In this document: in pieces, positions 1 to 43,072 of the stretch | How the letters are laid out: the number at the start of each line of letters is the position of its first letter | How positions within the stretch are numbered: the first letter of the stretch is position 1 | IMG/VR virus record: IMGVR_UViG_3300020034_000036 | Span: 1-43,072 of that record | Source of the DNA: a virus | Length of the DNA: 43,072 nt | Reading direction: 5' to 3' (one strand) | Notes under the pieces: model-generated | The model's database searches: none | Seen by the model: the letters and a program-made list of their open reading frames with translations, nothing else | Told to the model about the DNA's origin: nothing | Made by a program: the position numbers and the translations under genes

Positions 1-13
1 CATGGACAAGGTT
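1..13. other. Probable assembly fold-back at contig tip
   Basis: The first 13 bases are the exact reverse complement of positions 33-45. The bases that should precede position 14, judged from the other copy of the terminal repeat (42934-42946), are different and keep the VWA gene open. The tip is therefore best read as an assembly or fold-back artefact and not as phage sequence. Confidence 0.75.
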
Positions 14-139
14 TATACTTGCCGTATGTAGAAACCTTGTCCATGACATCAGCGTCAGTCTCAAATACCTCACCTGTAATATGTGAGTACATCGCAACGG
101 TGAACTTGATGAACTTAGGAACAACTGAACCGGCAGCTG
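14..139. repeat. Terminal direct repeat, left copy
   Basis: These 126 bases are identical to 42947-43072 at the other end of the window. Joining the two copies restores one uninterrupted reading frame, the VWA gene. This supports a circular or circularly permuted molecule of about 42,933 bp. The length is close to common assembler k-mer sizes, so it is more likely an assembly overlap than a true terminal repeat. Confidence 0.9.
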
Positions 140-539
140 TAAATGTCTTCTGCGCTTCATTTAAGATCCAGCGTGACTTAAACGAATACTCAGGTAGATA
201 GTCCAGAGCGTAGGGGTAGAACTTGCGGATTAAATCCTCAACCCGGAAGTCCTCAGGAACGTTAGCAAAAAACATCCATTTCTTCTTGTGTTCAAGAGAG
301 GTATGTGTCGTGATCTTAACAGGATGCGTGGTGTATTTAGCATGCCCACACTCATGAAGCAGATTAGCCACCACCTCAGTCTCAGTAAGAACAGTGAGAT
401 CCTCCGGGCGGTATTTAATCATTTGGGTATTGTGATCAAACGCCCACTCATCACCCTCTTTAATATTAACTGCCAAATTGCCTGATAAGACAGAAGCGAT
501 AGAACGAGCATCAGCTCTGGTAACACCGAAGTGAGGCAT
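14..539 (-). CDS. CobT-like HEXXH/VWA protein, N-terminal part (gene split by window ends)
   Basis: This is the first 175 or so codons of a gene that continues at 42946-42042 once the window is circularised, giving 476 aa in total. The ATG at 539 lies 3 bp after the stop of the AAA+ ATPase gene. The N-terminal domain has an HECGH motif (residues 62-66) and, about 30 residues later, an NVPEDFRVED segment. This is the HEXXH plus N-x-x-ED-x-R-x-E pattern of predicted metallopeptidase domains that precede VWA domains in CobT-like and DUF2201-like proteins. Zinc binding by H62, H66 and an acidic residue near 96-97 is inferred. Peptidase activity is not proven. Tight coupling to the upstream MoxR/CobS-type ATPase suggests a two-component ATPase/VWA machine. 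Confidence 0.85.
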
Positions 540-542
540 ACA

Positions 543-1745
543 TTAAAACGGCACTCCTTCAACTGCCGAGGCAAGCTCCAGAGGTTTAGCCGGATCACGT
601 TCCTCATCAACGATTTGGTCAAAGTCTTTCATAAACTTAGCATCAGACCAGGACTGTGACTGTACCTTTTTAAATGTATCCTCAGCGTTCATTTCAACAA
701 AGGTTAGCAGCACTCTCTGGAATCGATCAAGCCGTTCAGAGTCAGAAGTCATCTTGGACTGCTGAACACGCTCCTGTTTAACAGCCTCCTTCATAGCCCT
801 CATTCTATTAGCCATAGCCAGCATCCCCTCCTTGGCCTGCTTGGCATCAGCGGTAAGCGGTTTAATAGCATTCTCCCGGTCTTTGATATCCTTCTCCATT
901 GCCACAAAACGATCGATAAAAGGTGTCTCACCCTTCTTGCCGAAGAACAGGGCAACCATGGTGTTAACAGCCTTTTCATCGTCCGAATTAGCCCTAGCTA
1001 ATATAGACATTTGGATAGCATCCTGTACCGGGAATGTTTGAGAGAGAATAGCGAAATTGATAATGTCACGTGTTGAACAGACATACTCAATCTCATCTTT
1101 TTGGTACGCCTTGCGTAGCTCCTGCGCCATCTTAACCATCGACATAGCAATAGGCTCCTCAATCTTAGGGGCATATTTTGTGAGGATTTTAACCTCAGTG
1201 TCAAAGTCGGGATAATCTATCTGTAGGATGATTGGGAACCGGGACATCAGAGCCTTGTTAAGATCCTTGGTGCCGGAATATTTACCAGAAGGGTTCATGG
1301 TAGCGAACACCCGGAAGTCAGGGTGAGGCCTAACGACATCGCCATCCTTCTCAGCCAGGACAACATAACGATCATCATCAAGCAGTGAGTGAAGAACGAA
1401 TAGGATCTCAGGAAGGGCAGCGTTTAGCTCATCAAGCACAATCCAGTGCCCCTCTTTCATGGCTTGGATAAGAACACCGTCCTGCCAATAGGTGCCGTCT
1501 TTGTTGAGTAGCATCTTCCCAACAAACTCATCGACTGTGGTTTGACCATTAAGATTAACCCGGCGTAATCCCTGCTTGTGCTTGGCAGCAAGGTGTCTAA
1601 TCATAGAGGTTTTACCAACACCAGTCTCACCTATTAAAAGAACCGGGATGTTGTCACGGATAGCGAACTCCAAGGTGTCGAGGTTTTTATGTGAGCCGAT
1701 GATTTCATGTGGCTCTGGAATGAATGCGTTTAATTTTTTTGACAT
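543..1745 (-). CDS. MoxR/CobS-type AAA+ ATPase
   Basis: A 400-aa AAA_5 (dynein-related, MoxR/CobS) ATPase. It has Walker A GETGVGKT (39-46), Walker B WIVLDELN (101-108), the sensor-1 strand FATMN (near 148-151) and an arginine finger in MSRF (R169). The C-terminal third, after about residue 290, is charged and helical, probably coiled coil. The ATG at 1745 is chosen because an upstream in-frame extension would run into the -10 box at 1771-1776. The leader contains AGGAAAG at a long spacing. The gene has its own early promoter and is followed 3 bp later by the VWA/HEXXH gene. The likely role is an ATP-driven hexamer working with that VWA protein. Its target in the phage cycle is unknown. Confidence 0.92.
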   Translation of the reverse strand: MSKKLNAFIPEPHEIIGSHKNLDTLEFAIRDNIPVLLIGETGVGKTSMIRHLAAKHKQGLRRVNLNGQTTVDEFVGKMLLNKDGTYWQDGVLIQAMKEGHWIVLDELNAALPEILFVLHSLLDDDRYVVLAEKDGDVVRPHPDFRVFATMNPSGKYSGTKDLNKALMSRFPIILQIDYPDFDTEVKILTKYAPKIEEPIAMSMVKMAQELRKAYQKDEIEYVCSTRDIINFAILSQTFPVQDAIQMSILARANSDDEKAVNTMVALFFGKKGETPFIDRFVAMEKDIKDRENAIKPLTADAKQAKEGMLAMANRMRAMKEAVKQERVQQSKMTSDSERLDRFQRVLLTFVEMNAEDTFKKVQSQSWSDAKFMKDFDQIVDEERDPAKPLELASAVEGVPF

Positions 1746-1770
1746 TTTGTAATGTGCTTTCCTGTTATTT

Positions 1771-1799
1771 ATTTTAGATCTATATATAAATATAGTCAA
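1771..1799 (-). promoter_or_regulatory. Early promoter for the AAA+/VWA operon
   Basis: Minus strand: -35 TTGACT (1799-1794), 17-bp spacer containing TATATATAGAT, -10 TAAAAT (1776-1771). It shares the CCCCTTGAC start and the spacer with the promoters at 8368-8396 and 9814-9842. Here the leader is about 25 nt, unlike the other two. Confidence 0.82.
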
Positions 1800-1819
1800 G
1801 GGGCAATTTAACTACAGGA

Positions 1820-2023
1820 CTAAGAAACTGCTGCCCTCCCTGATGTTGGTGCCGGACTAGGATCTTCAAAAACTCCCATGTCCTCCATACACTTAGAACA
1901 GACAACAAATACTAACGCTTTATCCTTGAGATCAGCGTATTCTCTGAGCGGATCACGGTGAACAGTAAACGTCAGTGATCTGCATTTATAACATTGGAGC
2001 TGATCTTTTAACTGGTCAGTCAT
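1820..2023 (-). CDS. Small zinc-ribbon protein
   Basis: A 67-aa protein with CYKC near residue 11 and CSKC near residue 42, a treble-clef or ribbon-like two-CxxC layout expected to hold one zinc. The start ATG overlaps the upstream stop (ATGA), so translation is probably coupled to the membrane protein before it. Function unknown. It is the last gene before the early promoter of the AAA+/VWA pair. Confidence 0.7.
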   Translation of the reverse strand: MTDQLKDQLQCYKCRSLTFTVHRDPLREYADLKDKALVFVVCSKCMEDMGVFEDPSPAPTSGRAAVS

Positions 2024-2205
2024 AGGTAATCCGGCAGATCTTTCAGCCGACGCTCCTCCTCTAATCTTTTAACCGTACGCCACAGGTAAGCAGACAGCTC
2101 AATGGCAAACAACGCCACACAAAAGCCAAGCACAAAGCTGTGGTATTTAACAGCAGCCCATATACCTATCCAAATTATTGCTCCGATAACAAATCTAAAT
2201 ATCAT
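2020..2205 (-). CDS. Small membrane protein, two TM segments
   Basis: A 61-aa protein with two hydrophobic stretches (about 4-21 and 23-42) followed by a charged tail rich in E, R and K. The ATG overlaps the TGA of the upstream gene, indicating translational coupling. Size and topology resemble many phage small membrane proteins, but no family is recognised. It sits far from the lysis cassette, so a lysis role is not suggested. Confidence 0.65.
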   Translation of the reverse strand: MIFRFVIGAIIWIGIWAAVKYHSFVLGFCVALFAIELSAYLWRTVKRLEEERRLKDLPDYL

Positions 2206-2390
2206 TTTTCTTTTTTACCTTTCTTCCAATTACCGTTATATGACGGTAGAACAAACTTAGCTATCCTCTCCTTACCGTGGATCGTCTCCAACGCCACACG
2301 CATGCCGGACTGCCGAGCTATTCTCAAGAGCCGTTGGACGTAGATTTCCGTTTCAATAAGTTCAGTGTTCTTTGCTTTAGCTCTTGCCAT
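2202..2390 (-). CDS. Small basic hypothetical protein
   Basis: A 62-aa, Lys/Arg-rich protein with no recognised motif. Residues 1-34 look helical and the last ten are almost all Lys, Gly and Glu. Its first 67 bases overlap the end of the upstream gene in another frame, so one of the two ends may be mis-called. No good Shine-Dalgarno precedes the ATG. The composition would suit nucleic-acid binding, but that is a guess. Confidence 0.5.
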   Translation of the reverse strand: MARAKAKNTELIETEIYVQRLLRIARQSGMRVALETIHGKERIAKFVLPSYNGNWKKGKKEK

Positions 2391-2809
2391 TTTTTATCTT
2401 TCGGTTGCCATTTCCATATCTTCCAGCGCCAATATGTATCATCCCAAATAGCTTTGATCGCCTGCTTAAAAGTATACCAGCCGTCTGAATAAATCAGCAC
2501 AAACTCTGCATGCCCAAGGGCGGCACGTTCCTCTGAGGTGTAGCGTTGTGACTCCAGTGAGACAGGCCAGTCACCAGTAAACGGATTACGAATAAAAACC
2601 ATCGACTCAAAGATAATAGGTAAAGATGTCTCCGAATAAGAATGATCTAAACCTAACCAGACAGTCGAGATCTGAACCCAGCCCCTAAAAAGCTTAGTCT
2701 CCCCCACCCGGCGATACCCAAAGTCCTCAAACTTCTTCGCCCACTCTAAAGTCCCGTGGGGATCTTTTGGTGTGCCCTTGAACGGCTTTCCTTTTCGATC
2801 GTAATACAT
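2324..2809 (-). CDS. Conserved phage hypothetical protein
   Basis: A 161-aa protein of a family common in tailed phages. It is recognised by the pattern STVWLGLDHSY, PIIFESMVF and RYTSEERAALGH (residues about 50-110), with a Trp/Lys-rich C terminus. The family has no known function. The start is placed at the ATG at 2809, giving MYYDRKGKPF, because relatives begin with this Asp/Lys/Gly turn; an ATG 18 bp upstream (2827) is the alternative. It overlaps the zinc-protein gene upstream by about 80 bp and the basic protein downstream by 67 bp. Confidence 0.75.
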   Translation of the reverse strand: MYYDRKGKPFKGTPKDPHGTLEWAKKFEDFGYRRVGETKLFRGWVQISTVWLGLDHSYSETSLPIIFESMVFIRNPFTGDWPVSLESQRYTSEERAALGHAEFVLIYSDGWYTFKQAIKAIWDDTYWRWKIWKWQPKDKKWQELKQRTLNLLKRKSTSNGS

Positions 2810-2996
2810 TGGCCTTATTTTTTTCATACTTTTTAAACTGTCCTCTGGGCGTTGACGTTAAATGCCAAAACCCACACCAACGGCAATGATACGCCTCGTG
2901 ATGCGATCTTAAAGTCATAGTTCGTCCGACGTGTCTAACCTCACGCTGTGACGTATAACCAACTTTACCAGTGCACCCAGGTAAATAGCGTTTCAA
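2727..2996 (-). CDS. Small zinc-binding protein (CxxC...H type), TTG start
   Basis: An 89-aa protein whose central part (GYTSQREV ... YHCRWCGFWHLTS) matches a widespread small phage/bacterial zinc-binding type in which CxxC and a following W-H-L-T sit after a Y-x-S helix. Function is unknown. The start must be the TTG at 2996: an in-frame stop lies 12 bp upstream, and the next ATG would remove part of the conserved region. A strong hairpin (2999-3025) ends only two bases before this TTG. The 3' end overlaps the next gene. Confidence 0.65.
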   Translation of the reverse strand: MKRYLPGCTGKVGYTSQREVRHVGRTMTLRSHHEAYHCRWCGFWHLTSTPRGQFKKYEKNKANVLRSKRKAVQGHTKRSPRDFRVGEEV

Positions 2997-2998
2997 AG

Positions 2999-3025
2999 GA
3001 TGGGGTCAAATTGCTTCACCCCATC
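2999..3025 (-). terminator. Intergenic hairpin between prohibitin-like and zinc-protein genes
   Basis: A perfect 8-bp stem, GATGGGGT paired with ACCCCATC, with an 11-nt loop, followed on the minus strand by CTTTG. It lacks a long U-tract, so it may be a weak terminator, an RNA-stability element, or a structure limiting translation from the adjacent TTG. Confidence 0.5.
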
Positions 3026-3035
3026 GTCCGGCTCA

Positions 3036-3824
3036 CTATCTGTTTACGTTAATAAACGGAGTCGTCTGACCTAACATGGTCTGCGGTAGAACGCCATTCC
3101 AGCGTTTAACAGCCTCCCAATCCACTAACCTCTGATTCTCAGCTAAAGCAGCAGACTGGATACGGATAGACTCCGCATCAGCTTTCGCTGTCTCTATTTT
3201 TTGCTGAGCCTGAAACTTAACCTGCTCCAGCTTATTCTTTTCAGCTAAAGCATCTTGTTCAGCCTGAGCCTTTCGCTCAATAGCTTTGTTGAACTCCGGG
3301 GAAAAATCAACGTTAACAATAGATACGTCATCTAAGATTAAGTATCTGGTTGCCAAGCGTGTACCCAACGAAGCATCCAACGTAGCCTTCAAACCGGCAC
3401 GTTTGGTGAGCAACTCCTCAGCAGTATTCTGAGCGGTCGCCGCCTTAACGGTTTCATTAATAGCAGGGGTGACAATTTTGTCTACCAACGCCTGCATATC
3501 ACCGATCTCCTGAAATGCCTTATCAATCTTTGAAGAATCGATGTGCCATGTAACAGCTACCCGTGTCGAAACTGACTGCAAGTCCTTAGACGCAGCAGAA
3601 GAATCGATCTCGGTCTTTTGTGTCTGAACAGACATGTGTGTAACCTCCTCTGAGAATGGATTTCTGGTATGAGTACCCTCACCCAAAATTCTCAGCTGAC
3701 CGTTCCAATTGTTGTATACAACACCACGCTCTCCGGCATCAACCGTAACCCATGGTGACATCATCAACGCAACGATAAAAATGATAAAAAATATAACGAT
3801 TGCAATAATAATTTTTATTCTAAT
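3036..3824 (-). CDS. Prohibitin/stomatin (SPFH)-like membrane protein, apparent AUU start
   Basis: A 262-aa SPFH-domain protein. An N-terminal TM segment (IIIAIVIFFIIFIVALMM, about 5-22) is followed by an SPFH domain (VDAGERGVVYNNWNG ... VNVDFSPEFNKAIERK) and a coiled-coil tail rich in A, E, Q and K. This is the prohibitin arrangement: membrane-anchored, ring-forming scaffolds that in bacteria associate with FtsH-type proteases. The TM part is in frame but has no ATG, GTG or TTG before it. A strong AGGAGG (3836-3831) lies 6 nt before ATT at 3824, so an AUU start (as in infC) is the best reading. ATA at 3818 or the TTG/ATG near 3767 are alternatives. Prohibitins are known in some phages; the role here is unknown, possibly membrane or protease modulation. 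Confidence 0.85.
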   Translation of the reverse strand: MRIKIIIAIVIFFIIFIVALMMSPWVTVDAGERGVVYNNWNGQLRILGEGTHTRNPFSEEVTHMSVQTQKTEIDSSAASKDLQSVSTRVAVTWHIDSSKIDKAFQEIGDMQALVDKIVTPAINETVKAATAQNTAEELLTKRAGLKATLDASLGTRLATRYLILDDVSIVNVDFSPEFNKAIERKAQAEQDALAEKNKLEQVKFQAQQKIETAKADAESIRIQSAALAENQRLVDWEAVKRWNGVLPQTMLGQTTPFINVNR

Positions 3825-3835
3825 TCACCCCCTCC

Positions 3836-3952
3836 TCAAGCTCTTCTTCCTTTATTAGCCAGCTCCGGGTAACGGCTAAGAAACTTATCTAATTTAACTG
3901 GGTCGGTAGCTCGCGAGAATGCACGCAAAGCTCGTTTTTGATTTTCAAACAT
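3836..3952 (-). CDS. Small basic protein directly after a tRNA-like RNA
   Basis: A 38-aa ORF (MFENQKRALR ... ANKGRRA) with an amphipathic, basic composition. Its ATG begins 3 nt after the discriminator base of the tRNA-like element (3956), with no Shine-Dalgarno other than one inside the RNA. Its stop codon is immediately followed by the AGGAGG of the prohibitin-like gene, so the two are likely coupled. No family is recognised. Confidence 0.55.
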   Translation of the reverse strand: MFENQKRALRAFSRATDPVKLDKFLSRYPELANKGRRA

Positions 3953-3955
3953 AGG

Positions 3956-4058
3956 CGGAGAGGGTACGATTTGAACGTACGTCCCAGGGTACAACCTGGA
4001 AAGCTAAATCCCAAATGAGAAGGATCAAGCCTGCAATAAACCACTATGCGACCTCTCC
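3956..4058 (-). tRNA. tRNA-like element, class II with expanded anticodon arm
   Basis: Minus strand: a 7-bp acceptor (GGAGAGG/CCTCTCC), D-stem GCA/TGC with a GTGGTTTAT-type loop, a long variable arm (CCAGG/CCTGG), T-stem GTACG/CGTAC with loop TTCAAAT, then G-CC-T in place of NCCA. The variable arm suggests a Ser/Leu-like tRNA. The anticodon arm is about 14 nt too long: a stem AGGCT/AGCTT encloses about 21 nt with an inner GATCC/GGATT hairpin, so no anticodon can be assigned. It may be a tRNA with an anticodon-loop insertion, a decayed tRNA, or a tRNA mimic used as an RNA-processing site. The ATG of a 38-aa gene follows at once. Confidence 0.6.
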
Positions 4059-4169
4059 GTATTGCTAAAGGGCTTTTAATGTTGACTCAGCCCTGGTGGT
4101 GAAATGGTAACTAGACATCCGGGTATAAGCCGCCGCCCGTCAACACACCAGCAAACCAACTAACTTCGT
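4059..4169 (-). other. Non-coding, structured spacer between the ParB-like gene and the tRNA-like RNA
   Basis: No ORF is supported here. It holds a 5-bp stem GGGCT/AGCCC (4070-4074 with 4089-4093) followed on the minus strand by CCCTTT, and a second region bounded by CTGGTG (4093-4098) and CACCAG (4146-4151). The plus-strand stretch GTGAAATGGTAACTAGACA resembles a D-arm, but no T-arm can be drawn, so it is not called as a tRNA. Confidence 0.45.
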
Positions 4170-4898
4170 TTAATAGAAACGTACCCGTGTACCGGCAACG
4201 TGCCAGTTATAGATATCTTCTAATATTTTCAAGTAACCACGAACGTTAGCCTGCCTTTCAATTCGCAAAGCTGCGCTGTGTAACTTTTCTCTAAACCGTT
4301 TTGTATCAAAACCCTTCATCCTGATTAACTTACCTAATGAAAACATCAGGTCACGGTCTGTCCTAACCTTAGGTGCCAGATAAGGGGTGATCTCCTCTAA
4401 AAGCGAAACCACTGCCTCCGCATACGCTAAATCAGTAATCGTAAATGTACCCATTTTAAAATCGGATCTGATACCAGTAGCGCTCATATTATGAGATACG
4501 CCCCGGAGCAACACTGCACCCTGAGATGTAGCAATACCATGCTCACGACAAAACTCGCGCAGCTGAATATAGTCCTGTTTCCCAAGCTCACAGTATGACC
4601 TCAGATAATTGTCTAAACCCCACGGTCTAACCGCAGAGTTAAGCAAATGCACCTCAGTCAAAGTGGCTCCTTTTTTAACGATGTAGTAAATTTCTAAATG
4701 ATTAACGCGAGCAACCTCTAATCTATGCTGACCGTCCACAACCTCCATTTTTTCATTAACGATAATAGGATGTTGTTCAAGCAAGTTATTAGCCAGAATA
4801 GATGTAGATAAAGCTCTAACGTGGTGGGGATTTATTGATCTATTGCCCGGTAAAAAACCAAACAATGAATACTGAGTAGTAGATTTAATTACTGCCAT
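4170..4898 (-). CDS. ParB/Srx-like nuclease-domain protein
   Basis: A 242-aa protein with a ParB N-terminal (ParB/sulfiredoxin) fold: an HVRALSTSI helix, then VVDGQHRLEVARV (residues 53-65) containing the conserved D-G-Q-H-R. The C-terminal two thirds are helical and lack a recognisable ParB DNA-binding HTH. Such phage ParB-like proteins are commonly associated with replication or DNA modification; no partition locus is visible. The start at 4898 follows AGAGGGGCGG and gives the usual N terminus. An in-frame upstream extension is mostly the overlapping small membrane gene. The stop is followed by the structured spacer and tRNA-like RNA. Confidence 0.8.
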   Translation of the reverse strand: MAVIKSTTQYSLFGFLPGNRSINPHHVRALSTSILANNLLEQHPIIVNEKMEVVDGQHRLEVARVNHLEIYYIVKKGATLTEVHLLNSAVRPWGLDNYLRSYCELGKQDYIQLREFCREHGIATSQGAVLLRGVSHNMSATGIRSDFKMGTFTITDLAYAEAVVSLLEEITPYLAPKVRTDRDLMFSLGKLIRMKGFDTKRFREKLHSAALRIERQANVRGYLKILEDIYNWHVAGTRVRFY

Positions 4899-5043
4899 TC
4901 GACTCACCGCCCCTCTTACGCTTAAATTTCTCCTTTTTTGTATCGGAGATAGCGTCTTCTTTACCGGCTTTATATACAAGATATATAACCGCAAAAATTA
5001 TAAGTAGGATAGCGATATCGATAATAAAAATAGTTAATCTCAT
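4885..5043 (-). CDS. Small single-TM protein
   Basis: A 52-aa protein: an N-terminal TM helix (about 3-24, rich in I, L and F) and a strongly basic tail (KKEKFKRKRGG). It overlaps the ParB-like gene start by 14 bp, indicating coupling. The topology predicts a short inner-membrane anchor with a cytoplasmic basic tail. Function unknown. Confidence 0.6.
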   Translation of the reverse strand: MRLTIFIIDIAILLIIFAVIYLVYKAGKEDAISDTKKEKFKRKRGGESNGSN

Positions 5044-5067
5044 TTTGTTTTAACGTGTTAAACGTGA

Positions 5068-5556
5068 CTAAGACTCATGGCGTTTACGATCCTTAGATAA
5101 CAGATCACCAATGTCAGGCATACCACCAGTTCGTTCTTCTTCTTGTTGCATGAATGCTATGTCTAGTTCTAGGATAGCCATCAGCTTTTCTCTAATAACA
5201 TGAATCACCGGGCTGGTAGCCAACAAACCCTTTTTAGCAGCATACTTCTGTAACACAGTGGCACAAACTGCCTCAAGTACAATCTGCCGGAACTCGTCAC
5301 TATTATCCATTGAGTAAGCCATCAGCTGTGTGAGATTGTTAGGGGAACCAAACAGATCCATCTGGCTGCCGGTACTATCGTTATCCTTAGGGAATGCATA
5401 CTGCTCTAAATGAATATGAGACTGTTTAACAGCTCCGCGCTCTTTGATATCCTTTTCGATTGACGCACGAGCAGCAGCTGCCTCTTTATCGTACTCTTTT
5501 AAAGCATCCTTATTTTTAGCAGACACCCGGAAGTTTACTAACGGTTTACGACTCAT
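5068..5556 (-). CDS. Tandem paralogue family member A
   Basis: A 162-aa soluble, charged protein. The central segment NLTQLMAYSMDNSDEF followed by a helical QIVLEAV stretch aligns by eye with the same positions of the two neighbouring genes (5546-6040 and 6323-6679), so the three look like diverged tandem duplicates. The start at 5556 has GGGAGGTAAAG upstream. The end RKRHES arises where CATGA serves both as the C terminus and the next start region. No database family is recognised; the helical, acidic middle suggests oligomerisation. Confidence 0.7.
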   Translation of the reverse strand: MSRKPLVNFRVSAKNKDALKEYDKEAAAARASIEKDIKERGAVKQSHIHLEQYAFPKDNDSTGSQMDLFGSPNNLTQLMAYSMDNSDEFRQIVLEAVCATVLQKYAAKKGLLATSPVIHVIREKLMAILELDIAFMQQEEERTGGMPDIGDLLSKDRKRHES

Positions 5557-6040
5557 GAACTTTACCTCCCATCGGTATAGGTTTTTTCTCAAGCGCTGTA
5601 TCTTGGAAATTGATCTTCATCTGATCAAAAGTCTTCTCACCGATCTCCAACTCTTTCATCAACTGCATGATTTGTGAGGTGGCGTGCTCTTGATTACGAA
5701 TCTCATGGCGATCAACACGTGCCATGATAAGGGTCTGGATAACAGCCATCTTGATAATGTCTTTCATATCCGGCTCTTCTTCTAATAAGCTAGTAAGCAT
5801 CTTCATCAGATCCTGTCTGCCTCCCATAACTTTAGCAGTAACAGCGGTGTCCTTATCATCAGTAGGCTCAGCGACCTGAATCAACTGAAGGGAAAGTGAA
5901 GCCGCAATCTTACCGCCCATGCGTTTGACCTCTTCGTCAACCTCACGATCAGCGTTTTTAACTTCGTCACTCGCAAGGTGTTCCTCGAACTCCTTACGAG
6001 ATTTAATAGACTCATTTTTATAATAAATATCTTTGCTCAT
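5546..6040 (-). CDS. Tandem paralogue family member B
   Basis: A 164-aa protein with a segment DLMKMLTSLLEEEPDMKDII corresponding to the NLxxLLAYxMD block of its neighbours. It is strongly charged and predicted helical throughout. The start ATG at 6040 has AAGGAA upstream; the 3' end overlaps the start of member A by 11 bp and also encodes ...VHES. Function unknown. Retention of three adjacent copies implies a useful dose or a hetero-oligomer. Confidence 0.7.
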   Translation of the reverse strand: MSKDIYYKNESIKSRKEFEEHLASDEVKNADREVDEEVKRMGGKIAASLSLQLIQVAEPTDDKDTAVTAKVMGGRQDLMKMLTSLLEEEPDMKDIIKMAVIQTLIMARVDRHEIRNQEHATSQIMQLMKELEIGEKTFDQMKINFQDTALEKKPIPMGGKVHES

Positions 6041-6041
6041 T

Positions 6042-6266
6042 CTATTTCCTTTTTTTAAACTTCTTAATAGCGTTAACAACAGCGTGTACTTCAGAGGCCG
6101 TGTATAATCGCCAATTCCTGTCCGGGTATTCCATCACCGAGCTAGGAGCCGGGATGATACCTCTGCGTTCGTAATTTAGTAACGTAACATAAGTGCAAGG
6201 CAGTCCCTGATCTTTCAGTAACTGTCTTATATATTTCGCTCCGTATAATGCGTTTTGTTTTTTCAT
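6042..6266 (-). CDS. MerR/excisionase-like HTH protein
   Basis: A 74-aa protein with the layout of a minimal MerR-type winged HTH: GAKYIRQLLKDQG, YVTLLNYERRGIIPAP, then RNWRLYTASEV. The recognition helix plus the R-x-Y-T-x-S-E-V wing are typical of MerR/Xis-like DNA-binding domains. There is no effector domain. No integrase or attachment site is seen, so a regulator is more likely than an excisionase. The ATG at 6266 is preferred over an in-frame TTG at 6287. The stop lies one base before the paralogue B start. Confidence 0.75.
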   Translation of the reverse strand: MKKQNALYGAKYIRQLLKDQGLPCTYVTLLNYERRGIIPAPSSVMEYPDRNWRLYTASEVHAVVNAIKKFKKRK

Positions 6267-6322
6267 AAAAATTATAGATGATGTCAATCAGATTATCATA
6301 GTTATTGATAGATAAAAAGACA
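6267..6322 (-). promoter_or_regulatory. A/T-rich leader of the MerR-like gene, possible promoter
   Basis: The minus strand contains TATAAT ending 4 bases before the ATG, with no well-spaced -35 (TTGACA is only 5 bases upstream of the -10). The close spacing makes it a doubtful promoter. No gene is called in this stretch. Confidence 0.25.
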
Positions 6323-6679
6323 TCAAGATTCATGCACCTGCTCTCCCTCATTTGTTTTTGCCAGCTTATGATATGCCGTGTTAGCAGCCTCAACAGCGTG
6401 ATGTATCCCCTCAGCCTTATCCATGGCATAAGCCAATAGCAAAGCCAGGTTTTTAACATCTCCGGCCACTAACGCTTCAACCCGGTAACCATCACAATCA
6501 GTAGGATGACCGCCCTTGTGAACCTTACATTTAACACGAGCCAAGAACATGAACTCCTCCACCTCCAGCTTATCAGCGAAGTCTTCAAAATCTTTGGTGA
6601 TTTGTTTCATTCCCTCTGAACCCTCTCGGTCAGAGAAAACAACTGATTCGTCATATTTTGGATCTTTAAGTCTGCTCAT
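6323..6679 (-). CDS. Tandem paralogue family member C
   Basis: A 118-aa protein, the shortest of the three. NLALLLAYAMDKAEGIHHAV aligns with the A and B core. It has a Cys/His cluster (CKVHKGGHPTDC) near residues 51-62 that the other members lack and that could bind a metal. The C terminus is ...QVHES. The first 14 bases overlap the upstream membrane-protein gene. Function unknown. Confidence 0.7.
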   Translation of the reverse strand: MSRLKDPKYDESVVFSDREGSEGMKQITKDFEDFADKLEVEEFMFLARVKCKVHKGGHPTDCDGYRVEALVAGDVKNLALLLAYAMDKAEGIHHAVEAANTAYHKLAKTNEGEQVHES

Positions 6680-6863
6680 AACCGGCTCCTATTCCACAAG
6701 AATTTTCAATGATTTTAATATCACGTTCGATCTGCTGTACCCGGTGTTTATACACCGCCTCAGTCTCCGCAACACCGTAGAAACGCCCCAACTGCCAAAT
6801 TAAATACAATGCTGCACCGACACAAACCATAGCCATCAAAAACGTTGCAACCCTAAGATTCAT
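6666..6863 (-). CDS. Small protein with N-terminal TM and coiled coil
   Basis: A 65-aa protein: TM helix about 6-25 (VATFLMAMVCVGAALYLIW), then a charged helix (VYKHRVQQIERDIKIIE). The architecture is like an inner-membrane spanin, but the gene lies in the early cluster away from the lysin and holin, so that role is doubtful. The start overlaps the upstream stop within CATGAATCTTAG. Confidence 0.6.
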   Translation of the reverse strand: MNLRVATFLMAMVCVGAALYLIWQLGRFYGVAETEAVYKHRVQQIERDIKIIENSCGIGAGYEQT

Positions 6864-7266
6864 GACGTTTTGGTTCCTTTCGACCGGGCATACCGAATCC
6901 AGCCATACTCCGAGCTTTAACCAGGATATCGTTCAAACCATTATTGGTAACCTGGACAAACTGATGATGTTTCTCGACCATCTCATTAGCCACTTTTAGA
7001 ACTTCATCTACAGTCTTATACGACTCGTCGGCCACCCGGCTATGAAAGTAAGAAGACCACTGCCAGTAAAGAACCAAAAGCCACATAATGCCTAATGGTG
7101 CTTTGCCGGTAGTAAACTCCAGAACAGCCAAACCAAGCGACACGCCGCAAGTAGCACCGAGTGTAAGCCAGTCTTTCCAGTCCTGAGGTTTAGCAACTTG
7201 AAACATCCATTTTAAAAATGGCTTGACCCTCTGCCAGTCATTTTTTATCATGTCGAGTGTACTCAT
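6853..7266 (-). CDS. Membrane protein, two TM segments
   Basis: A 137-aa protein with an amphipathic N terminus (WQRVKPFLKWMFQVAK), a TM hairpin about 34-70 (LGATCGVSLGLAVLEF and PLGIMWLLVLYW), and a helical cytoplasmic C-terminal half. It ends ...KRHES through overlap with the next ATG. No family is recognised. Its context among small membrane proteins suggests envelope targeting, for example superinfection exclusion; this is inference only. Confidence 0.65.
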   Translation of the reverse strand: MSTLDMIKNDWQRVKPFLKWMFQVAKPQDWKDWLTLGATCGVSLGLAVLEFTTGKAPLGIMWLLVLYWQWSSYFHSRVADESYKTVDEVLKVANEMVEKHHQFVQVTNNGLNDILVKARSMAGFGMPGRKEPKRHES

Positions 7267-7427
7267 TTTTTTCTACCCATCTGGTCTTTAAGTTTGGTAA
7301 CAGTCACCTTAATCCATTGGATCTCCTCATTATATTTGTCGTCGTTATATACAGACCATGTATTTATGTCAGCCAACTCACTCTCCAGTAAAGCGACTGA
7401 TGATTTTAAAAACTTTTCGTCGTACAT
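7263..7427 (-). CDS. Small acidic hypothetical protein
   Basis: A 54-aa, predicted all-helical protein (MYDEKFLKSS ... KLKDQMGRKK). The ATG overlaps the previous stop (TAATG) and the stop overlaps the next start (ATGA), a pattern of chained coupling. No motif is recognised. Confidence 0.6.
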   Translation of the reverse strand: MYDEKFLKSSVALLESELADINTWSVYNDDKYNEEIQWIKVTVTKLKDQMGRKK

Positions 7428-7645
7428 TATTTGATCTCCTCAAAACCTAGCTTAGCTAAGTCCTCACCCTTTAACCCATGCAACGCAATGTAGTGGCGCT
7501 GAACGCTATACTTTTTACTCTTAAAAGCCACCGGGATGAACTCACCCAAGATATCAACCAACTGCTGAACCCGCTCTCTTTCAGCCTGAGCTTTGTAGTG
7601 TAACGCCCGGCCACAGTAGCAATCCCCCGGCTTAATTTTCGTCAT
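7427..7645 (-). CDS. Small hypothetical protein with CYCG motif
   Basis: A 72-aa protein starting with GDCYCGRALHYKA, then a helical region. Cys-x-Cys plus a nearby His could bind metal, but the usual second pair is absent. A very strong AGGAGG lies 8 nt before the ATG, suggesting high translation. Function unknown. Confidence 0.6.
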   Translation of the reverse strand: MTKIKPGDCYCGRALHYKAQAERERVQQLVDILGEFIPVAFKSKKYSVQRHYIALHGLKGEDLAKLGFEEIK

Positions 7646-7766
7646 TTGGTGTGCCTCCTACAACAACTAACCAGTACACAAAAGACAAAGCTATGAAGGT
7701 TAGAAACCCTGCCCAGCCAAAAAAGAGGGACACAGCAAACAAGACAATCCAAGTAAAAGGAGTCAT
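7632..7766 (-). CDS. Small membrane protein, two TM segments
   Basis: A 44-aa hydrophobic protein (TWIVLFAVSLFFGWAG, then FLTFIALSFVYWLVVVGG), ending GTPNDEN. It overlaps the upstream stop by TAATG and the next gene by 14 bp; the next gene's AGGAGG lies inside its coding sequence. Function unknown. Confidence 0.55.
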   Translation of the reverse strand: MTPFTWIVLFAVSLFFGWAGFLTFIALSFVYWLVVVGGTPNDEN

Positions 7767-8068
7767 TATTTAGAGGCTCCCTTCACTGTGAGGTAAGATG
7801 TAACCTTTTCAATCTTGGCAATTTTACGAGACTCTTCAATGATCTTCTGAAGCTTTAACTCCTCGGCCAACTTAGCAACCTTACGAGAATATCTCCACGT
7901 TTTTCGTTCAGATAGATTGATTGTCCCCTGTTCGGACATCAGCTTGACCAAGCCATCAACCTGCATGGCAGCCATCAGATCCTCCTTAAGCGGGGACAAT
8001 TTCTCTTCCAGCTCTCGGATTTGAATAGTGAGATCGAAAACCTCCTGAGCTATTGATTTGGTATTCAT
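7766..8068 (-). CDS. Coiled-coil hypothetical protein
   Basis: A 100-aa protein. The N-terminal half is a heptad-like helix (FDLTIQIRELEEKLSPLKED), followed by a short beta segment (GTINLSERKTWRYS) and another helix. This resembles Gam- or host-nuclease-inhibitor-like small phage proteins in shape only. The ATG overlaps the upstream TGA. Role unknown. Confidence 0.65.
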   Translation of the reverse strand: MNTKSIAQEVFDLTIQIRELEEKLSPLKEDLMAAMQVDGLVKLMSEQGTINLSERKTWRYSRKVAKLAEELKLQKIIEESRKIAKIEKVTSYLTVKGASK

Positions 8069-8247
8069 ATAAAATTATTACTCCTTTGATCCGGGCGTTT
8101 TTCAATTAAGAACTGAACACCCTCCATAGCCTTAACCATTTTGACAAAGTCCATGGCATCAGTTTTGCGATAGAAGGACTGAATCCTGCGATGCCCTTCG
8201 ATCGAATATTTAACGTCCCATTGATATGTTTTAAAAACTTTATTCAT
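8065..8247 (-). CDS. Small hypothetical protein
   Basis: A 60-aa basic protein (MNKVFKTYQWDVKYS ...) with an alternating beta-alpha pattern. The start overlaps the end of the leaderless zinc-ribbon gene, the stop overlaps the next ATG. No motif is recognised. Confidence 0.6.
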   Translation of the reverse strand: MNKVFKTYQWDVKYSIEGHRRIQSFYRKTDAMDFVKMVKAMEGVQFLIEKRPDQRSNNFI

Positions 8248-8359
8248 AGTGATTTTTCATGCAAACTATCTGACCGTTAGCAACAACTGTCTCGGCTCTT
8301 AACCGGGTAGCGTTGCACTTAGAACATTTAACTAACGGACTCAACTTAACTTTTTTCAT
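8240..8359 (-). CDS. Small zinc-ribbon protein, predicted leaderless
   Basis: A 39-aa protein with CSKC (12-15) and a later IVCMKNH (31-37), a possible C-C-C-H zinc site. The ATG at 8359 is 8 nt after the TATAAT of a consensus promoter, so the mRNA should begin at or within two bases of the ATG and have no ribosome-binding site. It parallels the 9691-9807 gene, which has the same promoter, size and Cys pattern. Confidence 0.65.
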   Translation of the reverse strand: MKKVKLSPLVKCSKCNATRLRAETVVANGQIVCMKNHYE

Positions 8360-8367
8360 ATGTGATA

Positions 8368-8396
8368 ATTATACATCTATATATAATAATTGTCAA
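8368..8396 (-). promoter_or_regulatory. Consensus early promoter
   Basis: Minus strand: -35 TTGACA (8396-8391), 17-bp spacer with TATATATAGAT, -10 TATAAT (8373-8368). Both boxes match the sigma-70 consensus exactly. The TGA inside TTGACA is also the stop codon of the upstream 53-aa gene. Confidence 0.9.
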
Positions 8397-8554
8397 GGGG
8401 TCAGCTTCTGTTGCACCTTGAGTATGTCTACTTTGATACCAAATATAAATGACATCAATAAAGCGGTAGAAGCACTGTTAGGGTTGCCATTAATCAGATG
8501 GATAGCAGCAATAATCAGGAATAGAACTTCAGCGGTAATGTATAAGTATTTCAT
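8393..8554 (-). CDS. Small membrane protein
   Basis: A 53-aa protein with two hydrophobic segments (YLYITAEVLFLIIAAIHLI and STALLMSFIFGIKV) and a short polar tail ending LTP. Its stop codon lies inside the -35 box of the following promoter. The ATG lies one base after the stop of the exported-protein gene. Function unknown. Confidence 0.55.
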   Translation of the reverse strand: MKYLYITAEVLFLIIAAIHLINGNPNSASTALLMSFIFGIKVDILKVQQKLTP

Positions 8555-8555
8555 G

Positions 8556-9083
8556 TTAATAGTTAATGGCAATCAAGCCTAGATATTTAATACCGGCCAC
8601 GTTTGACTCGTAATTAGCCGTTACAACCTGCCGCTGTGTGTCGATAGCCCCAACGTACGTAGCAGTAATAGGAGCCGTAAAAACGCCAATTTTGCACCTA
8701 AAATCAGACCTTCCGACGAGTATGCCCTTGGCATTTGGCTTGTATGTACCGATAACAAAGCCGGTACAGTTACCGGAAAACGAACCCTTAAACTCACCAC
8801 CAGCCTTAGGGATATTGATCTGGTAATCAACCGTCTCATCGCGGTGAACATAGCTGCCTTTTAAATAGATAAAATCTTTGGTTTGAACAGAAGAAGAAGC
8901 GGTAGTAGTGGTAAGGGGTAAAACGATATTAGCTTCCTCAACACGCATGTCAGGAACAGCATTGATACGGTCACTGAGTACTGTATTACGAGCAGCCAGG
9001 GCATTCCAGATAAGGAACCCGGCAGCTAAAGCTACAGCGGCTAGCATCATTAAAGTTAGAACTAATCTGCTTCTCATTTTCAT
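8556..9083 (-). CDS. Membrane-anchored exported protein
   Basis: A 175-aa protein. The N-terminal signal anchor (RLVLTLMMLAAVALAAGFLIW, about 5-26) is preceded by KMRSR and has no lipobox. The remainder is beta-rich with two cysteines (NCTGF and DFRCK) that could form a disulfide outside the membrane. It is likely a periplasmic or surface protein made early, so superinfection exclusion or envelope modification is possible. No family is recognised. The ATG overlaps the previous gene. Confidence 0.65.
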   Translation of the reverse strand: MKMRSRLVLTLMMLAAVALAAGFLIWNALAARNTVLSDRINAVPDMRVEEANIVLPLTTTTASSSVQTKDFIYLKGSYVHRDETVDYQINIPKAGGEFKGSFSGNCTGFVIGTYKPNAKGILVGRSDFRCKIGVFTAPITATYVGAIDTQRQVVTANYESNVAGIKYLGLIAINY

Positions 9084-9268
9084 ATTTTTTGTATATCTCT
9101 TTCGTTATAGTAAAACTCATCTCCGCCATTAAGCCGGACATAATACAGGATACCATTGTCTTCGGGTTCGATATCTATAATCTCACCCTCCGATCCTTTA
9201 GTCCGATATGTTGATCCGTTGTGAATAATTTTAACCCGGTCTTCAACATTGTACTTAGGTCGTCTCAT
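9080..9268 (-). CDS. Small SH3/KOW-like protein
   Basis: A 62-aa, beta-rich protein: RVKIIHNGSTYRTKGSEGEI, YYVRLNGGDEFYYNERDI. The pattern of short strands with a K-G-x-x-G-x-I turn resembles small SH3-like barrels (KOW/Hfq-like), but this is a visual impression. Weakly preceded by GGATGC. Confidence 0.6.
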   Translation of the reverse strand: MRRPKYNVEDRVKIIHNGSTYRTKGSEGEIIDIEPEDNGILYYVRLNGGDEFYYNERDIQKI

Positions 9269-9269
9269 T

Positions 9270-9422
9270 TCAGCATCCTTTTATAACTGACTCAATAAAT
9301 CTAAGGATAGTACCAAAATGAAAAACTAAGATAAGAACAACGGCTACTTTCCATAAGACACCGAAGCATCCAATCTTCACATCCGCCATTTGTTTTCCGT
9401 CTTTAGCTTTTATATCAATCAT
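9270..9422 (-). CDS. Small single-TM protein
   Basis: A 50-aa protein: polar N terminus (MIDIKAKDGKQMADVK), TM helix about 19-41, short tail ending KGC. It starts 1 nt after the preceding stop and lies 1 nt before the next start. Function unknown. Confidence 0.5.
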   Translation of the reverse strand: MIDIKAKDGKQMADVKIGCFGVLWKVAVVLILVFHFGTILRFIESVIKGC

Positions 9423-9423
9423 A

Positions 9424-9516
9424 TTAATTCCTAGTTAGTGCCCAAACAACTCCAACAGCCAATAGTACTAACGAAACCATACCTATAGCGTCTTTTAAAT
9501 TTGTTCCAATTTCCAT
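9424..9516 (-). CDS. Micro-protein with one TM helix
   Basis: A 30-aa ORF (MEIGTNLKDAIGM then a hydrophobic stretch to ...VVWALTRN). It is coupled to its upstream gene by TAATG and followed by the next ATG after one base. Its compact fit between genes and a clear TM helix argue it is real, but no homologue is known to me. Confidence 0.45.
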   Translation of the reverse strand: MEIGTNLKDAIGMVSLVLLAVGVVWALTRN

Positions 9517-9689
9517 TATTGTTTAAATTTTGGTATCCAGCCACACTCAATACACATGGCATCTTTTCTCCAAGTAAAACGCTCAGCGTTACAGTTAGGA
9601 CAATTAGGAGCAAGTATATTAGTCCAGACATGCCGGACAAGCCAGCCTGCTACAAAACCAAGAGTTAAATTAAGTAAAGTTTCTAACAT
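9516..9689 (-). CDS. TM protein with zinc ribbon
   Basis: A 57-aa protein: N-terminal TM (LLNLTLGFVAGWLVRHVW), then a rubredoxin-like zinc ribbon, CPNC ... CIECGW. Start placed at 9689, one base after the upstream stop; an earlier in-frame start would overlap the leaderless gene. It predicts a membrane-tethered zinc knuckle facing the cytoplasm. Confidence 0.65.
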   Translation of the reverse strand: MLETLLNLTLGFVAGWLVRHVWTNILAPNCPNCNAERFTWRKDAMCIECGWIPKFKQ

Positions 9690-9690
9690 A

Positions 9691-9807
9691 TTAAACTGCA
9701 TCCCCACAGTCTTTACAAAAACCTGCGATAGTACCAGCGCCACAGCAATCTGTCTCTGCGTTGTTATCTGTCACATCCATTAAATATTCGTACTCTTGAT
9801 CTGTCAT
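9691..9807 (-). CDS. Small zinc-ribbon protein, predicted leaderless
   Basis: A 38-aa acidic protein ending with CCGAGTIAGFCKDCGDAV, a CC...CxxC cluster likely to bind zinc. The ATG is exactly 6 nt after the -10 TAAAAT, so transcription should begin at the A of ATG. No Shine-Dalgarno is present. It is the first gene of the transcript from the promoter at 9814-9842. Confidence 0.65.
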   Translation of the reverse strand: MTDQEYEYLMDVTDNNAETDCCGAGTIAGFCKDCGDAV

Positions 9808-9813
9808 GCAAGT

Positions 9814-9842
9814 ATTTTACATCTATATATAAAAATTGTCAA
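9814..9842 (-). promoter_or_regulatory. Early promoter, near consensus
   Basis: Minus strand: -35 TTGACA (9842-9837), 17-bp spacer with TATATATAGAT, -10 TAAAAT (9819-9814). The upstream gene stops within the TTGACA (…CCT TGA CA), as at 8393. It is nearly identical to the 8368-8396 promoter over about 30 bp. Confidence 0.88.
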
Positions 9843-10222
9843 GGGGTTGTTTTAAAATCGTCCACAGCCTTTAAGACATTGTCAGCAAAGTCTTTCCCTA
9901 AGGCAAACTGCTCAACAGACGGCTGGACTTTGATCCCTCGATTAACAGAGTCGATACCAGACCAGATCTTAAAGAACCACAGCCAGACCTCACGCTTGAT
10001 AGCCTTACCCTGTTCTATTAGGTAGTCATGAAGCCATTTAGCATTGTCTGGAGATTCAGCAGCAAAGTCGATAGCACGTCTGAGTACCCGGATTTTATTT
10101 GTAGCATAGGTACCGGCAAGCCCCTGAGATTTATTCATTTCCTCATCCTGAGCCCAATGGTTATCAGATAACCATTTAATACCGCGTATTAGTAACTCTT
10201 GTGCTGTTAAAGTCTCGCTCAT
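9839..10222 (-). CDS. Hypothetical early protein
   Basis: A 127-aa, Trp-rich helical protein (GIKWLSDNHWAQDEE, WLHDYLIEQGK, EVWLWFFKIWSGI). No motif is recognised. It follows the 49-aa gene with ATGA overlap and ends in the -35 box of the next promoter (C terminus KTTP). Confidence 0.65.
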   Translation of the reverse strand: MSETLTAQELLIRGIKWLSDNHWAQDEEMNKSQGLAGTYATNKIRVLRRAIDFAAESPDNAKWLHDYLIEQGKAIKREVWLWFFKIWSGIDSVNRGIKVQPSVEQFALGKDFADNVLKAVDDFKTTP

Positions 10223-10368
10223 TTTTTGATAGTTAAATCGTACTTTTTAATCGCATGGCTAAGATAATCAATGGCTGCGCTTTTTGTTTGAAATCGAGTA
10301 GACGCGACCACAGTGCCGTGTACTTTACTCCTAACAACAATGTCATAATCCCATAGGTTCTTGCTCAT
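10219..10368 (-). CDS. Small hypothetical protein
   Basis: A 49-aa protein (MSKNLWDYDIVVRSKVHG ... LTIKK), beta-beta-alpha in outline. It is linked to both neighbours by ATGA overlaps, which supports its reality despite the short length. Function unknown. Confidence 0.55.
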   Translation of the reverse strand: MSKNLWDYDIVVRSKVHGTVVASTRFQTKSAAIDYLSHAIKKYDLTIKK

Positions 10369-10751
10369 TCTCGATCTCTCCAATAGTTTTCACCGTGACG
10401 CTGGATCATTAATATCCGACCCTTACGCTCAGACGGTATCTTACAGATGACACAGTACTTGGATGTACCAAAACCCCTGTAATCAATAAAGCAACACTCG
10501 CACCTTTTTAACCGTCTAGGGATTGCCTTCCTGCCATGTGTAGTGAGCTCGCTCATAGGTGTATAGTAACCGATTCTTCTAATCCCAACGCGCAAACCCT
10601 CTGTCTCTTCGTTGTCCATAAAATTGGTGGCGGGAGTAATATACGCCCCCCGAAGGATGGTGAGCAGGATATTAGCTATTCTCCTGCCATCCCGCCAGTT
10701 AAGTTTTACATCGTCAAGGGTATCAATTACAAGGGGTCGAAACTGGTACAT
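10365..10751 (-). CDS. Zinc-binding protein next to candidate origin
   Basis: A 128-aa protein with a C-terminal zinc site: CECCFIDYRGFG ... KYCVICKIPSERKGR, two Cys pairs about 16 residues apart. The N terminus (MYQFRPLVID) is placed at the ATG 10751; an in-frame TTG 9 nt upstream also exists. It is the first gene downstream of the ACGAC repeat region and could be a repeat-binding or replication-control factor; this is inference. Confidence 0.65.
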   Translation of the reverse strand: MYQFRPLVIDTLDDVKLNWRDGRRIANILLTILRGAYITPATNFMDNEETEGLRVGIRRIGYYTPMSELTTHGRKAIPRRLKRCECCFIDYRGFGTSKYCVICKIPSERKGRILMIQRHGENYWRDRE

Positions 10752-10755
10752 GAAT

Positions 10756-10920
10756 AACAAACGACAAACGACGGCTGGGTCACAATGATACCTGTCGTGT
10801 CATCTGTTCAGGCACGAAATTCACCATAACAAACGACAATGGATCGTTACTATATCAAAGTGATACATAAATAACAGAAGAAACGACAGGTCTAAGTCCT
10901 ATATAGAGAGAAATGTCGTC
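10756..10920. repeat. ACGAC iteron-like cluster, candidate replication origin or operator
   Basis: Copies of AACAAACGAC or close variants are at 10756-10765, 10765-10772, 10828-10837 and 10878-10887, with inverted copies CCTGTCGTGT (10791-10800) and AAATGTCGTC (10911-10920). Six ACGAC cores in 165 bp of otherwise non-coding, A/T-rich DNA next to the replicative ATPase gene resemble iterons. A minus-strand TTTGATATAGT in the middle may be an extended -10 for the downstream zinc-protein gene. Confidence 0.55.
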
Positions 10921-10922
10921 AG

Positions 10923-12206
10923 TTAAATATTGGGATCAAAATCAGTGAGTCGGGCTGGAGATGACTCCAATGAAGCGGATGGGATAGCAAGCGCAATCTG
11001 TTCAGCAGTACCTTTTAAAACATAAAATGGAATTTTCTTTCGGCCAACTAACCGCTCCTCCTCAATAACTAGAATATGCTTCTCGGCCATATCAGTAATA
11101 TATCGTTGAATCGAGCGGAGCGTAATACTAGAAGTAGCAGTCATCACTGCATCACGAGCCACCCACAAATTAAAAACGTCGGTCGTAGACAAAGGTGTAC
11201 CCGATTCCTGAAATATCTCAATAACTCTCCCAAGCCGGGCTGACTTAGAAACCTCCGACGGCAACCCTAAGGTCTTGTATTTGCCATCAGGTTGCAACTC
11301 AATAACCACAGCAGGTATTACATCCTCAAACCGGCCGTAAGCTTTTAAGACACGCTGGGTAAGTGCACCGTCATCCTTACGGGTAAACTCAATAATATTG
11401 TCCACAAAGCCTGTGAGAGCCCCGGAACCACGGGAAGCCTGAGCTTGATCGCCACCACCCTTTCGGAAGTGGTGAACCAAGAGAACAGCAATATCGTTTT
11501 CAGTAAAATGGTAGAGGGGAATAAGAGCTCGCATCATTTGAGTAGAATCGTTTTCGTTATCCAACGACCAGAAGGTAGACAGCGTATCGATAACAACCAG
11601 GTCAATCTTCTCGTCCTTGCAACGCTGGGCTACCTCAGCCAGAAACTCACCCCATTGTTTAACAGAAGGCTTAACTCGAATAGGCCGAGCCCAAACTAAG
11701 ATAGGATCGGTAACAACCGGATCAAGTGATTCTTTCTTGTCAGCCCATTCCCCGGCAGCCTCCTCCGATATAACCAGGACACGGGAAGGATAGGTAGGCT
11801 GACCAGCAAACTCCTCACCTGACTGCATAGCCACGAATAGCGCTCGAAGCAGCGTAGATTTACCGGCTTTCCATAAAGCAGACAGCAAGGTGATGTAACC
11901 CTTAGCCACATAGTTCTCCCAAATCCAAGCCTTCTTATTTGCCTCCTCTGAGATGAGTGACCACGAGATAGGATCACCAATAAGGAAGGACGGTTCTGAA
12001 GGCTTTTTAAGCCTCTCGAAGGTAGCAGCACGCTCCTCAGGAGTCTGCTCCAACTCAGCCAGCTTCTCCTTGTAAAAAGCAGTGTTCTGTTCTTCAATCT
12101 TATTTAGGCGTGTTTCAAAGTCATCATCAGGAGAGACAGTAGGATGCTCTTTTAAGAATTCTTCGGTGGATTTTTCAAGTTCGTCAATTTCATTTTCTAA
12201 ACTCAT
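10923..12206 (-). CDS. RecA/RepA-type replicative ATPase (helicase-like)
   Basis: A 427-aa protein with a RecA-fold core of the AAA_25/RepA type. The P-loop variant SALWKAGKST lies at 109-118, Walker B LVVID at 203-207, and LLVHHFRKGGG at 242-252 carries the HH typical of phage RepA-like hexameric helicases. An acidic N-terminal helix precedes the core and a winged-helix-like C terminus follows (ITLRSIQRYITDMAEKHILV). The likely role is replicative helicase or loader acting with the ssDNA-binding protein upstream. The first glycine of the canonical P-loop is replaced. The ATG overlaps the 58-aa gene stop. Confidence 0.85.
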   Translation of the reverse strand: MSLENEIDELEKSTEEFLKEHPTVSPDDDFETRLNKIEEQNTAFYKEKLAELEQTPEERAATFERLKKPSEPSFLIGDPISWSLISEEANKKAWIWENYVAKGYITLLSALWKAGKSTLLRALFVAMQSGEEFAGQPTYPSRVLVISEEAAGEWADKKESLDPVVTDPILVWARPIRVKPSVKQWGEFLAEVAQRCKDEKIDLVVIDTLSTFWSLDNENDSTQMMRALIPLYHFTENDIAVLLVHHFRKGGGDQAQASRGSGALTGFVDNIIEFTRKDDGALTQRVLKAYGRFEDVIPAVVIELQPDGKYKTLGLPSEVSKSARLGRVIEIFQESGTPLSTTDVFNLWVARDAVMTATSSITLRSIQRYITDMAEKHILVIEEERLVGRKKIPFYVLKGTAEQIALAIPSASLESSPARLTDFDPNI

Positions 12207-12379
12207 AATAAGGTCTGCTGAATAACATCAGGCACTGACTCAAACCAGTCAGGATTCCTATCTACAATAAACAATGGAATGGTATATTCGTCAACTCCTA
12301 TAGCGATATTCTCTCCCACAACAGGAGCAACATAGCCAACAGGGTAATCAAAAAACGGTTTCCTTAAACGGTATTTCAT
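12203..12379 (-). CDS. Small protein directly after a tRNA-like RNA
   Basis: A 58-aa protein (MKYRLRKPFFDYPVGYVAPVV...), beta-rich and aromatic. The ATG starts one nucleotide after the discriminator base of the tRNA-like element (12381), with no Shine-Dalgarno outside that RNA. Its stop overlaps the ATPase ATG (ATGA), so it likely feeds ribosomes into that gene. No family is recognised. Confidence 0.65.
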   Translation of the reverse strand: MKYRLRKPFFDYPVGYVAPVVGENIAIGVDEYTIPLFIVDRNPDWFESVPDVIQQTLL

Positions 12380-12380
12380 G

Positions 12381-12449
12381 TGGAGATGCTGAGAGTCGAA
12401 CTCAGATCGTTGATACTAGCAAGCTAGTACAACCGTACCCGTCATCCCC
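12381..12449 (-). tRNA. tRNA-like element lacking a canonical D-arm
   Basis: Minus strand: acceptor GGGGATG/CATCTCC (7 bp, one G-U), T-stem CTGAG/CTCAG with loop TTCGACT, discriminator A. In place of separate D and anticodon arms there is one long hairpin, GTTG-TACTA [GCTTGC] TAGTA-T-CAAC, joined by ACGGGTACG. Total 69 nt. No 7-nt anticodon loop with U33 fits. The T-arm and acceptor match tRNA expectations too well for chance, but decoding ability is doubtful; it may be a decayed tRNA or a tRNA mimic cut by RNase P/Z. Confidence 0.6.
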
Positions 12450-12452
12450 AGC

Positions 12453-12477
12453 TTGGGCTCCCTGCTCAAGAGCCCAA
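12453..12477 (-). ncRNA. Stable hairpin just upstream of the tRNA-like RNA
   Basis: A perfect 8-bp stem, TTGGGCTC/GAGCCCAA, with a 9-nt loop, 3 nt before the tRNA-like acceptor and 12 bp after the stop of the ssDNA-binding gene. No U-tract follows, so it is probably part of one structured processing region and not a terminator. Confidence 0.5.
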
Positions 12478-12489
12478 ACCGTCGCAGCC

Positions 12490-13023
12490 CTAGAACGTTA
12501 TATCATCTAGCTGCTTATCTGACAAACCCTCGGAAGCGAACGGATCGCCGCCATCAAAAAGTAACTCCATATTAGGAAGCGTCTTAGTAGCTTCCACTAC
12601 ATCCGCCTCAAGCGGTGCCTTAGGCTTGGGAGAAGTGCGGTACTTGGTGGACATTTTGTCCGTACCCACACGCTCAACCTCTATATCGTACTCAAGAAGC
12701 GAGCCCCAGTCCTTATCTTTGTCATACGCTTTTAACTCCTTTTGAATAGAAGCCTGCGTAATCTCCCAGATTTGCACCTTCTGTTCGGTGTAATTCCATA
12801 CAGGTAAAGCTAAGAATTTTTTAACATCCTCAGCATGATCCATTGGTACCGGCTCACCATCACGAACTCGGGTCGGCTTGCGACCGCCATCGGGGGTGTT
12901 TTCCCAAAAGACATAGCCTGAAATGGCAGAATCCAAAACCCTTAATCGGTGTTTTCCAGGTGTTATTCGTACATAGTTGGACTTTGAAGCCTGAGGCTCA
13001 AAGTTGTCTGGTATTGCTGACAT
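12490..13023 (-). CDS. Single-stranded DNA-binding protein
   Basis: A 177-aa protein of the phage ssDNA-binding type. The OB-fold region contains YVRITPGKHRLRVLDSAI, ALPVWNYTEQKVQIWEITQ and KELKAYDKDKDWG (about 16-115). The C terminus is acidic and ends LDDITF, resembling the protein-interaction tip (DDIPF) of SSB proteins. It would coat ssDNA and recruit replication partners such as the RecA-like ATPase downstream. The ATG at 13023 has a near-perfect GGGGAGGTGAT; an in-frame upstream start would lie inside the promoter. It is the first gene of the main early transcript. Confidence 0.85.
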   Translation of the reverse strand: MSAIPDNFEPQASKSNYVRITPGKHRLRVLDSAISGYVFWENTPDGGRKPTRVRDGEPVPMDHAEDVKKFLALPVWNYTEQKVQIWEITQASIQKELKAYDKDKDWGSLLEYDIEVERVGTDKMSTKYRTSPKPKAPLEADVVEATKTLPNMELLFDGGDPFASEGLSDKQLDDITF

Positions 13024-13052
13024 TTTTTTATAATCACCTCCCCTTGACCTTA

Positions 13053-13081
13053 TGTATAAACCATTCAAGAAAAACAATCAA
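13053..13081 (-). promoter_or_regulatory. Promoter for the replication operon
   Basis: Minus strand: -35 TTGATT (13081-13076), 17-bp spacer, -10 TATACA (13058-13053), then GGGGAGGTGAT before the ATG. It lies back to back with the plus-strand methylase promoter; the spacer differs from the three TATATATAGAT promoters. Confidence 0.7.
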
Positions 13082-13092
13082 CTAAGACAATC

Positions 13093-13101
13093 TGATACAA
13101 T
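13093..13101 (+). promoter_or_regulatory. Extended -10 promoter of the methylase gene
   Basis: TGATACAAT (TG 13093-13094, TACAAT 13096-13101) with no clear -35. The ATG at 13109 is 7 nt downstream and there is no Shine-Dalgarno, so a leaderless mRNA is predicted. Confidence 0.6.
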
Positions 13102-13108
13102 ATAGATA

Positions 13109-14389
13109 ATGGAAGCAACGTACAGGCACGTCTCAAACCTACGCCTCTGGGAGAAAAATCCACGCGACGTAAAGCCAGAAGACTTCGAGAGATTAAAAAA
13201 ACAAGTTCAAGAATTAGGTCAATATAAACCACTACTAATAACCGACGATGGAACCGTTCTAGGCGGTAATATGAGGCTCAGAGCATATCAAGCGTTAGGC
13301 ATTGAAGACATCTGGGTATCCATTGTCCACCCTAAAAACGAAGCTGAGAAATTAAAGTACGCCCTGTCCGATAACGACCGGGTCGGTTATTACTTAGAGG
13401 ACGAACTGCATGGTCTGGTACAGGAGCACGGTCTGGAAATAAACATGGATGATTATAAGGTAGACATGGGGGACGCGATCTCTCTAACCGAGCTTTTAAA
13501 CCAATTCAACAACGACCCAGAAGAAGACAAGGTACCGGAAGTGTCCAGCGAACCAGCCAAAAGTAAGCCGGGAGAGATCTATCAGCTGGGCAATCACCGC
13601 CTAATGTGTGGCGACAGCAGCAAGCTAGAGCAGGTGGAGAAACTAATGGATGGAAAAAAGGCAGCCATGGTCTTCACCGATCCACCTTATAACGTAGACT
13701 ACGGCAATACCATGAAGGACAAAATGCGAGGCAATGATCGCACAATTATGAACGATGCTTTTAAGACAAACCAAGAGTTTTATCAGTTCTTATTTGATTC
13801 AATAGGATCGTTCAGACCATTCGTACAAGGTGATATATATATATGTATGTCTAGTAGTGAATTACACACGCTACAAAAAGCGTTTATCGATCAAGGGGGT
13901 CACTGGTCAACCTTTATTATCTGGGTAAAAAACACCTTTACATTGGGACGGAGTAACTACCAGAGACAATACGAGCCTATCCTATACGGCTGGTTTGATG
14001 GCAGCAGCCATTACTGGTCAGGAGCAAGGAATCTAGGGGACGTAGTAAAAACAGAGGATATGATGGTAGACGCAAGTGGTGATAAATATATCAAAGTGGA
14101 TAACCTGCCAGGAGACGTGTGGGAATTTCCTAAGCCAACTTCTAATAAGGAACACCCAACCATGAAGCCAATAGCATTGGTGAGCCGAGCTTTGATTAAT
14201 AGTAGTAAGAAGGGAGACGTTGTTCTGGACACTTTCGGTGGCAGCGGATCTACTCTGATCGCCTGTGAGCAAGTAGAGAGGTATTGTTATACGATGGAAT
14301 TAGATCCAAAATACTGTGACGTAATCAGAAAACGGTATGCTAATTTAATAGGAGAGACGGACTGGGAACGTGGAACGCCTAATGTCTAA
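13109..14389 (+). CDS. ParB-domain/DNA methyltransferase fusion
   Basis: A 426-aa fusion common in phages. The N-terminal ParB/Srx domain (about 5-100) has VLGGNMRLRAYQALG at 50-64. The C-terminal domain is an N6-adenine or N4-cytosine methyltransferase with DPPY (191-194) in FTDPPYNVDYG and the SAM-binding FGGSGST (376-382); DPPY before the SAM motif indicates the beta-type order. TMKP (351-354) is also typical. It probably methylates phage DNA to escape restriction. It is on the opposite strand to almost all other genes, with its own promoter, like an inserted moron. No cognate endonuclease is seen. Confidence 0.92.
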   Translation: MEATYRHVSNLRLWEKNPRDVKPEDFERLKKQVQELGQYKPLLITDDGTVLGGNMRLRAYQALGIEDIWVSIVHPKNEAEKLKYALSDNDRVGYYLEDELHGLVQEHGLEINMDDYKVDMGDAISLTELLNQFNNDPEEDKVPEVSSEPAKSKPGEIYQLGNHRLMCGDSSKLEQVEKLMDGKKAAMVFTDPPYNVDYGNTMKDKMRGNDRTIMNDAFKTNQEFYQFLFDSIGSFRPFVQGDIYICMSSSELHTLQKAFIDQGGHWSTFIIWVKNTFTLGRSNYQRQYEPILYGWFDGSSHYWSGARNLGDVVKTEDMMVDASGDKYIKVDNLPGDVWEFPKPTSNKEHPTMKPIALVSRALINSSKKGDVVLDTFGGSGSTLIACEQVERYCYTMELDPKYCDVIRKRYANLIGETDWERGTPNV

Positions 14390-14594
14390 ACCTAACTCAC
14401 CAGTTACTGAAGCAATTATTACAATCCTCTTAATAGGATATGCCATACTACTCTTACCATTCTTTATATTCATAGGAATTATCGGTGGTACATACCAAAA
14501 AGCGAGAGGTGGTGATTACAGCTATGGACAACCCAAAAACACAAAACCCAGAAGACCGCGTCAGGGAGCTTCAAGAAAAGGAAAATCTGTCTGA
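14382..14594 (+). CDS. Small single-TM protein
   Basis: A 70-aa protein: TM about 10-33 (AIITILLIGYAILLLPFFIF), a second short hydrophobic piece, then a basic tail (NTKPRRPRQGASRKGKSV). It overlaps the methylase stop by 8 bp; an in-frame GTG at 14370 is less likely. Function unknown, translated downstream of the methylase. Confidence 0.55.
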   Translation: MSKPNSPVTEAIITILLIGYAILLLPFFIFIGIIGGTYQKARGGDYSYGQPKNTKPRRPRQGASRKGKSV

Positions 14595-14661
14595 ACAGGA
14601 ATCTCAAGAATTAGAGAGACTGCAAAAAGAGCAGACTCCTAAAGAAGCACCTGTAAGATAA
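14524..14661 (+). CDS. Small charged helical protein
   Basis: A 45-aa ORF (MDNPKTQNPEDRVRELQEKE ...), strongly helical with Glu, Gln and Lys. AGAGGTGG precedes the ATG at a good distance. It overlaps the end of the TM-protein gene in another frame. Function unknown; a short coiled coil is possible. Confidence 0.5.
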   Translation: MDNPKTQNPEDRVRELQEKENLSEQESQELERLQKEQTPKEAPVR

Positions 14662-14678
14662 GGTGAAAAGATCCCTCA

Positions 14679-14697
14679 GGCATGGGTAAGCCATGCC
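14679..14697. terminator. Hairpin at the convergent junction
   Basis: Stem GGCATGG/CCATGCC with loop GTAAG lies between the last plus-strand gene and the end of the minus-strand lysis operon (14704). The symmetrical stem would act on both strands, but U-tracts are missing, so termination is only plausible. Confidence 0.4.
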
Positions 14698-14703
14698 CGC
14701 GGG

Positions 14704-14937
14704 TTAATCAGTGTTAAACTCCATCCGTCTCCAAAATCTATCAGGTGGTAAAACTTTTTTCAATGGGTTAGGTTTCCAGCCAAACTGCAACCTCTGTACT
14801 TCCATATCAATCTCCGCAATATCCGCCATTCTTATAGGCGTTACTTTTGTGCTGAAATATTCACTAGACAACTTCTGGCGAATAGACATCAGCTTCTCGA
14901 TTCTTCTATTAACTAAATTTATAGGTTCGTTATCCAT
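14704..14937 (-). CDS. Hypothetical protein at end of late operon
   Basis: A 77-aa, charged, mostly helical protein (MDNEPINLVNRRIEKLMSIR ... DRFWRRMEFNTD). The ATG overlaps the upstream stop as TAATG. It is the last gene of the late transcript. No family is recognised; position after the holin might suggest a lysis accessory, without sequence support. Confidence 0.6.
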   Translation of the reverse strand: MDNEPINLVNRRIEKLMSIRQKLSSEYFSTKVTPIRMADIAEIDMEVQRLQFGWKPNPLKKVLPPDRFWRRMEFNTD

Positions 14938-15179
14938 TAATGCCTTCCGATCTCTATTCCATTAGCGAACAAACGCCTCAAAAGTGGTTCAATAGGTTCG
15001 TTAGACTGCAATACTAAAGCCATGGCAAAATCCCCCACAGGACGTGATTCAGGGTAGTGACCGTATCTTCCATTTTGTGCTAACCAACGGTGAAATAGTA
15101 ATTTTTCGGTAGAGACAGGTCGTGGTTTTTCCACGAACATCTGTAAATCAGCATCATACCGATCGGGTGTCTTACTCAT
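14937..15179 (-). CDS. Hypothetical protein after the holin
   Basis: An 80-aa soluble protein (MSKTPDRYDADLQMFVEKPR ... GIEIGRH). The start at 15179 is chosen because an in-frame upstream extension only reads through the holin gene. It lies 13 nt after the holin stop. No motif is recognised; LLFHRWLAQNGRYGHYPES is a plausible signature for a search. Confidence 0.6.
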   Translation of the reverse strand: MSKTPDRYDADLQMFVEKPRPVSTEKLLFHRWLAQNGRYGHYPESRPVGDFAMALVLQSNEPIEPLLRRLFANGIEIGRH

Positions 15180-15192
15180 AATTTTTAGACAG

Positions 15193-15426
15193 TTAAAACT
15201 GAGTAAGTCCTTTTTTGAGAGTGGGGTCGTCTTTAGCTTTACCCGTCTCATGAAGAAATGAATCGACGAAACGAAGCCCGGTAATCGCAGCCACAGTAAT
15301 AACCATAGACCAATTAATAGAGATAGCGCCAGTAGTAGAATCAATACCGGCAATAAAGACAGGGATCACAGCTAAGACAACCAGTCTCAGCGCTTCCTTA
15401 GTAGATTCGATTAAAACGTTTTTCAT
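15193..15426 (-). CDS. Putative holin
   Basis: A 77-aa protein with two hydrophobic segments (LRLVVLAVIPVFIAGIDS and SMVITVAAITGLRFVDSFL) and a charged C-terminal tail (HETGKAKDDPTLKK). Size, two-TM topology and position directly after the M23 endolysin (TAATG overlap) fit a class II holin that opens the inner membrane to release the lysin. No precise family is recognised. Confidence 0.72.
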   Translation of the reverse strand: MKNVLIESTKEALRLVVLAVIPVFIAGIDSTTGAISINWSMVITVAAITGLRFVDSFLHETGKAKDDPTLKKGLTQF

Positions 15427-16391
15427 TATTTGAAACCCAGCTTCTCTAAAATGGATTTTATCAGAGCAAGTAGTACATTGTCACTAGGCATATTTGGTAG
15501 CGGGGTAGGTTTATTCTTTAAATCAACAATAGCATCGCGGATAGCCTCGTTAGTATTGACAGAGATCTGGAGCGTTTGGGTAACTAAATTACGCAACAGC
15601 TCATGATCTTGCTTCTCAGTAGCTAATGCTTTTTTAACATCAGAGCAATCGTCCTCCTTGGTAAGCAGCGACTCTATCTCAGCTAAGGCATTCTGGGGGT
15701 TTTTTTCGGTGGTAGGATTAAGCTTAGCCCAAAGATCATTAAAGAAGTCCTCCCACGCTTTGATGGCTGTTTTACCTGTCACAAAGGCATTGTTTAAATC
15801 GTTGTAGTCCTGACGTAAATGTTCAAGAGATTCTCGTGTACCTATAAGATCTAAAGCAGAACCGTGCCATGACCGTACTAAAGATTCAGGGTTGTCAGAA
15901 GGTTGTGATTTTTCTTTTATGAAGTTAAGAGCAGCCTGCTCTTTTTCAGATATAACATTGGTAGGTGGTGTAGCCATTTTTAGATAATCTGTTTGATCGA
16001 TAAACCCGTTGAAACCATTATTCCTATTACGAGGGTTCCGATAATAGCCCCAATGGAGATGAGCCCCAGTACTATTACCAGTATTGCCAGAATAACCAAT
16101 GACAGATCCCTCGGATACGTCAGCTCCCACAGCAACTGAAATCTTCGATAGATGCGCCAAAACAGAACCTTGCTCCCCGTCATCAATTTTGACGTAATTC
16201 CCATAACCAGATGCATCATACGCCGCCTCCACTACCTTTCCTTTATGAGGTGCCAGAACAGGAGTCCAAGCAGGGCAACCATAATCCATACCATTATGTC
16301 CGAGTAAGCCAAATTTTGCATAAGATTCCCTACAACAGGGGTCATTGAAGTTCTGCGTTATTCTGAAACTACCATCAAACGGTAACCGCAT
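15426..16391 (-). CDS. M23-family peptidoglycan endopeptidase (endolysin)
   Basis: A 321-aa protein. The M23/LytM metallopeptidase domain spans about 1-140 and has all zinc and catalytic motifs: GHNGMDYG (H32, D36), VLAH (H80) and HLHW (H111, H113). The C-terminal half is helical and of unknown fold, perhaps for wall binding or oligomerisation. There is no signal peptide, consistent with holin-dependent release; the holin gene overlaps its stop. M23 enzymes cut peptide cross-links. The ATG is 7 nt downstream of TATAAT with no Shine-Dalgarno, so a leaderless late mRNA is predicted. Confidence 0.9.
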   Translation of the reverse strand: MRLPFDGSFRITQNFNDPCCRESYAKFGLLGHNGMDYGCPAWTPVLAPHKGKVVEAAYDASGYGNYVKIDDGEQGSVLAHLSKISVAVGADVSEGSVIGYSGNTGNSTGAHLHWGYYRNPRNRNNGFNGFIDQTDYLKMATPPTNVISEKEQAALNFIKEKSQPSDNPESLVRSWHGSALDLIGTRESLEHLRQDYNDLNNAFVTGKTAIKAWEDFFNDLWAKLNPTTEKNPQNALAEIESLLTKEDDCSDVKKALATEKQDHELLRNLVTQTLQISVNTNEAIRDAIVDLKNKPTPLPNMPSDNVLLALIKSILEKLGFK

Positions 16392-16398
16392 CTAAGTC

Positions 16399-16406
16399 AT
16401 TATACA
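16399..16406 (-). promoter_or_regulatory. Late promoter before the endolysin
   Basis: Minus strand AGTGTATAAT: TATAAT at 16404-16399 right after the TAG of the upstream gene, 7 nt before the ATG. TG abuts the -10 without the usual spacer base. No -35 is visible. Confidence 0.6.
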
Positions 16407-16901
16407 CTACGGTTCTTGAGTTCTGATTGTGCCGTTATCCTCAATGGTAAACTCCTCGCTATCAAACTCTTTAACGACTGTCCGTAAAGGATTCAACTGA
16501 TAGGTAACCTTATAATGAATCCTACGAGGCTCAAAGTTTACAACTACAGGGATCTGGACATTTAAGATCAGGTCGTTGCAACCCTTCTTTAAGCCTTCGC
16601 GTACCTTTAATAATGACAGCTGACTCTTGCCGATCATCGTAACTTCAACGTCACCAGGAGTATCAGTGTTTTTACAGAACTCAGCCCGGAGGTTTAACAC
16701 ACCACCGTTACTGATCTTGTTATCAGCATTTACAACTTCTAAGGGTTCTTTGATGGTGAGAGCTTCGGTGGGAGTAATGAGCCAGTAAACTAATATACTA
16801 AGAGCGATAAGAGCGGTGGCGGTAATAAAGCCAGCCACTAAATAAAGCACTCTGTTCTTTACTTCAATTCTTGTCCTAGTAACGGTGTCTTCTTGGTTCA
16901 T
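16407..16901 (-). CDS. Membrane-anchored beta-rich protein
   Basis: A 164-aa protein: one N-terminal TM (VLYLVAGFITATALIALSIL, about 19-43) and an extracytoplasmic beta-sandwich-like domain with two Cys (EFCKN, GCNDL). Between the XhlA-like gene and the endolysin, it may be a lysis accessory or spanin-like protein, but the beta-rich exterior is unlike classical spanins. Function unknown. Confidence 0.6.
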   Translation of the reverse strand: MNQEDTVTRTRIEVKNRVLYLVAGFITATALIALSILVYWLITPTEALTIKEPLEVVNADNKISNGGVLNLRAEFCKNTDTPGDVEVTMIGKSQLSLLKVREGLKKGCNDLILNVQIPVVVNFEPRRIHYKVTYQLNPLRTVVKEFDSEEFTIEDNGTIRTQEP

Positions 16902-16902
16902 A

Positions 16903-17142
16903 TTATTGTCCTATTAAGCTCCGAATCAGGAAAAAAACTAAGGCGACAGTCTCAGCTGCCACCACAGTGAGCAGCCAGAGAACGAGGGTTTTATAGGGTT
17001 TAAATTCTTGAACCACTAACTTGAGTTGATCCTGAGTTACAAAATCTTTTGCGAGCTTATTATCTACATCCTTTACCTTTTCAACCAAGTTGTCGATTTT
17101 CCCCTCTAACCTAACAAAACGTATTTGATTAGATTCAGCCAT
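16903..17142 (-). CDS. XhlA-like membrane-associated lysis protein
   Basis: A 79-aa protein: an N-terminal coiled coil (RLEGKIDNLVEKVKDVDNKL), a linker, then a C-terminal TM helix (TLVLWLLTVVAAETVALVFF). This is the shape of XhlA/haemolysin-type phage proteins that sit at the membrane beside holin and lysin genes. Assignment rests on architecture and position only. Confidence 0.6.
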   Translation of the reverse strand: MAESNQIRFVRLEGKIDNLVEKVKDVDNKLAKDFVTQDQLKLVVQEFKPYKTLVLWLLTVVAAETVALVFFLIRSLIGQ

Positions 17143-17144
17143 AA

Positions 17145-17456
17145 CTATAATACATCCATTAACTTCGACATCAACACCTTGGCAGCGGCCTTAGTATCGT
17201 CGTCAAAAGCGGGCTGAGGTTTTGGCTTCTTAGCTTGTGATTGGGGATTTTGCATCTGAGGTCTGGCAGTAGCCGGGGCGGTAGCAGGTGCAGTGCCCGG
17301 CATCGTAGTAGGGGGAGTAGGTACACCCTGCTGAGCAGGAGCACCTGACATAGGATTCACGCCAGCACCTGAAACTTGAGACAACAGAGAAGAACCGCCT
17401 CCGGCTCTACGTCTCTGTAATGCTTCCTGTACAACTGACATGTCTATATCTGCCAT
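17145..17456 (-). CDS. Pro/Ala-rich virion-associated protein
   Basis: A 103-aa protein: a short helix at the start (SVVQEALQRRRAGGGSSLL), a long Pro/Ala/Thr/Gln-rich disordered middle, and a final helix (DDTKAAAKVLMSKLMDVL). Translation is coupled to the 670-aa ejection-protein candidate by TAATG overlap, so it may enter the virion with it. Function unknown. Confidence 0.6.
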   Translation of the reverse strand: MADIDMSVVQEALQRRRAGGGSSLLSQVSGAGVNPMSGAPAQQGVPTPPTTMPGTAPATAPATARPQMQNPQSQAKKPKPQPAFDDDTKAAAKVLMSKLMDVL

Positions 17457-19468
17457 TAAAATGTTAACTCGTCGGGGGTAGCAGGAACGCTCCCTCCAGA
17501 CACATTATATTTGCTAAGAGATTGTATATCAACCTGAGATTGTTTGATTATAGACTTCAAACGTTTGAGCTTTTTTTGAGCTTCAGCATAGGTATCGGTG
17601 ATCTTAGGAATATTGTTCAAAGCCCGCTGTTGTTCCTGCTCTGTTAAGTTACCAGAGTTACCCAGCGCCTTAGCTAATGTCGTAGCAGCAGCCTCTCTGA
17701 AAGCGTTATATGAAGAAGCATCAGAATCAAAACCGATACTACCGGCAAAGTTCCTCCAAGACCCAGAGATCCTCTGTGTAGGATTATTAGCCAAACCCAT
17801 GTCATCTAAAGCCGAACCAATTTCATCAACTAAATTATTGGCTGTTTGCAGCGAAGCCACCTTGGTTAATGCAGCAGCCGGGAGATCCGCCTGAGGATTA
17901 GAAAACTTATACATTTTTTCGATCTTGTCGAAGTTCTTTCCACCAGTAGCAGCCAGATCCAACTGCATAGCTTTCATCACCTGCTCACGAGTAATACCAC
18001 CCATTTGAGTCTGTCCCGGTGTAGCGCCTAGCTGAGGAGACACAACGTCGTCAGCCCCGGAAAATGCCTGTGTATCCTCAGGAGAGGAACCTAACATAGC
18101 ACGAGCTCCAACCTGTCCACCAACGGCGCTTGCCACCTTACCAGGAGCAGGTAACGACATCGAGGATAACTTGCTAGCCCCCTTAGCCATAGCCGATAAG
18201 ACAGGGAAACGTGCAGTGTCAGCAACTGCTTCAACAGCCGGAGCCATGAGCGCTCCACCGATAGCACCGGGTAATCCGCCAGCAGCAAACCCTAAGGAGC
18301 CAGTGATAGCAGCAGCACCGCCTGTGCCTAACCTGCCACCCATTGTCCCCTCCTGACGATTCATACCAGACTGCATCAACTTAGAAGCATTAACAAACGG
18401 TCGTTGGATTGCCCTGAGATCGCGTAATGATTGAGCATTACCAGCCTGTCTGAAAAGATCAGATGATATGGATTGTAAACGACCTAAGCGCTCCGGGGTC
18501 TTTGAAATTGCGAACGCACCCTCAGCATCTACTACACGCTCAATATCACTCATCAAGGTATCAGCAGCATCTAAGAAGGCTGTACCCTTGTCCTTGTAAA
18601 CCGCAGCATTACCCTCACCAAACTTGTCAGCTTTTTTGAGTAAATTAAATCCAGTTTTTTCTAATTTTTGTACAGCATCAAATGCCTGTGAGGCTCGAAC
18701 CGTTCCGATCTTACCTCCCTGCGTAGGCATCATACGTCTGATTTGAGAAACGACCGCCTGAGCTGCCTTACCATCTAAAGCTCCCCCTACCTCTAAAGCA
18801 TTAGCAGCAGCTTCAACCGGCATAACGATATTAACTCCACCCTTGGTGCGTTCAATAGCAGCCGATACCATTTCAGACATCGCACCGTCCCTGCCAGTAA
18901 CTGAATCAACGAACTTTTTAAACCCACCGGGAGTCATAGGTATCGGATGTTTGAGCATCTCCTTGGCGGTAGAGACAGCCTGAAAACGCTCGCCGACTGT
19001 AGGCGTAACATTGAAGGCCGCCTGTAATGTCTTCGCAGCGATATTCTTTCCTGTGCCCTGTGCCAGACCGCCGATAGATTTCGCAACCGGGGATAACAAT
19101 TTTCCTCCAACCTTTCCAACTACACCACCACCTAAACCAAGAGCACCTTCCATTCCAACCTTGGTTAAATCAGTATCCTCTCCAACCAGCTTCTGTCTGA
19201 GGTACTCACCAGCAGCAGATCCAACAGCTCCACCACCGATAGCTCCAACACCGCCTAAAGGAGCTCCAGCAATACCACCTAAAACACCACCAACTAAAGG
19301 AATAGCATCGGTTAACATATTACCCTTACGTTTAGGTGCAGCTTCTTTCACGGCACGATCACGCAAAGTAAGCCGTTGTATTTCGGCCTCATCGATACCC
19401 TGTTGTCTAGCCCATTCGGCTTTCTTTTTCTCTTCGTCGTCAACAAATCCGTCCATATTATTGTCCAA
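17456..19468 (-). CDS. Putative DNA ejection/internal virion protein
   Basis: A 670-aa protein. Two long glycine-zipper membrane-active regions (IPLVGGVLGGIAGAPLGGVG, about 54-90, and ITGSLGFAAGGLPGAIGGAL, about 385-412) lie among helical, Ala/Gln-rich segments. These are usual for phage pore-forming ejection proteins that leave the head and line a channel across the envelope. It sits at the position of gp20/gp16 in P22-like order. No lytic transglycosylase motif is seen. It overlaps the upstream gene by 11 bp. Confidence 0.65.
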   Translation of the reverse strand: MDNNMDGFVDDEEKKKAEWARQQGIDEAEIQRLTLRDRAVKEAAPKRKGNMLTDAIPLVGGVLGGIAGAPLGGVGAIGGGAVGSAAGEYLRQKLVGEDTDLTKVGMEGALGLGGGVVGKVGGKLLSPVAKSIGGLAQGTGKNIAAKTLQAAFNVTPTVGERFQAVSTAKEMLKHPIPMTPGGFKKFVDSVTGRDGAMSEMVSAAIERTKGGVNIVMPVEAAANALEVGGALDGKAAQAVVSQIRRMMPTQGGKIGTVRASQAFDAVQKLEKTGFNLLKKADKFGEGNAAVYKDKGTAFLDAADTLMSDIERVVDAEGAFAISKTPERLGRLQSISSDLFRQAGNAQSLRDLRAIQRPFVNASKLMQSGMNRQEGTMGGRLGTGGAAAITGSLGFAAGGLPGAIGGALMAPAVEAVADTARFPVLSAMAKGASKLSSMSLPAPGKVASAVGGQVGARAMLGSSPEDTQAFSGADDVVSPQLGATPGQTQMGGITREQVMKAMQLDLAATGGKNFDKIEKMYKFSNPQADLPAAALTKVASLQTANNLVDEIGSALDDMGLANNPTQRISGSWRNFAGSIGFDSDASSYNAFREAAATTLAKALGNSGNLTEQEQQRALNNIPKITDTYAEAQKKLKRLKSIIKQSQVDIQSLSKYNVSGGSVPATPDELTF

Positions 19469-20537
19469 ATAAACTACTTGCCCATTTACTAAATGGTATC
19501 TTTGACTGAGTATAGTCTGATGTGCTTGAAGTTACACCATTCCACCAATTACCAACAGGATCAGACCCAGCACTTGAGCTGGCAGGAGCCTTATAAGAAT
19601 CCCATGTTGATTGTGCGTTATTAGCAGTAGTAGCAGCGGTATTAGCTGCTGTTTGCTGACCCAACAATGCCTGCAAATATGCATCAGAACCAGTGCCTGT
19701 AGTGGTAGATTTAACCTTAAATGATTTCTCAATATCAGCTTCCATTTGTTGTCTAATTTGATTAGCAGTGTTTGATGCAGTTTTTTCTAAGACAGCCAGA
19801 TCATGAGCTCGCTGTTGTTCAGCCATAGACAGCTGTTGATCGTTTTCGATTTTAGCTAAGATAGCGTTTAACTCATTGGACATAGCAGAGGTGTAGCCAG
19901 ATAACTCACGAGCAGCCGAATCAGAGAACATAGCAATCTTCATCTTGATAGGTTCAAGCTCCTGTGCCTGCTGTTGTGTCTCAAGAGAAAAACGAGTACC
20001 TAAGGCGTTATTGGCATCACCTAACTGTGTAGCAGCTAGCTCCTGACCTGTAAGCAAACGACCCAGATCGGTACGTAGTGGATCACCCTCAGCAGCAATT
20101 TGTCTACGTCTTTGTGAGTCATTGGTAAAAGAGCCAGACGTTCTGGTATTAACGTCTTCTTCTAATCTATCCAGTAAGTCCTTGGTTTGAAAAACAGCTC
20201 CTCTGGCAGCATCTAACTGGCCTGAGAGCTGGGGAATATTTGACTCATTAACTAAACGTGAATAAAGAGAAGGGAGCTTTTCCTGACCGCCACGGATATC
20301 TGAGAACTGATTAAACAAACCCTCCTGCTCAGCCTTTTGTTGTGCGAGTAATTGTTTGATTTGATCTGTAGCAGCTCTGGCTGCATCGACTCCTGCGTTT
20401 GAAGAACCACCACCGAAACCACCACCTGTCTGTTTTCCTGATCCACCAGTCTTCGCAAAGTCAGCAGATGCCTCTGCGTCTCCCCACCCTGCGTAACCGC
20501 CAAATCCTTGTGCAACTAATGATGATGCTGTAGCCAT
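19458..20537 (-). CDS. Putative internal virion protein (helical, Gly/Ser/Gln-rich)
   Basis: A 359-aa protein: a Gly-rich N terminus, a long helical coiled-coil body (about 50-290, many Q, E, A and L), then a Thr/Ala-rich repeat (LLGQQTAANTAATTANNAQS) and a short aromatic C terminus. It is probably packaged with the 670-aa protein. It has its own leader with a late -10 and a strong terminator (20543-20580) whose 3' arm contains GGGGAGG, about 13 nt before the ATG. Confidence 0.62.
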   Translation of the reverse strand: MATASSLVAQGFGGYAGWGDAEASADFAKTGGSGKQTGGGFGGGSSNAGVDAARAATDQIKQLLAQQKAEQEGLFNQFSDIRGGQEKLPSLYSRLVNESNIPQLSGQLDAARGAVFQTKDLLDRLEEDVNTRTSGSFTNDSQRRRQIAAEGDPLRTDLGRLLTGQELAATQLGDANNALGTRFSLETQQQAQELEPIKMKIAMFSDSAARELSGYTSAMSNELNAILAKIENDQQLSMAEQQRAHDLAVLEKTASNTANQIRQQMEADIEKSFKVKSTTTGTGSDAYLQALLGQQTAANTAATTANNAQSTWDSYKAPASSSAGSDPVGNWWNGVTSSTSDYTQSKIPFSKWASSLFGQ

Positions 20538-20542
20538 GGTAT

Positions 20543-20580
20543 AAAAAAAGCCTCCCCGAACAAAAGAGTCCGTGAAGGCT
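20543..20580 (-). terminator. Intrinsic terminator overlapping the ribosome-binding site
   Basis: Minus strand: stem AGCCTTCACGGAC/GTTCGGGGAGGCT with one mismatch, loop TCTTTT, then seven T. The GGGGAGG in the 3' arm is the likely Shine-Dalgarno of the following gene. A promoter-like TGATATAAT lies upstream of the hairpin. Confidence 0.85.
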
Positions 20581-20590
20581 TGCTAAAGCG

Positions 20591-20599
20591 ATTATATCA
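20591..20599 (-). promoter_or_regulatory. Late extended -10 element
   Basis: Minus strand AGTGATATAATCG (-10 at 20596-20591) following the stop of the 103-aa gene. The predicted start is near 20584, so the first RNA made would contain the whole terminator hairpin. Confidence 0.6.
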
Positions 20600-20606
20600 C
20601 TAAAGA

Positions 20607-20918
20607 TTACTTTTGCTTAGTGGGGTGTTTTTTCTCAAATTTAACTTTTTTCGTATTAGGAATATCCGGCATCCCCGTGCGTCTGGTAGCATGACGTTCG
20701 TTCCACCCCTTAGGCATCGGCCGGACATCGTCAAACATCTCATTTCTCTCAACCAGATACTTAGAAAATAGATCCCATTGGAACAGCACCTTATACTCAT
20801 CCTCCTCCGTAACAGCCACTACCATCACCTGCCCAGCGTGAGGTTTATAAACCTGTATTTTTAACTCTGTCCCATTAGGAACATCCAGTAGTGATATCTC
20901 TCTTTTTGGTTCAAACAT
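20607..20918 (-). CDS. Hypothetical virion-region protein
   Basis: A 103-aa protein: beta-rich first half (KREISLLDVPNGTELKIQV ... MVVAVTEEDEYKVLFQW) and a very basic tail (NTKKVKFEKKHPTKQK). The start at 20918 is one base after the fibre-like gene stop. An in-frame start at 20966 would overlap that gene. Function unknown. Confidence 0.65.
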   Translation of the reverse strand: MFEPKREISLLDVPNGTELKIQVYKPHAGQVMVVAVTEEDEYKVLFQWDLFSKYLVERNEMFDDVRPMPKGWNERHATRRTGMPDIPNTKKVKFEKKHPTKQK

Positions 20919-20919
20919 A

Positions 20920-21582
20920 TTAAGGTTCCGTCGCCATAACCTGTGCCGCACCTGTATCAAACTCAACGCAAAACTGATCCTTTCCTAATCCAGAGTCCCT
21001 GACATAGGTTCTGGCGGCATGAGGCGTAGGCGATCCACCAGGATCAGCAATCGTACCCAGATACTCAATAAAAGACGGATGTGACATTTTCAAGATGCCA
21101 TCAGAGCGGATGGCATAGAGCTCGGTGCCATCACTGTTTCTAACTCGGAAAGCATGCGTCCCAACGTTATCGGCTAGATTAGCAACGATCCCAAAGTTCT
21201 CTGAGAAGTTGTTGTTTTCATTTGTTTTAAATACAAAATCATTGGCTATAATCTCGCCAAAGCCACCGGGGTCAATCCTAATAATAATATTCTCATCGCC
21301 GTTATCGTTAGTCAAAATAATCGTCGAATTGGTGTTCCCAATTAATGACAGATTACGGATCGTAACCTCACCAGTATTAAGATCCAAAATAAAGAAGTCA
21401 TCTCCATTAGCATCCTTGAATCTAAGAGTGTTGGTGGTAGCGTCGTAAAACTCTGTTAAACGGAATTTAACCTGAATAGGAAGCATTCCCTTCTGACCGA
21501 CACGTTCGGTTTGAACAATAGGATTAACGTAAGGGATCTCAGGAAAGCTCTTAGCCTTTTTAGGTGGTCTGCGTGAAGCCAT
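20920..21582 (-). CDS. Tail fibre/needle-like protein
   Basis: A 220-aa, beta-rich protein of repeating short strands (DDFFILDLNTGEVTIRNLSL, AFRVRNSDGTELYAIRSDG). The C terminus, YVRDSGLGKDQFCVEFDTGA ... ATEP, is a motif widely seen at the ends of phage fibre or virion proteins (K-x-Q-x-C-V-x-F-x-T-G-A-x-Q-V-x-A-x-E-P). It follows the hub gene, where P22 has its tail needle, but the sequence looks fibre-like. It probably trimerises. Confidence 0.68.
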   Translation of the reverse strand: MASRRPPKKAKSFPEIPYVNPIVQTERVGQKGMLPIQVKFRLTEFYDATTNTLRFKDANGDDFFILDLNTGEVTIRNLSLIGNTNSTIILTNDNGDENIIIRIDPGGFGEIIANDFVFKTNENNNFSENFGIVANLADNVGTHAFRVRNSDGTELYAIRSDGILKMSHPSFIEYLGTIADPGGSPTPHAARTYVRDSGLGKDQFCVEFDTGAAQVMATEP

Positions 21583-23033
21583 TAGAATACCTCCTCGGTC
21601 TTGCCGTCATCATAATACAAAGCAACTGAGGTAAGGGTAGGAGCAGAGGTAGGAGCCGTAACGATATTAACTCGCAGCTGACACTCATAAAATCGAGAAA
21701 TAGCAGAGTCGATAGGGTAGCGTGTTTCAGTAGTTCCAACTACAGTATTGGCAATATCAAAAGTAAAAGACCCTGAGCGGTTAGGCTGAAAACCCAACTG
21801 TATAGACTCGCCTGCCTGTAACGGCTTATGGGTAACCTTTAAGATCTGTGCCTGCTTTTCATCGCCCGGTCTATTGTCATCGAATATAAGGGACTCCCAA
21901 AAAGCTGTAGCATAGGGAGCGTTTGTTTGTAACACACGATCAACGCCATGATCTGCGTTATCATTTCTAGCAATATAAAGCCGATCTCCAATACCTTTAA
22001 TAGCAGTAATCTGAACACCTGTGCCGGTCACAGTACCAGTAGAAATAGGATAGGCAAAGTTAAGCACCTCGATATACTTATCCGAACGTGCCCCCCATTG
22101 CCAGACACCCTGTAAGATATCAGCATTATCCGTATCAGCCGAGAAACCTATCAGAGCCATCCCCTTCCAATTAGTAACAGCGCCGGGGTACACCTCAATA
22201 TATTTCTTAGGTGTCATTCTGGGAAGTTGCTGCATCTTGGTAAAGGGAGAGTGGCCTAAATAAACGATTCCAGACGAACCGACAATAGACAGTAACCTGT
22301 TACGAGAATTGAGCAAGGCATTGATACCACCCTCAGGGATATTAACGAAGAAATTAAACGTGGTAGATGACCCGTCCCAGAAAAAAGCATAGCCCTCCTC
22401 TGAGTCGGTGATAGAGTCACCACGCCACGCTCCAATAACCAGAAACTCATCTAGCACCTCTAAGCAGCGAATGTTAAAACCAGGGGGCAATATAATGCGA
22501 TCCTGATCCCAGACAGCGCCATCCCACCAACCGAGATCATTACCATTACCAACAGCCAAACCCTCCTTAAATGCTTTTAACGGAGCAAAGCCTGAAGCAT
22601 TGGTAGGATTGAGGGAAACCTGAAAGTCATCATCGAAGGTAGGAACCCCAGAAGAGAGGGTACCGTATCTTCCAAGCTGAGTGTTCTGAGTGTAATAAAG
22701 ATAGTCACTATGCAATTCTAGCCCCTGACCCACGCAGTTAGCAATCTGAGTAACCACCGAAAAAACGTCAGCATTTGTGAGCCGATAAAGCTGGCCGTCC
22801 TCATCAATAAAATAAACGTTAGTGTCGTAAGGTTTACCAGAGACAATCCATTTAATATTCCCAGTAACCTGCCCACCAGATATATCAACCGACTGCGGCA
22901 GAACCGTGACTGAGGTAGGTTCAGTGTGGAGATCCAGAGATTGACCATTTAAAAAAGCACCCTTGATGCCCTCCTTTTCACTATCAGAAAACCCTCCGTT
23001 AAAGTTTTTAACCGTTAAGATTTGTTTAGCCAT
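21582..23033 (-). CDS. Tail hub/nozzle protein (P22 gp10-like)
   Basis: A 483-aa protein with repeated strands and Trp/Gly turns typical of a beta-propeller (YFIDEDGQLYRLTN, DLGWWDGAVWDQDRI, YLGHSPFTKMQQ). It resembles in length, fold pattern and gene order the P22 gp10 packaged-DNA stabilisation protein, the hub of short tails. It directly follows the adaptor gene. Assignment is by architecture and synteny; sequence identity to gp10 is probably low. Confidence 0.68.
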   Translation of the reverse strand: MAKQILTVKNFNGGFSDSEKEGIKGAFLNGQSLDLHTEPTSVTVLPQSVDISGGQVTGNIKWIVSGKPYDTNVYFIDEDGQLYRLTNADVFSVVTQIANCVGQGLELHSDYLYYTQNTQLGRYGTLSSGVPTFDDDFQVSLNPTNASGFAPLKAFKEGLAVGNGNDLGWWDGAVWDQDRIILPPGFNIRCLEVLDEFLVIGAWRGDSITDSEEGYAFFWDGSSTTFNFFVNIPEGGINALLNSRNRLLSIVGSSGIVYLGHSPFTKMQQLPRMTPKKYIEVYPGAVTNWKGMALIGFSADTDNADILQGVWQWGARSDKYIEVLNFAYPISTGTVTGTGVQITAIKGIGDRLYIARNDNADHGVDRVLQTNAPYATAFWESLIFDDNRPGDEKQAQILKVTHKPLQAGESIQLGFQPNRSGSFTFDIANTVVGTTETRYPIDSAISRFYECQLRVNIVTAPTSAPTLTSVALYYDDGKTEEVF

Positions 23034-23035
23034 AA

Positions 23036-23950
23036 TTAAGAAATAGAGCCGGGAAAATAAGGTGGTACAGCACGAGGGAAGCGAGACATCCAGTTCTTAG
23101 ATCGGATAACTTCAGACCGGGACTTTGTGCCATAACGCGTCTTCGCAGCCTTTAACCCAGCGTTAAACATAGTGAGGTATTTAGCTTCCTGACCTTGATC
23201 ACGTTTCATTCCATAGTAGTGAGAGAGTGCATAGAATATCGGCAATATTTGAATATCCTCAGGTAGTGCAAACATCTGGTGAATAGAGAACGTTAACCCA
23301 GACCCAGAGTCACCCTCATAAACGTTTTCCAACTTCAGATGCTCAGCATCAGACACCGTGACAATACGATAATGGAACGCATCACCAGAGTCAGATGTGA
23401 TCTTAAAATACCTGCCAACCATAGACTGAGAGAAATTAGTACCAGACCCAACCACATCCTCATCGTCATGGGAAACAGTGACAGTGCCAGTGATGTATTT
23501 ATCGACTGAGAAGTCCCTATCAGTCGCTTCATACACCATAGTAATAGCATTCCCTGCCGAAGCAGGTGCCGGGTAAAAGCCGATCTCTGCCCCGGAGAAT
23601 CCGAAGGAAGGTCTAATAAAAAAGTATTGAGGGATGTCATTGGTTTGGGCTGTTGATTGATTGAGGTAATCCCACATCTCCTGTGACTCTTCCTCCTGCA
23701 CAACGTAAGCAATTCCTCCGACAGTAACAGTCATCGTCTTCACCCATAAGAAATCAGGTGGCATTTGATAGAACTGTTGTCCGGCAACCGTGACAGCATC
23801 CTGTATACGTTCAGTAACTGGTCGCCCTAAATCGTTAAGGATAATTTTGTATCCCTGATTCATGAACAGCTTAAAAAAAGTCAGTGAAGACGCAGTAGGA
23901 TCTGAAGCCAGTGTCTGACACATTGATTGTGAATCGTCCCAAGTAATCAT
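23036..23950 (-). CDS. Head-tail adaptor (P22 gp4-like) with inserted domain
   Basis: A 304-aa protein. Helical ends (SLTFFKLFMNQGYKIILNDL at the start, ILPIFYALSHYYGMKRDQG near 235) flank a beta domain about 140-215 (ITGTVTVSHDDEDVVGSGTN). The helical portal-binding parts and position before the hub gene fit a short-tail adaptor. It is nearly twice the length of P22 gp4 because of the insert, which may be a surface decoration. Its leader carries a late -10 and a terminator. Confidence 0.66.
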   Translation of the reverse strand: MITWDDSQSMCQTLASDPTASSLTFFKLFMNQGYKIILNDLGRPVTERIQDAVTVAGQQFYQMPPDFLWVKTMTVTVGGIAYVVQEEESQEMWDYLNQSTAQTNDIPQYFFIRPSFGFSGAEIGFYPAPASAGNAITMVYEATDRDFSVDKYITGTVTVSHDDEDVVGSGTNFSQSMVGRYFKITSDSGDAFHYRIVTVSDAEHLKLENVYEGDSGSGLTFSIHQMFALPEDIQILPIFYALSHYYGMKRDQGQEAKYLTMFNAGLKAAKTRYGTKSRSEVIRSKNWMSRFPRAVPPYFPGSIS

Positions 23951-23956
23951 AAACGC

Positions 23957-23988
23957 AAAAAGCCTCCGACGGGTAAACCGTAGAGGCT
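23957..23988 (-). terminator. Intrinsic terminator upstream of the adaptor gene
   Basis: Minus strand: AGCCTC-T-ACGG, loop, CCGT-C-GGAGGCT, then TTTTTG. The GGAGG in the 3' arm lies about 11 nt from the ATG and could be its ribosome-binding site. TGATATAAT lies upstream. Confidence 0.8.
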
Positions 23989-23997
23989 GTTGATGTG

Positions 23998-24006
23998 ATT
24001 ATATCA
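23998..24006 (-). promoter_or_regulatory. Late extended -10 element
   Basis: Minus strand GTGATATAATCAC, -10 at 24003-23998, directly after the TAG of the receptor-like gene. Here the element is also palindromic. A terminator follows within about 10 bp of the predicted start. Confidence 0.6.
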
Positions 24007-24933
24007 CTACCACATGGTGTAAGGGAAAGCCCCCGGTGGGGTATCAAAGGTGACTACGAAAGTAGGATCTTGAGCAGTACCAGCCCGTTCAGAAGAAAAG
24101 ATCCGAACACCAGTAATTGTGTTGGTAGAGGTAGCAACAGAGTTGTCAGCGATATCATGTCCCTCGCGCATGCCCAGCATGGTGTAACCAGTTCGAGAGA
24201 TCCATCCTAAACCCGTAGCATTAAGTGTAAAGGTGTGACTACCACCAGCAGAGAGCCCTGAAATATCTACATTAGTAGATCCGACAGTAGGGGAATTAAC
24301 AGCACCGCATTGATCATGATCCCCGTTAACTATAGACAAAGGTGAAGCCTGTGAGGTTTGAACGATATTCAGGTAATCGTTGCCATCGTTATCGTCATCA
24401 CGAACAGAAGAAAAGAACACCTGAAACGTAGCACCTAAAACGATAGCATCATCCGGCAACACTGAAGTATCAACCGGGAAGAAACCACGATTAACCCAGT
24501 ATTTGTCAGTGTATTCCGATTTAACATCGATAAGCTCTGAAGTGTAATCAGAGAAATTAGCAGAGGTAGCATCGTGAGCTGTATCCCATGAGGCATTGTC
24601 ATGTTTGGTAAAGCCATCTCCAGCTCCTGAGAAAAACGTATTAACCGTAAGAGCAAACATCAGAGCAGGTGCTCCCTTAAAGAATATCGGTACAAGCCCA
24701 AAAGAGGCGATTCTTAGGGCACTCTCCAATCTTTGACCGAACAGATCATAACCACGAAATACCTGCTCAAAATGCCCGTTTCTACGGACTACATAAGAGT
24801 TAGGATGCATCCTAAAGATTCGAATATTTTTATCTAATTCTTTTGAAAGTCCAAGGTAACGCCTACCAATCCAAGAATTAGCGAAAGCTAGTATCGGTTT
24901 TTGAAACTTTTTAAATAACTCGTGTTTTACCAT
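24007..24933 (-). CDS. Virion surface/receptor-binding candidate
   Basis: A 308-aa protein. The N-terminal about 75 residues are basic and helical (FKKFQKPILAFANSWIGRRY), followed by a beta-rich exterior domain with Asp/Asn-rich loops (SSVRDDDNDGNDYLN). It overlaps the lectin-fold gene upstream. Position among fibre genes suggests a tail or head-surface component. No family is recognised. Confidence 0.58.
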   Translation of the reverse strand: MVKHELFKKFQKPILAFANSWIGRRYLGLSKELDKNIRIFRMHPNSYVVRRNGHFEQVFRGYDLFGQRLESALRIASFGLVPIFFKGAPALMFALTVNTFFSGAGDGFTKHDNASWDTAHDATSANFSDYTSELIDVKSEYTDKYWVNRGFFPVDTSVLPDDAIVLGATFQVFFSSVRDDDNDGNDYLNIVQTSQASPLSIVNGDHDQCGAVNSPTVGSTNVDISGLSAGGSHTFTLNATGLGWISRTGYTMLGMREGHDIADNSVATSTNTITGVRIFSSERAGTAQDPTFVVTFDTPPGAFPYTMW

Positions 24934-25589
24934 ACCATTATTGGAGCAGCTCCTCCTGCTGTAACAGGGTTAATATCCTCGAAGGGGTAATACGCAACCA
25001 GGTTAGATTCATTACCTAACAAATTTTGAGAGCGATCAGTAAATGTAGTCTTCACCACGTTATATAACCTAACATCGTCTACTCGATAAACACCCTCATC
25101 ACCAGACTGAGCACCGATTGTAAAAGCATTGGCCGTATCAGCGGTGCTGGTATTGCCAGAAGTTTGTGTAATTCCCTGTTGTGAACCATTAACATAGAAC
25201 TTCACCTGATTAGAAGCAAAAGTAACAGCAATATGATACCAAGTATTTGTAGAGGCGGTGAACGCCACCTGTGTCACATCAAACGGGAATGTGAAAAGTC
25301 TAAGGCCAAAGGTCGGATGATAGATTAAATTGTAAGCTGAGGTTTTTCCTAAAAAGTTACAGGATGAGCCGACAGGTAATGTAGCGAAATTAACCCAACA
25401 TGCCAAAGTAAAATTATTAGTGAGAGAATTGGCAGAAGTATCAGTAGCGGTGAGATTCTGAGTCGAAGCAGCAGTAATACTAACAGCAGTAGTAGAGGTA
25501 ACATAAGGTAAGGAAGCATTGTATTCAGTTGCTCCATTATTGGTTAAATTGTTAGCGTTGGCTGTGAAGTCCCTGAGGTCGATAGCCAT
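24927..25589 (-). CDS. Concanavalin/LamG-fold lectin-like protein
   Basis: A 220-aa protein with a Laminin-G-3 type fold: LACWVNFATLPVG, WYHIAVTFASNQVKFYVNG, then AFTIGAQSGDEGVYRVDDVR and LYNVVKT. These motifs (W-x-H-x-A-x-T, F-Y-x-N-G, D-D-x-R-x-Y) define sugar-binding LamG domains in phage fibres. The likely role is host surface glycan binding. It is coupled to the next gene by overlap. Confidence 0.8.
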   Translation of the reverse strand: MAIDLRDFTANANNLTNNGATEYNASLPYVTSTTAVSITAASTQNLTATDTSANSLTNNFTLACWVNFATLPVGSSCNFLGKTSAYNLIYHPTFGLRLFTFPFDVTQVAFTASTNTWYHIAVTFASNQVKFYVNGSQQGITQTSGNTSTADTANAFTIGAQSGDEGVYRVDDVRLYNVVKTTFTDRSQNLLGNESNLVAYYPFEDINPVTAGGAAPIMVW

Positions 25590-25592
25590 AGA

Positions 25593-26537
25593 TTATTGAT
25601 CGTCATATTGTCCGATTGTGAAGCGAATCTTTACCGCAATCAACCGAGCGTCAGCATTGAGTGTATCTCCGCCTGCATCAGCATCACGATAAAACCTAAA
25701 AGCCACTAAGTCCCCAGCCGTAGGTGTTCCAGCCACAGTCATAGCCGAAGTAAAGGACGTGTGATGATCATCATTAGCAGTGATCAAAGTGTCGGTGGTT
25801 GTAACAGCAGTGCCGTAGGCAGTATCCAATGCATCATCATTTGAGAAGGCGATAGCTTGAGCAGCCCAGATAACATCTCCTGAGCCAGACGCAGCAGTCC
25901 AGATGAACTGGATGGTAAGTGTACCGGCATCCCACATTGAAGGCGAAGGCATAACCATGGCAACGTACTCTTCGGTAGACTGATCGAAATCAAAGCATTT
26001 AGCGTTGACCTTATTTGAAGACGTTTCAATTTGACCACCAGCAGCACCGTTAGTAGTAGCAGCAAACATAGCCGTAGCCGGAACGTACATACCTCTAATA
26101 GGATCAACGTCATTAACCTGAATATTACGTCCAGTAGCCAAGTTGAGATCGGCCGTAGAAAATGTCTTCTTCCCGGTAATAGTTTGAACAGACGCAATAT
26201 CAACTAAATCAGCCAGGGTAACACCAGCCGACTCAAGGGCTGTGCCTCCAGAGTTACGTCTGATTAACTGAGAGTTTGTAAGCCCGGTAACGTCAAGGTT
26301 AGTAACCAATACCTTCTTGGAATCAGAGCCATCGTGATCATGACCAGATGTGGTGTTTTTAACTAAAAAATCAAGGGAAGTATTAACAGCCGAGCCATTA
26401 ACTCCAACCTTAGCTTCCAGGGCTTCGATTGCATCATTAGCATCGGAGTGCTGACCCGCATGAGACGGACTGTTTAGAGTATTAGTTGTTGCAGGATTCA
26501 CTAAAGAATCCAATGAGGTAGGAAACGTTATAGCCAT
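25593..26537 (-). CDS. Tail/head fibre protein
   Basis: A 314-aa protein. The N-terminal attachment-type segment LNSPSHAGQHSDANDAIEAL, plus EAKVGVNG, is a common phage fibre base motif; GHDHDGSD follows. The C-terminal half is a beta-sandwich (MPSPSMWDAGTLTIQFIW ... VAFRFYRDADAGG), typical of an exposed appendage. The start overlaps the 58-aa gene stop (TAATG). Confidence 0.72.
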   Translation of the reverse strand: MAITFPTSLDSLVNPATTNTLNSPSHAGQHSDANDAIEALEAKVGVNGSAVNTSLDFLVKNTTSGHDHDGSDSKKVLVTNLDVTGLTNSQLIRRNSGGTALESAGVTLADLVDIASVQTITGKKTFSTADLNLATGRNIQVNDVDPIRGMYVPATAMFAATTNGAAGGQIETSSNKVNAKCFDFDQSTEEYVAMVMPSPSMWDAGTLTIQFIWTAASGSGDVIWAAQAIAFSNDDALDTAYGTAVTTTDTLITANDDHHTSFTSAMTVAGTPTAGDLVAFRFYRDADAGGDTLNADARLIAVKIRFTIGQYDDQ

Positions 26538-26713
26538 TAATTTTCAGCATTCTCCCAGTCTGTTCGATTCTTCCGTGAAGCAAACGACTGAGTCGCATCG
26601 TAACTGTCATAAAATTCATCAGCTTGATCGTAAACCAAACTAGAATCATCGTATTGATTTAACTGAGCTTCTAACTCGCGGTTCACAGCCCAGCTTGTAA
26701 GAGGCTTAGCCAT
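26537..26713 (-). CDS. Small acidic protein, predicted leaderless
   Basis: A 58-aa protein (MAKPLTSWAVNRELEAQLNQ, then an Asp/Tyr-rich stretch, then KNRTDWENAEN). The ATG is 7 nt after the TATAAT of a late promoter with no ribosome-binding site. It precedes and is coupled to the fibre gene. It may be a chaperone or connector for that fibre; this is a guess. Confidence 0.6.
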   Translation of the reverse strand: MAKPLTSWAVNRELEAQLNQYDDSSLVYDQADEFYDSYDATQSFASRKNRTDWENAEN

Positions 26714-26720
26714 TGTCAGG

Positions 26721-26729
26721 ATTATATCA
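26721..26729 (-). promoter_or_regulatory. Late extended -10 promoter (leaderless)
   Basis: Minus strand GGTGATATAATCC, -10 at 26726-26721, ATG at 26713. No -35. The spacing puts the start site at or one base before the ATG. Confidence 0.7.
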
Positions 26730-26730
26730 C

Positions 26731-27387
26731 CTAACGACCCACCCCTAAAGAAGCCAAATGATGTTTTACTGTAACAGCAGGTGTGTCTTTAAACGAAGCA
26801 ATCCGAGCAGCAGCTGGAACCGATCCTGTCCATGACAGTGTAGGATTAGCAGCCGTAGCTGTAGTCTGTATCAAGTAAGCCAAAGTACCACCGTACCTGA
26901 CACCGTTTGTACCATTAAAGTCATTGTTGGTACCAATAGTAAAGCCACCACCGACAGAATGAGCAGAGTTGGTTCCCCCAACTAACCAACCGCCAATAAT
27001 AAGTTCACTACTCTCCGACGGAGTAATACTGCCAGTTGCCAGAGAAACAGTAGCAGCATTGGTAGCACCGTTCTGTTGATCGAAGGGATTGGTAACAGCA
27101 CCTGAAACGGCCAGAGCTCCTAACATGCCATAGTTAGCAGCTTGTGTGAATGTGTGCCCCGTTCCAACGATAGGATTAAAAAGATAAAACAATCTAACCT
27201 GATCGTCTGTACCAACAACAGAAGCCGTAAGCGCGTTATATACATTACCCTTACTGTCGGTGGGTGTAGTCATCGTACCTGTATCTAAGGCATTAACTAA
27301 GACAATCAGATTAGCACCTGTAGTATTAATGGAGCCTGTAACCGTAGATGTATTGGTACCAGTAGAAGCAACGTATGCGTAAGCCAT
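26731..27387 (-). CDS. Beta-rich virion protein
   Basis: A 218-aa, Thr/Ser/Gly/Ala-rich protein (GANLIVLVNALDTGTMTTPT ... FYLFNPIVGTGHTFT), typical of phage decoration or fibre beta-sandwich proteins. Similar folds are common in metagenomic phage genes of unknown name. The ATG overlaps the previous gene. Probably exposed on the capsid or tail. Confidence 0.6.
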   Translation of the reverse strand: MAYAYVASTGTNTSTVTGSINTTGANLIVLVNALDTGTMTTPTDSKGNVYNALTASVVGTDDQVRLFYLFNPIVGTGHTFTQAANYGMLGALAVSGAVTNPFDQQNGATNAATVSLATGSITPSESSELIIGGWLVGGTNSAHSVGGGFTIGTNNDFNGTNGVRYGGTLAYLIQTTATAANPTLSWTGSVPAAARIASFKDTPAVTVKHHLASLGVGR

Positions 27388-28511
27388 TATTTATAAAGTG
27401 AAAAGCCGACCACCTGATTGGCAGCAGGAGCCCCAGTATCAGCAGTAGCAGCACCTGTGGTAGCAGCAACAGTAATAGCAGCAGAGAACGGAATGCCTGT
27501 AGACCACTCAATATTTGTACCACCACCAGCCGGAACACCAATAGTCATAAACGGTGTGGTTGATCCAACAGAAACGTTAGCAACTGTATCGTTATAATAT
27601 TTAACGTATACCTCAGCAGCACCGTCGTTATACCAATACCAGCCATAGAGTTTACCAGCAGAGGTTTTCACAGCATCCTCGGTTTCATCAACGTCGATAT
27701 TATTAGCAACGTCATAACCACCTGAAGTATTAGGAGTAGGTGGTGGTAAAGAATCCAGAACGGTATGTAGGTTAGTACCCGTAGCCTGTGATACCTGCAC
27801 CGGGGTCATTGAAGCTATCCCCTGCACCGTCATTACACCTGCATCAGCAGTACCAGCAGTACCTTTCCCAATAACTCTCAAAGCCCCACTAACATCGACC
27901 GATAAAGCTGATTGACTAGCTCCGTTATACCCGAAAGCAGTCATTTGTAAATTAGCAGCAGCAGACTGAGTTACAACTACTGTGCCAGTAGAATCATTGG
28001 CAATTGTGACTCGCTGAACTCCTGTACCAGAGCCACCATTTCCCATTGATGGAGCCACACCGTTAATTTGTGAAACGTTGACACCTGACCCAGAAACGAT
28101 ATTGTCTATGATTTGAAGCGCTGTATTGGCCGTGCCTATAAGTGTTTCTATGCCATCGACATGGCCGATGATTGTAGTTTGATTAGCAGCCGTAGCTAAA
28201 CCAGTAGTATCGATAGCAGCCAGAACAGGGAGAGGGTTAGCATCAGAAACGACATGCATCGAATCATCGCCTGAGTCCTGAAAAAATATAGCTCCACCAG
28301 AGGGAGTGGCATCAATATCACCTTCAGTGTATTCCGTACCGGCAGAGGAGCCTCCAACGATATTCACGTCAACCGTGCCAGTGATTGTGCCATTAACCAA
28401 TAACCGCTTGGTAGCAGCATCAAAACGTGCCACTGTAGGCGTAAAATTGCCGTCATTGGTAATCCCGAAAGTAGGCGGTTGATGGTTAACCGATGGTGCG
28501 AATTCAGACAT
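27387..28511 (-). CDS. Virion-associated protein, fibre/decoration type
   Basis: A 374-aa, low-charge, Ala/Thr/Gly/Val-rich protein. Segments such as ITGTVDVNIVGG and the C-terminal KLYGWYWYNDGAAEVYVKYY followed by an immunoglobulin-like end are frequent in phage surface proteins. Its leader contains a late -10 and a very strong terminator. Function inferred from composition and neighbourhood. Confidence 0.6.
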   Translation of the reverse strand: MSEFAPSVNHQPPTFGITNDGNFTPTVARFDAATKRLLVNGTITGTVDVNIVGGSSAGTEYTEGDIDATPSGGAIFFQDSGDDSMHVVSDANPLPVLAAIDTTGLATAANQTTIIGHVDGIETLIGTANTALQIIDNIVSGSGVNVSQINGVAPSMGNGGSGTGVQRVTIANDSTGTVVVTQSAAANLQMTAFGYNGASQSALSVDVSGALRVIGKGTAGTADAGVMTVQGIASMTPVQVSQATGTNLHTVLDSLPPPTPNTSGGYDVANNIDVDETEDAVKTSAGKLYGWYWYNDGAAEVYVKYYNDTVANVSVGSTTPFMTIGVPAGGGTNIEWSTGIPFSAAITVAATTGAATADTGAPAANQVVGFSLYK

Positions 28512-28519
28512 AAAAGCAC

Positions 28520-28551
28520 AAAAAAAGCCCTAAAGTGAACCTTTAAGGCTT
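28520..28551 (-). terminator. Intrinsic terminator upstream of the 374-aa gene
   Basis: Minus strand: perfect 11-bp stem (AAGCCTTAAAG/CTTTAGGGCTT, one G-U), loop GTTCA, seven T. TGATATAAT lies about 10 bp upstream of the hairpin. Confidence 0.88.
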
Positions 28552-28560
28552 GCTGAAACG

Positions 28561-28569
28561 ATTATATCA
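28561..28569 (-). promoter_or_regulatory. Late extended -10 element
   Basis: Minus strand AAGTGATATAATCG, -10 at 28566-28561, immediately after the TAA of the coiled-coil gene. Transcripts starting here would meet the terminator at once. Confidence 0.6.
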
Positions 28570-28570
28570 C

Positions 28571-29368
28571 TTAGTATGTCTTAGCAGTAGCTAGGCGATC
28601 ATTGAGCTGAACCTCTTTGTTTTTAAGCTCTTTCTCACGAGTATCCAGCTGAGATGAGCGAGTTTCAAGCACCTTCTCAGCCATACTCAACTTTTTAAAC
28701 TCAGACTCAAGCCTTTGTGCCTCTGAATCAAGCTGTTTCTCTCGTTGTTCATGGTATAACTCCTTCTCCATTAAACGACGATCGCGTTCAACCAGAGTAT
28801 CGGCTTTTTTAGCCACTTCATTGAGCGATTTTACACGTTCTTGTACTTCTAGCTCCCGTTCTTGGATCTTTTCGAGCTCTTGCTCGTAATGATGCTTCAA
28901 CTCGTCGATCTCGTTACTTTTTTCGATCAAGAGATCCATCTTCTCCTCGATATCTGCCTGTTGTTTATTATATCTCTTGTAATAATCATTCTCAGCCTCA
29001 GCCAACGCATCCTTTGATACCTTTAGATCCAGAAACTCCTCCTCAAACTTAGCACGCTTACGAGCCAGATCCTTATCAAACTCCTCACGCTCAGCATCCA
29101 TCACCTCTTTATGCTTGCCAGCCTTTTCTATTAATAGCTTGGCACTTGTTTCAACATTACCGAGGTCATGTTTGATTTTATGCTCACGCTCTTCCAACTC
29201 AGCCACAGCCTTCTCGGCACGAGCACGCATATCCATTAGCTTCTTGATGTCAGCCAGGATAGCATCACGCTGTTCTTTGATATCAGCCATAGCATCCTCG
29301 CCAGCAGCATTAATGATTTTTCTAAGATCGGTATAAAGTGGATTAACTAGGGGTTTCTTCGGTGGCAT
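28571..29368 (-). CDS. Long coiled-coil protein
   Basis: A 265-aa protein that is almost entirely a coiled coil (ERDRRLMEKELYHEQREKQL; repeated E, K, L and R heptads from about 20 to the end). AAAGGAG precedes the ATG at 29368. Position between head genes and fibres suggests a virion or assembly role such as a whisker or scaffold; no family is recognised. It overlaps the upstream gene by 26 bp. Confidence 0.7.
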   Translation of the reverse strand: MPPKKPLVNPLYTDLRKIINAAGEDAMADIKEQRDAILADIKKLMDMRARAEKAVAELEEREHKIKHDLGNVETSAKLLIEKAGKHKEVMDAEREEFDKDLARKRAKFEEEFLDLKVSKDALAEAENDYYKRYNKQQADIEEKMDLLIEKSNEIDELKHHYEQELEKIQERELEVQERVKSLNEVAKKADTLVERDRRLMEKELYHEQREKQLDSEAQRLESEFKKLSMAEKVLETRSSQLDTREKELKNKEVQLNDRLATAKTY

Positions 29369-29687
29369 CTGGCTCCTTTGGTGTAACCATAGCAGGTTTC
29401 CCATCAGCACCATAGAGTAAAGGTTTGATGGTATACATTGATCCCTTTTCGATATCGAAATGAAGATCTAAGCCTTTAGGGTCGATACCTATTCGTTTGC
29501 AGACCTGCGACAGAATAAACTGTTTGATATCCATATCCAAACGATTAACGATGTTTGAGTAATCTTGAAGCAGCAACTGACGTGGAGCCAGATAGATCAT
29601 TTCATCCTTGGTAAAAAACCATTGTTGATCTACCTCTCTTTTAGAAGCAGGTGGGGGAGTAGGAGCGACTGCCTCCTCTTTAGGCAT
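29343..29687 (-). CDS. Hypothetical structural-region protein
   Basis: A 114-aa protein with a Pro-rich start (MPKEEAVAPTPPPASKREVD), a helical core (IVNRLDMDIKQFILSQVCKR) and a Pro/Glu-rich end. The start at 29687 gives the short overlap usual here; 29726 is an alternative. Function unknown. Confidence 0.6.
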   Translation of the reverse strand: MPKEEAVAPTPPPASKREVDQQWFFTKDEMIYLAPRQLLLQDYSNIVNRLDMDIKQFILSQVCKRIGIDPKGLDLHFDIEKGSMYTIKPLLYGADGKPAMVTPKEPDATEETPS

Positions 29688-29925
29688 CTCTTCTTCTTTT
29701 AGCTTTTTGGTATTCGTTTTCGGCATAAGCATGTTGTTTGCATAACTTGTTCTTGGCATCAACTAACCGGGCTATGCGTGCCGGTTTACCACAAACGCTG
29801 CACTTGTTGGCAAGCGACTGTCGCAATTGCCATTTACGCTGTCTGGAGACAGGCAACTGAGCGATATCGTCTAGCGCCTGTACTCTGGACTTACTCCAGT
29901 AGATCCTGTCAGGCTTCTCATCCAT
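29680..29925 (-). CDS. Small zinc-binding protein
   Basis: An 81-aa basic protein with CSVCGKPARI ... KLCKQHAYAE (C-C-C-H), a treble-clef-like zinc site in the second half, flanked by basic helices (SRQRKWQLRQ, YQKAKRRRDA). It may bind nucleic acid. It starts one base after the previous stop. Confidence 0.65.
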   Translation of the reverse strand: MDEKPDRIYWSKSRVQALDDIAQLPVSRQRKWQLRQSLANKCSVCGKPARIARLVDAKNKLCKQHAYAENEYQKAKRRRDA

Positions 29926-30639
29926 TTAAAAACTTTTGACCTTGCCAATGAGCTGGTCAACAGTCTCCCTTCCTGTAACAGGTATATCTAAAGCATGAGC
30001 AGTCTCAAGCAATGCAGCCTTAGAAGGTTTAGCCTTTGATGGGTCGAACAATGATGTATTACCTAAATTCTCTTGAACTACAGAGCTGGGAACTGGTGCG
30101 GGTGGTGGATCAGATAATCCAGACCCTACCGGGGATTCTCCCACAGATCCAGTAGCAGCAGAGGTTTTTAAAATATCGTCAAGAGACGGTGCATCAGGGC
30201 GTAGCTCACCCATCAAGGGATGGTTGACCAGACCGATATCAACAGGTCGTTCATTTAACTCGTCAATCTGTTGCCCTACAGCAGCACCCGGAGACATAGC
30301 AGCAGGAGACTGAAAATAGGATTCAACACCTAACAAGATGCGACTAACCATCTTCGGACGTTCAGTAGAAGAAAACACAAGCGATTTCTTACCAGTGCGT
30401 TCCTCTTCTCTGGTAAGCATGTGAGTAGCAAGGTATTTCGCAAAGTGTTCAGCTAAGAAGCGTGGCATTCTTTTGGTTTGACCGGGAGCAATATCATGGG
30501 GATGTTTACCCCACAAAACGCGGAAAAACTGATCATGTGAATTACCATGCTCAACGTCTTCTTCAGTGCAACTAACATCGGGATTATGAACTAACAGGAT
30601 ATCTAATTCGTGAACTGGTTGATTTGAAGGTGTAGCCAT
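29926..30639 (-). CDS. Conserved-looking head-region protein
   Basis: A 237-aa protein. The N-terminal domain (LDILLVHNPDVSCTEEDVEH, FLAEHFAKYLATHML) is followed by a disordered Pro/Ser linker and a C-terminal helical module (KAALLETAHALDIPVTGRET) that looks like a small SAP/HeH-type helix-extended loop. No known function. A late -10 lies 21 nt upstream with no Shine-Dalgarno. Confidence 0.62.
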   Translation of the reverse strand: MATPSNQPVHELDILLVHNPDVSCTEEDVEHGNSHDQFFRVLWGKHPHDIAPGQTKRMPRFLAEHFAKYLATHMLTREEERTGKKSLVFSSTERPKMVSRILLGVESYFQSPAAMSPGAAVGQQIDELNERPVDIGLVNHPLMGELRPDAPSLDDILKTSAATGSVGESPVGSGLSDPPPAPVPSSVVQENLGNTSLFDPSKAKPSKAALLETAHALDIPVTGRETVDQLIGKVKSF

Positions 30640-30660
30640 GTTAAATAGTCAACTTTAAGT

Positions 30661-30668
30661 ATTATACA
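30661..30668 (-). promoter_or_regulatory. Late -10 element
   Basis: Minus strand AGTGTATAATAC, -10 at 30666-30661, beginning at the TAG of the upstream gene. The leader to the ATG at 30639 is 21 nt. Confidence 0.5.
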
Positions 30669-31151
30669 CTATGCTGCAACAACAGCACCGTCTACTGATA
30701 ACGGCCTGTAAAAACAATAGAAATCGATAACACCGGCAGTGATATTAGCAGTGCCGACAGTGCCTATAACGTCCAAACCACCACCTATTCCGTGCGGTGT
30801 GATTGTAATGGCCTCAGCTAAAGAAACAGTGGCATCGGCAGCCCAGATCTCATTCTGAGCCAACGTAGTAGCATCAGCAACCTGTGCCAAGATAGCAGCC
30901 GTAGCATCAGTAACTCCAACCTCTAATGTACCAGCACCAACCAGGGTAGTTTTAACCACACCAATGACATCTAAGAGAACATCGCCAGTAACAGCGAAAA
31001 TAGTAAAAGGGTCGAGCGCACCATCATGATCACCAATAGCATCAGTAGTACCGCCAGCAAATGTTATTCGTTTTGAAACTAAAAATGGAAGTCCAGAAGA
31101 CACAGGCTGACGATTACCGTCACGATCCAATGCTGCGGAGTAAGTACTCAT
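30669..31151 (-). CDS. Capsid decoration-type protein, predicted leaderless
   Basis: A 160-aa, Ala/Val/Thr-rich beta protein (ITFAGGTTDAIGDHDGALDP ... VIDFYCFYRPLS), typical of head decoration or trimeric surface proteins. The ATG is 6 nt after TATAAT, so the mRNA should begin at the start codon. High, separate expression would fit a structural protein. Confidence 0.62.
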   Translation of the reverse strand: MSTYSAALDRDGNRQPVSSGLPFLVSKRITFAGGTTDAIGDHDGALDPFTIFAVTGDVLLDVIGVVKTTLVGAGTLEVGVTDATAAILAQVADATTLAQNEIWAADATVSLAEAITITPHGIGGGLDVIGTVGTANITAGVIDFYCFYRPLSVDGAVVAA

Positions 31152-31157
31152 AAAGGA

Positions 31158-31166
31158 ATTATATCA
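31158..31166 (-). promoter_or_regulatory. Late extended -10 promoter (leaderless)
   Basis: Minus strand AGGTGATATAATTCC, -10 at 31163-31158, ATG at 31151 exactly 6 nt downstream. No -35. Confidence 0.7.
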
Positions 31167-31167
31167 C

Positions 31168-31668
31168 CTAAGCGGTTCTAGTAAAGCAACAAGCTGTAGC
31201 AGAAGAGAACATGAAAGTGTAGCGACCGATACCTGTAACACCTGATGGAACAGTTAGATCACCAAATGAAGCAGCAGTAGTAGCAGCAGACTCAGATAGA
31301 ATGGTATTTGTACCCACTACCATAGTGACTGTATTGGCACCGGCAGTGTTATCAACAATCAGATCAAATACTGTACCAGCAGTAGCGCCTAAAGCAGCAC
31401 CTAGGTCAGTACCAGATGGAAGGGTAATAGACACAGCAGAAGCCGATGTAGAGGTAATATAACCTGTAGCAACCTGAGCAGCGGTAGCTGTAGCTGTAGC
31501 ATTGATAGCAGAAGCAGTGTGCTTCACAATAGGAGCTCTGAGAATCTGACCTACTGGGAAAGTGTTTACACCAGAAAACGAGTTAGCACCAGACGAAGTA
31601 ATCGGCTTGGCAGTAACTATTCCATCCTCCCTAACAGGGGGATAATAATCTTCAAACATTCTAGGCAT
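31168..31668 (-). CDS. Capsid decoration-type protein
   Basis: A 166-aa protein: a distinct N terminus (MPRMFEDYYPPVREDG), then an Ala/Thr/Ser-rich beta domain (TAAQVATGYITSTSASAVSI ... NTVTMVVGTNTILS). Probably a head-surface protein. It overlaps the DnaJ-type zinc-finger gene by 8 bp. Confidence 0.6.
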   Translation of the reverse strand: MPRMFEDYYPPVREDGIVTAKPITSSGANSFSGVNTFPVGQILRAPIVKHTASAINATATATAAQVATGYITSTSASAVSITLPSGTDLGAALGATAGTVFDLIVDNTAGANTVTMVVGTNTILSESAATTAASFGDLTVPSGVTGIGRYTFMFSSATACCFTRTA

Positions 31669-31951
31669 GATTTACCTTCCCATAACCCTGACATTCAAAA
31701 CATCTCTGAGCTTGTGATTTAAGACCAGTACCGTCGCAGGCTTGGCATTTATTAGGATCATCTTCCTCTTTCTCTTCTACCTTGTCAGCTTTTTTAGGTT
31801 TTTCATCTAAAGGTTTAGCGAAGAAATCATCTTCGTCCTTAGATGGTTTGCCCAACAGAGCTTCATCCTCACCAAAGAGGTCTTTTTTAGGCTCGTCATC
31901 CAAGAATGGATCTGGATTTTTAGATGGTGTATGTTCTTTTGTCTTTGACAT
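31661..31951 (-). CDS. DnaJ-type zinc-finger protein with acidic/basic tail
   Basis: A 96-aa protein. Residues 1-67 are charged and probably disordered (LDDEPKKDLFGEDEALLGKP). Residues 69-91 hold two CxxCxGxG motifs, CQACDGTG and CFECQGYG, the zinc-binding unit of DnaJ/Hsp40 and related thiol chaperones. There is no J-domain. Location two genes after the coat suggests a capsid-assembly or decoration chaperone. AGGATGAT precedes the ATG. Confidence 0.75.
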   Translation of the reverse strand: MSKTKEHTPSKNPDPFLDDEPKKDLFGEDEALLGKPSKDEDDFFAKPLDEKPKKADKVEEKEEDDPNKCQACDGTGLKSQAQRCFECQGYGKVNHA

Positions 31952-31986
31952 TTGATCATCCTAACCCTCAGGAAGACTAATCTGGG

Positions 31987-32721
31987 TTAGTCAATCTTGA
32001 GTGTAACAGGGTTGTATTCAGTAGCAACTCCAACTGCGATATCAGCAACAGCAACCACAGGTTCAGACGAAGCACCAAGTGCGTCAGTTCTATCTGTAAC
32101 AGATCCATTAGTGCCACCAACAATTAAGTCAGCACCTAAGGTAGCAGCAGTTCCGATAAGAACTCCAGCAGTGCCTCTGGTTTGCAACCAGCAGTAATCA
32201 CCAGCTAATACTGAGATCAAAGGAACACCAGCGGCTCTTTGAGTAACAACCGTTCCAACAATAACACCGTTGTATTTGTTGTGAACCAAGCTAACCTGTG
32301 AGTTGGTAGTCAAAGCAACTGAGATAGGGTCAAATAAGGTAACAACTAAGGTACCAGATCCAGCGTGTGCAGGATGTGATTTGATCTTGTACGTTTGACC
32401 CTCGCCATCAACATCGTTGACAACCATGTAACCCTCTGAATATTCATTAGCATCAGCAGCAGTAGCACCGAGTGTGACACTGATCTGAGTAGACCCAGTA
32501 GTAGCAGCAACAGCAATAGTGTTGTTGTGATGATTGGTCTTAGGTACAGGAGCTAACTGTAATTGACCCTTAACAGCGTTAGAAGCTCCAATCTTGGCAT
32601 AGCGGAATGTTCGGCCATCAGCTAAGTCGATTCTTTCTCCTAAATTATGTGTCGATTCAGCCTCAATTCTTGAAGAGAATGGATCGAAGTCTAATATCAG
32701 TGCGGTAGATTCAAGTTTCAT
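31987..32721 (-). CDS. Head decoration/fibre protein next to coat
   Basis: A 244-aa, low-charge beta-rich protein (IAVAATTGSTQISVTLGATA ... VVAVADIAVGVATEYNPVTL), starting one base after the coat-gene stop. Genes in this position often encode decoration proteins that stabilise the expanded capsid. No specific family is recognised. Confidence 0.65.
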   Translation of the reverse strand: MKLESTALILDFDPFSSRIEAESTHNLGERIDLADGRTFRYAKIGASNAVKGQLQLAPVPKTNHHNNTIAVAATTGSTQISVTLGATAADANEYSEGYMVVNDVDGEGQTYKIKSHPAHAGSGTLVVTLFDPISVALTTNSQVSLVHNKYNGVIVGTVVTQRAAGVPLISVLAGDYCWLQTRGTAGVLIGTAATLGADLIVGGTNGSVTDRTDALGASSEPVVAVADIAVGVATEYNPVTLKID

Positions 32722-32722
32722 T

Positions 32723-33808
32723 TTATACTCCTGTTACTCCTGTCAACCTGCCGTGTCGTCTTGGTTGGAATGTAGTCAAGTTACCCAAAACGATAACATC
32801 AGCGATACCTCCAAAGGCGTTCTGTGGAGCTCTCAAGCCAGACCAGTTAAATCCAGAGAAGTCAGACATTGGTGATTCCTCATAAAGACCTTCGATGGTA
32901 GTAGAACCAAGGCTGATCTTGTTGTAACCGAACATGCCCTTAGCATCCCATCCATACCAATCTAACCAGTTTTCATTAATCATAAATACGTTCTGAGCGG
33001 TAGCCTTTTCGTCACGTACCCATGGGATACCCTTATAAGTAACAGCTACAAAGCCCTGTGTTCCTTTTAAGCCCTCATGCGATCCACGTCTAACAGCGCC
33101 GCCTGTTTTACCAACCTCGTAATAACCCATCATGCTGTACTGTTCACGAACCATTGGAGTCAAAAGAGACTCATAAAGATCCCAAACTGTTTCATTAGAA
33201 ACGATCAAAGTAGGTGTGGACATGCCTGTACCAGACGAAATGTTGGAATAAAGAGATGCCAGCTTAGCCAAGGTCATCGTGCCACCAGAAGGTGTAACTG
33301 TTGACTGTAATACAGGATAGGTAGATCGAGACAATCCACCGATAGTAGGAGCAGCAGAACCATCGTCGATGATAGCAGTCAAACCAAGTGGGTCTTTGTT
33401 GGAATTACCAGTACCATCTCCATAGATAACAGTACCAAGAGCATCGATCATCTCCTGTTGAGACTCTTCGATCGCTTCTTTAACTAAGTCAGTAACCTGT
33501 GTTTCAGACACAGCGTTAGCAACAGCTTCCATACCGGAAATAGCAATTGGGATTCTAAAACCTCTCATGTCATAAGACATTCGGACTTTAGTGTCGAGTT
33601 GTGCAGCAGAGAAGGTATCAAGGCCTGCAAAGGAAGTGGCCTGTCCACCGTTACGATATTTAACAGCTTTCTTAATTGATTCACCCTTACCTTGTTTGGC
33701 GTTACCGAGTAATCGGAAAAGAATGATGTTCGATCCTAAAACGTTGTCTACGACTTTAGGCATCAGGTAATCTTGGGTTAAAGATAGGACTCGTTCTGAA
33801 AATGTCAT
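32723..33808 (-). CDS. Major capsid protein (HK97 fold)
   Basis: A 361-aa protein with coat-type features: a long helix (VTDLVKEAIEESQQEMIDAL) followed by GTVIYGDGTGNSNKDPLGL and TLIVSNETVWDLYESLLTPM (P-domain and A-domain pieces of the HK97 fold), and a C terminus with FGGIADVIVLGNLTTF. It lies downstream of the portal and scaffold genes. A strong terminator lies in its leader. Length is within the usual range for such coats. No N-terminal prohead protease cut site or protease gene is seen. Confidence 0.9.
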   Translation of the reverse strand: MTFSERVLSLTQDYLMPKVVDNVLGSNIILFRLLGNAKQGKGESIKKAVKYRNGGQATSFAGLDTFSAAQLDTKVRMSYDMRGFRIPIAISGMEAVANAVSETQVTDLVKEAIEESQQEMIDALGTVIYGDGTGNSNKDPLGLTAIIDDGSAAPTIGGLSRSTYPVLQSTVTPSGGTMTLAKLASLYSNISSGTGMSTPTLIVSNETVWDLYESLLTPMVREQYSMMGYYEVGKTGGAVRRGSHEGLKGTQGFVAVTYKGIPWVRDEKATAQNVFMINENWLDWYGWDAKGMFGYNKISLGSTTIEGLYEESPMSDFSGFNWSGLRAPQNAFGGIADVIVLGNLTTFQPRRHGRLTGVTGV

Positions 33809-33820
33809 GTGATTTAGAAC

Positions 33821-33849
33821 AAAAAAAAGCCCCCCAAATCTGGGAGACT
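33821..33849 (-). terminator. Intrinsic terminator upstream of the coat gene
   Basis: Minus strand: 8-bp stem AGTCTCCC/GGGGGGCT (two G-U), loop AGATTT, eight T, ending about 12 nt before the coat ATG. Confidence 0.85.
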
Positions 33850-33871
33850 TCGTATAGAGTTCTTAGGTGAG

Positions 33872-33880
33872 ATTATATGA
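33872..33880 (-). promoter_or_regulatory. Weak late -10-like element
   Basis: Minus strand AGTCATATAATC: TATAAT at 33877-33872 but the TG is changed to TC, and the TAA of the upstream gene lies inside it. It occupies the place where other junctions have GTGATATAAT, so it may be a degenerate copy. Confidence 0.3.
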
Positions 33881-34055
33881 CTCGGCTGGATTTCTTGTCA
33901 ACAAGCAACTTAGCTTTACTCTGGTAAGCAAAGGGATTAGGAGCATCCTCGTGCATCCCACAAAACGATTTAGGTGTCGCCCATGGATAAGCGCAATAGA
34001 CACAATACCTAATTTCAACTCCAGTCTTGGTCAACTCTGAATAAGGACTAATCAC
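33873..34055 (-). CDS. Small zinc-binding protein
   Basis: A 60-aa protein: RYCVYCAYPWATPKSFCGMH, a C-C-C-H cluster likely to bind zinc, then a basic tail (KAKLLVDKKSSRVI). It overlaps the scaffold-like gene by 8 bp. Function unknown. Confidence 0.65.
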   Translation of the reverse strand: MISPYSELTKTGVEIRYCVYCAYPWATPKSFCGMHEDAPNPFAYQSKAKLLVDKKSSRVI

Positions 34056-34758
34056 CCATCTGCTCCTTTATGATCTGATCCATCGATTTAGAGTGAATGT
34101 ACTTGTAATCAGGTGAGCCACCCTGAGGAACCGTACCATTAGCAGAACCAACAGGAGACATCGCCCCAGCAGGTGCCTGAGCGGTGCGGATTAACTGTTG
34201 TGACTTAGGGTCGTACTTAACGCCGGACTTGTGAAAGTTGTCAGCCAGATCAGCCATCGCTTCTATATTAGTAGAATGATACTTAACACCTAAGCCGTAG
34301 ATTTCAGCCAACGCCTGTCGCCCCGGATCATTAGGATCTTCAGGATTCTTAACAGCAGGAATACGATTAGCAGTAACTAAAGAGTCAACAGACTTCTGAA
34401 AATTAGTTTCAATTTCCTTCTGTTGTGCAGCAGCAGCGTCTTGTGTTTGTTTGGCAGCAGCATCACGTGCCTCAAGCTCTTGCTTAACAATATCCTGTGC
34501 GGTCTGCTTAGCCAGCTCAGGGAACTCGTCCCATGTCTTAGGTTGCCAGCCGTCGTTTTTAGGCTCTGTAGTAGTTTCAGGTTCAGGGATTTTAACAGCT
34601 TCGATCTTGGTATCAAACTCAGAGAATCTCTCCTCCATTGAGGTAGACAAACCGTCTATTTTTTCTAATACATCTTTTAAGGGATCAGCAGCAGGAGCCG
34701 CAGGTTCGGTAGTAGCAGCAGCGTTAGGATCAAGATTCAAAGGATCTGTTTTCGGCAT
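34048..34758 (-). CDS. Scaffold protein
   Basis: A 236-aa protein: an Ala/Pro/Glu-rich disordered N terminus, a helical middle (SEFDTKIEAVK, AQDIVKQELEARDAAAKQT) and a short basic/acidic C-terminal helix (YIHSKSMDQIIKEQMGD) as used by scaffolds to bind coat. Position between portal and coat supports this. No protease motif is present, so it may exit intact as in P22. Confidence 0.75.
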   Translation of the reverse strand: MPKTDPLNLDPNAAATTEPAAPAADPLKDVLEKIDGLSTSMEERFSEFDTKIEAVKIPEPETTTEPKNDGWQPKTWDEFPELAKQTAQDIVKQELEARDAAAKQTQDAAAAQQKEIETNFQKSVDSLVTANRIPAVKNPEDPNDPGRQALAEIYGLGVKYHSTNIEAMADLADNFHKSGVKYDPKSQQLIRTAQAPAGAMSPVGSANGTVPQGGSPDYKYIHSKSMDQIIKEQMGD

Positions 34759-34778
34759 AAGATTTTAAAAATCGTTAA

Positions 34779-34853
34779 TTACAGGATGTTACGTACCAGC
34801 CAAACGACCAGCACCACCATGATAACTAGAACTAATATTCTCTCTAAGCTCAT
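34779..34853 (-). CDS. 24-aa TM micro-protein, predicted leaderless
   Basis: Sequence MSLERILVLVIMVVLVVWLV plus RNIL. It is almost wholly one TM helix with a charged start. The ATG is 8 nt after the TATAAT of a late promoter. It lies between portal and scaffold with no other gene in the space. Its tight match to a promoter and clean TM helix favour reality; the role is unknown (a lysis-related or membrane-active peptide is possible). Confidence 0.5.
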   Translation of the reverse strand: MSLERILVLVIMVVLVVWLVRNIL

Positions 34854-34861
34854 TGATTAAA

Positions 34862-34870
34862 ATTATATCA
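34862..34870 (-). promoter_or_regulatory. Late extended -10 promoter
   Basis: Minus strand GTGTGATATAATTT, -10 at 34867-34862. It lies just after the portal stop and 8 nt before the 24-aa ORF; it probably also serves the scaffold gene. Confidence 0.68.
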
Positions 34871-34878
34871 CACAGCGT

Positions 34879-36969
34879 CTACTGTCCACCAGCAGCTAAC
34901 TCCTGCATACGGGCAACAAACTGTTGCAACATTTGCTGTTGTTCAGGTGACAGCTGTTCAAACTCAGGAGACTGAACAAACTGTATAAAGACAGCGATGT
35001 AATCAGGTGAAACTGTCGCTGGCTCAACCATCTGACCAGAGAGAATGGATTGCAAATCAGCTTGAGCTTGCTCAGCATCACCGCCCGCACCTGAAACTGA
35101 CCCATTAGGATCTAAATTAGTATCCTGCGGAGTTGCACCGGGTTCAGAAGGCGGGGCTCCTGCGGGCGCTTCACCTGTAGGTGCAGCTGGTGCCTCACTA
35201 CCCGGTGGTGTTTCAGGAGCAGGGGGCTGCATGCCGAGATCCACTCCGATGGCCTGAGTATAAGCCAACATCGCATTAGGATCACCACCAGCACCCATTT
35301 GGAACAAGATAAGCTTCTTAGTAAGATCCTTAGGGTTAGGCTTATCCATATCCTCAAAGTAAGTAAGAGGATCGGTCATCTTTCGAGCAACCTCCATCTG
35401 AGCATCCACTCTCTTCTGTTGTTTATCTGTAGATGATGCCTTCACGTTAACAGCTACGCCATCGGCAATAGCATCACGCTTTAATGCCACCTCAATCATT
35501 TCACCGTCTTTACCAATGTCCTTAACGTAATGCTCCTTATCGTACATGAGCTTCATCATTTGGGTAGCCCAGCCAGCCATCTCGTACATAACACGCTGCA
35601 CCGTAACATCAGCCAAGTCATCAGACATAGCCAGATCGCCCTCACGAGTGATCTGCTTCGATACACCTGACTCATTAGGAACACGATCACCACGGGTAGT
35701 AGCATGAGTATTAAACTTAGAATCAATCTGGTTGCGGTTTTGCATCATATCTTGTAACAGAACAGGAGAAGGTGGCTGAGCCGGAATAAACTGAACAGCT
35801 TGACGCACATCAGTAGCCTGCTCCATCCAGATATGCTCATCAGGATCGTTGGTAACACGCCTAGCTTCCTCCTTAGAAATAAAAGACCCGGCGAAGGCAA
35901 GCTTAGGAATAGCACGATCAGAGATCTCAGTGATCTGCCTGCCTCTTTTATTAACGATCTTCTGGAGTGGAATAGACTGCTCAACGGCAGTAGTATCCTC
36001 ATAAGGTGAACGGCCAAGGTTTTGATAAGAGAACAGGATGTAGGGCTTTCTAGGGCGTTCAAAGTAGTTAAAGAACAGCTCCTCAACCTCGTCATTTTCA
36101 TCAACAGACTCATAACCCTGCCAGTCAAAGTATGGATTCTTCATCTTATCCATGACAATGCTTTGATAGATCCAAGCCACACCCTCAATGAGCTTGCCCT
36201 GCTGATCGTACCAAGTAAACCAAACCTCCTGGTAACGGATCTTAGCCATCATCTGCCGGGGCGTACCACGAACAAAGCCAAAGGCACGCATTAGATCTTC
36301 TCTCTTTTTAGGGAACTTAGATAAGACAACGCCAGCTGGCTCTTCGATCCATTCAGAAATTATTTCACAGTTGTCAGCAGTGAAACCGTCATGGGGAATA
36401 ACAGCCGAAGTATCTAATTGTAATCTGCGTGGATTAACCAGCTCGAATATGAAATCGCCATGCTTGCCAATGTTTTTATCCCATCGACATTTAATAGCAG
36501 CAGTTAGATAGAGATGAAGTTGCCTGAGGCCATCTTTGACAATACGCTTGGATGCATCGTTCTGGATTTTGATCTCCAGCACCTTTTCCAACGACTCAGC
36601 CATATCCTTATCCTCCTGTTTACCAGAAGGGGGAGTAACAATGATCTGCGGCATCCGGCCAACAGCAATAGCAATACGGTTCTCAAGATCCTGCCAGATT
36701 AAATTGTCCTTATAAGGCACCTGCCAATTGTATAAACCAGTCTCGTCAAGCTGTTTACCAACCCACATGTCCTCATTGAGCTTACGCCTATCGTCTAATT
36801 TAATGACACCCTTCGTAAACGCTAAATCCACAGAGTTACGTGACCTAACAACAGCAAGTAAGTCTTGATCAGTAATAGGAAGTTCGATGGTAGACTCAGC
36901 CACAACAGGCTCAGTAGTCTGTTGTCTGCTATCAATTGATCCGAAATCAGGAGTTAAGGTGTTGTCCAT
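34879..36969 (-). CDS. Portal protein (P22-type)
   Basis: A 696-aa protein, the length class of P22 gp1. Features include an N-terminal wing with WVGKQLDETGLYNWQVPYKD, the clip/crown region around YEDTTAVEQSIPLQKIVNKR, and a C-terminal Pro/Ala/Gly-rich then Gln-rich tail. It forms the dodecameric DNA channel at the capsid vertex. The ATG at 36969 overlaps the upstream zinc-protein stop (TAATG), the usual coupling here; a non-ATG start 27 bp upstream is less likely. Confidence 0.88.
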   Translation of the reverse strand: MDNTLTPDFGSIDSRQQTTEPVVAESTIELPITDQDLLAVVRSRNSVDLAFTKGVIKLDDRRKLNEDMWVGKQLDETGLYNWQVPYKDNLIWQDLENRIAIAVGRMPQIIVTPPSGKQEDKDMAESLEKVLEIKIQNDASKRIVKDGLRQLHLYLTAAIKCRWDKNIGKHGDFIFELVNPRRLQLDTSAVIPHDGFTADNCEIISEWIEEPAGVVLSKFPKKREDLMRAFGFVRGTPRQMMAKIRYQEVWFTWYDQQGKLIEGVAWIYQSIVMDKMKNPYFDWQGYESVDENDEVEELFFNYFERPRKPYILFSYQNLGRSPYEDTTAVEQSIPLQKIVNKRGRQITEISDRAIPKLAFAGSFISKEEARRVTNDPDEHIWMEQATDVRQAVQFIPAQPPSPVLLQDMMQNRNQIDSKFNTHATTRGDRVPNESGVSKQITREGDLAMSDDLADVTVQRVMYEMAGWATQMMKLMYDKEHYVKDIGKDGEMIEVALKRDAIADGVAVNVKASSTDKQQKRVDAQMEVARKMTDPLTYFEDMDKPNPKDLTKKLILFQMGAGGDPNAMLAYTQAIGVDLGMQPPAPETPPGSEAPAAPTGEAPAGAPPSEPGATPQDTNLDPNGSVSGAGGDAEQAQADLQSILSGQMVEPATVSPDYIAVFIQFVQSPEFEQLSPEQQQMLQQFVARMQELAAGGQ

Positions 36970-37238
36970 TAGATAATCCAATACTGAGCTTTGCAACGTC
37001 CATTGACAGGCTGTCCATACTGATTATATGTAGTAGTCATACCGTGACATTGAACAACCAGCGGTGCTTCCGACGGATCACCCTCTCCCGGCAAAACAAC
37101 TCTAATATCAGAGTAATACTCTAAAAACACCTTCCCACATACAAAACAGTGCATGGCCTTCTTCACATCCGGGTGCCTATTATCAAGCATGATGGTGATT
37201 TTAGGCTTCTCACCAGACACTACAAAAGGGACTTGCAT
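36969..37238 (-). CDS. Small zinc-binding protein, predicted leaderless
   Basis: An 89-aa protein with CFVCGKVF (near 31-38) and late Cys in VVQCHG and GRCKAQYW, giving a C-C-C-C ribbon. The ATG is 7 nt after TATTAT of a TGATATTAT element with no ribosome-binding site. It is coupled to the portal gene. Confidence 0.65.
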   Translation of the reverse strand: MQVPFVVSGEKPKITIMLDNRHPDVKKAMHCFVCGKVFLEYYSDIRVVLPGEGDPSEAPLVVQCHGMTTTYNQYGQPVNGRCKAQYWII

Positions 37239-37245
37239 TAAGGGA

Positions 37246-37254
37246 ATAATATCA
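37246..37254 (-). promoter_or_regulatory. Late extended -10 promoter (leaderless)
   Basis: Minus strand TTGATATTATTCCC, -10 at 37251-37246, ATG at 37238. It would transcribe the zinc protein, portal and scaffold. Confidence 0.58.
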
Positions 37255-37271
37255 AAAAGAACGCTAACGTG

Positions 37272-37577
37272 CTATGGGCTAAACTCTGAGTAAGGGTTCG
37301 GGAAGACAGGAATACCTCTAAAGAAGGTGCAATATTTAGCCGCGCCAGTCTGAGGATCAATCCTCATACCACGGCCGATTTGCATCTGCACTACCCCACC
37401 CAAACTTTGATAATACTCCTTCCACTTTTCAACACTTAAATACAAAGCTTCTGGTGGTTTACGATCATGAAGTTGAGCCTCATGGATTTGTAAATGCAAT
37501 GCTTCCATTGGAGTCAAATGCCAATTAGGCTTCGATAGTGGAAAGTAACTAGATAGATTGTAATCAACAGTGTCCAT
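37272..37577 (-). CDS. Hypothetical protein between methylase and portal
   Basis: A 101-aa protein (PNWHLTPMEALHLQIHEAQL, GGVVQMQIGRGMRIDPQTGA). A helical first half and a beta-turn-rich second half. No family is recognised. The ATG overlaps the upstream stop. Confidence 0.6.
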   Translation of the reverse strand: MDTVDYNLSSYFPLSKPNWHLTPMEALHLQIHEAQLHDRKPPEALYLSVEKWKEYYQSLGGVVQMQIGRGMRIDPQTGAAKYCTFFRGIPVFPNPYSEFSP

Positions 37578-38182
37578 TATTTATTTGCTTTAAAGAACGC
37601 AGTAGCAAAACCGGGTGGTGTCATAGCCCGTCTAGCAGCAGCGTTACGCTTGCCCGGCTCACGATATCCCTCAGGTAACTGAGGCAATATTCTATTGTTG
37701 TTAGCCATCGAAGCATTCAGACCCTCAGGGAGCGCAACAGGCTTCTTCTTAGGCATATTGAACCAACCCCAGATGTCAGTGCGCTTAGTGTGTAAATCAC
37801 CAAACTCATTAGGTTGAAACGTTAACGCAGGCTTACCAAGGAACTGTCTAAGAATACCCATGGGGTTTTCTAACGCCCAAAATGCCAGCTTCTTCTGGAA
37901 CCGACACTGCCAGATAATACGAAGACACGCTACCACAATCTCCATACCAGCCTTTAAGTCACGCGGTGCCTTAGCAGTAGTGCGGGCAATTGAGAACATT
38001 GTACAAGGGGGAGCAGCCAGGATGCCGTAAACGTTGTCAGGCGGCTCATATGTCCTAATATCGTAATCGGGTAAAGTGATTACTCTAACATCATAACCGG
38101 CATCTTTGTAAGGCTTTGACCACGAGCCAGTGCCACCACATAAATCGAGTATGATTTTATCAGAGTTTATTTGTGTTCCCAT
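37577..38182 (-). CDS. Short C5-cytosine-methyltransferase-like protein
   Basis: A 201-aa Rossmann methylase of the C5-cytosine type. SAM motif DLCGGTGSWSKPYKDAGYDV (13-32), catalytic-loop AAPPCTMFSIAR (56-67) with the Pro-Cys dipeptide, and ALENPMG (103-109) matching the Glu-Asn-Pro motif. It ends soon after these and lacks a normal target-recognition domain, so DNA methylation would need a partner or the enzyme recognises an unusual site. It may protect phage DNA or modify a base. AGGGAGAAC precedes the ATG. It overlaps the terminase gene by 16 bp. Confidence 0.78.
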   Translation of the reverse strand: MGTQINSDKIILDLCGGTGSWSKPYKDAGYDVRVITLPDYDIRTYEPPDNVYGILAAPPCTMFSIARTTAKAPRDLKAGMEIVVACLRIIWQCRFQKKLAFWALENPMGILRQFLGKPALTFQPNEFGDLHTKRTDIWGWFNMPKKKPVALPEGLNASMANNNRILPQLPEGYREPGKRNAAARRAMTPPGFATAFFKANK

Positions 38183-39609
38183 GTTCTCCCTACCTTTGCA
38201 TAATCTATTTGTTTGAAAGCGTCCCAGAAGTTAGATCCCTGAATGACACCCTGCTCGTCCATACGCCATGTAACAGGCATCCTGCCAACAGGTGCATCAG
38301 GTTTAACCGCGCCTGATTGTAAGGCAAATATAACCTTTGATAAGAGCGCCAATGACAAAGCGTCATAAGCGTGATCCTCACCGTCACTGTTAATATCCTC
38401 GGGATCGTTGTCAGCATATACTAACTCAGGAAGCGTCCGAATGGTATTCAATAGTTTAGGGTGAAACTGCATCAACGGCTTACCGTCCTTAGCATCAGAT
38501 AGATACTGGTGAGTAATAGCCAATCTGTTCTTACGGGCATTCTTTTGAAGCGTTGCACCTCTGCGTATTGGCTTACGGATAATGCGTTGGAAGGTATCAG
38601 CGATGGACTCCCTACCCTCATTAACATAACAGTCATGAGGTAGAACGATATACTCAATGTTGTCCAGATCAGCAAAAGCCTTAATAGCCAAAGCCCACTG
38701 CTCAGGTGTTTTCTGGGTAAGATAAAGCTCACGGTACGCATAAACACGTGACACACCCTGTGAGTTTTCAGGAGTGTAAGCTAAGAAGATAGCACAACCG
38801 GGAGACGCATAACCCCAGTCAAAACCAACAATCTTTTTACAAACATCCAAGGGAAACTCAAACTTGTCCGTGACATGCTTGTCCTGTCGCCACTCATTGA
38901 ACACCTGCCCCTCAAATATATTCCAATCACCGTCCAGATACATGCGTCGCAACGCCTCAGGCAGTGACTGCAACGTCTTCAAGTAATACGGATCGTTCTT
39001 CATCAGCACCGGGTTGTCATAAACCTTAGCCGGGACAAAGGCATTTACAGAGCGATACTCAGCGATTTGCTCAGCAGTGAACTTTGAGAAATCGGGCTCA
39101 ACGAAAGTACGTTTAACCCAGCCGTGACCAATGCCGCCGGGATTAGCAGATAGGTAAATCTGCGTCTCAATGTCCGGGCGAATCGTTCGGATAACAGAAC
39201 GCAGCATATTAAATTGATACTCAGTAAACTGAGTAGCCTCATCAAGTCCAATGTCGTCATATTCAGCACCCTGAAACTGAAGGATATCCCTCTCATACTG
39301 GGCTGAAGCAAACTCTAGTGTGGAACCGTTAGCAAAACGTAAGGTGTGTCTTTGATTATCGTAAGTAGCCATCCCCTTAGGGATCTCCTGGGCAATCTTT
39401 TCAATGTGGGTTCGGTAAAGCTCTGGGTATGTGCGTCTGAGTAATAGCCCCTTTGAACCGGGATACTTTAAGCGTCTGAGGATTTGCTTCCAACGAATAG
39501 CCCATGATTTACCACCACCTTTAGCACCCCCATAAAGGATAAACTTGGCTTTTTCGGCAAAGAACTGGCGTTGCCTAGCATTCGGTGATAGCGTTAGGAC
39601 TGAAGGCAC
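38167..39609 (-). CDS. terL: Terminase large subunit
   Basis: A 480-aa packaging motor. Walker A GGAKGGGKS (27-35), Walker B YDDIGLDEA (117-125), the coupling segment YLSANPGG near 152-159, and a nuclease domain with catalytic acids in VGFDWGYA (D264), LPHDCY (D325) and GEDHAYDA (D412, D416). It cuts and pumps DNA through the portal. The start is GTG at 39609. The methylase-like gene overlaps its end. Confidence 0.95.
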   Translation of the reverse strand: MPSVLTLSPNARQRQFFAEKAKFILYGGAKGGGKSWAIRWKQILRRLKYPGSKGLLLRRTYPELYRTHIEKIAQEIPKGMATYDNQRHTLRFANGSTLEFASAQYERDILQFQGAEYDDIGLDEATQFTEYQFNMLRSVIRTIRPDIETQIYLSANPGGIGHGWVKRTFVEPDFSKFTAEQIAEYRSVNAFVPAKVYDNPVLMKNDPYYLKTLQSLPEALRRMYLDGDWNIFEGQVFNEWRQDKHVTDKFEFPLDVCKKIVGFDWGYASPGCAIFLAYTPENSQGVSRVYAYRELYLTQKTPEQWALAIKAFADLDNIEYIVLPHDCYVNEGRESIADTFQRIIRKPIRRGATLQKNARKNRLAITHQYLSDAKDGKPLMQFHPKLLNTIRTLPELVYADNDPEDINSDGEDHAYDALSLALLSKVIFALQSGAVKPDAPVGRMPVTWRMDEQGVIQGSNFWDAFKQIDYAKVGRTWEHK

Positions 39610-39613
39610 TAAC

Positions 39614-39958
39614 CTATTTTATCATGATGGGTATCTTAGCAAATGATACCTTCCAAATAGGCTGTTTAACATCCTTCCCATACAAACGTTTAACATCAGA
39701 ACTATAAACAATCTGATCAAATTGTTGAGCCGTTACCAAGATCGCCTCAGGCTTTCGCAGACCCTCAGCATAATGGGTACGTCGATACATATCCATATAC
39801 TTTGCAATAGCTAAAGAGCCAGTTTCACCACTCATATCAATATCAGCAGGCAGCCTGACAGTACGCGTCATATCTTTAGAGTAAAAATAACTAGGGTGTA
39901 ATTTGAAGAAGCCGGACAACGTGTATCCGCTACTTAATAAGAGTGATGTAGCCTCCAT
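39614..39958 (-). CDS. Hypothetical protein between terminase genes
   Basis: A 114-aa protein. The middle has AKYMDMYRRTHYAEGLRKPE and AILVTAQQFDQIV. No motif is recognised. It overlaps the upstream gene by 29 bp and ends four bases before terL. A separate ORF between terS and terL is uncommon but known. Confidence 0.55.
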   Translation of the reverse strand: MEATSLLLSSGYTLSGFFKLHPSYFYSKDMTRTVRLPADIDMSGETGSLAIAKYMDMYRRTHYAEGLRKPEAILVTAQQFDQIVYSSDVKRLYGKDVKQPIWKVSFAKIPIMIK

Positions 39959-40211
39959 GTTCTCTATTATTTACCACAATATAACCGGCTAATCCAACTG
40001 ATAGTAGTGAGGTGGGACGGAAGGAAACGGTAGTCATATAGTCATGCACCAAACCCCCAGAAATGACAAATAAAGACTTAGACAGCCCCTTGTTCTCATC
40101 AAGATGATGCACCCCGAAATGACCGTATATTAAGCGTCTAACATAGCAGGTAATCAAGACATTACCGATGCGTAAAGAGGGAATGACAGAGTTAGAAAAC
40201 CTTATGCCCAT
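39930..40211 (-). CDS. Hypothetical protein after terS
   Basis: A 93-aa basic, beta-rich protein (GNVLITCYVRRLIYGHFGVH ... VGLAGYIVVNNREHGG). The start overlaps the small terminase end by 10 bp. No family is recognised. Confidence 0.55.
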   Translation of the reverse strand: MGIRFSNSVIPSLRIGNVLITCYVRRLIYGHFGVHHLDENKGLSKSLFVISGGLVHDYMTTVSFRPTSLLSVGLAGYIVVNNREHGGYITLIK

Positions 40212-40666
40212 GTATTGATCTCCTCCTTTGTAACAGACGCATCACCCGGCTGAGCGTTGAAGTTGATCTGAACATTTATATCAGGTTTATTATCTTCTAT
40301 ATTATGAGCCGCACGTTCGATGGCAACGCTGATTTTTAGGGCTTCATTAACGTCCTTCATGTACTTGGGGACAACACCACCACCACCTGCCTCTCGCTCT
40401 TGTAGAGCCTTTAAAGCCACTCCCTGTAACCGTTTAGCTATCTGAATATGTTTAGCATTTACGGCTGAAACAAGGTCTATAGCTTTTTCTATGGTCTTCT
40501 TCTCAGCTCTTACACGTATGTCAGCACGCTTAGTAGTCCACTTTTGCTTTCGAGCGTAATCAGCCACAGTAGTAGGAGCAACACCATACTTTTTAGAGAT
40601 ATCAGAGAATGAGATAGTTTCAGAGGTGATGTAGTCCTTCTCTGCTTCAGACCAGGCTATCTTCAT
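40202..40666 (-). CDS. terS: Terminase small subunit
   Basis: A 154-aa protein: an N-terminal HTH (SDISKKYGVAPTTVADYARK, about 22-41), then basic and helical oligomerisation segments (ADIRVRAEKKTIEKAIDLVS). This is the layout of phage small terminases that bind pac/cos DNA and recruit the large subunit. It lies three genes before terL. Confidence 0.82.
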   Translation of the reverse strand: MKIAWSEAEKDYITSETISFSDISKKYGVAPTTVADYARKQKWTTKRADIRVRAEKKTIEKAIDLVSAVNAKHIQIAKRLQGVALKALQEREAGGGGVVPKYMKDVNEALKISVAIERAAHNIEDNKPDINVQINFNAQPGDASVTKEEINTWA

Positions 40667-41040
40667 GTAAGTTCAGAGAGTCCCTTAAACTCCAGTGGTT
40701 TGGTAGCATAGCCGAGTATCTTCTTATCAGCAGCAGCGGCCTTTGAATCCCAGCCTTCATAAGCAGTAAGATCTTTATACATTTTATAAACAGCATCAGA
40801 TGTAACAGTCATTGTAGGCTGACCACCCATGATATCTTCTATCCTGCGAACCATAACGTCCATATCGTAGCCACCCATGTCATAGAACTGAGTAAAAAAA
40901 GTCTTTTGTAATACTTCCTTTTGCATGCGTCTATTTATAGCATCCTGAATATTAGGATCACCCGCGTAGTAATCAAGAGTATTAGCAGTAGTTAATGTAG
41001 CAAAACCAGCAGTGGGGAATGTAGGTGCGTAAGTAGCCAT
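40663..41040 (-). CDS. Hypothetical protein upstream of terS
   Basis: A 125-aa protein (MATYAPTFPTAGFATLTTAN ... KKILGYATKPLEFKGLSELT) with a helical middle (IQDAINRRMQKEVLQKTFF). It has a late -10 and GGAGGAG upstream, the clearest Shine-Dalgarno among the late genes. It may be a virion component; no family is recognised. Confidence 0.6.
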   Translation of the reverse strand: MATYAPTFPTAGFATLTTANTLDYYAGDPNIQDAINRRMQKEVLQKTFFTQFYDMGGYDMDVMVRRIEDIMGGQPTMTVTSDAVYKMYKDLTAYEGWDSKAAAADKKILGYATKPLEFKGLSELT

Positions 41041-41064
41041 TTTAAATAGTCTCCTCCATCATTA

Positions 41065-41073
41065 ATACTATCA
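41065..41073 (-). promoter_or_regulatory. Late extended -10 promoter of the terminase operon
   Basis: Minus strand TGATAGTATT, -10 TAGTAT at 41070-41065, followed by GGAGGAG and the ATG at 41040. It is a weaker match than the GTGATATAAT copies. Confidence 0.45.
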
Positions 41074-41077
41074 TATA

Positions 41078-41392
41078 TTATTTTCTTTTAACATTATCAA
41101 CAACACCCTTCATGCCAGGAGCATTGGCAACAGCACCGCGTCTAAACTTCTCTCGCATGTAAGCCTTCATCCGCTCAGTGTTGTCACGGTCAGTAGCCAA
41201 CTTTTGTGCAAGCTTGGGATAACCGGCACGTTTAATCTCCTCATCAGAGAAATACTTGTCAACATGCTGAGGATAAAGCCGGACAAAATCAGGGTTGAGA
41301 TTACCCTTAGAATCATGAGGCTGGACAAAGTCAGCAGCAAAGTTCTGCGACTGTCTCTCACGCTCAGCCTTGTTCATCCCCTTTATGTTCAT
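41078..41392 (-). CDS. Hypothetical charged protein
   Basis: A 104-aa, basic helical protein (NKAERERQSQNFAADFV, MKAYMREKFRRGAVANAPGM). The ATG overlaps the upstream stop (ATGA). It might bind nucleic acid; no family is recognised. Confidence 0.6.
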   Translation of the reverse strand: MNIKGMNKAERERQSQNFAADFVQPHDSKGNLNPDFVRLYPQHVDKYFSDEEIKRAGYPKLAQKLATDRDNTERMKAYMREKFRRGAVANAPGMKGVVDNVKRK

Positions 41393-41616
41393 GATGTGAT
41401 CTCCTTAAACCGTTCAATAAAGCCCTTGTTCTCCTCCTTACGCAGCTCGTCAGGTGAGATAGCTTTGACAGCACCACCCTGCGTGACAGCTTGAGGAACA
41501 GTTAACGGTTTTGGTAATTGGATCTCAGGTATCTTAACCTTTAAAACGTGCCCAAGGTAAAAACCTAAGCCAAATATAGCGAGAGTATACACGCCTCCGA
41601 AGAAGAAATAAAGCAT
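41389..41616 (-). CDS. Single-TM protein, predicted leaderless
   Basis: A 75-aa protein: TM at 1-25 (LYFFFGGVYTLAIFGLGFYL), a Pro-rich linker and a charged helix (DELRKEENKGFIERFKEITS). The ATG at 41616 lies 7 nt after the -10 TATTAT. An in-frame TTG at 41622 is less likely. Topology is N-out/C-in; function unknown. Confidence 0.6.
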   Translation of the reverse strand: MLYFFFGGVYTLAIFGLGFYLGHVLKVKIPEIQLPKPLTVPQAVTQGGAVKAISPDELRKEENKGFIERFKEITS

Positions 41617-41623
41617 CGACAAT

Positions 41624-41632
41624 ATAATATCA
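41624..41632 (-). promoter_or_regulatory. Late extended -10 promoter (leaderless)
   Basis: Minus strand TGATATTATATTG, -10 at 41629-41624, ATG at 41616. A TTGACA immediately upstream is too close to act as -35 for this box. The TGA stop of the upstream gene lies inside. Confidence 0.55.
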
Positions 41633-41794
41633 TGTCAATGCCACATGTCTAGTTAGACATTTTTTTTTAGATTTAAAATATCGTTTAGCGAACTCAACAG
41701 CGCGCATATCCTGATCAATGCATTCCTTGCACTGACAAAACCCCTGTAGTTTACGCTTCTCTCGGTATAATGATCTGTATTCATCGTCTGTCAT
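41630..41794 (-). CDS. Small zinc-knuckle protein
   Basis: A 54-aa basic protein: GFCQCKECIDQDM (three Cys) and KKKCLTRHVALT (Cys, His) give a possible C-C-C-C/H site. The ATG overlaps the upstream stop (ATGA). Function unknown. Confidence 0.6.
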   Translation of the reverse strand: MTDDEYRSLYREKRKLQGFCQCKECIDQDMRAVEFAKRYFKSKKKCLTRHVALT

Positions 41795-42045
41795 AGTTTG
41801 ATAGAGTTTAACTCCCTTTGATTCAGTGAGATGTTATTAGTCACAAAATTCTTAGCCTGCTCAAACCAGTCAGGTACGATCAAGCCAAACCCTTCTAACT
41901 CGTAACCGGCATATTTGGAGAAGTGCCCCTGCAAGGACTCCCATTGTTGTTTATTGCGTGAAACAACATGATACAAAAACTCTCTTTCATTTTTAAGCCG
42001 ATTGAGTTCTGCTTCAGTAATCACAATTTTTCCCATAATTTTCAT
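41791..42045 (-). CDS. Hypothetical protein downstream of the VWA gene
   Basis: An 84-aa protein: a helical start (TEAELNRLKNEREFLYHVVS) and an aromatic middle (YAGYELEGFGLIVPDWFEQA). The ATG overlaps the VWA gene stop by ATGA, so it is translated with the AAA+/VWA pair and could be a third component of that unit. No family is recognised. Confidence 0.6.
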   Translation of the reverse strand: MKIMGKIVITEAELNRLKNEREFLYHVVSRNKQQWESLQGHFSKYAGYELEGFGLIVPDWFEQAKNFVTNNISLNQRELNSIKL

Positions 42046-43072
42046 GCCACCTTAATCCTTAGCTTGTTACGCAACACCCGGGTAATAGCATTAGGTATCT
42101 CCGACACATTGTCCACAATAACCGAGGTAGGATAATACTCTCGAACATTACGGTGTCCACCGATACCAAAGCCAACAACCTCCACTCCGGCAGCCATAGC
42201 ACGCTTAACCTCTGATCTTAAATCATGACGATGAGGATCTTCAGGCGCTGGCTCTCCATCAGATAGAACAAACAACACTCGGCGTGAGCCGTGGTGTAAC
42301 ATCGTGCCAGTAACAGACTTAACAGCCCATCCATCACAGTTCCAACTAGCATCCTCGGTCATGGTATTCCTCATCATTTTCTCATAAGCCTCGTGATGTT
42401 TGGTACCAAACGGTTGATTGATGGTTTTATAATACCTAAGCTGATGATTAAAACCCCAGACACCGTACTGAATATTTAAACGGTTAAGGACATGAGAGAA
42501 CAACACAGCGCCTCTGGCAGCATTAACAACCGACTCGCCACGCATTGAGCCGGACTCATCAACCAACAAACCAAACACATAATCCTTAGACTTAGCTTCG
42601 ATGCGCCGCTGGAATAGTTTAAAATCCCCAGTAGCAAACTTGAACAGCTTACGTTGATAGATCCGTGCACCGGTTCTAAACTTACCCTGAAACTTGTCGA
42701 ACTTATTATCCGTTAAGACACGAGCCAATGTCTTCGTGGCATTAGGGATATAGGTCTTCACATCATGCAACAGGTCAGAGTAGGTGGGGTAATTGATCTT
42801 AGGATTGCCGGACAGCTTTAAACCAATCTTGAGAGGCTCAGGCTCCTGCCAGTCATCCAGCCATTTTTGAACCTTCTCGTCATCATAGATATTACGCAGC
42901 ACATCGTAAACCTCCTGTGAGTTTTCAGTGAAGCGAGCAGCCTCCATATACTTGCCGTATGTAGAAACCTTGTCCATGACATCAGCGTCAGTCTCAAATA
43001 CCTCACCTGTAATATGTGAGTACATCGCAACGGTGAACTTGATGAACTTAGGAACAACTGAACCGGCAGCTG
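42042..43072 (-). CDS. CobT-like HEXXH/VWA protein, C-terminal VWA part
   Basis: This is the 3' part of the gene that starts at 539. Positions 42947-43072 duplicate 14-139. The ATG at 43025 is internal (residue 150) and is not the start. The C-terminal half is a von Willebrand factor A domain. The MIDAS motif D-E-S-G-S lies at full-length residues 305-309 after a hydrophobic strand (VFGLLVDES), with further VWA features in VLFVLSDGEPAP. VWA domains bind Mg2+ and protein partners; the usual partner of this class is a MoxR/CobS AAA+ ATPase, which is encoded directly upstream (543-1745). The next gene overlaps the stop by ATGA. Such pairs are often annotated CobS/CobT in phages although no cobaltochelatase context is present. 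I infer a chaperone or remodelling role with unknown substrate. Confidence 0.88.
   Translation of the reverse strand, partial: AAGSVVPKFIKFTVAMYSHITGEVFETDADVMDKVSTYGKYMEAARFTENSQEVYDVLRNIYDDEKVQKWLDDWQEPEPLKIGLKLSGNPKINYPTYSDLLHDVKTYIPNATKTLARVLTDNKFDKFQGKFRTGARIYQRKLFKFATGDFKLFQRRIEAKSKDYVFGLLVDESGSMRGESVVNAARGAVLFSHVLNRLNIQYGVWGFNHQLRYYKTINQPFGTKHHEAYEKMMRNTMTEDASWNCDGWAVKSVTGTMLHHGSRRVLFVLSDGEPAPEDPHRHDLRSEVKRAMAAGVEVVGFGIGGHRNVREYYPTSVIVDNVSEIPNAITRVLRNKLRIKVA
42947..43072. repeat. Terminal direct repeat, right copy
   Basis: Identical to 14-139. This copy is preceded by coding sequence in frame with the VWA gene, so it shows the genuine junction sequence. Confidence 0.9.

Follow-up and report, generated by a model that had tools for sequence, protein, structure and literature searches.

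The 69 nt tRNA-like RNA on the minus strand of the analysed DNA (the window, a stretch of 43,072 nucleotides from a virus) is very probably a TLD-only ('CDS-less') tmRNA, and this mini-tmRNA belongs to a large phage-borne family with conserved alanine identity. Of the parts of tmRNA, the phage mini-tmRNA retains the acceptor with G3.U70, A73, the T arm and what is left of the D-loop; the tag frame and the pseudoknots are gone.

Anatomy and identity of the mini-tmRNA

The RNA was confirmed by sequence and fold at positions 12449-12381, with A73 at 12381. In minus-strand order it reads GGGGATG-ACGGGTACG-GTTGTACTAGCTTGCTAGTATCAAC-GAT-CTGAG-TTCGACT-CTCAG-CATCTCC-A. The acceptor strands, GGGGATG (12443-12449) and CATCTCC (12382-12388), form a stem of 7 bp in which the third pair is G.U (G3.U70), so that both alanine identity elements, this pair and A73, are carried by the window sequence itself. 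CCA is not encoded, A73 being followed by C-ATG. The D-loop-like segment ACGGGTACG (12434-12442) has A8 and lacks a canonical D stem; cmscan aligns it to 'GAucuGGaUUCG' of tmRNA. Its D-loop, GGGUACG, is degenerate compared with the tmRNA-type GG..UUCGAC and departs from the GGUUUCGAC of the family. A 10 bp hairpin with a 4 nt loop (12409-12433) replaces the anticodon arm of a tRNA or the mRNA-like domain of a tmRNA, and is followed by a T arm of 5 bp with a canonical T loop (CTGAG-TTCGACT-CTCAG, 12389-12405). The fold contains neither D stem nor anticodon loop. It is beyond chance, the z of the minimum free energy being -2.7 for the RNA alone and -3.05 with the upstream hairpin included.

The sole match in a permissive Rfam scan of the entire 43 kb window was RF00023 (tmRNA), which is also the top match for the mini-tmRNA within its clan, a clan that includes tRNA. 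The score of 29.7 bits (E 2.3e-8) is under the gathering score of 47, and the alignment spans the model from first to last position (1-374) with 26 nt replacing 326 model positions. A covariance model, R1, built without the element of the window gave that element 44.1 bits (E 8e-7). Because host tRNA-Ala genes score up to 42 bits with R1, this score alone cannot separate mini-tmRNA from tRNA, whereas the anatomy does, and R1 scores were therefore left out of any mini-tmRNA claim for Patescibacteria chromosomes.

The mini-tmRNA shares G3.U70, A73 and the T arm with tRNA-Ala, but it has no D stem, no anticodon loop and a position 8 other than U. With bacterial tmRNA (RF00023) it has in common the acceptor with G3.U70 and A73, A8, the T arm and the D-loop remnant; it differs in size (69 versus about 360 nt) and in the absence of the mRNA-like domain with its resume codon, of the tag reading frame and of the pseudoknots.

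Two other classifications of 12449-12381 were rejected. An ordinary tRNA disagrees with ARAGORN, which found no tRNA anywhere in the window, and with the lack of a D stem and of a 7 nt anticodon loop. A functional full-length tmRNA would need an mRNA-like domain, including the resume codon and the tag, and all of this is absent.

The family in viral contigs and its alanine identity

Relatives were sought in viral contigs with two patterns. The first consisted of both tmRNA ends at a distance of 28-56 nt, without constraint on the T stem or on one of the acceptor pairs. At least 120 stretches were found, and 116 of 120 were fully paired in the acceptor (7/7) and in the T stem (5/5), where pairing of the T stem by chance alone is expected in 0.7%. 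The six free pairs were paired in 100% of 55 diverse members, with a covariation score of 1.01 as against 0.21 for shuffled sequences and no more than 0.16 when the partners were slid. In the second pattern D-loop, GGA and T-loop were fixed and the acceptor was unconstrained, so the result for the acceptor is not built into the search; it samples members with a canonical D-loop, that of the window being degenerate. Among the matches listed, 118 of 120 had a perfect T stem.

The two scans combined gave at least 189 distinct relatives of the mini-tmRNA. A typical member is 75-80 nt long and comprises the acceptor, the D-loop GG.UUUCGAC, one hairpin, which often holds an inner capping helix, GGAC and the T arm. 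Only three of 102 distinct family sequences among the matches listed were recognised by ARAGORN, all as tRNA-Ala. Inspection by eye removed matches in genome contigs that were interiors of tRNA-Ser (GGGGCTGACTCGAAATCAG...) or ends of full tmRNA (Xanthomonas group). Comparison of the window element and three family members with named phages by blastn gave short T-arm or acceptor pieces only.

G3.U70 is an established determinant of AlaRS. It was present in 94 of the 95 distinct second-scan sequences among the matches listed, the lone exception apparently being a register error, and all 95 had A73 and G-C at pair 1:72. In the same 95 sequences pairs 4, 5 and 6 each vary across five to six pair types. 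Since G3.U70 and A73 are kept while the neighbouring pairs covary freely, the alanine identity is under selection. Independent support is given by the element of the TM7 (Saccharibacteria) phage MG269973, the acceptor of which (GGGCUAG/CUAGUCC) is unlike the GGGG of the family; G3.U70 and A73 are present and CCA is encoded.

In nearly all of 50 records carrying a mini-tmRNA the short element was matched by RF00023, in most cases above the gathering score. A full-length tmRNA was found in two of these records, G057 and the 340 kb G046. None of the 50 yielded a gene for SmpB in a search that detected the control in 10 of 14 genomes, nor did the window; host SmpB is therefore needed. The phage record G046 thus combines a full-length tmRNA with a mini-tmRNA (L045, L248).

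Neighbouring genes, the upstream hairpin and the tRNA-Ser-like RNA

According to the preliminary description the tRNA-like element ends at 12381 and is separated by one base from the ATG at 12379 of a 58-aa gene. These coordinates were confirmed, the spacer being a C at 12380. The reading frame (12203-12379, minus strand) has a codon score of 0.32, compared with a median of 0.38 in frame and a 95th percentile of -0.13 out of frame, and overlaps the helicase gene by ATGA. Because of the coding-like score and the overlap with the helicase start it is probably a real gene; its protein has no relative in Pfam, PHROG or the viral contigs. The helicase, of the AAA_25 (RecA-like) replicative type (10923-12206, minus strand; PF13481, E 5e-22), has no relatives in the viral contigs and was not found in 24 related records in a search without positive control. 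Upstream of the mini-tmRNA lies a gene for a single-strand DNA-binding-protein-like (SSB-like) protein (12490-13077, minus strand; phrog_14578, E 2e-6).

The 3' ends of ssrA are common attachment sites, and 27 bp pieces of this kind are present in cultured phages, as would be expected if the RNA were a piece of host ssrA left at a phage attachment site. Such an origin is extremely improbable here: the mini-tmRNA is located within a replication operon, the family members have the two TLD halves, which pair with each other and covary, and no integrase was found among the window proteins scanned.

Directly 5' of the mini-tmRNA is a 13 bp hairpin, GGGCTC/GAGCCC (12450-12480, minus strand), with a folding energy of -20.3 kcal/mol and z -2.5. 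It is not a typical terminator because a T run is absent. An upstream hairpin recurs in a subset of the family, with z below -2 in 29% of 102 upstream 45-mers among the matches listed.

The other tRNA-like RNA of the window (3956-4058, minus strand) is of a tRNA-Ser-like type. It has the acceptor GGAGAGG/CCTCTCC, a D arm, an elongated anticodon arm without the normal 7 nt loop, a long variable arm and G73, and folds with z -4.7. A coding-like 38-aa reading frame (3836-3952, minus strand) follows after the 3 nt spacer CCT. A similar elongated element was found in one viral contig (L391:1179-1280). The preliminary description regarded the two loci as instances of one arrangement, which does not hold, as the RNA, the reading frame and the spacer all differ. 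It also placed a GGGCT/AGCCC hairpin upstream of each element; this is strong at 12480-12450 and weak at 4094-4069 (z -0.9).

Among the matches listed, a reading frame of at least 38 codons with ATG 1-4 nt past A73 was found in 2 of the 178 distinct members of the family that had sufficient flank. The other 4 nt bins out to 80 nt past A73 contained 2-8 starts each in the same 178 members. An ATG close to A73 was no commoner than by chance in either sample (9/122 in the first and 13/95 in the second, among the matches listed). A reading frame abutting the RNA is therefore no family feature, and 2/178 is background. Shine-Dalgarno sequences, present before 27 of 55 starts compared with a background of 40%, were uninformative. 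Hairpin, RNA and reading frame could still form a unit in which, for example, the RNA is a leader and its processing yields a leaderless mRNA, as both tRNA-like RNAs of the window abut the ATG of a coding-like frame and cleavage past A73 would give an mRNA beginning with C-AUG. This is very unlikely given the background frequency of abutting frames among the matches listed, the lack of relatives of the 58-aa protein and the different families of the two RNAs. Of the arrangement first proposed, the tRNA-like RNA is genuine and the small reading frame is probably a gene; the unit of all three parts falls away, since relatives (among the matches listed) carry the RNA without an adjacent frame.

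Possible action, known counterparts and host

The TLD-only kind of tmRNA is already known and almost unstudied, and the window element is a fresh member of it. The tmRNA of mycobacteriophage DS6A is listed as 'TLD only' (tmRNA Website id 11587), and strong inhibition of tmRNA is reported for a similar molecule whether or not it can be charged, perhaps via titration of SmpB (PMC4131195 and PMC11915505, which cite Mao 2009). Like the mini-tmRNA, that of DS6A is phage-borne, is scarcely more than a tRNA-like domain and has no tag frame. The window phage differs in coming from an unrelated group, probably one that infects Patescibacteria, and its D-loop appears more derived. The TLD has likewise been kept and the tag frame lost in those mitochondrial tmRNAs of jakobids and oomycetes that lack an mRNA-like region, and in plastid forms of about 65 bp (PMC11915505). 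These organellar forms replace tmRNA itself, whereas the phage forms exist beside a full host tmRNA. In a literature search covering few subscription journals and preprints, DS6A was the only example of a phage TLD-only tmRNA, and nothing describing such a family widespread among phages turned up. Phage TLD-only tmRNAs are apparently far more widespread than reported.

Judged from the sequences, the mini-tmRNA is somewhat more probably than otherwise a charged decoy or inhibitor of host trans-translation. It would be co-transcribed within the ssb-helicase operon, excised by host tRNA-processing enzymes and provided with CCA. Host AlaRS would then charge it with alanine, and host SmpB and EF-Tu would bind the charged form; since the phage provides neither smpB nor a tag, its RNA would depend entirely on the AlaRS, EF-Tu, SmpB and ribosomes of the host. 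Both SmpB and stalled ribosomes would be contested between the complex Ala-TLD.SmpB.EF-Tu and the tmRNA of the host. As the mini-tmRNA supplies no resume codon, the nascent chain would receive no degradation tag, and trans-translation would be inhibited or diverted to the benefit of the phage.

The published inhibition needed no alanylation, yet the family keeps its alanine identity, which plain titration of SmpB does not explain. Conservation of G3.U70 points to the charged form as the one that matters, and a decoy entering stalled ribosomes, or else a minimal rescue, is thus favoured above a bare SmpB sponge. In a minimal rescue, of the kind proposed for mitochondrial tmRNAs that have no mRNA-like region, the charged TLD with SmpB would enter the stalled ribosome and take over the chain, and hydrolysis of ArfB/Pth type would free the ribosome without proteolytic tagging. 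Such a rescue is possible if rather doubtful: the conserved alanine identity suits a role requiring charging, and in mitochondria a tmRNA lacking the tag frame persists alongside SmpB and presumably aids with incomplete mRNAs (PMC11915505), but against it stands the inhibition of tmRNA that a TLD-only molecule caused in E. coli (PMC4131195).

Serine identity is, like that of alanine, independent of the anticodon, which neither AlaRS nor SerRS reads. Together with the presence of a second, serine-type anticodon-less RNA in the same genome, this would fit an alanine carrier or tRNA mimic outside trans-translation, for example an amino-acid donor, a replication primer or a decoy for defences that attack tRNA. 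The D-loop GG.UUUCGAC and the GGAC of the family make this unlikely, being specific to tmRNA, located beside the SmpB site and not needed by AlaRS.

With at least 189 distinct sequences, mostly without tmRNA or smpB alongside, the family makes it a candidate strategy of phages in general to inhibit or reroute trans-translation. The conserved alanine identity offers a sharp test of whether charging matters, and the mini-tmRNA is a compact natural tool for studies of SmpB and stalled ribosomes. More speculatively, a tmRNA mimic that is charged but tag-less may be in very wide use against ribosome rescue among phages of uncultured hosts, as an RNA-only takeover or counter-defence for which, in contrast to a simple SmpB sponge, alanylation is essential; together with it, the serine-type anticodon-less mimic of this phage might form a set of aminoacyl-RNA mimics directed at the stalled ribosome.

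The portal protein of the window has as nearest named phages MW202566 (37% identity) and the TM7 phage MG269973 (28-29%). From the relation of its portal to that of a TM7 phage, the phage is probably of a group infecting Patescibacteria. The full tmRNA of a Patescibacteria MAG has an acceptor, GGGGATG/CATCTCC, identical to that of the window element, and an origin of the mini-tmRNA from the ssrA of such a host is plausible on this sequence identity. Most phages with related structural genes, the complete MW202566 included, are without mini-tmRNA, which is therefore an accessory gene.

Some further RNAs and genes were observed in these genomes. Two odd tRNA-Thr-like genes with G3.U70 in the acceptor and A73 are found in a Patescibacteria MAG (G072; L371:1501-1573 and L385:1501-1571). 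In phages with related portals there is a very stable RNA of about 345 nt (L134:5829-6172, L140:3815-4171, L142:570-940, L130:~1961-2304; z -4.6 and -4.4), with a long covarying closing stem that encloses a T arm like that of permuted tmRNA and an acceptor-like hairpin; Rfam tmRNA_permuted gives it merely 26.5 bits, and the T-arm part is missing from L141. A phage with a related ParB-like gene has a 48 nt anticodon-less tRNA-like RNA (L005:1990-1943, minus strand; GGAG..CTCCG, T arm). The window itself encodes a MoxR/CbbQ-type AAA ATPase and a CobT-like VWA protein (543-1799 and 42042-43025, minus strand) and an SPFH/band-7 protein (3036-3767).
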